Shown here piece by piece: positions 1 through 64,000 of a stretch of 64,000 nt of DNA. Below the pieces are notes generated by a model. It saw only the letters and a program-made list of their open reading frames with translations, ran no database searches and was not told where the DNA came from. Made by a program: the position numbers and the translations under genes. Source of the stretch: Maritimibacter sp. (GTDB taxonomy: Bacteria > Pseudomonadota > Alphaproteobacteria > Rhodobacterales > Rhodobacteraceae); NCBI GenBank assembly GCA_002695005.1, contig NZNT01000026.1, positions 62,001-126,000 of the forward strand. Reading direction: 5' to 3'. Each line of letters opens with the position of its first letter. Within the stretch, counting starts at the first letter, position 1.

Positions 1-150
1 TTGGTGCATGGAATCGAGGGGTTTCGCATCGGCTACTTCGCGGAGTATTCCGCCCCTGACGTCGACCTGTTTTACCTGTTCACATGGGTTGCCGTGCTCA
101 ATTGCTTCGGCTTCGTGGGCGAGAAACTGACAAGGTTCCGGCAACAATGA
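1..150 (+). CDS. kpsM: Capsule polysaccharide ABC exporter permease, C-terminal fragment
   Basis: Only the last 49 codons are inside the window, in frame 1, ending at TGA 148-150. The fragment has a hydrophobic stretch rich in Phe, Leu, Tyr and Trp followed by a short basic tail, as expected for the last membrane helix of an ABC-2 type polysaccharide export permease (KpsM/BexB/Wzm). The assignment rests mainly on context: its stop overlaps the ATG of the ATPase gene by ATGA, and a KpsE-like gene follows. Such permeases pair with KpsT to move capsular polysaccharide across the inner membrane. The start lies to the left of the window. Confidence 0.65.
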   Translation: MVHGIEGFRIGYFAEYSAPDVDLFYLFTWVAVLNCFGFVGEKLTRFRQQ

Positions 151-800
151 TCGAGCTTCAGAACGTCTCAAAGACCTACCCCCTTCGAAAGGGCCGGCGC
201 ATCATCCTGAACGGTGCGACCATCACGCTGCCGTGGAAGAACATCGGCATCCTCGGGCGCAACGGTGCGGGCAAGTCCACGCTCCTGCGCATGATCGCGG
301 GCATCGAAGAGCCTGATGGCGGGATCATCCGGCGCTCCAAGACCGTATCCTGGCCGTTGGGCTTTCGCGGCAGTTTTCATCGTGACCTGTCGGGACTTGA
401 AAACGTGCGGTTCGTCGCCCGAGTCTATGGGCAGAACACCGAGGAAATGATCGAGAAGGTCCGGGACTTCGCCGAGCTGGGCCAGTTTTATTACGAGCCG
501 TTGAAGTCCTATTCCTCAGGCATGGGCGCGCGGCTCGCTTTCGGCGTGTCTATGGCCGTCAACTTCGAGGTCTATCTCGTGGACGAGATCATGGCGGTGG
601 GCGATGCCCGGTTCAAAGCCAAGTCGAAACAAGCCTTCATGGAGCGCCTGCCCCACTCCCGGATCGTCATGGTGTCTCACGCGATGAACAACCTTCGCGA
701 GTACTGCGACACCGGACTCGTTGTTCACGAGGGAAAAATGACCTACTATGAAGACCTTGAAGAGGCGATTCAGGTTTACAACAAGCTCAATGAAGAATGA
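147..800 (+). CDS. kpsT: Capsule polysaccharide export ATP-binding protein
   Basis: A 217-residue ABC ATPase. Walker A GRNGAGKST is at residues 37-45, the signature YSSGMGARLAFG at 122-133, Walker B ending in the catalytic Asp-Glu (VYLVDEI) at 142-148, and the switch His in VSH at 178. Length and motif layout match the KpsT/BexA/Wzt short family that powers export of capsular or O-antigen polysaccharide. I chose the ATG at 147 because it overlaps the permease stop (ATGA) and gives the usual N-terminus; the reading frame is open upstream to 84, but that stretch lies inside the permease gene. The gene is in operon with the permease and the KpsE-like gene. Confidence 0.9.
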   Translation: MIELQNVSKTYPLRKGRRIILNGATITLPWKNIGILGRNGAGKSTLLRMIAGIEEPDGGIIRRSKTVSWPLGFRGSFHRDLSGLENVRFVARVYGQNTEEMIEKVRDFAELGQFYYEPLKSYSSGMGARLAFGVSMAVNFEVYLVDEIMAVGDARFKAKSKQAFMERLPHSRIVMVSHAMNNLREYCDTGLVVHEGKMTYYEDLEEAIQVYNKLNEE

Positions 801-877
801 GCGCACGGACCGCGCAGTGGTTGCGGCAACACCCCAACATGCTTAGATAAAAGCGGTTTCGAACAAGGACCAAGGTC

Positions 878-2158
878 ATGGCGGCTGACGGCCAGACGCA
901 AAAGCGCGTAGAAGAAAACAAACCTGCGGAGGAGAAAAAGCCTGCTCCGCAGCAGAAACTTCACGTCATCAACGCCAACGAGGCCAACAAGCGGACGATG
1001 AAGGCGCAGCGGCGTCGGCGCGTTTTCGCTTGGGCCAGTTTCGTGATGTGCGTGATCATCCCGGCCGCGCTCGCCGCCGTCTACTGGTTCCATTTCGCCG
1101 CCGATCGGTATGCGGTCGAGACCAAGTTCGCCGTACGCTCCCCGTCGAGTTCGATGCCCTCGGGCGACCTTCTGAGCATGATGACGACGATGTCGTCCGC
1201 CGGATCTACGATGAGCGACAGCTACATGCTCGTCGATTTCATCGAGAGCCGTGACCTGATCGACCGGCTCAACGACAAGGTCGATCTGCGCGAAATCTAT
1301 CAGACCGACAAAGCCGATTTCCTGACCCGCCTGCCCGACGACGTGACCGTCGAAGAGTTGCAGGACTACATGGGGCGCTGGATTTCGGTCTATTTCGATA
1401 CGGCCTCGCAGATCCTGACACTTGAAGTGCAGGCGTTCGAGCCCGAAAGTGCGCGTCAAGTGTCCGAGGCGATTCTGGAGGTGGCCGACGACCTCGTTAA
1501 CGAGGTGTCCGAGCAAGCCAGGTTCGACTCGATGGCCAGCGCCGAACGGGAAGTCGCCAGGATCGAAGAACAGCTTCAGGAACACCGCCGTGCCCTCGTC
1601 GCTTTCCGTGACGAGCGTCAGGACGTCGATCCCGAGGCCTCGGCCGGGGCCCAGATCGAATTGCTCGGGCAGTTGGAAGGCGACCTCGCGGCAGCGCGGA
1701 CGCGCCTCAATTCGCTGCTGAATTACCTGAGCGACGACGCGCCCACGGTTCGGGTGCTGCGCAACGAAATCCAGTCGATGGAACGCCAGTTGGAAGAGCA
1801 GCGCGAGCGGCTCGGGACCGGTAGCTCCTCGAACGTGACGACGGACCCGGACGCGGTCGGCGAGGATGGGACGCAGAACCTCACGCTGTCCGAGCGCCTC
1901 GGCATGTACGAAGGGCTGTCGGTGGACCTCGAGTTCCTTCAACAGGCTTATGTGACCTCACTCGCCGCGCGCGAGGCCGCCCGGCTGGAAGCGGACCGTC
2001 AGCAACGCTACATCGCGTCTTTCGTGCGCCCGTCCCTGCCGGAGGAATCGCGCTACCCCAAGCGTGTGCAGAACATCCTAGTCTTCATCGGCTTCGCCGT
2101 GATGCTCTGGGGCATCGCTCTGATGATCGTCTATGTGGTGCGTGAACACTCCACCTGA
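878..2158 (+). CDS. kpsE: Capsule export inner-membrane protein, KpsE/Wzz family
   Basis: A 426-residue protein with the classic polysaccharide co-polymerase layout. A basic, charged cytoplasmic N-terminus precedes a membrane helix at about residues 50-70. A long periplasmic domain with predicted coiled coil (Glu/Arg/Gln-rich, about residues 215-315) follows, and a second membrane helix lies near residues 397-420 after the RYPKR motif. In Gram-negative group 2/3 capsule systems this protein links the KpsMT exporter to the outer-membrane channel KpsD. It lies 77 bases behind kpsT on the same strand. Its end is 4 bases from the end of the convergent ornithine-cyclodeaminase gene, with no visible terminator. 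Confidence 0.85.
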   Translation: MAADGQTQKRVEENKPAEEKKPAPQQKLHVINANEANKRTMKAQRRRRVFAWASFVMCVIIPAALAAVYWFHFAADRYAVETKFAVRSPSSSMPSGDLLSMMTTMSSAGSTMSDSYMLVDFIESRDLIDRLNDKVDLREIYQTDKADFLTRLPDDVTVEELQDYMGRWISVYFDTASQILTLEVQAFEPESARQVSEAILEVADDLVNEVSEQARFDSMASAEREVARIEEQLQEHRRALVAFRDERQDVDPEASAGAQIELLGQLEGDLAAARTRLNSLLNYLSDDAPTVRVLRNEIQSMERQLEEQRERLGTGSSSNVTTDPDAVGEDGTQNLTLSERLGMYEGLSVDLEFLQQAYVTSLAAREAARLEADRQQRYIASFVRPSLPEESRYPKRVQNILVFIGFAVMLWGIALMIVYVVREHST

Positions 2159-2162
2159 CGGA

Positions 2163-3098
2163 TCAGGCGTCCAGTGCGCCCGCGATGCACATGGCTGTCA
2201 TCAGGTCGAGATGGGCCCCACCCCCGTTCTTGTAGAGCGTGATCTCGTCGGCCCCTGCCCTGCCCGCGTGCGAACCGGGCACCAGGTCGTAAAGGTCAGC
2301 CACGAGGTCGGCTTCCCCGATCACGCCAGCCTTGAGTGGGATCAGGTACTCGCCGATGTGGTGCAGGGTCGTGTCGCGGCTATCCGCGAACAGCGTCGCG
2401 CGGGTGATGAGCGTATCGTCTGCCTCGCGCATATCTGCCTTGAACGCGCCGATCAGGTCCACATGGGTTCCCGGCGCGACCCAGTCCCCCTGAAGAAATG
2501 GCACCCGGGCCATCGTGGCTGACGCGACGATGTCCGCGGAGCCCACAGCCTGCGCGAGGTCCGTGGCCGCCGCGATCTCCACGCCGCCGCCGCTCAGTTC
2601 TGCGGCCAGCGCCTCGGCCTGTTCCGGGCGACGCGCCCAGAGCGTAATACGTTCCAGCCCCGGAAACCCTGCACTGTAGGCATGGACGAGACTGCGCGCG
2701 ACAACGCCAGCCCCGGCGATGACGAGGTGGCGGCTCTCGGGCCGTGCAAGAAGCCGCGCGCCGAGGACGGAGTCCGCGGCAGTCTTGTATTCCGTCACCA
2801 GCCGGCTTTCCACGATGGCAGTCGGCGCGCCCGTGTCTGGCGCAAAGACCGTCATGGCGCCCTGCACGGTCGGCAGTCCGCGCGCGGCGTTGGCGTCCAC
2901 CACGGTCACGGCCTTCACGCCATATCCCAGCCCCTCGATATAGGCCGCGCGGTTGAGAAGCGTGGCCTCCGCCGGGCCTAGAAACAGGTCGCGAATCTCG
3001 GCGCGCGGCCGCCTGTGACCCGCCTCGAGCGCAGAAATCACGTCGGGCCAGGATACTTTGCCCGCCGCGTCCTCGTAGGTAATGAACCGTGTCTGCAT
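2163..3098 (-). CDS. Ornithine cyclodeaminase / mu-crystallin family protein
   Basis: A 311-residue protein of the ornithine cyclodeaminase/mu-crystallin family. It has a Rossmann NAD(P)-binding motif, GAGVVARSLVHAY, near the middle and the family's N-terminal substrate half containing GLGYGVKAV. Members either deaminate ornithine to proline or reduce cyclic ketimines such as 1-pyrroline-2-carboxylate, and the sequence alone does not separate these. It follows purU on the same strand after 53 bases, so the two may be co-transcribed. No arginine or proline genes are adjacent to favour the ornithine reaction. Confidence 0.8.
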   Translation of the reverse strand: MQTRFITYEDAAGKVSWPDVISALEAGHRRPRAEIRDLFLGPAEATLLNRAAYIEGLGYGVKAVTVVDANAARGLPTVQGAMTVFAPDTGAPTAIVESRLVTEYKTAADSVLGARLLARPESRHLVIAGAGVVARSLVHAYSAGFPGLERITLWARRPEQAEALAAELSGGGVEIAAATDLAQAVGSADIVASATMARVPFLQGDWVAPGTHVDLIGAFKADMREADDTLITRATLFADSRDTTLHHIGEYLIPLKAGVIGEADLVADLYDLVPGSHAGRAGADEITLYKNGGGAHLDLMTAMCIAGALDA

Positions 3099-3151
3099 GT
3101 CTGCCCCCTTGTCCCCCTTGGATCGCCCGCCAGGCGCAAGGGGTCAAGCGG

Positions 3152-4036
3152 TCAGCCCATACGTTCGGACCGGTAGCTGTCGGGGCTTGCCGGAAAGACG
3201 ACTGTCTTGTCGTCGTTGAGGAAGGAGCGCCGGTTGATATGGGCGTGAACCGCACGGGCGAGGACCTGGCTCTCCACGTCGCGCCCGAGCGAGACGTAGT
3301 CGCCCGGAGACTGCGCATGGGTGACGCGCACGGTGTCCTGCTCGATGATCGGTCCCTCGTCGAGGTCGGCGGTGACGTAATGCGCCGTCGCTCCGATGAG
3401 TTTCACGCCACGCTCGAACGCCTGCTTGTAGGGGTTCGCGCCCTTGAAGGACGGCAGGAACGAGTGGTGGATGTTGATGATGCGACCCGACATCTGCTGG
3501 CACAGGCTGTCGGACAGGATCTGCATGTAACGGGCGAGCACGACGAGGTCGGCGCCGGATTCCTTCACGACGTTCAGAAGGTGCGCCTCGGCCTCGGGCT
3601 TGTTCTCCTTCGTCACCTTGATGTGGTGGAAGGGAATGTCGTGATTCACGACGACCTTTTGATAGGTCATGTGATTGGAAACGACGCCCACGATGTCGAT
3701 CGGCAGCGCCCCGATGCGCCAGCGGTAGAGCAGGTCGTTCAGGCAATGGCCGAAGTTGGACACCATGATGATGACCTTCATCCGCTCTGCACTGTCATGC
3801 AGTCCCCAGTCCATGTCGAACTCCGCCGCGATCGGGGTGAACCCTTCGCGCAGCGCGTCGAGCTCAGCGCCGGTCTCGGGGCGGAAGCTGATCCGGGTGA
3901 AAAAGCGGTCGGTCTCGGCGTCGTCGAACTGCGCGGCGTCGGTTATGTTGCAGCCGGTCTCGGCAAGGTAGCCCGAGATTGCGGCGACGATGCCACGGCG
4001 CGACTTGCAGCGGACGGTGAGCACATAGGTGGGCAT
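3152..4036 (-). CDS. purU: Formyltetrahydrofolate deformylase
   Basis: A 294-residue PurU. It hydrolyses 10-formyltetrahydrofolate to tetrahydrofolate and formate, balancing one-carbon pools. The first 80 or so residues form an ACT-like regulatory domain (YVLTVRCKSRRGIVAAISG). The formyltransferase catalytic half carries SNHMTYQ, then NIHHSFLPSFKGANPY with the catalytic Asn and His, and a GATAHYVTADLDEGPII block with the catalytic Asp. I chose the ATG at 4036; an upstream in-frame TTG at 4048 adds only four residues. Length is normal for the family (about 280-300). Confidence 0.92.
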   Translation of the reverse strand: MPTYVLTVRCKSRRGIVAAISGYLAETGCNITDAAQFDDAETDRFFTRISFRPETGAELDALREGFTPIAAEFDMDWGLHDSAERMKVIIMVSNFGHCLNDLLYRWRIGALPIDIVGVVSNHMTYQKVVVNHDIPFHHIKVTKENKPEAEAHLLNVVKESGADLVVLARYMQILSDSLCQQMSGRIINIHHSFLPSFKGANPYKQAFERGVKLIGATAHYVTADLDEGPIIEQDTVRVTHAQSPGDYVSLGRDVESQVLARAVHAHINRRSFLNDDKTVVFPASPDSYRSERMG

Positions 4037-4212
4037 GAGAGGGTCCAATGGGTTGAAGGTCAGTCCGGCTGACCAAACAGCGCCCGCCCGGTTTGGTCAA
4101 CGCGCGCAGCGACACGAATCCGGCATGCACCGACGTTTGAACGAATGGAACGGCCCCACGCGTCGCCCAAGGGGGAATTCCGTTCCGATAGGCGTCCCGC
4201 GTTTCGCCGCGG

Positions 4213-4608
4213 TTACTCGCCGCGCTGGTCCTCGTGCTCGACCCCGGTGCCGCCCGGCGGGTCTTCGTAGACCGCCCAGCCATAGGCGCGATCCGTCTCG
4301 GGGATGTCCTCGGGCTTCACGTTCTGGGCGAGAAAGGTCTTGGCGATGAAGTTCGCCGTGATCGGAGCGGTCAGGAAGAGGAAGATCGAGATCAGCAGCT
4401 CGTGAAAACTGAGCGACTGCCTGATCAGCCCGAAATAGAGCATCGAGGCGATGAGCACGCCGCCCACGCCAAGGGTTGTTGCCTTGGTCGGCGCGTGAAG
4501 GCGCTGCATCGTATCGCGCAGCTTCACGAGGCCATAGGACCCGGCGAGCCCGAAGATGCCCGCGATGACCAGAAAGGCCGAGATCAGGATTTCCGCGAAT
4601 TGCTCCAT
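4213..4608 (-). CDS. phaG: Na+/H+ (K+/H+) antiporter subunit G
   Basis: A 131-residue membrane protein with three hydrophobic segments (about residues 7-29, 46-66 and 71-93), matching the MrpG/MnhG/PhaG family. The polar C-terminal tail is longer than the core family. Last gene of the pha operon, 7 bases after the subunit F gene. Subunit G is one of the small accessory subunits needed for assembly of the hetero-oligomeric antiporter, which exports Na+ or K+ in exchange for protons. Confidence 0.88.
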   Translation of the reverse strand: MEQFAEILISAFLVIAGIFGLAGSYGLVKLRDTMQRLHAPTKATTLGVGGVLIASMLYFGLIRQSLSFHELLISIFLFLTAPITANFIAKTFLAQNVKPEDIPETDRAYGWAVYEDPPGGTGVEHEDQRGE

Positions 4609-4615
4609 GTCGTCC

Positions 4616-4885
4616 TCACTCGATGATGTCGCCGCGCAGCAGGAACCGGCAGTAGGCCACGGTCGAAACGAACCCGACCATCGCCACCAGCATCGCCGCC
4701 TCGTAGTAAGTCGCCGTGTTCGCCTTGATCCCGTAGAGGATCAGGAGCGCGATGGCGTTGATGACCATCGTGTCCAGCGCGAGAATCCGGTCCGCCGCCT
4801 GCGGGCCGCGCAGGATACGCCAGAGGTTGAAGAACAGCCCGGCCCCATAGCAGGCCATCGCGAAGATCAAAGCCATTTCGATCAT
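4616..4885 (-). CDS. phaF: Na+/H+ antiporter subunit F
   Basis: An 89-residue, very hydrophobic protein with three membrane helices. It contains the family block RILRGPQAADRILALDTM with the conserved Asp, typical of MrpF/PhaF. It overlaps the end of the subunit E gene by four bases (ATGA), implying translational coupling. Function is accessory: subunit F is part of the Mrp complex and influences ion coupling. Confidence 0.9.
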   Translation of the reverse strand: MIEMALIFAMACYGAGLFFNLWRILRGPQAADRILALDTMVINAIALLILYGIKANTATYYEAAMLVAMVGFVSTVAYCRFLLRGDIIE

Positions 4886-5376
4886 TGGAAAATCTCCTTC
4901 AACCGGCGCTCATACCGCTGCTTGATGTCCGCGCGCACGCTGTCGGGATCGTCGGTGTCGAGACAGTGGACGAGGATATTGCCGCCGTCCGCCGACAGCA
5001 TCGCCGAGACGGTGCCGGGGGTCATGGTGATGGTCCCGGCCAACACGGTGATCGCCTCGGCCGACGTGAGCTCCAGCGGGACGTTGATCCAGTGGCTCTC
5101 GATCTTCTTGTTCGGTTTGAACAGGATGATCAGGGCCACTTCGACATTGGCCACGATGATGTCCCACAGGACGATCAGGATATATTCGAGCACCTTGAAT
5201 GGGCGGTGGACCGTGGGCCGGTCGGGCCAGTACGGCGCGGTGATGACAGGGACGGCGAGCCCGAAGATCGCACCGAGGAGGAGATTGCCGACCGTGACCT
5301 TGTTGACCAGCATGATCCAGACGATGAGCAGGAGGACGCTGATGATCGGGTGCGGGACGAGACGTCGTGCAAGCAT
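4882..5376 (-). CDS. phaE: Na+/H+ antiporter subunit E
   Basis: A 164-residue protein with N-terminal hydrophobic helices and a C-terminal cytoplasmic domain. The conserved stretch TPGTVSAMLSADGGNILVHCLD is characteristic of MrpE/PhaE. It sits between subunits D (2 bases upstream) and F (4-base overlap) in the fixed pha gene order. Subunit E is needed for full assembly of the complex in the inner membrane. Confidence 0.9.
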   Translation of the reverse strand: MLARRLVPHPIISVLLLIVWIMLVNKVTVGNLLLGAIFGLAVPVITAPYWPDRPTVHRPFKVLEYILIVLWDIIVANVEVALIILFKPNKKIESHWINVPLELTSAEAITVLAGTITMTPGTVSAMLSADGGNILVHCLDTDDPDSVRADIKQRYERRLKEIFQ

Positions 5377-5378
5377 TG

Positions 5379-7022
5379 TCAGTGCGCCTCCTCGGTCGTG
5401 TGGCCCTCGGCCTTGGCCGCGTCCTCACCATACCCGGCTTCCTCGTCGCCGTGCGATTTGGGATAGGGTTTGAGCCCGTCGGGATTGCTCAGGACGGCGG
5501 CGACATAGCCGGTGCGATCGATGATCTGGTCGGACGTCGCCTCGAGGTAACGCGCGGCGGGACCGGCAAAGATCGAAAGCGCCGCCAGCGCGCCGATGGC
5601 GGCCATCGTGGGGGCGACCTCCCAGGCGCGCGCGGGTTCGTGGGTGATCGGGACTTCCTCGTCCTCTTCGCTCTCGGTGATCGTGTTCTCCGGCAGGACG
5701 AAGGCCGTGGATTTCCAGAACAGCGCACTACCTGCGCGCGCGAAGCCGACGATGGTGACGAGCGAACCGATCAGGATCGCGCTCCACGCCCATGCCATCT
5801 GACCGGGCGCGCGCAGGTTCTCGAGCACGAAGAGCTTGCCGAGGAACCCCGACAGCGGCGGCATCCCGGCCATGCCGATGGCCGCGCCGAAGAAAAGCGC
5901 CGCGAACAGGCCGTTCTGCACGGTGGCCGGCAATGTGGTCAGCGTATCGCCCGGTCGCCGTGTAATGACGAGATCGGCGATCAGGAACAGCGCGGCGGCC
6001 GCGAAGGTGGAATGGACGAGATAATAAAGCGCGGCCGTAGTCGCGCCGGGCGTGAAGGCCGCGATGGCGAGCATGAGCGTGCCCATCGACCCCAGCACGG
6101 AAAACGCGATCAGCGGCATCAGACGACGTGCGCCAAGAACGCCCATCGCGCCGATGGCGACCGTCACGATGGCGGCGGCGAACAGCCACAGCCCCGCCAT
6201 GTCCCCCGTCGCCTCGATATCCGGGCCGAAGACGACATTGTGGATACGCAGGATCGCATAGGCCCCGACCTTGGTCATGATGGCAAAGAGCGCCGCGACC
6301 GGAGCGGGCGCGTTGGAATAGGCGCCGGGGAGCCAGAACTGAACCGGGAAGAGCGCGGCCTTCACCGCGAAGACGATCATCAGAAGCATCGCAGCCACGC
6401 GCACGAGTCCGGCCTCTTCCACCGGAATCTCCTGAAGCCGCACGGCGAGGTCGGCGATGTTGAGCGTGCCGGTTGAGGCGTAAAGCGTCCCGAGGGCGAA
6501 GAGAAACAGCGTCGAGCCAGCGAGGTTCATCACGACGTATTGCAGCCCTGCCCGCATCCGCGCGCGTCCGCCCGAGTGGATCATCAGGCCGTAGGACGCG
6601 ATAAGCAGCACTTCGAAGAACACGAACAGGTTGAAGACGTCACCGGTGAGAAAGGCACCGGCGATCCCCATGAGCTGAAACTGGAACAACGCGTGGAAAT
6701 GCACGCCCTTTGCATCCCAGTTCGTCGCGACCGCGTGGATCAGGACGATGAGCGCGAGGACGGAGGTGAGCAGCACCATGAGCGCCGAAAGCCGGTCGAG
6801 CACCAGCACGATCCCGAACGGCGCCGGCCAGTCGCCGAGGCGATAGACGGAAATGTCGCCACCGGCGGCGGTCACGAAAAGGCCGGCGGCAATGGCAACC
6901 ATCGCCACGCTCCCGGCGATCGAGCCGATGCGCGCGATCGTCACGTCGTGACGCATGACGTAGCCCAGGATCGGGGCGAGCAGCGCGGGCAGGATAATGG
7001 GCGCGATGATCCAGTGGTTCAT
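5379..7022 (-). CDS. phaD: Na+/H+ antiporter subunit D
   Basis: A 547-residue polytopic protein homologous to NuoN/NuoM of complex I. About 14 hydrophobic segments are visible, with the proton-antiporter signature region containing the conserved Lys in TKVGAYAILR and a Glu in the FFEVLLIASYGLM helix. The polar C-terminal tail of about 60 residues is rich in His, Glu and Lys. It overlaps the subunit C gene by four bases. In Mrp systems subunits A and D are the proton-translocating pair. Confidence 0.92.
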   Translation of the reverse strand: MNHWIIAPIILPALLAPILGYVMRHDVTIARIGSIAGSVAMVAIAAGLFVTAAGGDISVYRLGDWPAPFGIVLVLDRLSALMVLLTSVLALIVLIHAVATNWDAKGVHFHALFQFQLMGIAGAFLTGDVFNLFVFFEVLLIASYGLMIHSGGRARMRAGLQYVVMNLAGSTLFLFALGTLYASTGTLNIADLAVRLQEIPVEEAGLVRVAAMLLMIVFAVKAALFPVQFWLPGAYSNAPAPVAALFAIMTKVGAYAILRIHNVVFGPDIEATGDMAGLWLFAAAIVTVAIGAMGVLGARRLMPLIAFSVLGSMGTLMLAIAAFTPGATTAALYYLVHSTFAAAALFLIADLVITRRPGDTLTTLPATVQNGLFAALFFGAAIGMAGMPPLSGFLGKLFVLENLRAPGQMAWAWSAILIGSLVTIVGFARAGSALFWKSTAFVLPENTITESEEDEEVPITHEPARAWEVAPTMAAIGALAALSIFAGPAARYLEATSDQIIDRTGYVAAVLSNPDGLKPYPKSHGDEEAGYGEDAAKAEGHTTEEAH

Positions 7023-7375
7023 TTCACCGGGTCCTCCACGTCGCGGTCTTCCCGCGAAATGTTCACCTTGTCTGTTCCGCTATCGAGGAAGGCGCCGATC
7101 GCGATCATCACGAGCACGGCGGTCATGCCGAAGGAAATCACGATAGCCGTCAGGACGAGCGCCTGCGGCAGCGGGTCGGTGTAGCTCGCGTCACCGTACT
7201 TATCTAGGATCGGCGGCAGGTTCACGGCAAGCTGGCCCGACGCGAAGATGAAGACGTTCACGGCATAAGACAGGAGCGATAGACCGAGGATGACCGGAAA
7301 GGCGCGCAGACGCAGGACGAGGTAGACCCCTCCCGCTGTCAGGACACCGATTGCGCTGGCGACGACGAGTTCCAC
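7019..7375 (-). CDS. phaC: Na+/H+ antiporter subunit C
   Basis: A 118-residue NuoK-like protein with three membrane helices (about residues 5-20, 28-48 and 76-98) and the family block LPQALVLTAIVISFGMTAVL. It lies one base after the fused A/B gene and overlaps subunit D, in the conserved order A(B)-C-D-E-F-G. The NuoK fold supports proton movement in the complex. Confidence 0.9.
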   Translation of the reverse strand: MELVVASAIGVLTAGGVYLVLRLRAFPVILGLSLLSYAVNVFIFASGQLAVNLPPILDKYGDASYTDPLPQALVLTAIVISFGMTAVLVMIAIGAFLDSGTDKVNISREDRDVEDPVK

Positions 7376-7376
7376 G

Positions 7377-10238
7377 TTATTCGCTCCCTTCCCGCTTCTT
7401 CACCCGGTCGGCCGGGTCGTAGTCCATCGGTTCGAGGTTCACCTGCTGACCCGCGTAACGCGCGATCCGGCTGAGGCTGTAGAGCATGAGCATCACCGCG
7501 CCGAGCACCGTGAGGAACACGCCAAGGTCGAAGAAGAGCGCGGTGGCCCATTCGAACTCCTCGATCGGCGGGCGGTGGATGTAGCCGTAGGCCGAGGTCA
7601 GGAACGGCTTTCCCGCGAGCCATGCGCCCGCCCCGGTCAGCCCCGCGATCACGACGCCGAAGCCGATCATGGCGTGATACTGGATTCTCTGGCGCATCTG
7701 GGTCCAGGCGAAGCCCGAGGCCATGTATTGCATGAGCAGCGCGATGGCGATGACCAGACCGGCGACGAAGCCGCCGCCCGGATAGTTGTGGCCCCGCAGG
7801 AAGATGTAGATGCCGACCATCACGGCGATGGGCATCATCACACGGGTCGCCACCACCATCATCAACGGGTGACGGTCACGCGACAGATCGCGGGTGAAAT
7901 CGGTATTGCGCAGCTTGCGCCCGGCGGGACCATTCAGAAGCGCGGTCATCAGCGCATAGATGATGAGACCCGCGATGCCGAGCACGATGATCTCGCCATA
8001 GGTGTCGTAACCACGGAAATCCACGAGGATCACGTTGACCACGTTGCTACCGCCGCCTCCTTCGTAGGAATTGTCGAGGTGGAAACCCGAGATCGTGTCC
8101 ACGTCGCGCAGCATGAACGTGTAGGCGAGCGCCCCGGTGCCAAGACCGGCGACCGCCGCGATGACCCCGTCGCGTGCGCGCAAGAGGCCGCTGGATTCTT
8201 TCGGCGTCTCCTTCGGGATGAAGTGAAGCGCCAGAAGGAGCAGCATGATCGTCACCGTCTCGACCGAAATCTGCGTGAGTGCGAGGTCAGGAGCGGAGAG
8301 ATAGACGAAACCGGCCGAGATCATCAGGCCGATAATGGACAGCACGACGAGTGCGCGGAAACGGGTGCGGTGGAACACCACGACCGCGCCGACACCACAG
8401 ACAAGCGCGAACCATCCGACGCCGACGAGGGGCGGAATGGGAAGCATCGCGCGCGTCTCGGGTCCGACGCCGCCGCCGGAATAGGCAGCGAAGCCCAGCG
8501 CGACAGAGGCCACGGTAAAGATCGCGACATAGCGCGAAATGGCACCGTTATGGGAGATTTCGGTGATCCAGCGTGACAGCGCCGCGAGCTTCTCAACGAT
8601 CCATTCGAAGATGGCTTTCGCCTCGGGCCGGGGGGCGGCGAGCCAGACCCGGTCGAGCGGGCGGTGGATCAGGAGGAACACGATCCCGCCCCCGATGGCC
8701 GCGAGCGACATGAACAGCGCGGGGGTCACGCCGTGCCAGATCTTGAGATGCGGATGCAGCGCTTCGCCCGCGACGGCCGAGGCCGCGACGGTCACCAGCG
8801 GCTCGGCCAGGAAGGGCATGAGCCCGATCAGCACGACGAGCACCGCGAGGAGCGCGGGCGCGGCGTACATGCCGAAGGGCGGGTCATGCGGTTTGTGCGG
8901 ATAGTCGTCGCGCACCGGCCCGCCGAAGGTGTGGAAGATGAAGCGCAGCGAATAGGCCACCGAAAAAAGCGCCCCGAGCGTGGCGAGCGCGGGCACGATC
9001 CACGGGTTCTCGAACCAATAGGTGTGCGACGCCTCTTCCAGCATCATCTCCTTGGACAGGAACCCGTTGAAAAGCGGGATACCAGCCATCGAAAGCGCAG
9101 CGATTGTGCCGATCGTGGCGGTGATCGGCATGAGCCGGGCAAGCCCGCCAAGCCGCTTGATGTCGCGCGTATGCGCTTCGTGGTCCACGATCCCGGCGGT
9201 CATGAAGAGCGCGGCCTTGAACGTCAGGTGGTTGATGATGTGGAACACGGCGGCGACGGCGGCGGCGGGGGTGCCGAAGCCCAGAAGCATCGTGAGCAGA
9301 CCGAGGTGGCTGACGGTCGAGAAGGCGAGCAGCGCCTTCAGGTCGTCCTTGAAGAGCGCGATGACCGCGCCCAGAACCATCGTGATGAGCCCGACCGAAG
9401 CCACGATGTAGAACCAGATTTCGGTGCCCGCGAGCGCCGGCCACATGCGCGCCATCAGGAACACGCCCGCCTTCACCATCGTCGCGGAGTGCAGGTAGGC
9501 CGAGACAGGCGTGGGCGCGGCCATCGCGTGCGGAAGCCAGAAGTGGAACGGGAACTGCGCAGACTTGGTGAAGGCCCCGAGCAAGATCAGAACAAGCGCG
9601 GGCACATACCAGTCTGACGACTGGATCAGGTCGCCCGATGCGAGGATGTCCGTCAGGTTGTAGCTGCCCACGATATTGCCGAGGATCAGCATCCCGCCGA
9701 TCATGGCCAGCCCCCCGGCCCCGGTCACCGCGAGCGCCATGCGCGCACCCTGCCGCCCTTCCGGCAGATGCTTCCAATACCCGATGAGCAGGAAGGACGA
9801 GAGCGACGTCAGCTCCCAGAACACCAGCAAAAGCAGGATGTTATCGGACAGGACGATCCCCAGCATCGCGCCCTGGAACAGCAGCAGGTAGGTGTAGAAT
9901 TGCCCCATCGGGTCCTCGCCCGACAGGTAGAAGCGGGCGTAAAGGATGATGAGCAATCCGACGCCGAGGATCATCCCGGCGAAGAGAAGCCCCAGCCCGT
10001 CCAGGAAGAAGGAGGCCGACAGGCCCAGTTGCGGGAGCCACGAGAACTCGGCCTGAATCACCTCGCCCGCCATGACGTCGGGGGCCAGAAGCCCCAGCAT
10101 GACGAGCGCCAGGATCGTGGGAATGGCCGTAAAGGTGGCGCAGGCATTGCGCCCCGCCCGTATCATCCATCCCGGCACCAGCGCCCCTACGAAAGGCAGG
10201 AGCGCCATGATGACCAGCAGATTACTCCCGTCACCCAT
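7377..10238 (-). CDS. phaA: Na+/H+ antiporter subunit A fused to subunit B
   Basis: A 953-residue protein, the first gene of the pha operon. Residues 1-500 are NuoL-like with conserved ion-pathway Lys and Glu residues (for example TKSAQFPFHFWLPHAM). The middle carries the MrpA-specific extension. The last 160 or so residues (from about 790, with FLRGHNYPGGGFVAGL) form the MnhB/MrpB domain. An A-B fusion is the normal state in alphaproteobacterial group 2 Mrp systems such as Sinorhizobium PhaA, so no separate phaB is expected. The complex exchanges external protons for internal Na+ or K+, supporting salt and alkali tolerance. Confidence 0.93.
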   Translation of the reverse strand: MGDGSNLLVIMALLPFVGALVPGWMIRAGRNACATFTAIPTILALVMLGLLAPDVMAGEVIQAEFSWLPQLGLSASFFLDGLGLLFAGMILGVGLLIILYARFYLSGEDPMGQFYTYLLLFQGAMLGIVLSDNILLLLVFWELTSLSSFLLIGYWKHLPEGRQGARMALAVTGAGGLAMIGGMLILGNIVGSYNLTDILASGDLIQSSDWYVPALVLILLGAFTKSAQFPFHFWLPHAMAAPTPVSAYLHSATMVKAGVFLMARMWPALAGTEIWFYIVASVGLITMVLGAVIALFKDDLKALLAFSTVSHLGLLTMLLGFGTPAAAVAAVFHIINHLTFKAALFMTAGIVDHEAHTRDIKRLGGLARLMPITATIGTIAALSMAGIPLFNGFLSKEMMLEEASHTYWFENPWIVPALATLGALFSVAYSLRFIFHTFGGPVRDDYPHKPHDPPFGMYAAPALLAVLVVLIGLMPFLAEPLVTVAASAVAGEALHPHLKIWHGVTPALFMSLAAIGGGIVFLLIHRPLDRVWLAAPRPEAKAIFEWIVEKLAALSRWITEISHNGAISRYVAIFTVASVALGFAAYSGGGVGPETRAMLPIPPLVGVGWFALVCGVGAVVVFHRTRFRALVVLSIIGLMISAGFVYLSAPDLALTQISVETVTIMLLLLALHFIPKETPKESSGLLRARDGVIAAVAGLGTGALAYTFMLRDVDTISGFHLDNSYEGGGGSNVVNVILVDFRGYDTYGEIIVLGIAGLIIYALMTALLNGPAGRKLRNTDFTRDLSRDRHPLMMVVATRVMMPIAVMVGIYIFLRGHNYPGGGFVAGLVIAIALLMQYMASGFAWTQMRQRIQYHAMIGFGVVIAGLTGAGAWLAGKPFLTSAYGYIHRPPIEEFEWATALFFDLGVFLTVLGAVMLMLYSLSRIARYAGQQVNLEPMDYDPADRVKKREGSE

Positions 10239-10527
10239 CCAGTATCCCCGTGTCTGTCGACCGTATTCTTGTTATCCGTCGGAAATACTGGTTTGCGCGC
10301 CGGAAACCAATCGCAATCGGGGCACTTTTTCGATGAATTCTCCGTCAGATGGCCGTTTCCGGAGTCACGCGGTCGCCGACCGGACCATTCGTATTCTTAC
10401 TTAGGAGCGCAAACTTGAACCCGTGGGTTGCCCCGGCTATTTTCGCGCGAGAACGGCGGATGGGTGACGGGAAGACCCTCTGGCGGGCCGCAAGGCACCT
10501 TCGATTTCAATAGAGAAAGAACGGAAC
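10239..10527. other. Divergent intergenic region between pha operon and CoA-transferase genes
   Basis: A 289-base region separating the start of phaA (minus) from scoA (plus), so it must carry both promoters. A plausible sigma-70 promoter for scoA is listed separately. I see no convincing ORF, RNA gene or strong palindrome; the base composition is less GC-rich than the flanking genes, as expected for control DNA. Confidence 0.7.
10415..10443 (+). promoter_or_regulatory. Candidate sigma-70 promoter for scoAB
   Basis: TTGAAC at 10415-10420 and TATTTT at 10438-10443 are separated by 17 bases, a good -35/-10 pair placed about 85 bases before the scoA start. It is a sequence-only candidate with no conserved neighbours to confirm it. 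Confidence 0.35.
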
Positions 10528-11232
10528 ATGCAGAAAGTCTATGAATCTGCGACGGCCGCGCTGGATGGCCTGTTGCGCGACGACATGCTGATCGCCGCCG
10601 GGGGCTTCGGCCTCTGCGGGATCCCCGAGCTGCTGATTGACGCGATTGTCGACAGTGGCGTCAAAAACCTCACGGTCGCCTCGAACAACGCGGGCGTGGA
10701 TGGTTTCGGGCTGGGCAAGCTGCTCGACACGAAGCAGATCAAGAAAATGATGTCGTCCTACGTTGGCGAGAATGCCGAATTCATGCGGCAATACCTGTCG
10801 GGCGAGCTCGAGCTCGAATTCAACCCGCAGGGCACACTGGCCGAAAGGATGCGCGCGGGCGGTGCGGGTATCGCGGGCTTCTACACCAAGACCGGCTACG
10901 GCACGCAGATCGGTGAGGGTAAAGAGGTCAAGGTGTTCAACGGCGAGCACTACATTCTCGAAGAAGGCATCTTCGCGGACCTCGCCATCGTCAAGGCTTG
11001 GAAAGCCGACGACACCGGCAACCTCGTGTTCCGCAAGACCGCCCGCAACTTCAATCCGCCTGCCGCCATGTGCGGCAAGGTCTGCGTGGTGGAAGTGGAA
11101 GAAATCGTGGAGCGCGGCGCGCTGGACCCCGACCAGATTCACCTGCCGGGCATCTATGTGCATCGCATCATTCAGGGCGACCACGAAAAACGCATCGAGA
11201 AAGTCACCACACGCAGCCGGGAGGACGCATAA
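10528..11232 (+). CDS. scoA: 3-oxoacid CoA-transferase subunit A
   Basis: A 234-residue alpha subunit of a family I CoA-transferase. The CoA-transferase signature [10 protein letters not shown] is at residues 25-34. Together with subunit B it moves CoA between succinyl-CoA (or acetyl-CoA) and a 3-oxoacid such as acetoacetate, feeding ketone bodies or polyhydroxybutyrate breakdown products into the TCA cycle. Its stop shares one base with the subunit B start (TAATG). A SD-like AGAAAGAA precedes the ATG. Whether acetoacetate is the preferred acceptor cannot be read from sequence. Confidence 0.9.
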
Positions 11233-11855
11233 TGCCTTGGGATCGCAATCAGATGGCGGCACGGGCCGCGGATGAACTCGAAGACGGCTGGTATGTGAAC
11301 CTCGGGATCGGCATCCCGACGCTCGTCGCCAACTATGTGGGCGACAAGGACATCACGCTTCAGTCGGAAAACGGTATGTTGGGCATGGGCCCCTTCCCGT
11401 ACGAAGGTGAGGAAGACCCGGACCTCATCAATGCGGGCAAGCAGACAATCACGGAACTCAACCGCACGTCTTATTTCGATTCAGCCATGTCCTTCGGCAT
11501 GATCCGGGGCGGCAAGATCGCCGCCGCGATCCTGGGCGCGATGGAAGTGGCCGAAAACGGCGACCTCGCGAACTGGATGATCCCCGGCAAGCTCGTAAAG
11601 GGCATGGGCGGCGCCATGGACCTCGTCGCCGGTGTCGAGAAGGTGGTGGTCGTGATGGATCACACCAACAAGGCAGGCGAGTCGAAGCTTTTGAAGGAAT
11701 GCACGCTGCCGCTCACGGGCACCGGCGTGGTGGATCGCATCATCACGGATCTTGGTGTGTTCGACGTGGTCGAAGGCGGCCTGAAGCTCGTCGAATGTGC
11801 GCCGGACGTGACCGAAGACGAGATCCGGTCCAAGACCGAGGCGACGCTGGTCTGA
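11232..11855 (+). CDS. scoB: 3-oxoacid CoA-transferase subunit B
   Basis: A 207-residue beta subunit. The catalytic glutamate lies in the SENGMLGMGP motif (Glu46), which forms the glutamyl-CoA thioester intermediate of family I CoA-transferases. The ATG at 11232 overlaps the scoA stop by one base, so the pair is translationally coupled. An upstream extension of the same open frame lies inside scoA and is not used. A strong intrinsic terminator follows 27 bases after the stop. Confidence 0.9.
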   Translation: MPWDRNQMAARAADELEDGWYVNLGIGIPTLVANYVGDKDITLQSENGMLGMGPFPYEGEEDPDLINAGKQTITELNRTSYFDSAMSFGMIRGGKIAAAILGAMEVAENGDLANWMIPGKLVKGMGGAMDLVAGVEKVVVVMDHTNKAGESKLLKECTLPLTGTGVVDRIITDLGVFDVVEGGLKLVECAPDVTEDEIRSKTEATLV

Positions 11856-11882
11856 TACGGTCGCAGCCGAAGGAACAAGGAA

Positions 11883-11905
11883 GGGGGCCACGCGGCCCCC
11901 TTTTT
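11883..11905 (+). terminator. Rho-independent terminator of scoAB
   Basis: GGGGGCC (11883-11889), loop ACGC, GGCCCCC (11894-11900), then five T residues: a perfect 7-bp GC stem with a U tract, placed just after scoB. Confidence 0.9.
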
Positions 11906-12042
11906 ATTGCGGCGTATATCAGAGCAGCTCGCCGGTCGAAGTCACGCGGATCCGCTCGTGCCGGTGATCGGCCAACGCAGCACCTCTCGGCCACCGGCGC
12001 GACCGGAGGCGAGGCGCTGGGTCCGGAAAAATTCACATTGCG

Positions 12043-13932
12043 TCAGTTTCCGGCCAGTCTCCGCGCCCCTGCGGCCGTTCCGCCCCCGATAATCGCGTCC
12101 AGAGGGCCGTCGTAGAGGCCGCGGGACTGGAGGATCTTCTGGAACTCGAGCGCAGTGTCGCGGTCCCAGGTCGCGGGTGCGCCGTTACGCAAATCGTCGA
12201 AGGCCACCTTGCCGCTCTCCATTGCGCGGGCATAGAGCCCCGCAGCCACCGCCGGGTCGTAGTCCACGCCGCGCCCTGTCTCGTAAAACGTCCCCATCTG
12301 CGCAATGGCAGGCGGGTGGCCGGTCGAGGAGACCATACGCGTGAGCCGCACCTGTTCGTCGGGATCGTCCGGGAGACCGGATTCGGGATCGGCATACAGT
12401 GCGGAGAGTTCCAGAGCCGCCGAGAGGTTTCCGGCATCCGCCGCCATCGTGTAGTAGCGGACCGCCTTGGACGTGTCGGGTATGCCCAGCGCCGTGCTCG
12501 TGCGGCCCGGAATGCCGTCTCCTGAAAGGTAGGTCTGGGCGAGCCGGTATTGCGCGAAGTGATACCCGAGATCGGCGGCGTCGGTCATCAGCTCGACCAT
12601 CCGCGTCGGGTCGCGCGGCACACCGCGACCAAGCTGGTAAAGCAACGCCAGGGTGGTCATGCCCGCGGCATCACCTTTTTCCTGCGCGGCCTGATAATGA
12701 CCGACGGCTTTGGTCACATCTTGCCCTTCCGGTCCGACCCCGAACAGGAAGTAGTCGCCGAGCCGCGTCTCTGCCGCACCAAGACCGGCCTTGGCGGCGC
12801 GGGTGAGAAGATCGAACGTGTCGCCCGCCGCGCCGCGCGACTGCGCAATGGCGGCGGCGTGGAACAGAACTTCCGGGTCGGCATCCTCGGCCGTGGCCGC
12901 CTCGGTACAGGCTTCGGCAGCACGCGCGAGGGTGGCTTTCTGCGTGGCGGCATCGACCGCAGCGGCCGGAACGCCCGCATTCGCGGGACCCGCGATGTCG
13001 AGACAGGTCGCCGCGGCGACGTCGAGCGGATCAGGTTCTGTCGGTTCGGCGTCTGCCATCTCAGCTTCACCCGGGTCCGACCCTGTGTCTTCTGAGGCTG
13101 ACGGCGCCTCGGCTTCGGTGGTGACGGTCGTGTCCGGCTGTTCGGCGTCGCGCGTTGGCGCTTCTTCGGCGGGCGGGTCCGCGACAACGGTTTCGTTCTC
13201 GGTCTCCGCCGAGATCTTATCAGTGGCGGCTTCCTCATCTGCGATGTCGCCGGCGTCTTCGGCCAGGTCTTCGGCTTCGGCGTTCGTCGCATCGGATTCG
13301 GTCGGCTGCGCTTCGTCGGCCATCGTCTCGTCGCTCGACCCCGCCATGTCCGATGTTTCCGCGTGAGCGTCTGTTGTCGCCTCATCACCGAGGGGTTCGG
13401 CAATTGCCGCACCAGCGTCGTCGTCTGCGGTGTTGGCATCTGCGGGTGACTGGACTTCCGCATCCGCCGTCTCTGCCACCGGCTCCGCTGTCGTATCCAT
13501 TCCCGCATCCGAGCCAGCCGTTTCGGTGGCGTCGGCCTCGGCGGGTTCGGCCACATCCTCTACGGCCTGCTCGGACTCCTGTGCATCGGCGCTTTTTCCG
13601 CCGGGCGTAATGCCAAGGAGCTCTGCATCGGCATAGACGCCGTCCGACTTGCGCGGATCGCTTTTGACCTGATCGCGCCCGCCGAGCGTCGCGGGGGCAG
13701 GCATGACGTCACCTGCCGCGGCCGGCGCGCCCTTCAACTCGTCCGCAACGCGAGACACGTCCTGTGTCATGCCTTGGGCAGGACCGGTCTTGAGCTCTTC
13801 TGCAATGTTGGGCGCGTCTTGCGTGGTCATAGGCTCGCCCTGCCCGGCAGGCATCTCCCCCCCCGCATCCTGCGCAAATCCCGGAAGCGACCAGACAACG
13901 GCAGCGGCGGCGGCGAACCCTCGAAATTTCAC
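12043..13932 (-). CDS. Secreted SEL1-repeat protein with long acidic low-complexity region
   Basis: I chose GTG at 13932 (629 residues) because it follows a GAGGGA ribosome site and directly begins a signal peptide ending near GFAQDAG; the open frame upstream adds 28 unlikely residues. After the signal, roughly residues 20-315 are a low-complexity stretch dominated by Ala, Glu, Asp and Thr. Residues about 340-590 carry five or six SEL1/TPR-like repeats (for example LALLYQLGRGVPRDP and MGTFYETGRGVDYDP). The last 40 residues resemble a peptidoglycan-binding repeat (ILQSRGLYDGPLDAIIG). SEL1 proteins act as scaffolds; a periplasmic role near peptidoglycan is inferred. No specific function is claimed. 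Confidence 0.75.
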   Translation of the reverse strand: MKFRGFAAAAAVVWSLPGFAQDAGGEMPAGQGEPMTTQDAPNIAEELKTGPAQGMTQDVSRVADELKGAPAAAGDVMPAPATLGGRDQVKSDPRKSDGVYADAELLGITPGGKSADAQESEQAVEDVAEPAEADATETAGSDAGMDTTAEPVAETADAEVQSPADANTADDDAGAAIAEPLGDEATTDAHAETSDMAGSSDETMADEAQPTESDATNAEAEDLAEDAGDIADEEAATDKISAETENETVVADPPAEEAPTRDAEQPDTTVTTEAEAPSASEDTGSDPGEAEMADAEPTEPDPLDVAAATCLDIAGPANAGVPAAAVDAATQKATLARAAEACTEAATAEDADPEVLFHAAAIAQSRGAAGDTFDLLTRAAKAGLGAAETRLGDYFLFGVGPEGQDVTKAVGHYQAAQEKGDAAGMTTLALLYQLGRGVPRDPTRMVELMTDAADLGYHFAQYRLAQTYLSGDGIPGRTSTALGIPDTSKAVRYYTMAADAGNLSAALELSALYADPESGLPDDPDEQVRLTRMVSSTGHPPAIAQMGTFYETGRGVDYDPAVAAGLYARAMESGKVAFDDLRNGAPATWDRDTALEFQKILQSRGLYDGPLDAIIGGGTAAGARRLAGN

Positions 13933-14090
13933 GGCAAATCCCTCATGCAAAACACCCTCAATTGCTAGCCCGACCGTGGCCGCAAGTCTACAACTCCGCC
14001 TGCACGAACGCGGCAATCCATCCCCTGCATTGTCAGCACCGGCAGCGCACGGCAGGTTGAGCCGGACGCGCCAATCCTGAACCGTGACAT

Positions 14091-15317
14091 ATGAACACGA
14101 CTTTCCGCCCCGGGGCCGAGGCCCTCGTGATCGACCTCGACCGCGACCTTCTGCGGGGCAATCTGGGTGCCGAGATGTTCTGGGCCGCGGCCGCCCACGA
14201 CTGGCGCCACCTGTTCCAGAACGCCCGAGGCCCTCTGCCGGACGCCCGGCGGCTCCCCTATGATCCCGCGACCCTGACCGCGTGCATCGCCGCGCAGGAG
14301 GCCGGGCGCGAAGTCGTTCTGGCTGACAGCGGGCGCCCCCGGATGGCCGCAGCGGTCGCCGAGCATCTTTCCGTCGTTTCGCGCGTCGTGCCCGGGAGAA
14401 CGCCGAAAGCCGAAGGGATCACGCCGACACGGGGACCGGTCGTCGGCGAACTTGTGCGCCAGCTGCGCCCGCATCAATGGGTCAAGAACGTCCTCGTATT
14501 CCTGCCCCTCGTCGCGGCCCATGCGTTCGGATACGAGCCGCTGATCAACGCCTTTCTCGCCTTTATCGCGTTCGGCCTGACCGCCTCGGCCGTCTATGTG
14601 CTCAACGATCTGGCCGATCTGGACGCGGACCGGCGTCACCGGACCAAGCGCGACCGGCCCTTCGCGTCCGGCCGCCTGCCCCTGCGCTACGGCGCGCCGG
14701 TCTTCGCGGCGCTCCTCATCGCGGGATTCGCGGTGGCGTTTTCGACCAACCCACCGCTGGTGTTCGTGCTCGCCGGATACTTTGTCCTGACGACGGCCTA
14801 TTCGATGCGGCTCAAAGGGATGCTGGCACTGGATATCGTCGTGCTGGCGATGCTCTATACCATGCGCATCGTGGCCGGTGCTGCGGCGACCGGGATCAAC
14901 CCGTCGGTCTGGCTACTGTCCTTCTCTATCTTCCTGTTCCTGTCGCTCGCCGCCGTCAAGCGCCTCGCCGAACTCGTCGAGCTGGATGCGAAGTCCGGCC
15001 CGAAGGGCGCCGCCGGGCGCGCCTACACCGTCGAGGATCGTCCGATCATCGCAATGATTGCGACGACGTCGGGTTTCATCGCGGTGCTGGTCCTTGCACT
15101 CTATCTCGATACGCCCGAGGTGCGCGCCCAATATGCCGAGCCGATGGCACTCTGGGGGATCGGGTTGATCCTGTTGTTCTGGGTCAGCCGGATCGTGTTG
15201 CTCGCACACCGCGGTTTGGTGAACGAAGACCCGGTGGTTTTCGCGCTGACGGACCGGATGTCGCGAATCGTCGGGCTGGCGATGGCCGCGCTTTTCGTGG
15301 TCGCGCTGATCGCCTGA
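14091..15317 (+). CDS. UbiA-family prenyltransferase with degenerate HAD-like N-terminus
   Basis: A 408-residue protein. Residues about 125-408 are a polytopic UbiA-type prenyltransferase. The first Asp-rich motif, NDLADLDADRRH, is followed by KRDRPFASG, and the block RLRPHQWVKN is shared with decaprenyl-phosphate 5-phosphoribosyltransferases of this superfamily. The first 110 or so residues look like a reduced HAD phosphatase: LVIDLDRDL replaces the usual DxDxT, and LADSG replaces motif II. Likely role: attachment of a polyprenyl group to a sugar phosphate or related acceptor at the membrane, for envelope glycan synthesis. Divergent from the SEL1 gene; not part of the photosynthesis cluster, so it is not bchG. 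Confidence 0.75.
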   Translation: MNTTFRPGAEALVIDLDRDLLRGNLGAEMFWAAAAHDWRHLFQNARGPLPDARRLPYDPATLTACIAAQEAGREVVLADSGRPRMAAAVAEHLSVVSRVVPGRTPKAEGITPTRGPVVGELVRQLRPHQWVKNVLVFLPLVAAHAFGYEPLINAFLAFIAFGLTASAVYVLNDLADLDADRRHRTKRDRPFASGRLPLRYGAPVFAALLIAGFAVAFSTNPPLVFVLAGYFVLTTAYSMRLKGMLALDIVVLAMLYTMRIVAGAAATGINPSVWLLSFSIFLFLSLAAVKRLAELVELDAKSGPKGAAGRAYTVEDRPIIAMIATTSGFIAVLVLALYLDTPEVRAQYAEPMALWGIGLILLFWVSRIVLLAHRGLVNEDPVVFALTDRMSRIVGLAMAALFVVALIA

Positions 15318-15495
15318 TCGCAGCGAGACCGGCGAAAACCGGCCTGAACTGCGACAGCCAGTCGCGGTTCGCACCTGTTTCCCGCCGGGTGTGAGCGGAT
15401 TCGCGGCGGGTTTTCGCCAATGGGCCAAAAACCTCGCCCACACGGCGTCGTCCGTTTATTGTCATCTTAACTTTGGGGCGATACGAGCGCGGACC

Positions 15496-17112
15496 ATGAT
15501 CCGACTGAAACACGATGTTAAAGACACCGCGCCTGTACGCTTGCGCCCGACGCCCACAATCGCCCTTGCGGTCGTTGGCGTGCTGGCTGGCCTGGTCGTC
15601 TCCGCCTGGGGTAGCCTGTTTGCTGCGCACACCCTCTATCCCTCTTATGTCACGGCCTTCGTCATGACCGAGACACCGGGAGAAGAGACGCGCGCCGCTG
15701 CGCCTGACCTCGACCTTGCTGCCCAGACCGACAAAGTGTTGAGCGGGCTGCGCCTCGACGAGGGCATTGCGCCCGCGACGCCGGAGGTGGAGCTTGCCGC
15801 GATGCCGGGTCCCGTGACCGAACCCGCCCCCCTGCCGGCGGTGGAGGAAGGCGACACGACCTCGCCGCAAGCAATGGCCCGGTTGAGCGAGACCGACGCT
15901 GAAACCCGTGCCGCGGCTTCGCTGGCAGCAGGACAACGTGCCGAAACGGCCGACAGCGAGAGCCAGGCCCCGGCCACGTCGACCATCGATCAGGCCAGCG
16001 GCGCCGACGAAGCGCCCGGGGCCGACCCTGCCACGGGCCAACCGGACACAGAGCGTGCCATTGCGGAATCGCCGCGACCGATCTGGCGCCCCAGCGTCGA
16101 GGCGGAAGCTCCGTCCGACCTCGCCGAAGCGGAGACGGATGGCACGATCACCACCTCGTCCATGAACAACGCGACCGAACTGGCCGTGCTGACGTCGCCA
16201 CGTCCGCGCGCTCTGCCCCGGACGCTGCGTATGTCGGCGCTCGCGCCGACCGCCCCGTCGCGCGACACAGTGGTCGAGGCTGCTGCACAGGCCGACACCG
16301 ACACGCGCGCGGCTGCACCCCGTGTCTCGGGCAACGGCTGCGGCCGCAACCACGCGCGCAACATGCCCAATCGCCGTGCTGGCGCGCCGACCGGCTCGGC
16401 CTTCCTTGCTGCCGTCGGGAACGGGAGCGGCGGAAACCGCGACAATGCCATCATCAATGAGTTGGCGCGCGGCAACATGCCCGGCTTCCTCAAGGAACTG
16501 CAACCGGTGGTCTTCCGTGGACGCGATGCACGCGGCGCTTCGACGGAGATCGTGATCTGCGTCACGCCGGACTACCTCGCCCTTGGCTCCGACAGCGATT
16601 TCGTGCGGGTCCCGCTGGGCCTGCCGGCGGCCGCGACCATCGCAAAGCGCTTCGGCATGACGCTTCCGACCTCGCGCATGGTCGATGCGATCTACGCCCA
16701 GGCGCGGGTCAAGCTCAGCCCCGCGCCCATGCAGGCCGGTCCCCAGATGTCTTCGACCAACTATTTCCTGCGCCACAACGCGACCATCGAAGGTCAGCGC
16801 AAGGGACGCGCCGGGCTCATCTCCGGCCACAAGAAGGACGTGGTGATCGCGAGCCGTATGGCCTCCAACCCCGGTCGCGTCGCGATTTATGGCTGGCACC
16901 GCTCGCAGGGCAACCCAATCCAGCCGGTCTCGACAGTGCATGGTGCAAGCTATGCGGACTACAGCCACGGCATTCGCCTGGTGAGCCGCACGGCCTACCT
17001 CAACGGGCGCGCCGTGGATCTTGATGAGCTTCTGGCGTCGAACCGCTACGCCTACCTGCTCAACAGCGATGGGCCGCTGCCGGGCCCGGTGATCCGGATC
17101 GCCTCGCGCTGA
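15496..17112 (+). CDS. Unknown membrane-anchored protein with large disordered linker
   Basis: 538 residues from the ATG at 15496; an open frame begins at 15391, but those residues do not look like protein. One N-terminal membrane helix (about residues 21-42) is followed by about 220 residues rich in Ala, Pro, Glu and Thr, probably disordered and periplasmic. A folded C-terminal domain of about 250 residues (from about 285) contains VICVTPDYLALGSDSDF and a VAIYGWHRSQGNPIQPVS region. I do not recognise the C-terminal domain. A strong terminator follows. Its neighbours (UbiA-like enzyme, SUMF1-fold protein, another unknown exported protein) suggest an envelope role, which is inference only. Confidence 0.6.
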   Translation: MIRLKHDVKDTAPVRLRPTPTIALAVVGVLAGLVVSAWGSLFAAHTLYPSYVTAFVMTETPGEETRAAAPDLDLAAQTDKVLSGLRLDEGIAPATPEVELAAMPGPVTEPAPLPAVEEGDTTSPQAMARLSETDAETRAAASLAAGQRAETADSESQAPATSTIDQASGADEAPGADPATGQPDTERAIAESPRPIWRPSVEAEAPSDLAEAETDGTITTSSMNNATELAVLTSPRPRALPRTLRMSALAPTAPSRDTVVEAAAQADTDTRAAAPRVSGNGCGRNHARNMPNRRAGAPTGSAFLAAVGNGSGGNRDNAIINELARGNMPGFLKELQPVVFRGRDARGASTEIVICVTPDYLALGSDSDFVRVPLGLPAAATIAKRFGMTLPTSRMVDAIYAQARVKLSPAPMQAGPQMSSTNYFLRHNATIEGQRKGRAGLISGHKKDVVIASRMASNPGRVAIYGWHRSQGNPIQPVSTVHGASYADYSHGIRLVSRTAYLNGRAVDLDELLASNRYAYLLNSDGPLPGPVIRIASR

Positions 17113-17134
17113 TCTCTTGTCACGCGCAAAGACA

Positions 17135-17161
17135 AAAGGCCGCGCTCCCAGCGCGGCCTTT
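17135..17161 (+). terminator. Intrinsic terminator after the 15496-17112 gene
   Basis: A perfect 11-bp stem AAAGGCCGCGC / GCGCGGCCTTT with a 5-base loop TCCCA, beginning 23 bases after the stop codon and ending in TTT. Confidence 0.85.
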
Positions 17162-17256
17162 CTCGTTCCGGCCGTAACACACCAACCGAAAAGCCCTGTG
17201 CCCAAAACCCCAGAGGGGAGCACCTTGCGCCGCTGTTATCGGCCGGGTGCCAGTCC

Positions 17257-17284
17257 GCTTGCCGGCGTCAGGGCGCCGGCAAGC
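17257..17284 (-). terminator. Stem-loop downstream of the SUMF1-fold gene
   Basis: A perfect 11-bp stem GCTTGCCGGCG / CGCCGGCAAGC with a 6-base loop, about 40 bases beyond the stop of the minus-strand gene at 17325. There is no clear U tract in either direction, so it may be a terminator or an mRNA 3'-end stabiliser. Confidence 0.5.
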
Positions 17285-17324
17285 TTGACTTGCGCGGCGC
17301 AGCCGCACCTTTTGGCAGTGCGCG

Positions 17325-18308
17325 TTACTTCACGTCGCGGAAGCAGCGAAACCCGAGGTGGTAATTGCGGTGCGATCCGGTCGAGAGGACGCGGGTGCCA
17401 TGCCAGAACGGCGCACGCCAGCGTGCCCATTCTTCATGTGCACGGATCTTGTCCCAGATGAACCAGCTCCCCTTCATCTCGGTCACGCCCAGCGTGGTGG
17501 AGCCTCGGCTGGCCATCTGACCGGGCGCCAGAGGCAGGTTCATGTGTTCTGCCGCATTCCCTTCGAGGTCATAGACACCCAGCCCCGAGCGGCAGTTCGG
17601 AAAGCTTCCCACCGGATAGGTGTTGGTGCCACAACCCGACCAGCTACCGCCGTTGCACCCGGGACTCTTCGAACTGTTCTGCGCGCAAATCCCGCGCCGC
17701 CACTGCGGCCCATATGTCCATGACTTCGACTGCCCCCACTTCGCATTGTGCCACGACCGCATCGCGCCGTGAGAGCCCAGATCGAACCGGTAGTCGGGCG
17801 CGAGCAACGCCCCGGCCGCCGCGCCTTCCCACTCATGCGCGTCTCCAATCCGCTTGCCTTCCGCCGCGCAGGTCAGCGCGGCTTCACGCGCCGAAATCCA
17901 TGTAACCGGATAGGCCATGGGGACGTTGGGATATTCGAACATGTCGATGCAGACGGTCGCGTCTTGCGGCCGCTCTGTCGCGGGATCGTACAGCGGCGCC
18001 ATGTATTTGCGCCCGCAGATCCGCTCGAACTGCGCATTGCGGTAATACTGATAGGGATCGCCCGGCACCTTGGCCGCGGCCTGCGCCGGGGTCATCGGAT
18101 GACGGGTGACGGCCGGATTCCCCTGCCCCGCCATGCCGGAGGCGTTGAAGATCTGGCGGATCCGGGAGATCTGCGCGGCCGTGACACCGCGCTTTTCCTG
18201 CATCAACCGGAACATGGCCTCGTTGTTCTCGGCCAGCGTCGCGGATGCCGCGGGACCACCCGCCAAAACCGCAAGACAGACCCCGATTGCCGCAATCGCT
18301 TTCCGCAT
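17325..18308 (-). CDS. Exported SUMF1-fold (formylglycine-generating-enzyme-like) protein
   Basis: 327 residues with a signal peptide ending near ASATLA. Family marks are CIDMFEYPN, PVTWISAREAALTCAAEGKRI, YDLEGNAAEH and the terminal GFRCFRD, typical of the SUMF1/EgtB/PvdO fold. Only one Cys remains in the C-terminal region where true formylglycine-generating enzymes have a Cys pair, so it is unlikely to be a sulfatase activator. Other Cys residues (around 190-230) could form disulfides in the periplasm. The gene ends the minus-strand pair with the unknown gene at 18313, from which it is separated by 4 bases, suggesting an operon and a shared task. Confidence 0.75.
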   Translation of the reverse strand: MRKAIAAIGVCLAVLAGGPAASATLAENNEAMFRLMQEKRGVTAAQISRIRQIFNASGMAGQGNPAVTRHPMTPAQAAAKVPGDPYQYYRNAQFERICGRKYMAPLYDPATERPQDATVCIDMFEYPNVPMAYPVTWISAREAALTCAAEGKRIGDAHEWEGAAAGALLAPDYRFDLGSHGAMRSWHNAKWGQSKSWTYGPQWRRGICAQNSSKSPGCNGGSWSGCGTNTYPVGSFPNCRSGLGVYDLEGNAAEHMNLPLAPGQMASRGSTTLGVTEMKGSWFIWDKIRAHEEWARWRAPFWHGTRVLSTGSHRNYHLGFRCFRDVK

Positions 18309-18312
18309 CGCC

Positions 18313-20058
18313 CTATTCCTTTCTGAGCAGGTAGAAAAAGTCCCGGTTGTCCGCGAAGCCCACGAAACGCGGGATACGCCCGTCGTTCACCCACGGGTCG
18401 CTTTCGGCCATGTACCGGTTGAGGTGCATCGGCTCGAGCCCGTCACCATTCGAATTCTGCCGATAGACCGCCATGTAGGTCAGCTCAGGCGAGTTCATGT
18501 CCAGCAACATCGCGTAGTCGCATTCATAGGCCTGAAACACCCGCGCCATGGCCGAGGGGGTCACCGACGAGAAATAGGCGTAGAGCAGGAACTGTCGACC
18601 GCCCGCCTCCTTGAGGCAGGCGCCCGAGCGCAGCGTACGAAGTTGCGCATCCGCAGAACCGGACCAGTTGCCGCCGCCCCAGCTCGACACCCGGTCGCCC
18701 GGCACGCTCGCGCCCGTTTCCGCGTCGCGGGTGACGACCGCGACCCCGTTCTGGCGGGCATACATCAGGTCCGGCACGCGGGCATTGTCCGCGTCAGTCC
18801 AGGTTTTCATACCGATCTCGCCATCCACCGTGACGTAAAGCGTCGCAAGGTTCGGCACGAGGCGCGAAAAGGTGACGCCGTTGGAGATGAACCCGTAATG
18901 ATGGCCCTTGTTGAATGTCGCATAGTCCGAGAACCGGTAAGCGCCGTGATCGCGTTTGAAGCCGCCTGCGAAGGCCGCGACCGCGCGGCCCGTCAGCGAT
19001 GGCGAAAGCATCCCGTTGCGCACCAGCGGATCGGCCCGGTTGAACCCGTCAGGCCCCGGCAGTTGCCAGTCGCTCCCCGACCGCGAAGGCCGGGACGACC
19101 AGCCGACGCCCGGATGATCCGTGCCGAGTTCATATCCCAATTCGAATTGGGCGAGGTCGAAGGCCACGAGATAGACATCGGCATTCTGCTCGACACCATC
19201 GAGCCAGTTGGCCCCATTGCGCTCCTTCAGAATGTCCGCCGCGACATAGCCCGGTTTCATGACCGAGGCGAAGACCCCCTCGGCCCCGTCGACGGCATAC
19301 CAGGCCCCGGCCTCCATGCCGCCTTCCGCGCCGGTGACTTCGATCGACATGTTCGGCCGCATGACCGGCTGGCGGTCGAGCCGGGCGGTGCCCAGCGCAG
19401 CCACCGCGTCACCCGCATCGCCACCGTCCACGGCTTCCGCATCTTCAAGGAAGGCATCCTCGAAAAAAGCGCCCTTGATGAGGTTCACAAGCTTGTCGCC
19501 GAAGACCACGTTCTTGCGCAGGAAATCCGACACGGCCTCACGGTTGGTGCGGCTTCCGGCGACCCGGTTACGCAAGTAGATCTTGCCGGCGCAGACCGGC
19601 GCATAAGGAAGCCCGCTCGCCGCCGCCGTCGCGAGCTCGGAGGTCTCTCCGGCCCAGGGCGTGCAGGTCTCTTCCCCGCCGTTGCCGGAAATCACGAGGC
19701 CGGGTGTCCCCCCCGTGCCAAGCGACAGGGTCCAGGCCTGCGCATCCGCGTTCTCGAAATGAAAGGTCTGCGCACGGCCCTCCGCCGGAGCAATCTCGAG
19801 CAGGTACCAGCGGTTCGCGTCTGGATGGAGGGATGTCAGCCGAAGCGTGCCCCCGTCGGCCATCGGTGCTTCCTGCGTCTGACGCATAGGTGAAAATGCC
19901 ACCACGGACGCTACCGACGACTGGTTGTATGTTTCCCATTGTGTGGCGAGCGTATCCGCATCCGCGCCGGTCATCCCATCGGCCAACGCGGCCTGAGTAA
20001 GTACCGCGATCATACCTGCCGCCGCGAAGCCCCGCCCCGCGCCGGCCATTCGTCCCAT
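18313..20058 (-). CDS. Exported protein of unknown function
   Basis: 581 residues from the ATG at 20058; a TTG five codons upstream is less likely. A signal peptide ends near AALADG. The N-terminal third looks beta-rich (WYLLEIAPAEGRAQTF). The C-terminal half holds blocks such as AAFAGGFKRDHGAYRF, GHHYGFISNGV and CDYAMLLDMNSPELTYM. The Asn/Gly-rich pattern and the Asp-Met-Asn block recall phosphodiester glycosidase-like proteins, but I cannot confirm this. It is the upstream partner of the SUMF1-fold gene, 4 bases apart. Confidence 0.6.
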   Translation of the reverse strand: MGRMAGAGRGFAAAGMIAVLTQAALADGMTGADADTLATQWETYNQSSVASVVAFSPMRQTQEAPMADGGTLRLTSLHPDANRWYLLEIAPAEGRAQTFHFENADAQAWTLSLGTGGTPGLVISGNGGEETCTPWAGETSELATAAASGLPYAPVCAGKIYLRNRVAGSRTNREAVSDFLRKNVVFGDKLVNLIKGAFFEDAFLEDAEAVDGGDAGDAVAALGTARLDRQPVMRPNMSIEVTGAEGGMEAGAWYAVDGAEGVFASVMKPGYVAADILKERNGANWLDGVEQNADVYLVAFDLAQFELGYELGTDHPGVGWSSRPSRSGSDWQLPGPDGFNRADPLVRNGMLSPSLTGRAVAAFAGGFKRDHGAYRFSDYATFNKGHHYGFISNGVTFSRLVPNLATLYVTVDGEIGMKTWTDADNARVPDLMYARQNGVAVVTRDAETGASVPGDRVSSWGGGNWSGSADAQLRTLRSGACLKEAGGRQFLLYAYFSSVTPSAMARVFQAYECDYAMLLDMNSPELTYMAVYRQNSNGDGLEPMHLNRYMAESDPWVNDGRIPRFVGFADNRDFFYLLRKE

Positions 20059-20177
20059 TATGGTCAATTCCAATTGCCTCTCAAATCCCGGTCCCGAAGC
20101 GGAAGAGCATCACGGTCCGGCGGGTCAGGCCAAAAGGCGTGACCAACAATGCGGGCCTTCGGTGCTCGACCTCCCCA

Positions 20178-20196
20178 ATTCACTGAAAAAGTGAAT
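20178..20196. repeat. AT-rich inverted repeat upstream of the 18313-20058 gene
   Basis: ATTCACT and AGTGAAT flank GAAAA. The perfect 7-bp arms sit in the 206-base gap between ackA and the minus-strand unknown gene, about 120 bases before the latter's start. It could be an operator or a weak stem-loop; nothing else in this gap is recognisable. Confidence 0.4.
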
Positions 20197-20279
20197 CATC
20201 ACTATGCCGACCATATTAAGGCAGATCATCCGCAGGCCAAGCCCGTGCCAATCACTTTCCCGGCGTCAGGGACATGTGC

Positions 20280-21455
20280 TCACCCGCCGGCCAGTGCCGC
20301 AGCAGCCCGCGCAATAACCCGTTCCTCGTTGGTCGGGATCACATGGACCGTGACCGGCGCACCGTCGCGGCTGATGACTGGCGCGTTGTCCGCGTTACGC
20401 TCCGGGTCGAGCGCGATCCCGAGCCAGCCAAGGTCGGCGCAGACGGACGCGCGGATCGCGCCCGCGTTCTCGCCGATGCCACCGGTGAAGACGAGAGCGT
20501 CGAGCCCCTTCAATGCAGCGGCCAGCCCGCCGAGTTCGCGCCGGATACGGAAACAGAAATAGTCGATCGCCTCGGCCGCGTGCGGATTGTCCGAGGCCAG
20601 AAGCGTGCGCATGTCATGGCTTTCGCCGGACATGCCGAGCAGGCCGGATTCCTTGTAGAGCAAGCGCTCGATGGCATCAGCGTCCATCCCCTCGGCCGTC
20701 ATCAGGTGGAGGACCACTCCGGGGTCAAGCTGGCCCGACCGCGTGCCCATCGGCAGACCGTCAAGGGCCGAGAACCCCATCGAGGAGGCGACCGATTTTC
20801 CGCCGTGAAGCCCGCACATCGATGCCCCGTTGCCCAGGTGCGCGATGACGACACGACCCGCGTGGTCATCAGGCGCACGCTCACGCAGGGCCCCGGAGAC
20901 GTAGTCGTAGCTGAGCCCGTGAAACCCGTAGCGGCGCACACCGGACTCGTAATACCGGCGCGGCAGGGCGAAGGTGTCGTTCACGAACGGGTGGCCCCGG
21001 TGGAACGCCGTGTCGAAACAGGCGACCTGCACCGCCTGCGGAAAGGCCTCAAGCGCTGCGCGAATCCCGGCGAGGTTGTGGGGCTGGTGAAGCGGCGCAA
21101 ACGGAATGAACCCCTCCAGATCAGCAAGGATTTCGGAGGTGAGCACGACGGGTTCCGCGTAATCCATACCGCCATGCACCACCCGGTGCCCGACGGCACT
21201 GATACGAGCATCGGGAAATCGCTCACCGATGGTCTCGAGCACGTCGGCGAGCGCTCCGGCGTGATCGACCGCGCGCTCCGGCGAAAGCTCGCGGGTGGTC
21301 AGCCGTTCGCCTTCCGGCGCGCGCAGGGTCACTGTGGCGGCGCCACCAATCCGGTCGACAAGCCCTCGGCACAGCATCTCCGGCTCGGCCCCTTGGTCAT
21401 ACAGCCCGAATTTGAGCGAGGACGACCCGGCGTTCAGGACCAGAAGATGGGCCAT
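20280..21455 (-). CDS. ackA: Acetate kinase
   Basis: 391 residues with the acetokinase signature LVLNAGSSSLKF at the N-terminus and GHRVVHGG, FDTAFH and the ATP-site IAHLGNGAS further on. It converts acyl phosphate and ADP to the free acid and ATP. I chose the ATG at 21455, which shares one base with the upstream pta stop (TGATG); the in-frame GTG before it would lengthen the overlap. With the acyltransferase upstream it forms an acetyl-CoA to acetate, or overflow, pathway. Confidence 0.95.
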   Translation of the reverse strand: MAHLLVLNAGSSSLKFGLYDQGAEPEMLCRGLVDRIGGAATVTLRAPEGERLTTRELSPERAVDHAGALADVLETIGERFPDARISAVGHRVVHGGMDYAEPVVLTSEILADLEGFIPFAPLHQPHNLAGIRAALEAFPQAVQVACFDTAFHRGHPFVNDTFALPRRYYESGVRRYGFHGLSYDYVSGALRERAPDDHAGRVVIAHLGNGASMCGLHGGKSVASSMGFSALDGLPMGTRSGQLDPGVVLHLMTAEGMDADAIERLLYKESGLLGMSGESHDMRTLLASDNPHAAEAIDYFCFRIRRELGGLAAALKGLDALVFTGGIGENAGAIRASVCADLGWLGIALDPERNADNAPVISRDGAPVTVHVIPTNEERVIARAAAALAGG

Positions 21456-22843
21456 CACGTCGCCCCCGTCACCCGCGCATGATGGAGCGCGGCGACGGCG
21501 CAGGACGCAAGACGCGCCATTTCGTCATCAGCGCGGGAATTCAGGATGATCGGCACCCGCGCCCCGATGACCAGCCCGGCCGCTTCGGCATGGCTGATGT
21601 AGCTCAGTTGCTTGGCAAGCATGTTTCCGGCGTCGATGTCCGGCACGACCAGCACCTCGGCCCGCCCCGCGACCGGCGAGGTGATACCCTTGGTTCGGGC
21701 GGCAGCAAGGTCCACGGCATTGTCCATCGCGAGCGGCCCTTCCACCAGACCGCCGGTGATCTGGCCGCGTTCGGCCATTTTGGAAAGAAGCGCGGCATCG
21801 ACCGATGACGCGATATCGGGGTTCACGGTCTCGACCGCCGAGAGGACGCCCACCTTCGGCTCGGTAATCCCGATGGAGATCGCGAGGTCGATGGCGTTCT
21901 GCACGATGTCCATCTTGGTCCTGAGATCCGGCGCGATGTTGATGGCCGCATCGGTCACGAGGATCGGATGCGCGATCCCCGGCACGTCCATCACGAAGAC
22001 ATGGGTGAATCGTCGCCCCGTGCGAAGCCCGTGGGTCCGGTCCACCGCGGCGCGCAGAAGTTGGTCGGTATGCAGATGGCCTTTCATCACGGCCTCGGCC
22101 CGCCCCTCATGCACCAGCATCACGGCCCGCGCCGCCGCCGCGTCGTGGTTGGATTCCGGCACGATCTCGATACCTGTCAGGTCCGCGCCAATCGCAGCGG
22201 CAGCGGCCGCGATCTTCTGCGGGTCGCCCACGAGGATCGGCTCGATCAGCGTGTGCTCGCGCGCCTTGAGAGCGCCACCGAGCGAGTTTTCCTCTTCCGG
22301 GCAGACGACCGCCGTCACCAGTGCGGGCAGCGGCTCGGCCTGTTTCAGGAGCTTTTCGAAATGACGGTGCCGCTGCACGATCAGGCCCGGGAGGTCATGG
22401 CTCGAATAGCTGAGTTTGCGTCGTGGCGCTTCCACTTCGGCCACGCCAGACAGGATCAGCGCATCGTCCGACACCCGCCGCACCTCGGTCGCAAGCGTCA
22501 CGGTGTAGTCCCGGTCGTTCTTGCCGGTTACGGTCACACGGCTTTCGAGTTCGTCGCCCGCGTGGGCGCGGTTGTGAAAGGTGAAGCTCTGCGCACGGTA
22601 AAGCGTCCCCGCACCGGGCAGGATGTTTCCCAGGATCGCCGTAACGAGAGACCCGACGAACAGCCCTGGTGCGACCGCTTCGTTCACCCCGTCGCCATCC
22701 CCGTCCGCGTCGAAGATGTGCATCGGGTTGTGGTTGCCCGAGACATTGGCGAACACGAGCAAATCATCCTGCGTGCAGAGCCTGCGCAGGGTTTCCGTGT
22801 CTCCCGGCTTCAATTCGTCGAAAGTGCGGTTCTCGATCTTCAT
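21455..22843 (-). CDS. Bifunctional MaoC-like hydratase / phosphate acyltransferase
   Basis: 462 residues. The first 150 or so form a MaoC hot-dog domain (LLVFANVSGNHNPMHIF, then APGLFVGSL). The remainder is a phosphate acetyl/butyryltransferase domain (AVVCPEEENSL, VMKGHLHTDQLLRA, FVMDVPGIAHPILVTDAAINI). This two-domain form is common in alphaproteobacteria, where it is annotated as enoyl-CoA hydratase/phosphate acetyltransferase. It transfers the acyl group of acyl-CoA to phosphate, which ackA downstream uses to make ATP. Whether the MaoC part is still catalytic or allows butyryl substrates is unknown. Confidence 0.88.
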   Translation of the reverse strand: MKIENRTFDELKPGDTETLRRLCTQDDLLVFANVSGNHNPMHIFDADGDGDGVNEAVAPGLFVGSLVTAILGNILPGAGTLYRAQSFTFHNRAHAGDELESRVTVTGKNDRDYTVTLATEVRRVSDDALILSGVAEVEAPRRKLSYSSHDLPGLIVQRHRHFEKLLKQAEPLPALVTAVVCPEEENSLGGALKAREHTLIEPILVGDPQKIAAAAAAIGADLTGIEIVPESNHDAAAARAVMLVHEGRAEAVMKGHLHTDQLLRAAVDRTHGLRTGRRFTHVFVMDVPGIAHPILVTDAAINIAPDLRTKMDIVQNAIDLAISIGITEPKVGVLSAVETVNPDIASSVDAALLSKMAERGQITGGLVEGPLAMDNAVDLAAARTKGITSPVAGRAEVLVVPDIDAGNMLAKQLSYISHAEAAGLVIGARVPIILNSRADDEMARLASCAVAALHHARVTGAT

Positions 22844-22846
22844 GCG

Positions 22847-23041
22847 TCAGTCCCTTTTCGCCGCGCCCTGCGACGTCGCCAGAAATACATGAAGCGAGAG
22901 GCGGATTACAGGGGCGTGTCGTTCGATTGTCCTGCCGTCAGGGGAATTGGAGCGCATCTCTGGAAAATGTCGGGAAAGTATAACTCGCAAGCCTATCAGA
23001 GCCACAAAAAGTGCCAATAACGTAGAGATCGTATAATGCAT
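22847..23041 (-). CDS. Possible small membrane protein
   Basis: A 64-codon frame starting 9 bases after the pxpC stop and ending 3 bases before the pta start, with a GGAGGG site about 13 bases upstream of its ATG. The first 25 residues form a convincing hydrophobic helix (STLLALFVALIGLRVIL). The rest is polar and unremarkable and may simply be read-through of the pta control region. If it is not a gene, the 207-base gap 22844-23050 is non-coding and must hold the pta promoter. Confidence 0.3.
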   Translation of the reverse strand: MHYTISTLLALFVALIGLRVILSRHFPEMRSNSPDGRTIERHAPVIRLSLHVFLATSQGAAKRD

Positions 23042-23050
23042 GGTTCTGCG

Positions 23051-24076
23051 CTATCCCTCCGGCGCCGCCTCCCGCCCATCCGTTACGCCGCTGATGAGGT
23101 TCGTTTCCACGAGCCGTTGCGCGAGCGAGCCGCGCGGTTTGCCGATCTCGTCAAGCGACCTCCGACGCTCCGCCAGTGCCACGCGCGCCAGTGCGACGGC
23201 TTTCTCCGGATCGACCAGTGCAATGCGCAGCGTGTCACCGGGACGGGCCTGCGCCAGACGGTCCGTCTCGGTCGACAATAGAGTGGCGATCTTGGGATAA
23301 CCGCCGGTGGTCTGATGGTCCGCGAGCAACACGCTCGCCACCCCGTCGCCCGCGACCTGCACGGCCCCGCGCAGGAGCGGCTCCGACGGGATCGACAGCG
23401 CATCGCGCAAGGGCAGCTCGGGGCCGTCGAGCCGCACGCCCATCCGGTCGAAGGCGGAGGTCACGCGGAACGTCTCGCCGGTCAGCCGGTCGAGCGCGCC
23501 GGGCGCGAAAAGGGCTTCCTGCGGGCCGGCGACCGCCGAAAGGCGCAGGGGGGCGGTGGGCGGACCCGGCGCGGGGATGGCGCCCTCGCGGTCTTGCGTA
23601 ACCCACGCGTCCCGCACGATCACGTCCTGCCCTGCCACGAGCCTGCCCCCACCGAAGCCCGACACCGCATGGGTCGCGGCCCGTCCGAGCCAGCGCTCGC
23701 AGACCAAATCGCCCGCCACGGCAACATAGCACCAGCTCCCCCAGGTTCCCGCGCGGATGGCGAGGGTTTGTCCGGGCTCCAGCCGCAGGACCGCCCATCC
23801 GTCGCGCCGCGTACCGTCGTGGTCGAGTGTGAAACCGCCGCCGCAGACCGCGATACTTACCGCGCCCTCACGACAGGACAGGGAGAGACCGCCCATCGAC
23901 ACCTCGATCGCCGTCGCGCCAGAAGGCTGGCCGAGCGCAAGGTTCGCGGCGGCATGTGCGAAACGGTCCATCGGGCCGGAGGCAGGCACGCCATAGCGCA
24001 TCCAGCCGAACCGTCCCGCGTCCTGGAGGCTCACATGAGGTCCGGCCGCCTCGACCCTGAGCCGCGCTTCAGCCAT
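23051..24076 (-). CDS. pxpC: 5-oxoprolinase subunit C, biotin-dependent carboxylase-like family
   Basis: 341 residues of the KipA/PxpC (allophanate hydrolase subunit 2-like) family. It carries the diagnostic start VSLQDAGRFGWMRYGVPASGPMD and a late block, LLADHQTTGGYPKIATL. It works with PxpA and PxpB to hydrolyse 5-oxoproline (pyroglutamate), a damage product of glutamine, to glutamate with ATP. It overlaps pxpB by 8 bases. Confidence 0.92.
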   Translation of the reverse strand: MAEARLRVEAAGPHVSLQDAGRFGWMRYGVPASGPMDRFAHAAANLALGQPSGATAIEVSMGGLSLSCREGAVSIAVCGGGFTLDHDGTRRDGWAVLRLEPGQTLAIRAGTWGSWCYVAVAGDLVCERWLGRAATHAVSGFGGGRLVAGQDVIVRDAWVTQDREGAIPAPGPPTAPLRLSAVAGPQEALFAPGALDRLTGETFRVTSAFDRMGVRLDGPELPLRDALSIPSEPLLRGAVQVAGDGVASVLLADHQTTGGYPKIATLLSTETDRLAQARPGDTLRIALVDPEKAVALARVALAERRRSLDEIGKPRGSLAQRLVETNLISGVTDGREAAPEG

Positions 24077-24752
24077 CGGTCCGTCCGTTCAGCGCCCTAC
24101 GCTCCACACGCTCGAACCGGACCCTGTCGCCCACGTCGAAGAGAAAGGGGTGGTCGGTGTCGTCGGTCAGGATGCGCGTGGGCGAGCGTCCGATCACCGA
24201 CCAGCCCGTCGGCATGGTCAGTGTCGTGACGAGGCATTGGCCGCCCGCAATGATAACGCTCCCGGCAGGCACGTCGCGCACGGCTGCGGATTTGCGTGGC
24301 ACCCGGATCGCCTCGGGCACCCCCGACATATAGGCATAGCCGGGCGCGAAGCCGTACATCCTGACGCGGTAGTCACCCGCGAGATGAGCCTCGATGACCT
24401 GGTCCGGCGTCAGTCCGGTGGCCTCGGCAACCCGTGCGAGGTCGGAGGCGAAGTCAGCGTCATAGCAGACCTCAACGACCCGGTCCTGTCCGGCAACCGG
24501 GGCGTCCTCGATGTGCCCAAGGCGTCCTTCGACCTCCTGCTGCACGCCCGCGTGGTCCGTCACTTCCGGGTCGAAGTCGATGAGCAGGTTGACCATCGCC
24601 GGGATGCACTCGGTCATCCCCTCGGGCGGCGTTTCTCGCAGAACGCGGTCGAGCGCGAAGACCTGCGCGCTGACCGTATCCGAGATTTCGTCGCCGAAAC
24701 TCACGAGCAGCCCGTGATCGGCCACGGCGCGGAACCGGGGCCAGTCGCTCAC
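24069..24752 (-). CDS. pxpB: 5-oxoprolinase subunit B
   Basis: 227 residues of the KipI/PxpB (allophanate hydrolase subunit 1-like) family. The hallmark is VRMYGFAPGYAYMSGVPEAIRVPRK, with IAGGQCLVTTL and PTGWSVIGRSP further on. It overlaps pxpA by 4 bases (ATGA) and pxpC by 8 bases, so the three are made together and probably form one complex. Confidence 0.92.
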   Translation of the reverse strand: MSDWPRFRAVADHGLLVSFGDEISDTVSAQVFALDRVLRETPPEGMTECIPAMVNLLIDFDPEVTDHAGVQQEVEGRLGHIEDAPVAGQDRVVEVCYDADFASDLARVAEATGLTPDQVIEAHLAGDYRVRMYGFAPGYAYMSGVPEAIRVPRKSAAVRDVPAGSVIIAGGQCLVTTLTMPTGWSVIGRSPTRILTDDTDHPFLFDVGDRVRFERVERRALNGRTDG

Positions 24753-25522
24753 GATTGCTGATCCCGCGCGATGAAGGGAGCGATGGTGAAGCCTTCCGTC
24801 GCAAGCGCTGCGCGGATCGTGCGCGCGGTTTCCACCGCCGAAGGGTTGTCGCCATGGACGCAGATGGAATCGACGTTCAGCGAGATATCTCCCCCGTCCT
24901 TCACCGGCATCTTGCCGGTCTTGAGGAAGTCGACAAGGCGCCGGGTCGCCTCCCGCGCGTCGTGGATCACCGCGCCCTCTTCCGATCGGGGCACGAGGCG
25001 ACCATCGGCGCGGTAGGCGCGGTCCGCGAAAACCTCGCTGAAGACCTCGAGCCCGGCCTCCCGCGCGGCATCCTCCAGGGCGGTACCGGAAATCGCCAGA
25101 ACCCCGAGGTCAGCTTCCATTCCCTTGATCGCGCGCACCACGGCGGCGGCGATTTCGGGCTCCTCACAGGAGAGGTTCGACAAAGCCCCGTGCGGCTTGA
25201 CATAGCCCACGTCGGCCCCCGCCAGAGCGGCGACGCCCATGAGGCTTCCGATCTGGGCGGCGACCATTCGCGTGATGGCGTCCGCCGACATGGGAATCAC
25301 GCGTCGCCCGAAGCCTTCGCGGTCGGGATAGCCCGGATGCGCGCCGATGCTCACGCCGTGTTCGGCGGCGGCGCGCAGGGTGTCGAACATCACGTCAGGG
25401 TCGCCCGCGTGCCCTCCACAGGCGACGTTGGCGCTCGTCACCAACCGGAACATATCGGCGTCCTGCCCCATCACCCAGGGGCCGTAACTTTCGCCAAGGT
25501 CGGCGTTGAGGTCGATCCGCAT
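24749..25522 (-). CDS. pxpA: 5-oxoprolinase subunit A, LamB/YcsF family
   Basis: 257 residues beginning MRIDLNADLGESYGPW, the family signature with metal or substrate carboxylates. Further blocks are ANVACGGHAGDP, IGAHPGYPDREGFGRR and YVKPHGALSN. I chose the ATG at 25522, which has GGAGAG in front and gives the canonical start; a Met six codons upstream (25540) is possible. First gene of pxpABC. Confidence 0.93.
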   Translation of the reverse strand: MRIDLNADLGESYGPWVMGQDADMFRLVTSANVACGGHAGDPDVMFDTLRAAAEHGVSIGAHPGYPDREGFGRRVIPMSADAITRMVAAQIGSLMGVAALAGADVGYVKPHGALSNLSCEEPEIAAAVVRAIKGMEADLGVLAISGTALEDAAREAGLEVFSEVFADRAYRADGRLVPRSEEGAVIHDAREATRRLVDFLKTGKMPVKDGGDISLNVDSICVHGDNPSAVETARTIRAALATEGFTIAPFIARDQQS

Positions 25523-25599
25523 GGCGCTCTCCGTCTTCACGTCTCGCGCCCATCATGGACGAGCCCTGCGGCGGAGGCCACAGGGCATCGCCCGTTCGG

Positions 25600-26892
25600 T
25601 CAAACGTAGCGGTTCACGATGTTCTCAAGGATTTCCTGCCGACCGGAGCGGGGCTGCGGGTCGATCCCCTCAGCGAGCACGCGCTCGGCGATCGTGTCGA
25701 GATCGGAGGTGAGCATGGCTTTCGCCTCGGGTGTCTCCCAGCCAGCATAACGGGCCTTGCGCGCCTCTTCGAGCGCCCCATCCTCAATCATCCTTGCCGC
25801 CGCTTTAAGCCCGCGCGCACAGACATCCATCGCGCCGGCATGGGCGGCGATCAGGTCCTCGGGGTCGAGCGACTGGCGCCGCAGCTTCGCGTCGAAGTTG
25901 GTGCCGCCGGTGGCGAACCCGCCCGCCTTCAGGATCTCGTAATAGGCCAGCGCGACCTCCGGGACATTGTTGGGGAACTGGTCAGTGTCCCAGCCGGACT
26001 GATAGTCGTTACGGTTCATGTCGATGGACCCCAGAACACCAAGCTCCCGCGCCAGAGCCAGTTCATGCTCAAAGCTATGGCCAGCAAGGATCGCGTGGCC
26101 CTGCTCGATATTCACCTTCACCTCGTTCTCCAGCCCGAAACGCTGAAGGAAGCCATAGACCGTAGCGACGTCGTAATCGTACTGGTGCTTGGTCGGCTCC
26201 TGCGGTTTCGGCTCGATGAGGATCGTCCCCTCGAATCCGATCTTGTGCTTGTAGTCCACGACCATCGACAGGAAGCGGCCCATATGCTCCAGTTCTGCGC
26301 CCATGTCGGTGTTGAGCAGCGTCTCATAGCCTTCGCGCCCGCCCCAGAGGACATAGTTCTGACCACCCAGCCGGTGGGTCGCGTCGAGGCATGTCTTCAC
26401 GGTCGCCGCCGACCACGCGAACACGTCCGGGTCCGGGTTGGTCGCCGCGCCGGACATGAAGCGGCGGCTCGAGAACATGTTGGCCGTGCCCCAGAGGAGT
26501 CGGACCTTGGACGCCTCCATCTTCTCTTCGAACAGGTCGATGATCGCGTCGAAGTTGGCCTTGCTCTCGGCGAAGGTGTCGCCTTCGGGCCGGATGTCGG
26601 CGTCGTGCCAGCAGAAAAACGGAACGCCCAGAATCTCGAACATTTCGAAGGCAGCATCGGCTTTCATCCGGGCGGCCTCCATCCCGCCATCGAACCAGGG
26701 CCGGTCGAAGGTGCGCCCGCCGAAGGGATCGCCCCCCTCCCACGCGAAGCTGTGCCAGTAGGCGACCGCGAAACGCAGGTGGTCTTCCATGCGTTTGCCC
26801 ATGACGACCTCTTCCGGGTCATAATGGCGAAAGGCGAGGCCTTGGGCCTCGGGGTCGTAGGCAAGCGGGCTCTGTCCGTTGAAAAAGCTCAT
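25600..26892 (-). CDS. xylA: Xylose isomerase
   Basis: 430 residues, the group II length. It interconverts D-xylose and D-xylulose using two divalent metals. Visible marks are the catalytic His motif [11 protein letters not shown], the [10 protein letters not shown] signature, and the metal-binding block [18 protein letters not shown]. The last differs slightly from the NIExNHATLAGH form I know best. It begins 5 bases after a LacI-type regulator on the same strand, suggesting local sugar control. No xylulokinase or xylose transporter is visible in the window. Confidence 0.93.
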
Positions 26893-26897
26893 GTGGG

Positions 26898-27959
26898 TCA
26901 GTCTCCTGTATCGGCCGGCCCCGGCTGGGGTGGCAGGTTATCCTTGACGAAAATGGTGGGGAGGATCGGCTCCAGCTTTTCGGCCGGGCGACGGTCCGCG
27001 AGGGCACGAAGGGTGGCGACCACGCGGCGCACCGCCTCCTCCGGACGTTGGTCGAGCACCATGTCGATCTGCCCGGTTTCAAGCGCTGCGCGCGTATGGG
27101 CGACGAGTTCATGCAGCACGACGAAAGGACGCGGCCGGTCAGCGGGACGAGCGGCCAATGCGCGCACGAGGCCCGCATTTCCGGCGCCCGCGTTGTAGAT
27201 TGCGGTGATGGTTGGATCAGCCGTGAGCGCGTCGCGCATCTTGCGCTCGACGATCTCGGAGCTGTCGCGCCCCTCGATCTCGGGGGCCAGCGAGAGCTGC
27301 GGGCCGTCGGCCAGCACCGCGCGCAGGCCCGAAAGCCGGTCGGCGTGGTCGCGGGCCGAAAGTGCGCCAAGGACCGGCAACACCCGCCCGGGACGACCGG
27401 CATGGGCCATGAGGATCATCCGCCCGGCCGTGCGCCCGGCAACAACGTTGTCGATCCCCACATAAGCTGCGCGGTCCGCCGCCGTCATATCGGAGACCAG
27501 CGTCAGCAGATGGACCCCTGCCCCGGCGAGTCGCTCCGCCGCCGCTGCGACCTCCGGCCCCTCGGTCCCGACGACAGCCACACCGTCGATGTCCGCGTCG
27601 GCCAGACCGTCCAGGTGGGACGCCAGCGTCGCGGAATCGAAGGCAGGGACCGTGTCGACACGCAGATCGAACCGTTCTGGCAAAAGGCGGTCGCGTGTCT
27701 CGGCCAGAATCGCACGCATCCGTGCGAAAAACGCGTTCTGACCGTCGGGCAGGATGACGGCGAAGCGGTAGATCCTTTGTTGGGCAAGGTTCGCCGCTGC
27801 GACGTTCCGCACATACCCCAACGCCTCGATTGCTTCGAGAACCCGGCGCGAGGATTTCTCGGCCACCCGGCCCCGACCGTTCACCACGCGATCCGCAGTA
27901 GCATAGCTGACACCGGCGCGGCGCGCGACGTCCGTCAGTGTGGGCAGCTTTCCGTCCAT
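26898..27959 (-). CDS. LacI-family transcriptional regulator
   Basis: 353 residues from the ATG at 27959. The N-terminal helix-turn-helix is [24 protein letters not shown] with the hinge region after it, then a periplasmic-binding-protein-like sugar-sensing domain ([24 protein letters not shown]). The unusual YATADRV in the recognition helix (most LacI proteins have YATVSRV) resembles regulators of rhizobial sugar operons. The likely ligand is a pentose, given the xylA gene immediately downstream. Confidence 0.85.
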
Positions 27960-28070
27960 TCGGCTCCTCCGCGGGCACATTGGCGACGCGGGGACCACGG
28001 GTCAAATCATTTTTGCAATACGTCTATCATTTTACTGCCAGGCAAGGCGCCGGTCGCGATGTTGTCCGTT

Positions 28071-28841
28071 TCAGGAGCCGGTCGTCTCAGCGCGGATGCG
28101 GCGGCGCATCTGGCGCTCATAGAGACAGGGAGACAGGCGCATCAACAGCGACGCCAGCGTGGCCACCCGCCCGACCGGGATGAACGCCCGCCCCTTCGCG
28201 ACACCGCGCAGGATGATGTCGGCGGCGGCGTCGGGCTGCATGTAGTCGATCCCGTCCTCAGCGGCACCCGGGCGCAGGATTCCGTCGTCGCGGCGCTCGG
28301 CCCGTCCGATATTCGTCGCCACGAAACTCGGTGCCGCGATCAGGCAGCGCACACCGAACGGAGCCTCCTCTGAACGCAGCGAAGCAAAGAATCCCTGCAT
28401 CGCGTGCTTGGAGGCGGCATAAGCCGTGCGGTGATGAAGCGGCGCAAACCCGGCGACCGAGGTGATGGCGAGGTGCGTGCCGCCGCTCTCGCGGATCGGC
28501 TGGAGAAAGGCCCGCGCCATGTCGACGGCCGCGAAATAGTTGATGTCGAATACGCGCCGATGGCTCGCACCATCCGCCTCGCCGAATGGCACGATCTGGG
28601 ACACGCCCGCGTTGTAGATCACCATGTCGATGCTTGGGCGGTCCGCAACGACTTGCGCGGCCGCCCGGTTCAGCGCGGCGGCATCGGTCAGGTCCACACG
28701 GACCGGTGTGCGGCTTTCGCGGGCCTCCAGTCCCGTGATGTCGATGTCCAACAACACACAATGCCAGCCACCGGCCTCCAGCCGGTCTGCGAGCGCGCGG
28801 CCCAGCCCGCCATTTCCGCCCGAGATCACTGCCGTCTTCAC
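28071..28841 (-). CDS. Short-chain dehydrogenase/reductase
   Basis: 256 residues from GTG 28841, which overlaps the preceding epimerase stop by four bases (GTGA) and follows GGGAGGCGGG. An ATG at 28862 would give a 25-base overlap. Classical SDR motifs are the cofactor loop SGGNGGLGRAL, a YNAG block, and the catalytic Ser and YAASK. The substrate is unknown. Last gene of the four-gene operon that begins with the monooxygenase at 31973. Confidence 0.82.
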   Translation of the reverse strand: MKTAVISGGNGGLGRALADRLEAGGWHCVLLDIDITGLEARESRTPVRVDLTDAAALNRAAAQVVADRPSIDMVIYNAGVSQIVPFGEADGASHRRVFDINYFAAVDMARAFLQPIRESGGTHLAITSVAGFAPLHHRTAYAASKHAMQGFFASLRSEEAPFGVRCLIAAPSFVATNIGRAERRDDGILRPGAAEDGIDYMQPDAAADIILRGVAKGRAFIPVGRVATLASLLMRLSPCLYERQMRRRIRAETTGS

Positions 28842-29767
28842 AGTCCCGCCTCCCGCTGCCATAGATCAAAAACCTCCGCCGAGGTGAGTTCAGGCGTGTA
28901 GCCGAAGTCGCGCTTGAGCCGGTCGTTGTCCAGCACAGGTCGAAATTGCAGGAACCGCACCTGTTCCGGTCCATACTGGATCAGACCCAGCGGATGGCCC
29001 ACCGCGAGCGCGGTTTTGAGGACCCACGCTGGCAGCCGCAAGACAGGTTTGCCCAGTTTTTCGGCCAGGTCCTCAACAGACAGCCAGCCGTCGCCTGCCA
29101 CGTTATAGATACCCGCCGGACCGACGGTCGCGGCTTGTTCCACGATCCGGGCGAGGTCACGGGTCCAGATGAAGACGAACGGGCTGTCGGCCCCCCGGAT
29201 CGCGAGCAGCCGGGGCCGGTGAAAGAGCGCCGTGATCTGGTTCTCGACCCCTGCGCCCAGCACAGTGCCGACGCGCAGGACGACCTGTTCAAGCGCAGGA
29301 TGCCGCACCCGGGCCTCCGCCAGAATCTCCTCCATCTGCCGCTTGTGGTCGGCATAGGCGAATTCGGGATTGCCACGACACGGCGCGTCCTCGGTCAGCG
29401 GCACGGGATTGTCGGGGTGGTAGCCATAGGCTGCGCCGGAACTCGTCACCACAAGGCGCCGTACACCGTGCCGGATGCAGGCCTCCAGCACGTTGCGGGT
29501 TCCGGTCACGTCGACCGCATAAGCCTGCGCGCGCGTCATGCCCGGCGGCGGCGTGACGATGGAGGCAAGGTGGACGACGACGTCGGGACTCTCTTCGCCG
29601 ATTACGGTATCGGGGTCCGCACCCGTCACATCCATACGGCGAAACCGCACGTCTTCCGGCAAGGCACCGCGCGCGAGATCGGTGGCGACCACGTCGTCGC
29701 GCGGCAAAGCCTCGGCCAGCGCGCGACCGACCATGCCTGCCCCGCCGGTCACGAGAATACGGCTCAT
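28838..29767 (-). CDS. NAD-dependent epimerase/dehydratase (extended SDR)
   Basis: 309 residues from the ATG at 29767, which overlaps the transporter stop by ATGA; the much longer open frame upstream lies inside the transporter gene. The Rossmann motif TGGAGMVGRAL, the catalytic Ser block SSGAAYGYHP and the YADHK active-site pair place it in the extended SDR group. Sugar-nucleotide epimerases and 3-beta-hydroxysteroid dehydrogenase-like enzymes both fit. The operon context with a BASS transporter mildly favours a small hydrophobic acid or alcohol. Confidence 0.8.
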   Translation of the reverse strand: MSRILVTGGAGMVGRALAEALPRDDVVATDLARGALPEDVRFRRMDVTGADPDTVIGEESPDVVVHLASIVTPPPGMTRAQAYAVDVTGTRNVLEACIRHGVRRLVVTSSGAAYGYHPDNPVPLTEDAPCRGNPEFAYADHKRQMEEILAEARVRHPALEQVVLRVGTVLGAGVENQITALFHRPRLLAIRGADSPFVFIWTRDLARIVEQAATVGPAGIYNVAGDGWLSVEDLAEKLGKPVLRLPAWVLKTALAVGHPLGLIQYGPEQVRFLQFRPVLDNDRLKRDFGYTPELTSAEVFDLWQREAGL

Positions 29768-30660
29768 CGCGCAGCCTCGGTCCGCCCCAGGACGCTCGCC
29801 AGTGCGAGGCCTGAGATCGCGTGCCAGATGCCCCAGAAGGCCGCGACCACGGCCATGCCGCCGAGTCCACCGAAAAAGGCGAAGATCAGGACGAGGCCGA
29901 GGCCCGAATTCTGGATGCCAGTCTCGATGGTGATCGACCGGCGGTCGAACGGGGAAAGCCGGGCGAGCGTGGCCGCGGCGAACCCACCGCCCAGCGCGAA
30001 CGCGTTGTGCAGAATGACGAGGCCGATGATCCCGCCGGCGTAAGCGAGGAACTGCGTCCAGTTGGACGCGAGCGCAACCGCGACGAAAGCCACGAAGATC
30101 GCCATCGACAGCCATTGCAGCGGCTTGCGCAAACGGCGCGTGATCTCGGGCCGCTTGGTGTTGAGCGTGACACCCAGCACGAGCGGCAGGACCAGCATGA
30201 GCCCCACCGTGATCGCGATGCGCACCGGGTCGATTTCGGTTGCGCGCAGTATCTCGGCGGAGGGGCCGTACAGGCTCCCCCAGAACGCGATGTTGAGCGG
30301 GGTAAGGATGATGGCCCCGACCGTCGCGAAGGCCGTCAGGGACACGGACAGCGCGGCATTGCCCCCCGCCCGGTGCGTGATGAAATTGGAGATATTGCCG
30401 CCCGGACACGCCGCGACAAGGATAAGCCCGAGCGCGACCGAGGCTTGCGGCTGGGCCGCCAGAACAAGCAGAAAGGTCAGTGCAGGCAGCACCAGGAATT
30501 GCGACACCAGCCCGACCACCAAGGGTTTCGGCGCGCGCGCAAGGACCCGGAAATCGCGGGGCGTAAGGTCGATGGCGATGGAAAACATCACCACCGCGAG
30601 GATGCCGTTCAGCAGCGTGAGTGAACTTGCCGAAAAGTTGAATACCGCGTCGTCAATCAT
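29764..30660 (-). CDS. Bile acid:sodium symporter (BASS) family transporter
   Basis: 298 residues with about nine hydrophobic segments and the family blocks VALGLILVAACPGGNISNF and ITIETGIQNSGLGLVL, which form the Na+ and substrate crossover. I chose the ATG at 30660, overlapping the monooxygenase stop (ATGA). Family members carry bile acids, pantoate, 2-oxo acids or other organic anions with Na+. The substrate here is unknown but presumably connected with the co-transcribed oxidoreductases. Confidence 0.85.
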   Translation of the reverse strand: MIDDAVFNFSASSLTLLNGILAVVMFSIAIDLTPRDFRVLARAPKPLVVGLVSQFLVLPALTFLLVLAAQPQASVALGLILVAACPGGNISNFITHRAGGNAALSVSLTAFATVGAIILTPLNIAFWGSLYGPSAEILRATEIDPVRIAITVGLMLVLPLVLGVTLNTKRPEITRRLRKPLQWLSMAIFVAFVAVALASNWTQFLAYAGGIIGLVILHNAFALGGGFAAATLARLSPFDRRSITIETGIQNSGLGLVLIFAFFGGLGGMAVVAAFWGIWHAISGLALASVLGRTEAAR

Positions 30661-31973
30661 GCCCGTGACCCTTTCAGCTTGCCGATCCAACGGGTCACGG
30701 CGCTTCGGTATGTCGCCTTATCGACGTAGTAGGCCATGCGCGGCAGGTCGATGTAATCCATCCCCCCGGTCGCCCGCGTGAAGCCCTCGGCCTTGGTTTT
30801 TTGCAGTTCCTGCGCCTCGGGCGCCCCGGCCCTGAGCCCTTCGATGTAGCGCACGACCATCTCGGCCTGTTCATGCCGCCCCTGCCAGCCCAGCCCCGAG
30901 GCCTCGACCATGCCGAGAACGAAGAGGTCGTCGCGCTCCGGGTGCATACAGTTGAGATAGAGATGCGGCGCGTCGCCCTGCCAGTTGAGCAGCGCATCGT
31001 CGATAAACGGGTAGTCCAGCTTGTAGCCGGTGGCCGCGAGGATCATGTCGTAGTCCGCATGGCTGCCGTCCTTGAAATGCACGCGCCTGCCATCGAACCT
31101 GTCCACGTCGGGGCGGATCGTCAGGTCGCCGTGGCCCGCGTGGTAAAGCACCAGCGAATTGACGATGGGATGGCTTTCGTACAGCCGGTAGTCGGGCTTC
31201 GGGAACCCGTATTTCTGAGGATTGCCGACGAACCATTTGAGGATCGTCCCGTCCACAATCCGCTTGAGCGCCATAGGCAGCTTGATCGCGCCGCCCAGCG
31301 TATCGGCGGGTTTGCCGAAGACGTATTTGGGAACGAAATAGTAGCCGCGCCGCATCGACAGGTCGCAGGACGCGCCGTGGTGGATCGCATCCACCGCGAT
31401 GTCGCAGCCGGAATTGCCCGCGCCGATCACCAGAACACGCTTGCCGTCGAACTGGGTCGCGTAGCGGTAGTCGGAGGAGTGGATCATCTCTCCGCTGAAC
31501 TGTCCTTCAAACGTGGGCATGTTCGGGGTCGAGAGTGTCCCGTTCGCGATCAGAAGCCCCGTGAACTCTTCGGAATGCTCTCCGTGCGCGTCGCGCCACG
31601 TCACCCGCCAGCCGTCTCCCGACCCGCCAAGCGGTGTGCACGAAAGGACCTCGGCCCCGAACCGGAAATGGCGGTTCAGGTCGAACTTGTCCGCGAATTC
31701 ATCAAAGTAGCGCTTCATCTCGCGATGGGACGGGTATTCCGCGACTTCCTCGCGCATCGGGAAATCGGTGAACTCGGTCATCGTCTTGGACGAGATGAGG
31801 TGCGCGGTTTCATACATGGTCGAGCGGGGGCCATCGATGTCCCACAAGCCGCCGACCCCGTCGTTGATCTCGAATCCCTGAAAATCGATCCCGTGCTGGG
31901 CGAGCAGCTTTGCAGTTGCCAGCCCCATCGGCCCGGCCCCGATCAGGGCGAGGCGCGCGCGCGCTTCTGTCAT
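30657..31973 (-). CDS. Flavin-containing monooxygenase
   Basis: 438 residues. The FAD site LIGAGPMGLATAK is at the N-terminus and the NADPH site VIGAGNSGCDIAVDA lies near the middle. Between them is an FMO fingerprint, FEGQFSGEMIHSSDYR, which fits FxGxxxHxxxY and separates FMO/Baeyer-Villiger enzymes from other flavoproteins. It oxygenates a soft nucleophile (N or S) or a ketone using O2 and NADPH. A GGGAGGA site precedes the ATG. First gene of an operon that faces a divergent TetR regulator. Confidence 0.85.
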   Translation of the reverse strand: MTEARARLALIGAGPMGLATAKLLAQHGIDFQGFEINDGVGGLWDIDGPRSTMYETAHLISSKTMTEFTDFPMREEVAEYPSHREMKRYFDEFADKFDLNRHFRFGAEVLSCTPLGGSGDGWRVTWRDAHGEHSEEFTGLLIANGTLSTPNMPTFEGQFSGEMIHSSDYRYATQFDGKRVLVIGAGNSGCDIAVDAIHHGASCDLSMRRGYYFVPKYVFGKPADTLGGAIKLPMALKRIVDGTILKWFVGNPQKYGFPKPDYRLYESHPIVNSLVLYHAGHGDLTIRPDVDRFDGRRVHFKDGSHADYDMILAATGYKLDYPFIDDALLNWQGDAPHLYLNCMHPERDDLFVLGMVEASGLGWQGRHEQAEMVVRYIEGLRAGAPEAQELQKTKAEGFTRATGGMDYIDLPRMAYYVDKATYRSAVTRWIGKLKGSRA

Positions 31974-31999
31974 ATTGTCCTCCCGTTCTGCCTGTTAGA

Positions 32000-32015
32000 T
32001 TGAACAAATGTTCAA
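32000..32015. promoter_or_regulatory. Palindromic operator between TetR and monooxygenase genes
   Basis: TTGAACA-AA-TGTTCAA is a perfect 7-bp inverted repeat with a 2-base spacer, in the 34-61 base space between divergent starts. This is the position and symmetry expected of a TetR-family operator controlling both directions. It covers the ATG at 32008, which argues that translation starts later, at 32035. Confidence 0.6.
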
Positions 32016-32034
32016 AATAAGACAAGCTTGGACT

Positions 32035-32682
32035 ATGACCGCGGTCCAACCACAGGAATCCAAACGACAAAGAGCGCCCTCCAAGCGGTCTCTGGCGACC
32101 CGCGAGAGGGTGCTCGACGCTGCCGAGGCGGTCTTTGCATTGCGCGGATTCGAAGGTGCGACGATTCGCGATATCGCGGCCGAGGCCGGCGTGCCCGTCG
32201 GCACGATCCACCACCACGGCGGGGGCAAGGAGGCCCTGTTTCACCAGACCATCGCGCGGCGGGCCGAGACCCTCTCTCGCGCACGGCTCTCGGCCATTCA
32301 GCGGGTGCGCGCGGAAGGCCCCATGACACTCGAGGCGGTTCTGGCAGCCTTCATCCGGCCCTTCTTCGAATTGACGGACCAAGACGGGGGATGGCGGCAC
32401 TATGCCCGGTTGGTTGCATTCGTCTCGGTAGACGACCGGTGGCGGGCGCTTTCGGCTAAGTTCTTCGACCCGACGGCCGAAGTATTTTTCGCCGAGCTTC
32501 TCGCGCTGCTGCCGCGTGCATCACGGCCGCAGATTGCCGAGAGCTTCGTTTTTTCCGTCTCCGCCATGCTGGCGCTGCTCACGTCACGCGAGCGAATCGG
32601 GGTGTTGAGTGGCGAAGACGCCGCACAGGAGGACCAGATCGATCATCTCATCCGCTTTTGCGCGGCGGGACTGCGGGGCTGA
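32035..32682 (+). CDS. TetR-family transcriptional regulator
   Basis: 215 residues from the ATG at 32035; an ATG at 32008 gives nine more residues but lies inside the palindrome. The DNA-binding helices are in TRERVLDAAEAVFALRGFEGATIRDIAAEAGV, and the recognition helix in VGTIHHHGGGKEALF. The ligand-binding part has no recognisable specificity. Divergent from the monooxygenase-BASS-epimerase-SDR operon, which it probably represses. It converges with bchP, the two stops being 9 bases apart with no terminator. Confidence 0.85.
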   Translation: MTAVQPQESKRQRAPSKRSLATRERVLDAAEAVFALRGFEGATIRDIAAEAGVPVGTIHHHGGGKEALFHQTIARRAETLSRARLSAIQRVRAEGPMTLEAVLAAFIRPFFELTDQDGGWRHYARLVAFVSVDDRWRALSAKFFDPTAEVFFAELLALLPRASRPQIAESFVFSVSAMLALLTSRERIGVLSGEDAAQEDQIDHLIRFCAAGLRG

Positions 32683-32691
32683 TAGGGCAGA

Positions 32692-33873
32692 TCAGGAATA
32701 GGCCGCAGGCACCAAACGCGTAAGGTGAGCCAGGTTCTTGAGTCCGATCTTGATGTGCGCCATCGGGCGCGCGCGGACCAGTTCCTTGTTCATGTAGGCC
32801 TCGAACGTCAGGCGCTGCACATCAACGTCATGGCACAGTGAGACGAAGCGCTCGCGGCGTTCGTCGGACCGGTAATAGGCGTTCTGCATCGAAGCGAGCA
32901 CGCGAAAGACCGTCTTGTGTTCCTTCATGAATAGACGCCGCGCAAGCGTCAGGTCGCGCACCCGGCCTGTCGAAAGGCAGGCGGCCGCCGCCGTCGCTGC
33001 CACGCGGCCCCCGACCATGGCGTAGTAGATCCCCTCGCCCGAGCTCGGCGCGACGACACCGGCGGCGTCCCCGGCCAGCACCACGTCTTGCCCGTTGTCC
33101 CAGCGATCCAGCGGCTTGAGCGGGATCGGCGCGCCTTCGCGGCGGATGGTCCGGCACGCGGACAGGCCGCTCGTGGCCCGAAGGTCCGCGGTCGCCTTCT
33201 TCAGGTCGAAGCCGCGCACCATCGACCCCATGCCGACACTGGCCTTGTCGCCATGCGGAAAGACCCAGCCGTAGAAATCGGGGGAAATGCGGCCGTCGTA
33301 AACCACGTCGCAGCGGTCCGCGGCATAGGCGCCCGCCGTTGCGGGCGCTTCGATGATCTCGTGATAAGCAATGACGTAGGGGATTTCCGCGCCACCGGGC
33401 ACTTCCTGCCGCGCCACCTGCGAGCGGGCTCCGTCCGCGCCGATCACCAGCCGCGCCGCGATGGAATTGGTGCGCCCGCTGTCCTTGTCGCGGTATTCGA
33501 CACGCAGTTCGGGATCGCGGATGATACGCTCATAGGTGCCGGTGAAGAAGTCAGCCCCGGCATCCACGGCGCGGGCGCGCAGGAATTCGTCGAAATCCTC
33601 GCGGTCGACCATGCCGACGAAGCCGTCGTCGATGGGAATGTCGACCCTGCGCCCGGTGGGCGAGACCATTCGCGCCGTGCGGATGCGGGCGACGATCAAG
33701 TGTTCGGGAATGTCAAAATCGGCGATCAGGCGCGGCGGGATCGCGCCACCGCAGGGCTTGATCCGCCCGGCCCGGTCCAGAAGTGCGACAGTCAGGCCCG
33801 ACCGCGCGAGGTCTTCGGCAGCGGTGGCCCCTGCCGGCCCCCCTCCCACAACGGCGACATCATACATGGTCAT
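32692..33873 (-). CDS. bchP: Geranylgeranyl reductase
   Basis: 393 residues with FAD-binding VVGGGPAGATAAEDL (residues 8-22) and the BchP/ChlP block DRAGRIKPCGGAIPPRL. It reduces the geranylgeranyl tail of bacteriochlorophyll (or geranylgeranyl-PP) to phytyl in three NADPH steps at the membrane. It overlaps the pucC-like gene by four bases (ATGA) and is last in the bchG-pucC-like-bchP unit, the usual purple-bacterial arrangement. Confidence 0.95.
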   Translation of the reverse strand: MTMYDVAVVGGGPAGATAAEDLARSGLTVALLDRAGRIKPCGGAIPPRLIADFDIPEHLIVARIRTARMVSPTGRRVDIPIDDGFVGMVDREDFDEFLRARAVDAGADFFTGTYERIIRDPELRVEYRDKDSGRTNSIAARLVIGADGARSQVARQEVPGGAEIPYVIAYHEIIEAPATAGAYAADRCDVVYDGRISPDFYGWVFPHGDKASVGMGSMVRGFDLKKATADLRATSGLSACRTIRREGAPIPLKPLDRWDNGQDVVLAGDAAGVVAPSSGEGIYYAMVGGRVAATAAAACLSTGRVRDLTLARRLFMKEHKTVFRVLASMQNAYYRSDERRERFVSLCHDVDVQRLTFEAYMNKELVRARPMAHIKIGLKNLAHLTRLVPAAYS

Positions 33874-35153
33874 TCTCCCGGAACGAGGGTTGCGGTGGCA
33901 ATCGGCCTTGGCGCCATCACGCGGAACGCCATGACCGCGGTGAGGACGAAAAGCGTGGCTTCGAAAAGGAACACGGCGCCAAAGGCCGGTGCGTCCGACA
34001 TCATTGTGCGTGCGATGTCCACGGCACCGGCGCCCATCAGGCCGCCGAAGCCGGCCGCGAGGGCTTGAGCGGCACCCCAGAGACCCATGCGGGTACCGAC
34101 GCGACCGCCCCTTCCCTCACCGGCCAGCGCCATCATCGAGGCGATTGCAGCGACGGCGAACATACCGTTGAAGAACCCGAGAAGGACGACCGCCGGCACA
34201 AAAAGCTGCGCGAACGCGGAACCACCAAGAGCGGAGATCACGGCGAGCGTTCCAGCTGAGCCGAGGCAGCCTGCGATAACCCAGCTCCGGAGACTGCCGA
34301 GCTTGAAGCCGGTGGCCGCGACGCCAACGGTCAGCATACCTAGGAAAACGCCGCCGTTCTGGGCTCCGGAGAGCGAGGTCGACTGGCCCGGCGTGAAGCC
34401 GAAGACGAGCCCGGCATAGGGTTCGAGGATAAGCTCCTGCATGAAATAGGCCGTCATGGACAGGAATACGAAAATCGTGAAGTTGCGCGCGCGCGGTTCG
34501 GACCAGACCTCGCGCAGACCATCGATGAAACGGGCATTCTCCTGCGGTTCCGTCTCGACCCGCGCCCGACGTTCGACACGCCAGACCGCGAGGATCGTAA
34601 GCAGAACGGCACCACCGGTTACGCAGGCGACCACTTCAAGAAGGCGGGCGTGGGTGTAAGGGTCCAGGAATGCCCCGGCTGTGCCGGCCGTGACGGCGAT
34701 ACCGGCGATCATCATGAGCCATGTGATCGTGGCGGCGGCCGCGCGCAGACGGGGTTCCGTGACCGAAGCCAGAAGCGCGAGGAGCGACGTTCCAGAGGCC
34801 CCGACGCCAAGACCGATGAGTGCGTAGCTCGCGATAGACAGGGCGAGCCCTGCTGCGAACGAGGTCTCGAAGAGCACCACCCCGAAGGCCGCACCGAAAG
34901 CGCCCAGCGCCAGGGCCGCCATGCCCCCGATGATCCAGGTCGTGCGCCGCCCGCCCGCGTCGGACAGGAAGCCCCAGTTGGGCCGCGTGATCTGGATGCC
35001 GTAATGCAGCGCCACCAGAAGCCCCGGAAGGACGGCAGGCAGCGCCATCTCGATCACCATGAGCCGGTTGAGGGTGGAGGTCGTCAGGACGACGATGGCA
35101 CCCAGCGCCATCTGAACAAGCCCCAGTCTGAAGATCGTCACCCAGCCTTGCAT
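33870..35153 (-). CDS. PucC/BCD-family major facilitator, bchG-bchP linked
   Basis: 427 residues with 12 predicted membrane helices and the family-specific N-terminus FRLGLVQMALGAIVVLTTSTLNR, shared with PucC and LhaA. Members of this (bacterio)chlorophyll delivery family help assemble light-harvesting complexes. The copy between bchG and bchP is conserved in purple bacteria and is thought to handle pigment after esterification. It begins 3 bases after the bchG stop and overlaps bchP by four bases. A second paralogue, LhaA, is at 47283. Confidence 0.9.
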   Translation of the reverse strand: MQGWVTIFRLGLVQMALGAIVVLTTSTLNRLMVIEMALPAVLPGLLVALHYGIQITRPNWGFLSDAGGRRTTWIIGGMAALALGAFGAAFGVVLFETSFAAGLALSIASYALIGLGVGASGTSLLALLASVTEPRLRAAAATITWLMMIAGIAVTAGTAGAFLDPYTHARLLEVVACVTGGAVLLTILAVWRVERRARVETEPQENARFIDGLREVWSEPRARNFTIFVFLSMTAYFMQELILEPYAGLVFGFTPGQSTSLSGAQNGGVFLGMLTVGVAATGFKLGSLRSWVIAGCLGSAGTLAVISALGGSAFAQLFVPAVVLLGFFNGMFAVAAIASMMALAGEGRGGRVGTRMGLWGAAQALAAGFGGLMGAGAVDIARTMMSDAPAFGAVFLFEATLFVLTAVMAFRVMAPRPIATATLVPGE

Positions 35154-35156
35154 ATC

Positions 35157-36074
35157 CTAGCCTCCCATACCGCGTAGGGCGAAAGCCGCGATCATCATTC
35201 CACTGACGTAGAACATCACGCCGGTCGCGTTGTACCAGGGCGCACGGCCCTTCGGATCCGTGAGCAGCCGGCGCATGGCCCAGCCTTGTGCGCCGAGCAG
35301 CGCGGCGATGGCGAGTGCGTGCCACGGACGGTCCCAGTAAGCGAGCAGAGCAACCACCAGCACCTGCGGCACCGCCATGACGATGCAGGCGACCCGCGCG
35401 GCCTTCTCTGGCCCGAGCGCAACCGGGAGCGAGCGCACGCCGGTCTGCAAGTCACCTTTCAACGCCTTGAAATCGTTGAGCGTCATGATCCCGTGCGCCC
35501 CGAGTGCATAGAGCAGCGCAAGGATGACGACGGGCCAGGCCGGAGCGCCTGCTGACAAGACAGCGGCGCCCGTAAACCAAGGCAGGCCCTCATAGCACAG
35601 ACCGACGAGCCCAGGCCCCCAAACGCCGGAGCGTTTGAGCCGGACGGGTTCCGCCGAATAGGCCCAGGCGGCGATCACGCCGAAGACGGTCGCACCAAAG
35701 CCCCAAGGGCCGAGTTGCCAACCCAGCGCGAGCGCAAGGCCGGTCATGGCCAGCGCGACCCAGAGGCCCCAGCGGCCCGGAACGGCCCCCGACGGGATCG
35801 GGCGGTGCGGTTCATTGATCGCGTCGACATGCCGGTCACACCAGTCGTTCGCGGCCTGGCTCATGCCGCAGACCACCGGACCGGCAAGGATAACACCCAA
35901 GATGACGAGGACCGGCGCCTGTCCGACAGGCACGCCGGAGGAGACGACACCGCAGAGATAGGCCCAGATCGGCGGAAACCAGGTAATAGGCTTGATCAAG
36001 GTCAGCAGCGCACGCGGCTGCGGCCATGTCTGAGCGGGATGTAACTCGGTGTGTAATTTTTCCGTGACACTCAT
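35157..36074 (-). CDS. bchG: Bacteriochlorophyll synthase
   Basis: 305 residues of the UbiA fold with the prenyltransferase Asp motif NDWCDRHVD at 76-84 and about eight membrane helices. It esterifies bacteriochlorophyllide a with geranylgeranyl-PP. The start ATG at 36072-36074 lies between two PpsR operators, one just upstream and one overlapping codons 2-8, so transcription should be repressed under high oxygen. Ribosome site is weak. First gene of bchG-pucC-like-bchP. Confidence 0.95.
   Translation of the reverse strand: MSVTEKLHTELHPAQTWPQPRALLTLIKPITWFPPIWAYLCGVVSSGVPVGQAPVLVILGVILAGPVVCGMSQAANDWCDRHVDAINEPHRPIPSGAVPGRWGLWVALAMTGLALALGWQLGPWGFGATVFGVIAAWAYSAEPVRLKRSGVWGPGLVGLCYEGLPWFTGAAVLSAGAPAWPVVILALLYALGAHGIMTLNDFKALKGDLQTGVRSLPVALGPEKAARVACIVMAVPQVLVVALLAYWDRPWHALAIAALLGAQGWAMRRLLTDPKGRAPWYNATGVMFYVSGMMIAAFALRGMGG
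36052..36069. promoter_or_regulatory. PpsR operator inside the 5' end of bchG
   Basis: TGT-N12-ACA, centred within the first codons of bchG. It is 7 bases from the next operator upstream; paired PpsR/CrtJ palindromes spaced 7-8 bases apart are bound cooperatively by tetramers. Confidence 0.65.
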
Positions 36075-36076
36075 AG

Positions 36077-36094
36077 TGTCAACTTAAACATACA
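36077..36094. promoter_or_regulatory. PpsR operator upstream of bchG
   Basis: TGT-N12-ACA in the 54-base gap between bchG and ppsR, with TTGACA at its bchG-proximal edge. It pairs with the operator at 36052-36069. Confidence 0.75.
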
Positions 36095-36128
36095 CTTCGA
36101 TTCTGGAAAGTGAATTCGGCAGCGACGC

Positions 36129-37562
36129 CTATTCGTCGCTGTCCGAGCCGTTCAGCAGGCCATGTTTGCGCAGTTTGACGTAAAGGCTCTGACGCGACAG
36201 GCCGAGCATCTCCGCCGCAGCGACGCGGTTGTTGCCGGTCAGCCGGACTGCCGTCTCGATGCAGAGCTTTTCCACCACGTCCGACGTCGCGGACACCAGC
36301 TCCTTGAGAGAGGCCGTGCCGACGAGGTCCATGACGTTCTTCATCGCCTCTTCGCTGACGGGCGTGCCGCCAAGATCGGGCTCGAAGGCCTCTCGCTGGG
36401 AAGCGTCGCGGACGATGAAGCCAAAGCCGAGGTCGCCGCTGCGTTGCGAGAGCCGCGCGACCGAAATCTCCACACTGGCGCGCGTGCCGGTAAGGCTGGC
36501 GATCTGTGCGGAATAATTCCGCATGGATCCGGCCTTGGCCGCCGACTCGAGCATCAGCTTGAGGTCGATGGCGCCGCGAACGAGGAACTCGCCGAAGGAT
36601 TTGCCGCGCACGTCCCGGATTTGCGATGCGTCCGTCAGTATCAGGAAGGCATCGTTCGCGTCGCGCAGCGTCCCCTTGGTGTCGGTGAGCACGATGGCAT
36701 CGCTCGCCGAAGCGAAAAGCGCCGCCAAGGATTGCGCGAGTTCGGGTCCGGTCGTCGACTCCTCGTCCAAAGGGTCGAGACGGCAGAGCATGAAATGATC
36801 GCCCGCCGCGCGGAAATTCTCAGGATAGATCATCAACTCGCGGCCATTGCGGCGCGCGACAGCGTCGATTCCCTCGACTTCCTCCGAATCCGCGGACGAC
36901 TGAAGGCTCTCCATGAAGCTCGCGGTTCGCCGGCCTTCGAACAATTGCCCGAAAGAGGTGCCGACGAGCGTGTCGACCTTTGACCCCAACAGGAGCGCGG
37001 CCGACGTGTTCAGGTCGCGGATGCGCCCCTTCTGCGGCTCGAGGATGAGAATCGGCGCTTCCGCCGCGTCCAGCACGACCCGGTAAAAGGTATTCTCCGC
37101 ACGAATCCTGAGCTGGTCGCGCTCACGGGCGAGCTGTTCTTTGACGAGTTGCTGCTGCACCTCGGCAATCGGCTGCATGTCGCGGCCCAGAAGAAGGATT
37201 TCATCGCTGGCGCGCACGCGGTGCAGCGTGTAGCGCACCGGAAACTCCCAGGTCGCGTTGTCGACATGATTCAATTCGATGGGACGCGGCGTGCTTTCGG
37301 GAGAAGCGCTCATCTCGGCGAGGCGGGACGCTAACTTGGACTCGCTCTCTTCGGTCAGAAAGCCCGCGATGTCGCGGCCGACCCAGTGGTCGAGACACCC
37401 AAGCGACGGGCAGTTCGCGCTGACGGAGATGCCGGTCACCACGCCGGCTCCATCCACCGAAATCGCGAGATCGGCGGCTTGTTCAAAGGCGCTTTCAACT
37501 GTGCCCGGTTCAGGCAACTTGCCTGCGTAGAACAGTGCAGCAGAGGGTCCTTGGCGTGTCAC
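36129..37562 (-). CDS. ppsR: Photosynthesis repressor PpsR (CrtJ)
   Basis: 477 residues starting at GTG 37562, with GAGGA in front. The layout is N-terminal domain, PAS-type domains (about 155-265 and 280-390) and a C-terminal Fis-type helix-turn-helix (LTGNNRVAAAEMLGLSRQSLYVKLRKHG, about 441-468). Cys residues are at 51, 56, 260 and 434. Cys260 and Cys434 sit where the redox pair of Rhodobacter PpsR (251/424) is expected. It represses bch, crt, puf and puc genes under oxygen by binding TGT-N12-ACA; five such sites are visible here. Last gene of the ppaA-ppsR unit. Confidence 0.93.
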   Translation of the reverse strand: MTRQGPSAALFYAGKLPEPGTVESAFEQAADLAISVDGAGVVTGISVSANCPSLGCLDHWVGRDIAGFLTEESESKLASRLAEMSASPESTPRPIELNHVDNATWEFPVRYTLHRVRASDEILLLGRDMQPIAEVQQQLVKEQLARERDQLRIRAENTFYRVVLDAAEAPILILEPQKGRIRDLNTSAALLLGSKVDTLVGTSFGQLFEGRRTASFMESLQSSADSEEVEGIDAVARRNGRELMIYPENFRAAGDHFMLCRLDPLDEESTTGPELAQSLAALFASASDAIVLTDTKGTLRDANDAFLILTDASQIRDVRGKSFGEFLVRGAIDLKLMLESAAKAGSMRNYSAQIASLTGTRASVEISVARLSQRSGDLGFGFIVRDASQREAFEPDLGGTPVSEEAMKNVMDLVGTASLKELVSATSDVVEKLCIETAVRLTGNNRVAAAEMLGLSRQSLYVKLRKHGLLNGSDSDE

Positions 37563-37598
37563 TCAGTGTTCCTCGTCACGGACCTTAGAACGTAGGAC

Positions 37599-38399
37599 TT
37601 AGCCTAGATTATGAAAGTCCAGTTCTGGAGCGATCGTAGAAAGACCGCATTTTTCGATAGCTTCACGCGGCGTGCGCGCCACGAAATCGGCACCCGTGCG
37701 CTCGATTACCTTGTCTGCTGTCTCCGTAACTCGCCCTCCGATAACGATCGGCGGAACTTGTTCAAGCCTAGTCCGGAGATAATCTACAACATCCGTAATC
37801 TTTTCAACCGTGTTCCACGTCGCCGCGGAAAAGCCAACTGCGGAAAAGTGTCGCTGTGACAGAAGTTCGCCGACTTCTTCGGCGTTCATGCCCACACCCA
37901 TATGGACCCAGAGACCGTGCTGGCGCAATTTGTCCGCCGCGACGAAGGCTCCGAGGGAGTGATCTTCGAAGTCGAGCGTCACCATCAGAAAGCTCTCGCC
38001 CAGCGGGATGGTTCCGTCGAGGCGTTGACCCGTCTCGCGCTTTCGTGCCCGGAACAGCGCCTGAAGCCGCGCCGCACCGATCGTTACGTCGACGAAGCTC
38101 GCCTCGTCCTTGACCCAGAGCGAACCGAGGTATCGCGCCGCTTCCGGCACATAATAATCGTAGATCTCTTCGCTGCTGGTGCCCGTGGACATCAGCGCGG
38201 CGATAGCCGAGTGATGACTCGTCTCGGAGTCCGAAACCAGCGACGCGGCGATGTACTCCACCCAACCTCGTCTTGTTTGCGGCACGCCGTTCTGACGGGT
38301 CGATTTGACTGTCTTCAGCGCGGATTCAACGAGAAGTCGGATGGCCGGCTGACTGACGGCGCCCTTCTGTCCCTGACGCGGATTTCCATGATCATCCAT
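37599..38399 (-). CDS. ppaA: Cobalamin-binding antirepressor PpaA/AerR
   Basis: 266 residues from the ATG at 38399, directly behind GAGGGG; an ATG seven codons earlier is possible. It has the B12-binding-domain-like fold of PpaA/AerR, with blocks STGTSSEEIYDYYVPEAARYLG, VTLDFEDHSLGAFVAADKLR and VGFSAATWNTVEKITDVV. In Rhodobacter this protein binds hydroxocobalamin and PpsR/CrtJ, relieving repression in a light-dependent way. It lies 36 bases upstream of ppsR on the same strand and shares its control region with bchF. Confidence 0.9.
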   Translation of the reverse strand: MDDHGNPRQGQKGAVSQPAIRLLVESALKTVKSTRQNGVPQTRRGWVEYIAASLVSDSETSHHSAIAALMSTGTSSEEIYDYYVPEAARYLGSLWVKDEASFVDVTIGAARLQALFRARKRETGQRLDGTIPLGESFLMVTLDFEDHSLGAFVAADKLRQHGLWVHMGVGMNAEEVGELLSQRHFSAVGFSAATWNTVEKITDVVDYLRTRLEQVPPIVIGGRVTETADKVIERTGADFVARTPREAIEKCGLSTIAPELDFHNLG

Positions 38400-38493
38400 G
38401 AGCCCCTCCCTCGGACGCACTGGACGCTGTCTGAGCTACAGTGGGTATGCATCAGACCGGCGGCTAGATCAGTCTGACCCGGAATTTCTTATG

Positions 38494-38511
38494 TGTCAAT
38501 TTTGGTTGACA
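38494..38511. promoter_or_regulatory. PpsR operator 1
   Basis: TGTCAATTTTGGTTGACA, a TGT-N12-ACA site with extra symmetry (TGTCAA...TTGACA). It lies nearest to ppaA, about 95 bases before its start. On the minus strand its edge reads TTGACA, a possible -35 for ppaA-ppsR, suggesting autoregulation. Confidence 0.8.
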
Positions 38512-38622
38512 TCGCCAGCGCACTTTTCACTCAAGCCCCGGAAAACGCCGATCAATTGTTACCGCTGTCACTCAAAGGTCAAACTGCTAACAGGCCTTGG
38601 GGTGAGTCGCGATCTTCGCAAT

Positions 38623-38640
38623 TGTCCAATTGGTCTGACA
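38623..38640. promoter_or_regulatory. PpsR operator 2
   Basis: TGTCCAATTGGTCTGACA, TGT-N12-ACA, located 18 bases upstream of operator 3 and 111 bases from operator 1, so both cooperative and looped binding are possible. Confidence 0.75.
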
Positions 38641-38658
38641 ATTTCGATACCCGCAAAG

Positions 38659-38676
38659 TGTAAATTTTGATTGACA
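38659..38676. promoter_or_regulatory. PpsR operator 3
   Basis: TGTAAATTTTGATTGACA, TGT-N12-ACA. Its right half is also the TTGACA -35 element of the proposed bchF promoter, so bound PpsR would block RNA polymerase. Confidence 0.82.
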
Positions 38677-38700
38677 CTTTTGAGGCCCGGCTTCTAGCAT
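38671..38700 (+). promoter_or_regulatory. Sigma-70 promoter of the bchF-cycA operon
   Basis: TTGACA at 38671-38676 and TAGCAT at 38695-38700 with an 18-base spacer. The predicted transcript would start near 38707, leaving a leader of about 23 bases before the bchF ATG with its GAGAGGA site. Confidence 0.65.
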
Positions 38701-38729
38701 CCGAGGGTAGACAGGATCGAGAGGACCGC

Positions 38730-46547
<7,818 letters not shown>

Positions 46548-46605
46548 TGCGTGACGTCGCCACCATATCGCGCCGTTTCCAGCGCCTGACGCTTGGGAGA
46601 GCCGG

Positions 46606-47289
46606 ATGAGCTACGGAACCACCCTGTCCCGTGTCGAAACCTATTTCGACAAGACCGCGACCCGGACGTGGGAACGGCTGACCAGTGATGCGCCCGTCTC
46701 TCGCATCCGTGAGACGGTGCGGCAGGGGCGTGATGCCATGCGCGACCAGATCCTCGGCCGCCTGCCTGCCGATCTCACGGGCGTGCGGGTCCTCGACGCG
46801 GGCTGCGGCGCAGGTCAGATGACCCAGGCGCTCGCCGCGCGCGGAGCCCATGTGGTGGCGGTGGACATCTCTCCGTCACTGGTCGAGATCGCGCGCAAGC
46901 GGTTGTCACCCGACCTTGCTGCGCGGGTGACGTTCCACGCGGGCGACATGCTCGACCCCGCGCTCGGACGCTTCGACCACGCGGTCGCGATGGACAGCCT
47001 GATCTATTACGACAGCACTGACGTTGCGGGCGCCCTCAAGGCACTCGGCGCGCGGACGCAATCGCGTATCGTCTTCACCGTCGCGCCACGCACACGGCTC
47101 CTCATGGCCATGTGGCGCATGGGCCAGTTGTTTCCGCGCTCGGACCGCTCGCCCACGATGGTTCCGCAGTCGCCGACCCGGCTCGCCACAACCCTGCGCG
47201 ATGCAGGGTGTCCCGGCCATCTGCGCGAATTGGAGCGCGTCTCAAGCGGCTTCTACATCAGCCAGGCGATGGAGTACGCATCATGCTGA
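46606..47289 (+). CDS. bchM: Magnesium-protoporphyrin O-methyltransferase
   Basis: 227 residues with the SAM-binding motif VLDAGCGAGQMTQALA (about 63-78) and a family N-terminus, TYFDKTATRTWERLTSDAPVS. It methylates the C13 propionate of Mg-protoporphyrin IX, the step between BchH and AcsF. Overlaps lhaA by 7 bases. Confidence 0.94.
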   Translation: MSYGTTLSRVETYFDKTATRTWERLTSDAPVSRIRETVRQGRDAMRDQILGRLPADLTGVRVLDAGCGAGQMTQALAARGAHVVAVDISPSLVEIARKRLSPDLAARVTFHAGDMLDPALGRFDHAVAMDSLIYYDSTDVAGALKALGARTQSRIVFTVAPRTRLLMAMWRMGQLFPRSDRSPTMVPQSPTRLATTLRDAGCPGHLRELERVSSGFYISQAMEYASC

Positions 47290-48725
47290 TCCCCCGCAGC
47301 CTCCTCCTCAAGATCCCGATGAAGGCGCTTCCGTTCGCCGACGCGGCGAGTGAGGGGCTGCCTATGAGCCAGCTACTCCGGCTCTCGCTTTTCCAGGTTT
47401 CCGTCGGCATGGCAACAGTCATGCTGCTGGGCACTCTGAACCGCGTGATGATCGTGGAACTGTCGGTTCCTGCGATCATCGTCGCGCTGATGATCGCCAT
47501 TCCGGTTCTGGTCGCGCCGTTCCGCGCTTTGCTTGGGTTCCGCTCCGACAACCACCGCAGCGCAATCGGCTGGAAACGTATCCCTTATCTCTGGTTCGGG
47601 TCTCTGTGGCAGATGGGCGGGCTCGCCGTCATGCCCTTCGCCCTGCTCGTGCTGTCGGGCCAGCAGACGACCGGCCCGGCCTGGGCGGGCGAGGTTCTGG
47701 CGGCTTTCGCCTTTCTCATGACCGGCGTTGGCTTGCACATGACTCAGACCGCTGGCCTCGCACTGGCCACGGATCGCGCGGATGATGAGACCCGGCCGCG
47801 TGTGGTCGCGCTCCTCTACACCATGTTCCTGCTGGGAATGGGCCTGTCGGCCATCGTCATCGGCTGGCTGCTTACAGACTTCACGCCCCTCACGCTCATC
47901 CGCGTGGTTCAGGGTGCGGCGCTCGTCGGCATCCTTTTGAACCTCGTGGCCCTGTGGAAGCAGGAAAAGGTCCGCCCGATGAGCCGCGAAGAACGCGCGG
48001 CGCCACGCCCGCTTTTTCGCGAATCCTGGGCCGATCTCATCTCAGGCGGGCAAGCCGGACGCCTGCTCGCCGTCGTCTTCCTGGGGACCATGGCCTTCAA
48101 CATGCAGGACGTGCTGCTCGAACCCTATGGCGGTGAAGTGCTTGGCCTGTCAGTCTCGGCGACCACGTTGCTCACGGCGCTCTGGGCTGTTGGCGCGATG
48201 GCGGGATTCCTTCTCGCGGGCCGCCGCCTCGCCCGCGGACGTGACCCGTTCCGGATTGCAGCGAGTGGCCTGCTTGTCGGAATCGCAGCATTCTCCTGCG
48301 TCATTTTTTCGGCGCCCATGCAGGTGCCGGCCCTGTTCTTCGGCGGATCGTTCCTGATCGGTCTGGGTGCCGGACTCTTCGCCGTGGCTACGTTGACCGC
48401 AGCCATGGCCCTGCCCGCGACAGGCAAGGCCGGACACGGGCTCGCGCTCGGGGCTTGGGGGGCTGCTCAGGCGACCGCCGCAGGGCTCGCCATCGCCTTT
48501 GGCGGCGGCATCCGAGACAGCGTCAATCATCTGGCCAAGAGCGGCGCGCTCGGCGAGCCGCTCGCAAATGCCGCGACCGGCTACTCGGTCGTCTATCACA
48601 TCGAAATCGGACTTCTCTTCGTCACGCTCGCGATCATCGGACGCCTGATGCGCCGCGCGTGGCCCAACATTCAGACCAATCCCGCGGAGACCAACCGCCT
48701 CAACCTGGCGCAATTTCCGACGTAA
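47283..48725 (+). CDS. lhaA: LH1 assembly protein LhaA, PucC/BCD family
   Basis: 480 residues from the ATG at 47283, overlapping the bchM stop. Twelve membrane helices. The N-terminal block LRLSLFQVSVGMATVMLLGTLNRVMIVEL parallels that of the pucC-like protein at 33870, and GWKRIPYLWFGSLWQMGGLA is typical of LhaA. It is needed for LH1 antenna assembly, probably by guiding bacteriochlorophyll. Located next to puhA, as in other purple bacteria. Confidence 0.93.
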   Translation: MLIPRSLLLKIPMKALPFADAASEGLPMSQLLRLSLFQVSVGMATVMLLGTLNRVMIVELSVPAIIVALMIAIPVLVAPFRALLGFRSDNHRSAIGWKRIPYLWFGSLWQMGGLAVMPFALLVLSGQQTTGPAWAGEVLAAFAFLMTGVGLHMTQTAGLALATDRADDETRPRVVALLYTMFLLGMGLSAIVIGWLLTDFTPLTLIRVVQGAALVGILLNLVALWKQEKVRPMSREERAAPRPLFRESWADLISGGQAGRLLAVVFLGTMAFNMQDVLLEPYGGEVLGLSVSATTLLTALWAVGAMAGFLLAGRRLARGRDPFRIAASGLLVGIAAFSCVIFSAPMQVPALFFGGSFLIGLGAGLFAVATLTAAMALPATGKAGHGLALGAWGAAQATAAGLAIAFGGGIRDSVNHLAKSGALGEPLANAATGYSVVYHIEIGLLFVTLAIIGRLMRRAWPNIQTNPAETNRLNLAQFPT

Positions 48726-48746
48726 CCGCCCCGGAAAGGAAACACC

Positions 48747-49520
48747 ATGACCGGAACGTTCTTTGCAAACTTCGACCTCGCGAGCCTCTCGCTGTGGATG
48801 TTCTGGGTCTTCTTCGCCCTGCTCGTCTATTATCTCCAGCGCGAGAACATGCGCGAGGGCTATCCGCTCGAGGATGACGACGGCAAGCGCGCGCCGAACA
48901 GCGGGCTGATCGGCGCGCCCGAGGACAAGACCTTCCTGCTGCCCCACGGGCGCGGAACCTACGCTGTACCGTCCGGCCAGAATCCGGAGCGCGCCAACCT
49001 CGCCCTCGCCAAGACCGCCGCCGGAAACGGCTTCCCGATGGCCCCGACGGGCGATCCGATGATTGACGGTGTTGGCCCGGCCTCCTGGGCCGAGCGTCGC
49101 GACAGCCCCGAACTCGACGGCTCCGGCCACCCAAAGATCGTCCCGATGTCCGCCATCGACGGCGTCACGGTCGCCGCTGGCCGCGACCCGCGCGGGCTTC
49201 CGGTCGTCTCCGGCGACGACAAGGTCATCGGCACCATCACCGACATGTGGATCGACGAGCCCGAGCAGATGGTCCGCTACCTCGAATACGAACTGGCCGC
49301 TGAATTCGGCGAAGGCAAACGCCTGGTCCCGATGACCCTGTCAAGCATCAAATCCGACCGGGTCCGCGTGCGCACGCTGTTCGCGCATCAGTTCGCAACC
49401 GTGCCGCAGCACGCATCGCCCCGGCAGGTGACCTTGCTCGAGGAGGACAAGATCTCGGGCTACTACGCCGGAGGCCTCCTTTACGCATCCGAAGCCCGCC
49501 TCGAGCCGCAACTGGGATAA
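48747..49520 (+). CDS. puhA: Photosynthetic reaction centre H subunit
   Basis: 257 residues. A single membrane helix (about residues 12-32, in LASLSLWMFWVFFALLVYY) is followed by the conserved RENMREGYPLE and a cytoplasmic PRC-barrel domain. That domain contains RDPRGLPVVSGDDKVIGTITDMW, with Glu/Asp residues of the QB proton route. It caps the L/M core on the cytoplasmic side. SD GGAAAGGA precedes the ATG. Confidence 0.96.
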   Translation: MTGTFFANFDLASLSLWMFWVFFALLVYYLQRENMREGYPLEDDDGKRAPNSGLIGAPEDKTFLLPHGRGTYAVPSGQNPERANLALAKTAAGNGFPMAPTGDPMIDGVGPASWAERRDSPELDGSGHPKIVPMSAIDGVTVAAGRDPRGLPVVSGDDKVIGTITDMWIDEPEQMVRYLEYELAAEFGEGKRLVPMTLSSIKSDRVRVRTLFAHQFATVPQHASPRQVTLLEEDKISGYYAGGLLYASEARLEPQLG

Positions 49521-49565
49521 CCAGCGACCCCGGTGACGGGCCGCAACGAGAAGAAAGACCGCGCC

Positions 49566-50198
49566 ATGCCCCATGATGATTTCGCTTTCGAGCCGGTGAA
49601 GGGCCTTCCGGAACGGCTGCCCGAAGGGGAGCACATCCTGTGGCAAGGGCGGCCCGATACGGGTGCGCTGGCCCGCGAAGCGCTCAACATGAACTGGATC
49701 GCCGGATATTTCGCCTTGCTGGCCGTTTGGCGATTCATCGTCCTGCTGGGTCAGGTCTCTTTCGGCACGGCTGTCGCGGGCGCCCTGCCCTATCTGCTGG
49801 CGGGCGCGGTGGTCTGCGGTCTTCTGTGGATCGTCGCCTTCGTGCAGGCGCGAGCCACCGTGTACACCATCACCAACCGCCGGGTGGCGATGCGGATCGG
49901 GGCGGCGCTGACGCTGACACTTAACCTGCCGTTCACCCGCATCCTGAACGCCGATCTCGATTTGAGGGCCGGCGGCACCGGCACGATCGCGTTCGACATC
50001 GAGGGTGATACACGCCTGTCTTACCTCATCTGCTGGCCGCATGTGCGACCATGGCGGATGCGCCGGCCGGAACCCGCGCTGCGCTGCATCCCGGAAGCTG
50101 AACGTGTGGCGGCCCTGGTCGCGCAGGCCGCCGAAGCGCGCGTTTCCACGCCGGTTCTGGGCCGCGCTCCGATGGCGGCTCCGATGGCGGCGGAATGA
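49566..50198 (+). CDS. puhB: Photosynthetic complex assembly protein PuhB
   Basis: 210 residues from the ATG at 49566 (an in-frame ATG at 49533 adds eleven residues). Three hydrophobic segments lie between about 45 and 105. A PH-like domain follows, with VYTITNRRVAMRIG, and LPEGEHILWQGRP sits near the N-terminus. It assists reaction-centre assembly and stabilises the RC-LH1 core. Follows puhA after 45 bases. Confidence 0.9.
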   Translation: MPHDDFAFEPVKGLPERLPEGEHILWQGRPDTGALAREALNMNWIAGYFALLAVWRFIVLLGQVSFGTAVAGALPYLLAGAVVCGLLWIVAFVQARATVYTITNRRVAMRIGAALTLTLNLPFTRILNADLDLRAGGTGTIAFDIEGDTRLSYLICWPHVRPWRMRRPEPALRCIPEAERVAALVAQAAEARVSTPVLGRAPMAAPMAAE

Positions 50199-50202
50199 CA
50201 TC

Positions 50203-50712
50203 ATGACCCAGTTCACAGCCTCAGCCGAACGCCGCCGCCCGCCGCAGGACGAGCTCGTCCCGCGCACCCTCGTTCGGGCCGTCGGTCTGATGATGTTGGC
50301 GGCGCTGGTCCTCGTGACCTATGCGCGCACGACTGGCAAGGCGCCGGTCTCGGCCCCGCCTGAAAGCCCCGTCGCCGTCCGGATGGAGGTCCTGCTCACC
50401 GGCGACCTCGCCGGTGCGGCCACGGTCACATCGACCGACGGCACGCTCATCGCGGATCTGTCGCCCGAAGAGGGCGGTTTCATCTCGGGAGTCTGGCGCG
50501 TCATCCAGCGCGAGCGGATCAAGCACCGCGTCACTGCCGACGGCCCCGTCATCATCGCGGGCCACGAAAACGGCCGCGTTTCAATTTTCGACCCATCCAC
50601 CGGATGGAGCGCCGATCTGATGGGGTTCGGCGCGGACAATGCCAGGGCCTTTTCGCGGCTCCTGGCCCAACAGGGAGGACGCCAGAATGGGATGGCTGAC
50701 CAAGGACATTGA
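50203..50712 (+). CDS. puhC: Photosynthetic complex assembly protein PuhC
   Basis: 169 residues from the ATG at 50203, four bases after the puhB stop. One membrane helix (about 21-39) leads to a periplasmic domain with FISGVWRVIQRERIKHRV and IFDPSTGWSADLMGFG, typical of PuhC. It is needed for normal RC-LH1 assembly. Its last 26 bases overlap the following small gene. Confidence 0.9.
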   Translation: MTQFTASAERRRPPQDELVPRTLVRAVGLMMLAALVLVTYARTTGKAPVSAPPESPVAVRMEVLLTGDLAGAATVTSTDGTLIADLSPEEGGFISGVWRVIQRERIKHRVTADGPVIIAGHENGRVSIFDPSTGWSADLMGFGADNARAFSRLLAQQGGRQNGMADQGH

Positions 50713-50983
50713 ACACGCACCCTGCACAGTGGAGGTAAGCCACTGTTTCGAGAGCCTGCACGCACATGTGCGGTTCGACAACGGTGCGACGATCAACCCC
50801 GGTGACGAGGTGCGGGTGAGCGGCCCCGAAATCCTCGCCCCTTTCGGCGAGATCGTGCGCGAAGCGCGTGAGGCCACGATCATCCGGGCTTCGCGGCTCG
50901 AACAGATCTGGACCCGGTTGACCGGCGACGTGGAAGTGATGGAGCTCTGCGAGTTCTCGTTTTCCGAGGAGGCCACGCTATGA
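50687..50983 (+). CDS. Small conserved-position protein between puhC and acsF, unknown function
   Basis: 98 residues from the ATG at 50687, behind AGGGAGGA, overlapping puhC by 26 bases and acsF by 4 (ATGA). It is soluble with no signal or membrane helix and looks beta-rich: a HFDNGATINPGDEVRVSGP-type strand-turn core, then acidic strands. Cys residues are at about 13, 20 and 90. A small unknown gene sits at this place in several roseobacter clusters as I recall, but I cannot give it a function; a role near the cyclase or RC assembly is inferred from tight coupling only. Confidence 0.8.
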   Translation: MGWLTKDIEHAPCTVEVSHCFESLHAHVRFDNGATINPGDEVRVSGPEILAPFGEIVREAREATIIRASRLEQIWTRLTGDVEVMELCEFSFSEEATL

Positions 50984-52113
50984 ATATGCACGCCCCTGCC
51001 CCCAAGCACACCGCCGATGCGACCACCGCCGAGGAAAGCCTCGCCATCCAGGAGGCGCAGTCGAAGCTCGACGACCAGTCCGCCACCGACGTCGCGATGC
51101 AGAACACGCTGCTCACCCCGCGTTTCTACACCACCGATTTCGACGAGATGGATGCGATCAACGTGGAACCGGTCCGCGCGGACTGGGACGAGTTGATCGC
51201 CGAGATGGTCAGCGATCCCAACAAGGGCCATTTCCGCAAGAACGAGGACTGGGACCACGTCGACTGGGACAATATGGAGCCCGGCCTGCGCAAGGAGTTC
51301 ATCGACTTCCTGATCTCTTCCTGCACGGCCGAGTTCTCGGGCTGCGTGCTCTACAAGGAAATGAAGCGTCGCGGCGCGAACCCAGACATTACACAGTTGT
51401 TCCAGCTCATGGCCCGCGACGAAGCGCGCCATGCCGGCTTCATCAACGACGCGCTGCGCGAGGCTGGCGTCGCCGTGAACCTCGGTTTCCTGACGAAAGC
51501 CAAGAAATACACCTACTTCCGGCCCCAGTTCATCTACTACGCGACGTACCTGTCCGAGAAGATCGGCTACGCCCGATACATCACGATCTTCCGCCATCTC
51601 GAAGCACACCCGGAGCAGCGCTTCCACCCGATCTTCAAGTGGTTTCAGGAGTGGTGCAACGACGAGTTCCGCCATGGCGAGGCTTTCGCGCTGCTGATGA
51701 AGACCGATCCGAAGCTGACGCGTGGCGTCAACGTGCTGTGGATCAAGTTCTTTCTCACCGCGGTCTTCTCGACCATGTATGTCCGCGACCACCAGCGCCC
51801 AGCCTTTCATGAGGCCCTTGGCGTGGATACGGACTGGTATGGTCAGGAGGTGTTCCGCAAGACCTCGGAAATCTCCAAGCAGGTATTCCCCATTACGCTG
51901 GACATCGACAACCCGCGCTGGATGTCGGGGCTGAAGCGGCTGCAAAAGGCGAACGCCGATCTCGCCGCGTGCCAGGGCGATACCGGACCGGGGGCCCTCC
52001 TTCGCAAGACATCGGCACGGATGCGCGCGGCCGCGGCCTTTGCCGGTCTATATTTCATACCCGCGAGAAAGCACGATGTGCCTTCGACGACGCGGCTGGA
52101 GCCGGCCTATTGA
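50980..52113 (+). CDS. acsF: Aerobic Mg-protoporphyrin IX monomethyl ester cyclase
   Basis: 377 residues. Diiron carboxylate ligands are visible as E118 (CTAEFSG), E148-A-R-H151 and E229-F-R-H232, the E...ExxH pattern of the AcsF family. It forms ring E using O2, marking an aerobic pathway; no oxygen-independent bchE is in the window. The last 40 or so residues are a basic extension. Overlaps the upstream small gene by ATGA. Confidence 0.96.
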   Translation: MNMHAPAPKHTADATTAEESLAIQEAQSKLDDQSATDVAMQNTLLTPRFYTTDFDEMDAINVEPVRADWDELIAEMVSDPNKGHFRKNEDWDHVDWDNMEPGLRKEFIDFLISSCTAEFSGCVLYKEMKRRGANPDITQLFQLMARDEARHAGFINDALREAGVAVNLGFLTKAKKYTYFRPQFIYYATYLSEKIGYARYITIFRHLEAHPEQRFHPIFKWFQEWCNDEFRHGEAFALLMKTDPKLTRGVNVLWIKFFLTAVFSTMYVRDHQRPAFHEALGVDTDWYGQEVFRKTSEISKQVFPITLDIDNPRWMSGLKRLQKANADLAACQGDTGPGALLRKTSARMRAAAAFAGLYFIPARKHDVPSTTRLEPAY

Positions 52114-52159
52114 AACAGGCCTGCGCGCATATCCGGCTGCCACGCCACGGAGGGGTGAC

Positions 52160-52969
52160 ATGACGTCTCCGTGGATCGCAGCCCTTGCCGCGCTTTTCCT
52201 GTGGTGGTTTTCCACAGGCGCGATCATGGTCGCAGCGCGGCGCGCTGACCAGTCGGGGCGCCATCCCTTGCGTATCACGCTCTTGTCCCTGCCGCTGCTG
52301 ATCCTCGGGCTCTTGGCGTTCCACTTCACGCGCGACAGCGCGACGGCGGGTGCCATTTACGGCAGTTTCCTTTCGGTTCTGGCGATCTGGGGTTGGGTCG
52401 AGCTGGCCTTTCTCACCGGGGTCATCACGGGCCCGAACCCGCACCCCTGCCCCAAGGGCCTGCCGGAGTGGGAACGGTTCATTCGCGCTTGGGGAACCAT
52501 CGCCTATCACGAAATGCTGCTTGCGGCCCTGCTGGTGCTGATCTGGCTCCACGGCGCAGGCGCAGTGAACGAAGTCGGTCTGTGGACCTTCGCGACGCTC
52601 TACCTCGCGCGGGTTTCGGCCAAGCTGAACCTCTATTTCGGCGTGCCCCGGATCAATACCGAGTTCCTGCCGAAGGCGCTTGGCCACCTGGCCAGCCATT
52701 TCCGCCTCGCCCGGCTCAACTGGATCTTCCCGATCTCGGTGACCGGGCTGACGGCCGCAACGGCCTGGTGGCTTTACGAGATGACCGGGGCCGTGTCCCC
52801 GACCGAGACGACGGGGATCGCACTCGTCGCGACTTTGACCGCGTTGGCACTGCTGGAGCACTGGCTCATGGTGCTTCCCCTGCCTGACGCGAAACTCTGG
52901 CGCTGGATGCTTCCCGCGCCCAAGCAGACAGGCCATACGGCCGGACCGGAGGGACCCAATGGACTTTGA
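52160..52969 (+). CDS. puhE: Photosynthetic complex assembly protein PuhE
   Basis: 269 residues from the ATG at 52160, after GGAGGGG; the longer open frame begins within acsF. Polytopic with about seven hydrophobic segments and the family blocks [21 protein letters not shown] and [22 protein letters not shown]. PuhE is thought to act in RC/BChl complex assembly. Overlaps hemA by 11 bases. Confidence 0.9.
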
Positions 52970-54173
52970 CGCGATGTTCACCAGGCAGATCGACACGCTG
53001 AAGGAGGAGGGCAACTACCGCGTCTTCGCCGAGCTCGAGCGGACCTGCGGCGCATTTCCCAAGGCGCGCAGTCATGACGAAGAGGGTCCGGACGAAGTCA
53101 CCGTCTGGTGTTCCAACGACTACCTCGGCATGGGCCAGCATCCCGCGGTGCGCCAGGCGATGAAGGATGCCATCGACAAGTGCGGCACCGGCGCCGGGGG
53201 GACACGCAACATCTCGGGTACGAACCACACCCATGTGCAGCTCGAAGCCGAGCTTGCAGACCTTCATGGCAAGGAGTCGGCGCTTCTCTTCACCTCCGGC
53301 TACGTTTCGAACTGGGCGGCGCTCTCGACGCTGGGCAGCCGGTTGCCGGACGCGATCATCCTGTCGGACTCGCTCAACCACGCCAGCATGATCGAGGGGA
53401 TGCGCCATTCGCGCGCCCGCAAGGTCATCTGGAAGCATAACGATCCCGAGGATCTCGACCGCAAGCTCGCGTCCTTGCCCGCCAACGCCCCCCGGATCGT
53501 GGCGTTTGAGTCCGTCTATTCGATGGACGGTGACATCTGCCCCATGAAGGAAATCGTCGAAGTGGCCGAGAAGCACGGCGCGATGACCTATCTGGATGAG
53601 GTGCATGCGGTCGGCCTCTACGGCCCGCGCGGCGGAGGCATTTCCGAACGCGAGGGGCTGGCGGACCGAATCACGCTGATCGAAGGCACACTTGGCAAGG
53701 CCTATGGGTGCATGGGCGGCTACATCACCGGCTCCGCCGCGTTGTGTGACTTCATCCGAAGCTTTGCCTCCGGGTTCATCTTCACGACAGCCCTGCCCCC
53801 CGCCGTCGCGGCCGCGGCGAAAACCTCGATCGCGCATCTCAAGACGAGCAGCGCAGAGAGGCAGAACCAGCGCCGACAAGTGGCCCGGTTGCGAGCAGCG
53901 CTCACCGCGCGGGGCATCCCGCATCTGGACAACCCGAGCCACATCATTCCCGTGATGATCAAGGATCCGGTAAAGTGCCGGATGCTGGCTGACATCCTGA
54001 TGCGCGACTGGGGTATCTATGTGCAGCCGATCAACTATCCGACGGTCCCGAAAGGCACCGAGCGGCTGCGTTTCACGCCCTCTCCGCTTCATTCCGACGC
54101 CGACATCGACCACCTCGTCGAGGCGCTGACCGTGCTGTGGAGGCAATGCGCCCTGGCTCACGCAGTGGCCTGA
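52959..54173 (+). CDS. hemA: 5-aminolevulinate synthase
   Basis: 404 residues of the ALAS type (Shemin pathway, glycine plus succinyl-CoA). Visible marks are [19 protein letters not shown], the [10 protein letters not shown] Asp-His block and the PLP-binding Lys in [12 protein letters not shown]. Start ATG overlaps puhE. Placed inside the photosynthesis operon, so 5-aminolevulinate supply rises together with bacteriochlorophyll enzymes; a second ALAS gene may exist elsewhere. Confidence 0.95.
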
Positions 54174-54247
54174 GCGCGACGCAAACTGAACCGCGCGGGA
54201 ACGCCGAACGTAACATACATTCAAGAATCAAATTAAGGGAGGTTCTC

Positions 54248-54685
54248 ATGAAAACCCTGTACGCCGGTCTCGCCGGCGCCTTGCTTATCGCGCCTGCTGC
54301 ATTCGCGCAGGACGCAGGTGACCCCGCCGCCGGTGAGGATGACTTCCGCCAGTGCCGTTCGTGCCACTCGATCCAGACGGATGAGGGCGACGACATCGTC
54401 AAGGGCGGCCGCACCGGGCCGAACCTTTACGGCATCGTCGGTCGTCAGGCCGGGACATTCGAGGATTTCAGCTATTCCGACGCCATGGTCGCCGCGGGCG
54501 AGCAAGGGCTGGAATGGAACGTCGACGACTTCACAGTCTACGTTCAGGATCCGACGGCGTTCCTGCGCGACTACACCGGCGACGACTCCGCGCGTGGCAA
54601 GATGACGTTCAAGCTGCGCCAGGCCGAAAAGGCCGCCGATCTCTGGGCTTATCTCGAGTCCGTCGGCCCCGACGCGGAAAGCTGA
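54248..54685 (+). CDS. cycA: Cytochrome c2
   Basis: 145 residues: signal peptide cleaved after AAFA (mature from about Q21), haem site CRSCH at 36-40, axial Met119 in GKMTFKL, and TGPNLYGIVGR, as in Rhodobacter cytochrome c2. A periplasmic carrier between cytochrome bc1 and the reaction centre; here it would donate to the PufC tetrahaem or directly. SD AAGGGAGG. I start at 54248; the frame is open to 54137 inside hemA. Last gene of the operon. Confidence 0.95.
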   Translation: MKTLYAGLAGALLIAPAAFAQDAGDPAAGEDDFRQCRSCHSIQTDEGDDIVKGGRTGPNLYGIVGRQAGTFEDFSYSDAMVAAGEQGLEWNVDDFTVYVQDPTAFLRDYTGDDSARGKMTFKLRQAEKAADLWAYLESVGPDAES

Positions 54686-54699
54686 TCCGACAAGTGCTT

Positions 54700-54722
54700 C
54701 CGGACCGGGCGACCCGGTCCGG
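54700..54722. terminator. Bidirectional hairpin between cycA and dxs
   Basis: CCGGACCGGG, loop CGA, CCCGGTCCGG: a perfect 10-bp stem 14 bases after the cycA stop and 11 bases beyond the convergent dxs stop. Only weak T tracts flank it. Confidence 0.8.
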
Positions 54723-54733
54723 CGCTCCGTCTT

Positions 54734-56662
54734 CTAGCTCACCACAGACAGCGACCGGTCCAGCGACCGCGGGCTAAACGCTTGCCGCGCCGTTGCGGCG
54801 ATGTCCGCGGCCGTCATCCCCGCATCCTCGTACATCTGAGCAGGGCTTGCCTGCTGAATGAAGCGGTCAGGGAGGCAAACGTTGCGGATCGCAATGCCAC
54901 GGTCGAAGCCGCCCGTGCGCGCAAGGTGGTGCATGACGAGCGAGCTGAATCCGCCTTCGGCCCCCTGCTCAACGGTTATGAGTACCCTGTGCCGCCGCGC
55001 CAGCGCCGAAACCAAGTTGGTGTCCAGCGGCTTGGCAAAACGGGCATCGGCGAGCGTGACCGACATGCCTTCGGCCTCGAGCAATGCGACCGCCGCGCGA
55101 CATTCCGTCAGATGCGCTCCGAAGGACAGTATTGCTATGTCCTCGCCCTCCTGGAGGATGCGCCCGCGCCCGATGTCGAGCGGTTCGCCCCGATCAGGAA
55201 GCGCAACACCTGTTCCCGCTCCGCGCGGATAGCGGAACGCGATAGGTCCGGCATCATGGGCGGCCGCCGTGGCGACCATGTGAACCAGTTCCGCCTCGTC
55301 CGCGGCAGCCATGACAGTGAAGCCGGGCAGGCAGGCGAGGTACGCGACATCGTAAGCGCCCGCATGGGTGACGCCGTCGGCCCCGACGAGTCCCGCACGG
55401 TCGATTGCAAAACGCACCGGCAGCCCCTGGATCGCGACATCATGCACGATCTGGTCGTAGCCCCTTTGCAGGAACGTCGAATAGATCGCGCAGAACGGTT
55501 TGAGCCCGCTGGCCGCCATCCCGGCTGCGAAGGTCACCGCGTGTTGTTCGGCGATCCCGACGTCGAAGACCCGCTTGGGGAACCGCTCGGCCATCTTGGT
55601 AAGCCCGGTGCCGTCTGGCATCGCCGCCGTGATCGCGACAATACCTGGGTCACGCGCAGCCGCATCCGTGAGGGCCGTGCCAAAGACCGAGGTATAGCTC
55701 GGCGCGCCGCCCGAAGATTTTTTCTGCGTTCCCGTGTCGACGTCGAAGGTGGAAACGCCGTGATACTTGTCCGCGCTCGTCTCGGCCGGGGTGTAGCCCT
55801 TGCCCTTCACGGTGCAACAATGGATGAGCACGGGCCGCTTGGCGCGCGTGCGCGCGGCGCGCAGGACCGGCAGGAGTTGTGTCATGTCGTGGCCGTCGAT
55901 CGGACCGACGTAGTCGAAGCCCAATTCCTCGAACAACGTGCCCGCACCCGGCAGGCCGGTGACGAGCTGGCGCGCACGGCGCATGCCTTCGCGCATCGGT
56001 TGCGGCATGGCGTCTTCGAGCCCGCTCGCCATCGAGCGCATACCCGCCAGCGGGTCCTGCGCCCACAGTCGGCTGAGATAGGCAGACATCGCGCCGACGG
56101 GCGGCGCGATGGACATTTCGTTGTCGTTCAGGATCACGAACAGGCGGCGACCTTCGGCTCCCGCATTGTTCAGCGCCTCGTAGGCCATGCCCGCGCTGAT
56201 CGCTCCGTCCCCGATGACGGCGATGGAATCGCCCACCGGCTGGCCCATGTCTCTGCCAACGGCAAAGCCCAGCGCCGCGCTGATCGAGGTGGAGGAATGG
56301 GCGGCACCGAACGGGTCGAATGGACTCTCGGCCCGCTTGGTGAAGCCGGACAGCCCGTCCTGCTTGCGCAGTGTGCGGATGCGGTCGCGGCGACCCGTCA
56401 GGATCTTGTGCGGATAGCATTGGTGGCCCACGTCCCAGATAAGCTTGTCCATCGGCGTGTTGAACACGGCATGGATCGCGACGGTCAATTCGACAACTCC
56501 GAGCGACGAGCCCAGGTGCCCGCCAGTCTCAGACACGACCGAGATAAGCTCGGCCCGCAATTCGTCGGCCAGTTGGCCCAGTTCGGTGTCGGACAACCCG
56601 CGCAGATCGGCAGGGCCGGCGACGCGGTCGAGGCGTGGGGTCTGTGGGTTGGCATGGGTCAT
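54734..56662 (-). CDS. dxs: 1-deoxy-D-xylulose-5-phosphate synthase
   Basis: 642 residues. The TPP-binding motif [18 protein letters not shown] is followed by [12 protein letters not shown], and the C-terminal transketolase half includes [13 protein letters not shown] and [12 protein letters not shown]. It makes the first intermediate of the MEP isoprenoid route, feeding phytyl and carotenoid synthesis. Its place just behind the puf operon is typical of Rhodobacterales. A terminator-like hairpin separates it from pufM/C, so it may have its own promoter in the 98-base gap. Confidence 0.95.
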
Positions 56663-56731
56663 CGCGGCCTCCTCAGGTTCGAGTGTCGGGCGTCGCCGAC
56701 GTCGGTCCGGCGCGGGCGGCGCGATGGTGTC

Positions 56732-56754
56732 GGGCGGCCCTGTGCGGGCCGCCC
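56732..56754 (-). terminator. Hairpin at the 3' end of the puf operon
   Basis: GGGCGGCCC, loop TGTGC, GGGCCGCCC: a perfect 9-bp stem 6 bases after the pufM/C stop, in the gap before dxs. No poly-U follows, so partial termination or mRNA stabilisation is possible. Confidence 0.75.
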
Positions 56755-56760
56755 GTTATG

Positions 56761-58869
56761 TCAGTCGGCGGCGGTGTAGTCCGGCGCGCCGCTCGCTGCG
56801 AGTTCCGGCCAGTCGCCGATCACATTGGCGCCGCGCAGCGGCTGCTGCTGGCCCTTGTGGCATGTGGCGCAGGCGGCCTTGGGGGCATCGCCGTGGTCGC
56901 CAAGGCGTTCCTCCGGCAACAAGTCCTTGAGCGGGAGGAGGTATTCCTCGTTCAGCTCCTGCACCATCGCGATCCCAAGGCTGGCCGTGTTCCACTGGGG
57001 CGTCACCTGCACCCCATCGTAGAAGGCGCGCGTGTTGTGACACAGCGTGCAGTTCACACCCAGAGAGTTCGCAATGTAGTTCATGAAGGCGTAGGTCCGC
57101 TCGGCATTCTGGATGGCAGGATAGCCGTCCTGACCCGGAACGCCTGCGACACGGGACTCGAGGTCATGAACCGCGATCGTCTCGTAGTTCAGGAGGTAAG
57201 CTTCGAGCGCGTCTGAAGGTAACGACGTGTATGTGCTCAGAGGCGTCACGGCATTCTGATTGGCTGACCAGCCGCTCGCGGCCATCACGGTTGGCGTTTC
57301 GAGGAACCAGATGTCGCTCGGCACGTTCTCGCCCCGGTGGCATGTGTAGCAGGTGACGCCCACCTCCTTGTTGGCGTTGACGTGGATGTCCCAGTTTTCA
57401 TTGATATTCTGGGTCATCTCGAGCATCCGGCGCGACACCACCTTGGTGTAGAGGTCGTCGTTGCCGTAGTCTTCAAGATCAACGTCGCCATGGCAGTAGG
57501 CGCACCCCTGCTCCGGGGCGACCCAGCGGGTCATGGCGGCCATCACGCGGTTGAAGTTGTCCTCGGTGAGATCGCCCAGCACCTCTACATTGTCATAGAT
57601 ATCACGGGCCAGGTCCTCCCCCCCTTCCGGAACGAAAGGCGGATCTTCGAAAAGGTCCGCAGCGCCCGGGTCGGGCGTGGCGAGGGTGCTTTCGAACTTC
57701 ACCACCGCCATGCCGGTGCCACGCGGACCGGTCTGGAGGCCGTCAGTCTTGAACGGCTGACCCAGGACCACCAGGGCCGTCGCGGCGATGACGAAGACAC
57801 CGACCGCGCCGAAGATGAAAACCGGCCTCTCGACGTCGATCGGGTTTTCACGGTTCCACTTTGAATACCAGTCAAACATGACTCCCTCCCCCTGCCCGTT
57901 GAAGGCTTCGTAGGAGCCGTAGGCGTCGTAGCCGTAAGATCCGTCGTAAGCCGGGGCGAAGTTGTGTTCCTGCGCCCAGATGAACCAGTTGTCGACGACC
58001 GTGCCGGTGAGCAGGATACCGATCCCGCCGGTGATCGGCGTGAGGACCGCGAACCACCACGCCCAGCGGTGGATGCCCTCCATCGTCGCATTGAACCCCA
58101 TCGTCCAGCGCCAGAAGAGGGCGGCGCGTTCGGTGGCGGTGCCCCGGTCGACGATCTGCTCGAGTTCCCGGTCGCCGCCGAAGCGGCTGACGGCAAGGAT
58201 CGTGGCGCCGTGCATCGCGAAGAGCAGGCAGGAGCCGTACAGGAACACGATCGAGAGACCGTGGAACGGGTTGTAGTAGAGGTTACCGTAGCGAATGCTG
58301 AAGGCCGTGGTCCAGTCGAGGTGTGGGAAGATGCCGTAGGGCACCGCCTCGGACCAGGAGCCCATCAGGATCGGCCGGAACAGGCCAAGCACGAGAAAGA
58401 GCCAGATGGCGGCGCCAAAGGCCCAGAAAACGTGTTTGCCCATCTTGTGGTCCTGCGCGAGCAGGTAGGTTCTCGCCCACCAGCTCATCACGCTGACCAG
58501 AAGCAGGAACGAGGCGATGATGTACCACCCACCCTCTTGCAGTGGCGGAATGGAAAGCCCCCATTCCGGGCCCGGCGGTTCGAGCGCGAGCCAGAAGCCC
58601 TGGCGCAGGAACTCGGTGATCGACCAGTCGACCTGAGCCAGCATGTTGATCCCGATGATGTTCATGCAGAGCACGAATGTCGCCGCCGAGACCATGCCGG
58701 TCCATCCGAGGTAGATCGGCCCGATCTGCGCGTTCCCGAACCAGCCGATCAGGCGGCTGAAGCCGGGTTTGCCCAGCCGCTCGGCGGCCATGTTGTTTTC
58801 GTTGTCCATGCCCATTTCCGGGGCGCCCTGGACCTGGACCTGCGTGAATATGTTTTGATATTCGGCCAT
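56761..58869 (-). CDS. pufMC: Fused reaction-centre M subunit and tetrahaem cytochrome subunit (PufM-PufC in one frame)
   Basis: 702 codons without a stop. Residues 1-329 are PufM: five membrane helices and the conserved ligands H183 (accessory BChl), H203 (special pair), H220, E235 and H267 (iron). Residues 331-702 are PufC: a membrane helix at about 349-370, QTGPRGTGM, then four haem motifs, CAYCH 456-460, CYTCH 507-511, CTLCH 607-611 and CATCH 667-671. The methionines at 443/446, 482/485 and 596 are candidate axial ligands. The linker (about 308-330) is rich in Tyr and Gly. Normally these are two genes. A strong SD and ATG at 57877 remain at the pufC position, so PufC may also be made alone. 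Loss of one base in the G5 run 57888-57892 could explain the fusion. Confidence 0.9.
57877..57892 (-). promoter_or_regulatory. pufC: Internal ribosome-binding site and ATG for free PufC
   Basis: On the minus strand GGGGGAGGGAG is followed after two bases by ATG (57877-57879), beginning the [10 protein letters not shown]-terminus that PufC normally has. The site is stronger than most in the cluster, so independent initiation of a 372-residue PufC inside the fused frame is likely. Confidence 0.7.
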
Positions 58870-58883
58870 TGTTCAGTCCCCCT

Positions 58884-59708
58884 TCACGGCCACAGCGGCA
58901 GTTCGAGCCACCAGTTCCACCACTCCGGCCAGCCCTTGGTCCAGACGGGGCCCGAGATGATGATGCACACGGCAGAGAAGAACACCGCGTTGATGGCGAG
59001 CAGGAAGCCCAGCCGGTGAATGCCCAGCGTTCCGATCGAGTACCCGATGAAATCGCGGAAGAACGTGTCCTCGTGATCGGGCGTCTTCATCTCTTCGCCC
59101 TTTTCGGGGTTCGCAGCCGACAGGATCAGGCCGCCGTGGAGCGCCAGGGCGAAGCAGGTCGCGAAGAACAGCGACACCGCGAGCATATGCGCCGGGTTAT
59201 AGTGGAAATGCAGGTAGGCGTAGCCGGTGTTGGACACCCAGTCGAGGTGACTGAAAATCCCGTATGGGAAGGCATAGCCCCAGGCGCCCATGAGAAGCGG
59301 GCGGAAGATCACGAGCGTGACATAGGCGAGGATCGCAAAGCCGAAGGCGAAGGGCACATGGTATCCGATCCCCAGTTTTCGGCAGATCTCGACCTCTCTG
59401 AGCGCCCAACTTATGAAAGCGCCTGTCGCGCAGATCGTGATGATCTGCCACAGGCCGCCCTCCATGAGAGGCGCGGCGCCCAGACCATATGACAGGTCCG
59501 GCGGCGCGATGTTGATGAGCCAGGGGTTCCAGGTCCCCTGATGAGCGGCGCCCCAGAAGATCAGGATCGTGCCAAGGGCCGCGAAGAAGATCGTGGTGAC
59601 TCCGAAGAAGCCGACATAGAAGGGTCCGACCCAGAAATCGAAGAGATCGCCGCCTACCAGCGTCCCTCCGCGGACCCGGTATTTTCGTTCGAAACTGAGT
59701 AGCGCCAT
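58884..59708 (-). CDS. pufL: Photosynthetic reaction centre L subunit
   Basis: 274 residues with five membrane helices. Conserved residues, each one above Rhodobacter numbering: H154 (accessory BChl), H174 (special pair), H191, E213 and D214 (QB proton route), S224 and H231 (iron). Begins [17 protein letters not shown], the usual start. It forms the core heterodimer with PufM and binds QB. Fourteen bases separate it from the pufM/C start. Confidence 0.96.
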
Positions 59709-59780
59709 GGATCACCTCCCGTCCGGCCTGCCGACGGACTTAGGCGTCCGCGCAGCCGGAATGAAACCGAATTGGTCGCC

Positions 59781-59802
59781 GCGGGCGGGCGAACCCGCCC
59801 GC
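59781..59802 (-). ncRNA. pufA-pufL intercistronic mRNA hairpin
   Basis: In the minus-strand transcript GCGGGCGGG, loop UUCG, CCCGCCCGC: a perfect 9-bp GC stem with a UUCG loop, 28 bases after the pufA stop. Such a hairpin is known in Rhodobacter to protect the pufBA segment from 3'-5' decay, giving more LH1 than reaction-centre message. Confidence 0.8.
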
Positions 59803-59829
59803 AGCCGTATCAGAGCAGTTGGCTCGCGT

Positions 59830-59997
59830 TCATTCCGCAGCCATCGAGCGCGCTTCCGCGGCATTCTCGAACCAGTTCACGCCGTTCGACAGAACCACCA
59901 GGTGGATCATGACGGCCAACAGGAAGAGAAAGACCCCTTGCGCGACGAAGACTCGACGCGGATCGAAAATGAGCCAGATCTTATAGAAGTTGGACAT
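59830..59997 (-). CDS. pufA: LH1 antenna alpha polypeptide
   Basis: 55 residues: [20 protein letters not shown] at the start, one membrane helix (about 16-37), the BChl-binding His32 in IHLVVLS, and Trp42 after it. Start ATG at 59995-59997, behind AGGAGGA. It lies 12 bases after pufB. Two pigment molecules per alpha/beta pair build the LH1 ring around the reaction centre. Confidence 0.95.
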
Positions 59998-60009
59998 AGT
60001 CGATCCTCC

Positions 60010-60159
60010 TCAGAACCAGGGGGCCCAAATGTACGTCGCGATGTGCGCGAGTATTGCAATCGCCGTGAACAGCCAGAGGCCGCTCATGTAGACAGAATGC
60101 AGCTCTTGGGCCTGCTCGTCAGTGAGACCTGTGAAGGACAGGTCGTTCTTATCAGCCAT
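60010..60159 (-). CDS. pufB: LH1 antenna beta polypeptide
   Basis: 49 residues: [20 protein letters not shown] then a membrane helix with the BChl-binding His39 ([14 protein letters not shown]). His21 is also conserved. Start ATG at 60157-60159, preceded by GGAGGA. First antenna gene of the puf segment, partner of pufA. Confidence 0.95.
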
Positions 60160-60177
60160 GAACTTTCCTCCGGAACG

Positions 60178-60243
60178 TTATGCTGACGCCGCGTTCCCCG
60201 CGGCCGGGTCCATCGGCTCCGCCAGAGCGGGGCTTCCGGGCAC
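60178..60243 (-). CDS. Possible pufK-like leader ORF before pufB
   Basis: A short frame ends TAA at 60178-60180, 18 bases before the pufB ATG. From ATG 60213 (behind GGCGGAG) it has 11 codons; from GTG 60243 it has 21. Rhodobacter sphaeroides has a 20-codon pufK at this place that modulates pufB translation. Sequence similarity cannot be judged, and the GC-rich context makes chance likely. The rest of the 136-base pufQ-pufB gap shows nothing clear. Confidence 0.25.
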   Translation of the reverse strand: MPGSPALAEPMDPAAGNAASA

Positions 60244-60295
60244 CACCCACCCATTCAGGCAGGTAGAACGGATCTCGACATCCGGGCCTTGCGGC

Positions 60296-60520
60296 TCAGA
60301 CCGAGAAAATCATGGGCGTGATCCGGTCGGCATCCGACCAGGCCCGCGCGAGCGGTCCCAGATGGTTGAGCGACCTGAGCCGGATCACGTCGCGCACCCA
60401 GGCCAGCCAGGCCATCGGGATCGCGAGACAGAAGATGAGCGTGAAGTAGATGATGAACTCCGGGCTTCGGCGGCTGTGCGCGCGACGCCTCGGGGGCGGG
60501 TTGGAAGAAAAGACCGTCAT
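60296..60520 (-). CDS. pufQ: PufQ, bacteriochlorophyll-related assembly protein
   Basis: 74 residues with basic N-terminus, RSPEFIIYFTLIFCLAIPMAW membrane helix (about 19-39), and the end LARAWSDADRITPMIF, like Rhodobacter PufQ. It influences bacteriochlorophyll supply to complexes. Starts 3 bases after the bchZ stop, as in the bchCXYZ-puf superoperon. Confidence 0.92.
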   Translation of the reverse strand: MTVFSSNPPPRRRAHSRRSPEFIIYFTLIFCLAIPMAWLAWVRDVIRLRSLNHLGPLARAWSDADRITPMIFSV

Positions 60521-60523
60521 GGA

Positions 60524-61996
60524 TCAGCACTCCTCTCTGCTGGGTGCCGCATCGGGCGACAGGGCGCGTACCGTCTCGAGCACGACCCGATCTGCCCCGT
60601 CACGCAGCGCGGCCGTCTCGGCAGCGTCGCGCAGGGTCTTCGCGGCGGAAATTCTTGTCAGAACCGGATGGCTCGCGACGATCTCATCGAGTGCGCGGGC
60701 GGCATCTTCGTCCCAGGGGAAGTCACGCTTGAGCGGCGTCGGCGTCGCCGAGACCGCATCCATGTCGCTCGCGAGCGGCAGAATGTGGAACAGCGCGTCG
60801 AACAGCCCGTTACAAACTTCCTGAAGCAGATAGGTCGCCCCGGCATAGCCCATCATCGGCGTGCCGGTGGCGCGGCGGATCGCGGCGCCCGGAAAACTTG
60901 CCGGGATGAAGGCGGGCTTCGGCCCGTGGCCCCCGGCGCTTTCGGCCAGGTACATCTTCTCGTTGATCGAACCCAACACGATCAGCGGGTGTTTCTGCGA
61001 AATCATCGCACGCACCGCGACGTTGTCAGTCTTGGTCCCGGCCGAGCGGGCGACAGCGAAGGCGCAAGGCAGTCCCATGTCGCCTTCAAGGAAATGGCGG
61101 ATACCGCGGGCATAGGTTTCGTTTGCGACAATCGCAAAGCTCGCCGTCGCGAAGAAGTCTTGCGTGACCGACCGCCACAGATCCCAGAGCGGCTTGATCG
61201 TCGAGTGCTTCTCGCGCTCGATGAACGGTTCCGGGTCGAGGCCTGTCAGATCACCGAGCTTGCGCAAGAAAAGCGTGGTCGACTCGACCCCGATGGGCGC
61301 TTGCAGATAGGGCTTGCCCAGCACCTCGCACAGTCCACGACCGAATTCACGATACATGCAGAGGTTGACGTCGGCATTCACCAGCTTGCGCATTTCGGCG
61401 ACATGGGAGCCCAGCGGCATCACCATGTTGACCTCGGCCCCGATGCCTTCAACCAGACGCCGGATCTCGGCAAGGTCCGAAGGCATGTTGAACGTGCCGT
61501 ACATGGGTCCGAGAATGTTCACGCGGGGCTTGTCACCTTCGGCGCGCTTGGCCTCGGTCGGCATCCGACCCTTTGTCATCCCGAACTCGGTAAAGGCCCA
61601 GGTCATCGCCCGGTCCGCCGACTGCCATTGATCCTCGTCGATCGTGCGCGGCAGGAACCGCTGAATCGAGGTGCCCTGAGGCGTGACGCCGCCGCCGATC
61701 ATCTCGGCGATCGACCCCGTGACGACCACCGCAGGCAGCGCGGGGTCCAGCGCCTCCCAGGCGCGCTTCATCGCACCCTCGGTCCCGGCCCGACCAAGTT
61801 CTTCCTCGCCAAGTCCCGTCACGACGATGGGCAGCTCATGCGGCGGAAGGGCATCGGTATAGTGGAGAACCGACGTCACCGGCAGGTTCTCGCACCCGAC
61901 CGGTCCGTCGATCACGACCTGAAGGCCCTTGATGGCGCAGAAGGCATAGACCGCCCCCCAGTATCCTCCGGCCCTGTCATGATCCTGGATCAGCAT
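60524..61996 (-). CDS. bchZ: Chlorophyllide reductase subunit Z
   Basis: 490 residues, nitrogenase-like catalytic subunit. Early block [18 protein letters not shown] and Cys35 in [31 protein letters not shown] is in the C-terminal half. With BchY and BchX it reduces ring B of chlorophyllide a. Its ATG shares one base with the bchY stop (TGATG). Confidence 0.95.
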
Positions 61997-63567
61997 CAGA
62001 TCATCTCCTGCGCCTTGCGGGCGCGTTCTTTCTTTTCGAGTTTCTTCTGGTTCAGCGCGCGGAAATCCGGACGCAGGTTCGGTGCGCCTTCCCAGATCCC
62101 GGCGGTGTCGCCCTGACCCACGCCCTCGAAGAAATCGCGCATCCGGCCCATCCGGGCCTTGCCCGCGATGGCCGCATTGACCACTTCGGCAAGGCTTCCG
62201 GCACCCGCCGGCCCCATGAGGGGGCGCGCGGAAATCAGATTGGTGAAATAGAGCGCCGGCGTTCCACGCTCCTTGGCCTTCTGCACCACCGGCGTCGTGC
62301 CGATGGCGAGGTCAGGAGCGAACGCTTCCATCGCGGCGCAATCGTCTTCGAGCGAGGCCCGGAATTTGACGGTCGCCCCACGGGCGCGCAGCCACTCGGC
62401 ATCATCCGCCGACCAGGGCGACTTGGCGCAGGCTGTTCCGACGTACGGCACCTCGGCCCCGCTTTCGATAAGGAGGCGGGCGACGATGAGTTCGCTGCCT
62501 TCGTACCCCGAGACCGTCACGCGGCCGTTGATCGGCGCTGCGGCGAGCGCACCCTTGATCGCGGGCAGGAAAGCGTTTTTCGCAGCGGCGATGTCTTCGG
62601 CAGAAACGTTGAACGCATTTCCGACGGCTTCGAGCCAGTTGGCGGTGCCTTCGACGCCGACCGGTGCAGAGCCGATGATCGGACGTCCGGCGGCTTCGAA
62701 CTCGCGGATGGCGGCGGTGTAGAACGGGTGAATCGCAGCGACCGCGCCGCAATCGAGCGCGGCATATAGCTCGCGCCACTCGCGACACGGGACCACGGGT
62801 CCAGCTGCGATGCCGAGTGGGGCGAGCATCTGGCCGATCATCACGGGATCGGCCGGGAACATCTCTCCCAGAAGCGTGAGTGTCGGACGATCCGATACAC
62901 CGCCTTCCGGGGCGGGAACCGGACCGGCCTCGACCTCGGCGCGGGCGTAGTTGAGCATCGCACCTGCGAGCACGTCCTTCGCTTCCGCGTGGGTCGGCAC
63001 ACCGAAGCCCGGCACGTCGATCCCAATGATGCGCACGCCGTTGATCTCGGAAGGAAGAAGCCGAAGCGGCACACCCGATGCCGTCGGCACGCAGAGATTG
63101 GTGACGATGACGGCGTCGAACTGGTCCGGGTCTGCGAGTTCGTGAACCGAGTCTCGGATGTCCTCGAACAGCTTGCCGGTCACGAGCGTTTCCGAATTGA
63201 ATGGGACATAGCCCACCGACCGGCGCGCGCCGTAGAAATGCGAGACAAAAGTCAGCCCGTAGACGCAGCAGGCGGAGCCGGACAGGACCGTCGCGACGCG
63301 CTTCATCCTGAGACCCACGCGCAGGCTTCCGAATGCCGGGCACATCGACTGCGGCTTGTCATGCGGGCCCTGCGGGTAGTCTGCGGCATATTGATCGAGG
63401 ATTTCCGACGATCCCGCCGCGCGGGCGGCCTTTTCGAACTCGGCACCGGACTGGCACGAAAGCCCGTCCACGGCCTGAGGCGCGGCTTGTGGCGTGGCGG
63501 AAGTTGCCTCCTCGCCGCGGATCACGTCGACCTCGGCGCTGTCGTCATATGTGACTTCGCCTGTCAT
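61996..63567 (-). CDS. bchY: Chlorophyllide reductase subunit Y
   Basis: 523 residues. It includes [18 protein letters not shown] and [27 protein letters not shown], with the Cys residues for the inter-subunit [4Fe-4S] cluster, and the ending [16 protein letters not shown]. The N-terminal 60 residues are acidic and variable. The start ATG at 63565-63567 overlaps a small upstream ORF by four bases rather than following bchX directly. Confidence 0.95.
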
Positions 63568-63716
63568 GCCGCCCCCTGAACGGGCGGAAACCCGTCGGTG
63601 CCCGTCTTGGCGATGTCCTTCAGAAGGCGCAGAATCTGCTCCGGACGGGCGTTTTGCAAAAGTTGCCGGGTGATCTCGTCACGCGCCGGTCCGCGCAGGG
63701 CGTCATGCGTCGTCAT
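63564..63716 (-). CDS. Small unknown protein between bchX and bchY
   Basis: A 50-residue frame that starts at ATG 63714-63716 within the last codons of bchX (14-base overlap) and stops at TGA 63564-63566, overlapping the bchY ATG by four bases. It reads as a credible helical protein: ITRQLLQNARPEQILRLLKD forms an amphipathic helix, with a short Gly/Pro tail. No membrane segment, no Cys. The exact fit between two coupled genes suggests it is translated, if only to couple bchY to bchX. Function unknown. Confidence 0.55.
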   Translation of the reverse strand: MTTHDALRGPARDEITRQLLQNARPEQILRLLKDIAKTGTDGFPPVQGAA

Positions 63717-64000
63717 AGATCACCTCCAGGCTTTCGGTCGGGACTGCGTTCTTGCCGCGCATGTCGGCGTCCGTCGCGGGTTCAAGCGTGATTCCCTCGC
63801 CGGTTTCGGACCCGTCGAACAGGCCGAGCAGCCCGTCTTGGTCGAGCGGCGTCGGGCGCACCGGGGGTGCAAGCGAGACGGCCTCGGCCAACTCGGCGAA
63901 CAGGCCACCCCATTGGCTCTTGGCGGAGCCGACGATCTGGTAATTTGCCGACTTCTTGCGCAGGTCATCGTCCTGCGGGATCGCGGCCAGCACGGGGATG
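63703..64000 (-). CDS. bchX: Chlorophyllide reductase iron protein X, C-terminal fragment
   Basis: The last 98 codons of BchX are in the window; the N-terminal P-loop part lies beyond position 64000. The fragment contains SAKSQWGGLFAELAEAV and ends LEVIYDDA, matching BchX C-termini. BchX is the NifH-like ATP-dependent reductase for BchYZ. Its stop lies within the start of the small ORF that precedes bchY. Confidence 0.92.
   Translation of the reverse strand, partial: IPVLAAIPQDDDLRKKSANYQIVGSAKSQWGGLFAELAEAVSLAPPVRPTPLDQDGLLGLFDGSETGEGITLEPATDADMRGKNAVPTESLEVIYDDA

Follow-up and report, generated by a model that had tools for sequence, protein, structure and literature searches.

In Roseiflexus and some other Chloroflexota, pufLM unites two reaction-centre genes in one stop-free frame (PMC5908803). 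That fusion joins L to M, is found lineage-wide and has been read as one fusion event (PMC5826079, PMC12650329). A PufM with an additional C-terminal domain has been reported among the PufM and PufC proteins that carry an OmpA-like domain, and in that case the authors allow for wrong gene models (PMC12650329). PufM of purple bacteria has five membrane helices (PMC5908803). PufC of Rhodopila globiformis and (presumed) Roseobacter denitrificans is a separate subunit with an N-terminal membrane helix ahead of the haem domain and its N-terminus at the cytoplasmic surface; the cytochrome of the R. globiformis reaction centre is full-length, and its N-terminus touches RC-M and RC-H (PMC9640540). At the level of titles and abstract openings, in a literature search with subscription journals largely outside its scope, no fusion of PufM to PufC was found. 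The available portions of PMC12650329, PMC5826079, PMC3150298, PMC5908803, PMC10516601, PMC9640540 and PMC10214105 deal with pufLM and Puf-OmpA fusions and do not mention one of PufM with PufC.

The stretch analysed here (the window; 64,000 nucleotides of contig NZNT01000026.1 from a Maritimibacter sp.) holds pufM and pufC in a single open frame of 702 codons with an ATG start (56761..58869, minus strand), as a first-pass annotation had claimed. The locus resembles the adjoining pufM and pufC of the Rhodobacteraceae and their relatives in gene order, in domains and in the Shine-Dalgarno-like stretch before the pufC ATG, and it shares frame and a 3-nt spacer with 38 of 111 such loci. It differs from all of these pairs in having a glycine codon where they have the intervening stop. 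Unlike pufLM, which is known to yield separate mature products, the frame joins M to C and occurs in one genome, and unlike the PufC of Rhodopila and Roseobacter its cytochrome is fused in frame to the protein upstream. The features referred to below are as follows.

58884..59708, minus strand: pufL, intact, upstream and in the same direction (TIGR01157, model positions 1-239 of 239)
59830..59997, minus strand: pufA (LH1 alpha), putative (open reading frame, sequence resemblance)
60010..60159, minus strand: pufB (LH1 beta), putative (open reading frame, sequence resemblance)
57886..58869, minus strand: pufM part, residues 1-328 (TIGR01115)
57883..57885, minus strand: GGA, Gly329, where in-frame relatives have the pufM stop (gap-free codon alignment)
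57880..57882, minus strand: GTC, Val330, the 3-nt spacer from the former stop to the pufC ATG (same spacing in 38 of 111 loci)
57882..57892, minus strand: Shine-Dalgarno-like GGGGGAGGGAG before the pufC ATG, containing the G5 run at 57888-57892 (pairing energy)
56761..57879, minus strand: pufC part, from its own ATG (Met331) to its stop codon, encoding a four-haem cytochrome (PF02276, NF040706)
57754..57825, minus strand: PufC residues 349-372, a hydrophobic stretch that is probably the N-terminal membrane helix (Kyte-Doolittle)
57490..57504, minus strand: haem site 1, CAYCH
57337..57351, minus strand: haem site 2, CYTCH
57037..57051, minus strand: haem site 3, CTLCH
56857..56871, minus strand: haem site 4, CATCH

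Both halves had been called complete, and the full-length model matches agree. In Pfam, the frame matches Photo_RC at residues 52-304 and CytoC_RC (PF02276) at residues 371-691. The NCBIfam model for pufM (TIGR01115) covers residues 1-306 with model positions 1-305 of 305 (530.3 bits against a cut-off of 364.25), and that for photo_cyt_PufC (NF040706) covers residues 375-691 with model positions 5-312 of 312 (419 bits against a cut-off of 150). Since both halves are complete, conserved genes, chance is ruled out as the source of the frame. The PufM ligands to pigment and iron, said to be all present, were found as H183, H203, H220, E235 and H267, whose roles we take from homology; all five are invariant across the 28 rows of alignment A2. 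The four CxxCH motifs expected in PufC lie at residues 456-460, 507-511, 607-611 and 667-671. Calculated masses of 77.9 kDa for the frame and 36.9 and 40.8 kDa for its parts are in line with those given earlier (about 78, 36 and 41 kDa). In the rest of the genome PufL was the sole further match to the 702-residue protein. Pairwise dN/dS against the same 13 relatives was 0.107-0.197 for M and 0.160-0.303 for C, values that average across a long branch and are blind to recent relaxation. Median pN/pS of the window against relatives was 0.219 for M and 0.368 for C, compared to 0.224 and 0.367 for the relatives among themselves.

No other genome examined has the fusion. Of 117 pufM ends read in relatives, 114 were followed by an adjoining pufC, with no fusion at any of the 114 junctions (one relative, L107 of Neomegalonema, did not fit the PufM motif used for classifying loci and was left unclassified). 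Within the genus the genes are present in two of eight genomes, the window's and G007; the frame is open only in the former, and G007 has a TGA. A search of the family gave a match in 166 of 394 genomes. Among the matches listed, the window's genome alone had a full-length match free of stops, while at least 14 others had a full-length match interrupted by one or two stops. Single full-length alignments to G007 and G008 had hinted at a fusion conserved across the genus or family; the junctions in both contain TGA, and the idea was rejected.

In wider samples, 18 of 385 genomes at class level and 21 of 398 at phylum level yielded PufC, with the window's genome included in both counts. Eight further genomes in these samples have PufC frames longer than 540 codons, and in none of the eight does PufM lie in the same uninterrupted frame. 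In seven of them (G743, G426, G922, G048, G526, G992 and G959) PufM lies out of frame or is separated from PufC by a stop, and in G1117 the PufM motif is absent and the upstream in-frame stretch of about 124 codons is too short for PufM. Eleven records of annotated plasmids match. In seven, the match spans 80% or more of the query and is split in two, and six of these have pufM and pufC annotated as separate genes. An established fusion would be kept in related species, and one of the Roseiflexus type would form a single frame across a lineage; the present frame is absent from the congener and from every junction read, and among the genomes examined is confined to that of the window.

The junction in the window reads CAG GGG GAG GGA GTC ATG. 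Among the 111 relatives' loci with a usable pufC start, pufM and pufC share one frame with exactly 3 nt between stop and ATG in 38 (L031, L035 and L111 are examples), and the stop is TGA in 29, TAA in 7 and TAG in 2. Removal of eight repeated loci leaves 103 distinct pairs, 36 of them with this arrangement. Roughly one in three of the relatives' loci is therefore one stop codon short of a fusion. The junction of Salibaculum griseiflavum (L035), CAG GGG GAG TGA ACG ATG, aligns to that of the window without a gap and keeps the CAGGGGGAG run, with five G as in the window, followed by TGA. That of Roseivivax halodurans (L049), GAG TGA GTC ATG, is unlike the window at one base of 12 (T versus G), and TGA GTC ATG is present in L041 as well. 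The congener G007 has GAG GAG TGA GCC ATG against GGG GAG GGA GTC ATG in the window, gapless and with equal spacing.

These comparisons suggest that the ancestor likely had a stop in frame with pufC, and the replacement of that stop by glycine may have been a single T>G change if the stop was TGA, or two steps if it was not. Which stop was ancestral is uncertain, a point against a simple substitution, since the nearest relatives are mixed. In the PufM tree the window falls with L052, L034, L036 and L114 (support for the five-member group 0.97). The nearest in-frame members have TAG ATC ATG (L034 and L036) or TAA GCC ATG (L114), while L052, the sister of the window (0.90), has TGA with a two-base spacer and is out of frame. 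A second point against substitution comes from the tree of whole PufC, which places the window with L072 and L073 (0.99), loci with a one-base spacer. This placement is due to the segment around the first haem, as segment trees indicate (see below), and on that account we set aside an origin of the junction from an L072-like one by a four-base deletion. We consider it probable that the locus has the ordinary pufL-M-C order and that the pufM stop, in frame with pufC, has been substituted to GGA in the sequenced genome. The stop loss would be young, because it is unique to this genome.

The start signals of pufC are retained. Predicted Shine-Dalgarno pairing at its ATG (57879-57877, Met331) is -14.0 kcal/mol, the best of 21 in-frame internal ATGs, the second best being that at residue 482 (-12.5 kcal/mol). 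The median for 96 relatives is -13.05 kcal/mol, and 35 of the 96 equal or exceed the strength in the window. Judged by this predicted site, PufC is probably still translated from its own start. With GGA in place of the stop, all ribosomes that complete PufM would continue into PufC and make a 78-kDa chain, and separate PufC would be made alongside it, initiated at the pufC ATG behind its Shine-Dalgarno site.

The long chain would face a problem of topology. The C-terminus of PufM is periplasmic, and haem c is not known to be attached in the cytoplasm. The hydrophobic segment of PufC (residues 349-372) has a Kyte-Doolittle maximum of 2.74, above that of 75 of 89 relatives. As the end of PufM is periplasmic and the start of the PufC helix should be cytoplasmic, a single chain would enter the helix from the wrong side, so that the haem domain would be carried into the cytoplasm. 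The retained helix is thus an argument against a working covalent fusion, and the fused product should work only if the helix is kept out of the membrane or the chain cleaved. In the pufLM of Chloroflexota the fusion likewise links a C-terminus on the periplasmic side with an N-terminus on the cytoplasmic side. For the haem domain of the long chain to be periplasmic, the PufC helix would have to fail to insert or the chain be cleaved; the outcome would be either a chain processed into two subunits or a reaction centre handicapped in assembly. A covalent 1:1 pairing of PufM and PufC would run against the expected membrane topology and is absent from the relatives examined; on topological grounds the fusion protein is unlikely to be the working form. 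An AlphaFold model of the whole frame (mean pLDDT 48.9, pTM 0.42) is too poor to inform on topology.

A base-call or consensus error, with T as the true base, TGA in place and pufM and pufC an ordinary pair, is possible though somewhat unlikely. It would account for the lack of fusion at all of the relatives' pufM-pufC junctions, and a T would give the TGA GTC ATG of L041 and L049. The site is preceded by GGGGGAG, and systematic Illumina errors have been described as falling mostly after G and being mostly T>G at GGT (PMC3295828), yet the motif in the window would be AGT and not GGT, the strongest in that report. The quality of the assembly also speaks against an error. It has 30 contigs and a completeness of 99.81, and an NCBIfam scan of 20 frames in the window (further bch and crt genes, for example, lay outside it) placed 17, the fused one included, above the curated cut-off, with no broken gene among the 17; two of the remaining frames had no family and one had weak matches below the cut-off. 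The intact scanned genes and near-complete assembly make a miscall less likely, while leaving it possible. The locus is thus best described as a stop-codon substitution in one genome, or a miscall there.

It is improbable that the M subunit and the tetrahaem donor are made and used as one chain, cut after insertion or with the PufC helix outside the membrane, so that the donor is tethered. A functional PufM-PufC polyprotein, covalent or self-processed and kept by selection, is very improbable. Its two halves are intact and under the ordinary constraint given by the pN/pS values above, and the pufLM of Roseiflexus castenholzii offers a precedent, lacking a typical pufL stop while the mature subunits are separate (PMC5908803, PMC10516601). 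Against it, the frame is found in a single genome, the PufC helix is retained and more hydrophobic than in most relatives, which suits insertion of a separate PufC, and the pufC start site is retained too.

The first-pass annotation had itself warned that one base could produce this picture, and its open frame, complete domains and warning all stand; the explanation that it offered, a G missing from the G5 run, does not. The run at 57888-57892 and the TGA at 57872-57874 (57874-57872 on the minus strand) are both present, and the arithmetic permits one base deleted or missed in the run to mask an eight-base overlap of pufM and pufC, but this is scarcely credible: in-frame relatives are gap-free with TGA, TAA or TAG at the position of GGA, L035 combines five G with a normal stop, and an overlap of eight bases, which had been called normal, occurs in 0 of 111 scored loci once two GTG mis-picks are set aside (both were first scored -8, and each has an ATG one base past the stop). 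As the in-frame relatives and L035 match the window, a missing G is superfluous and unsupported. The comparison of the junction in relatives that the annotation had called for gave unfused junctions throughout; the proposed frameshift lacks support.

Should the base be real, the strain offers a natural experiment on whether a reaction centre tolerates an M subunit that bears an extra membrane segment plus a haem domain, and on whether PufC can be supplied through an internal start. The arrangement also suggests a route by which fused genes such as the pufLM of Chloroflexota could arise, namely from neighbours in one frame that lose a stop. If the one-chain reading were true, fused reaction-centre genes would be known from a second, independent case in addition to pufLM, here in a proteobacterium and caught shortly after loss of the stop codon. 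If instead the base is an error, the locus becomes a cautionary case in which a single miscall mimics a gene fusion.

The pufC part also looks mosaic by sequence grouping. Among PufCs of the 111 relatives' loci, 26 have three CxxCH motifs (L002, L034, L036, L045, L047, L048, L052 and L114 among them) and 85 have four. The motif missing is the first in the 13 of the 26 that were seen in alignments, and the first is also absent in the alignment of the two closest solved cytochrome chains (9lts_C and 8yy9_C). The two ends of the window's PufC, its residues 1-55 and 166-372, group with L052, L114, L036 and L034 (0.955), the clade that its PufM also joins, and each of these has only three CxxCH. 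Residues 56-165, which carry the first CxxCH, group with the four-haem L038, L007/L094, L041 and L042 (support 0.81 to 0.91 when the tree is restricted to four-haem sequences). The segment limits were picked after viewing sliding identities, and as three-haem PufCs are gapped at 56-165, the segment is to some extent bound to group with four-haem sequences in general. The pattern suggests, as its simplest reading, that a haem-1 segment recombined into a three-haem lineage; repeated losses of haem 1 in other lineages are a possible alternative.

The surroundings are as expected of a photosynthesis gene cluster. Upstream of the fused frame lie, in order, pufL, two small frames that we name pufA (59830..59997) and pufB (60010..60159) from resemblance of sequence, bchZ and bchY, and dxs lies on its other side. 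The plus strand of the window carries hemA, acsF, puhB, puhA, bchM, bchL, bchH, bchB and bchN. Opposite bchZ there is an open frame of 664 codons (window positions 60122-62116, plus strand), which, like several other long antisense frames here, is probably a by-product of high G+C content.
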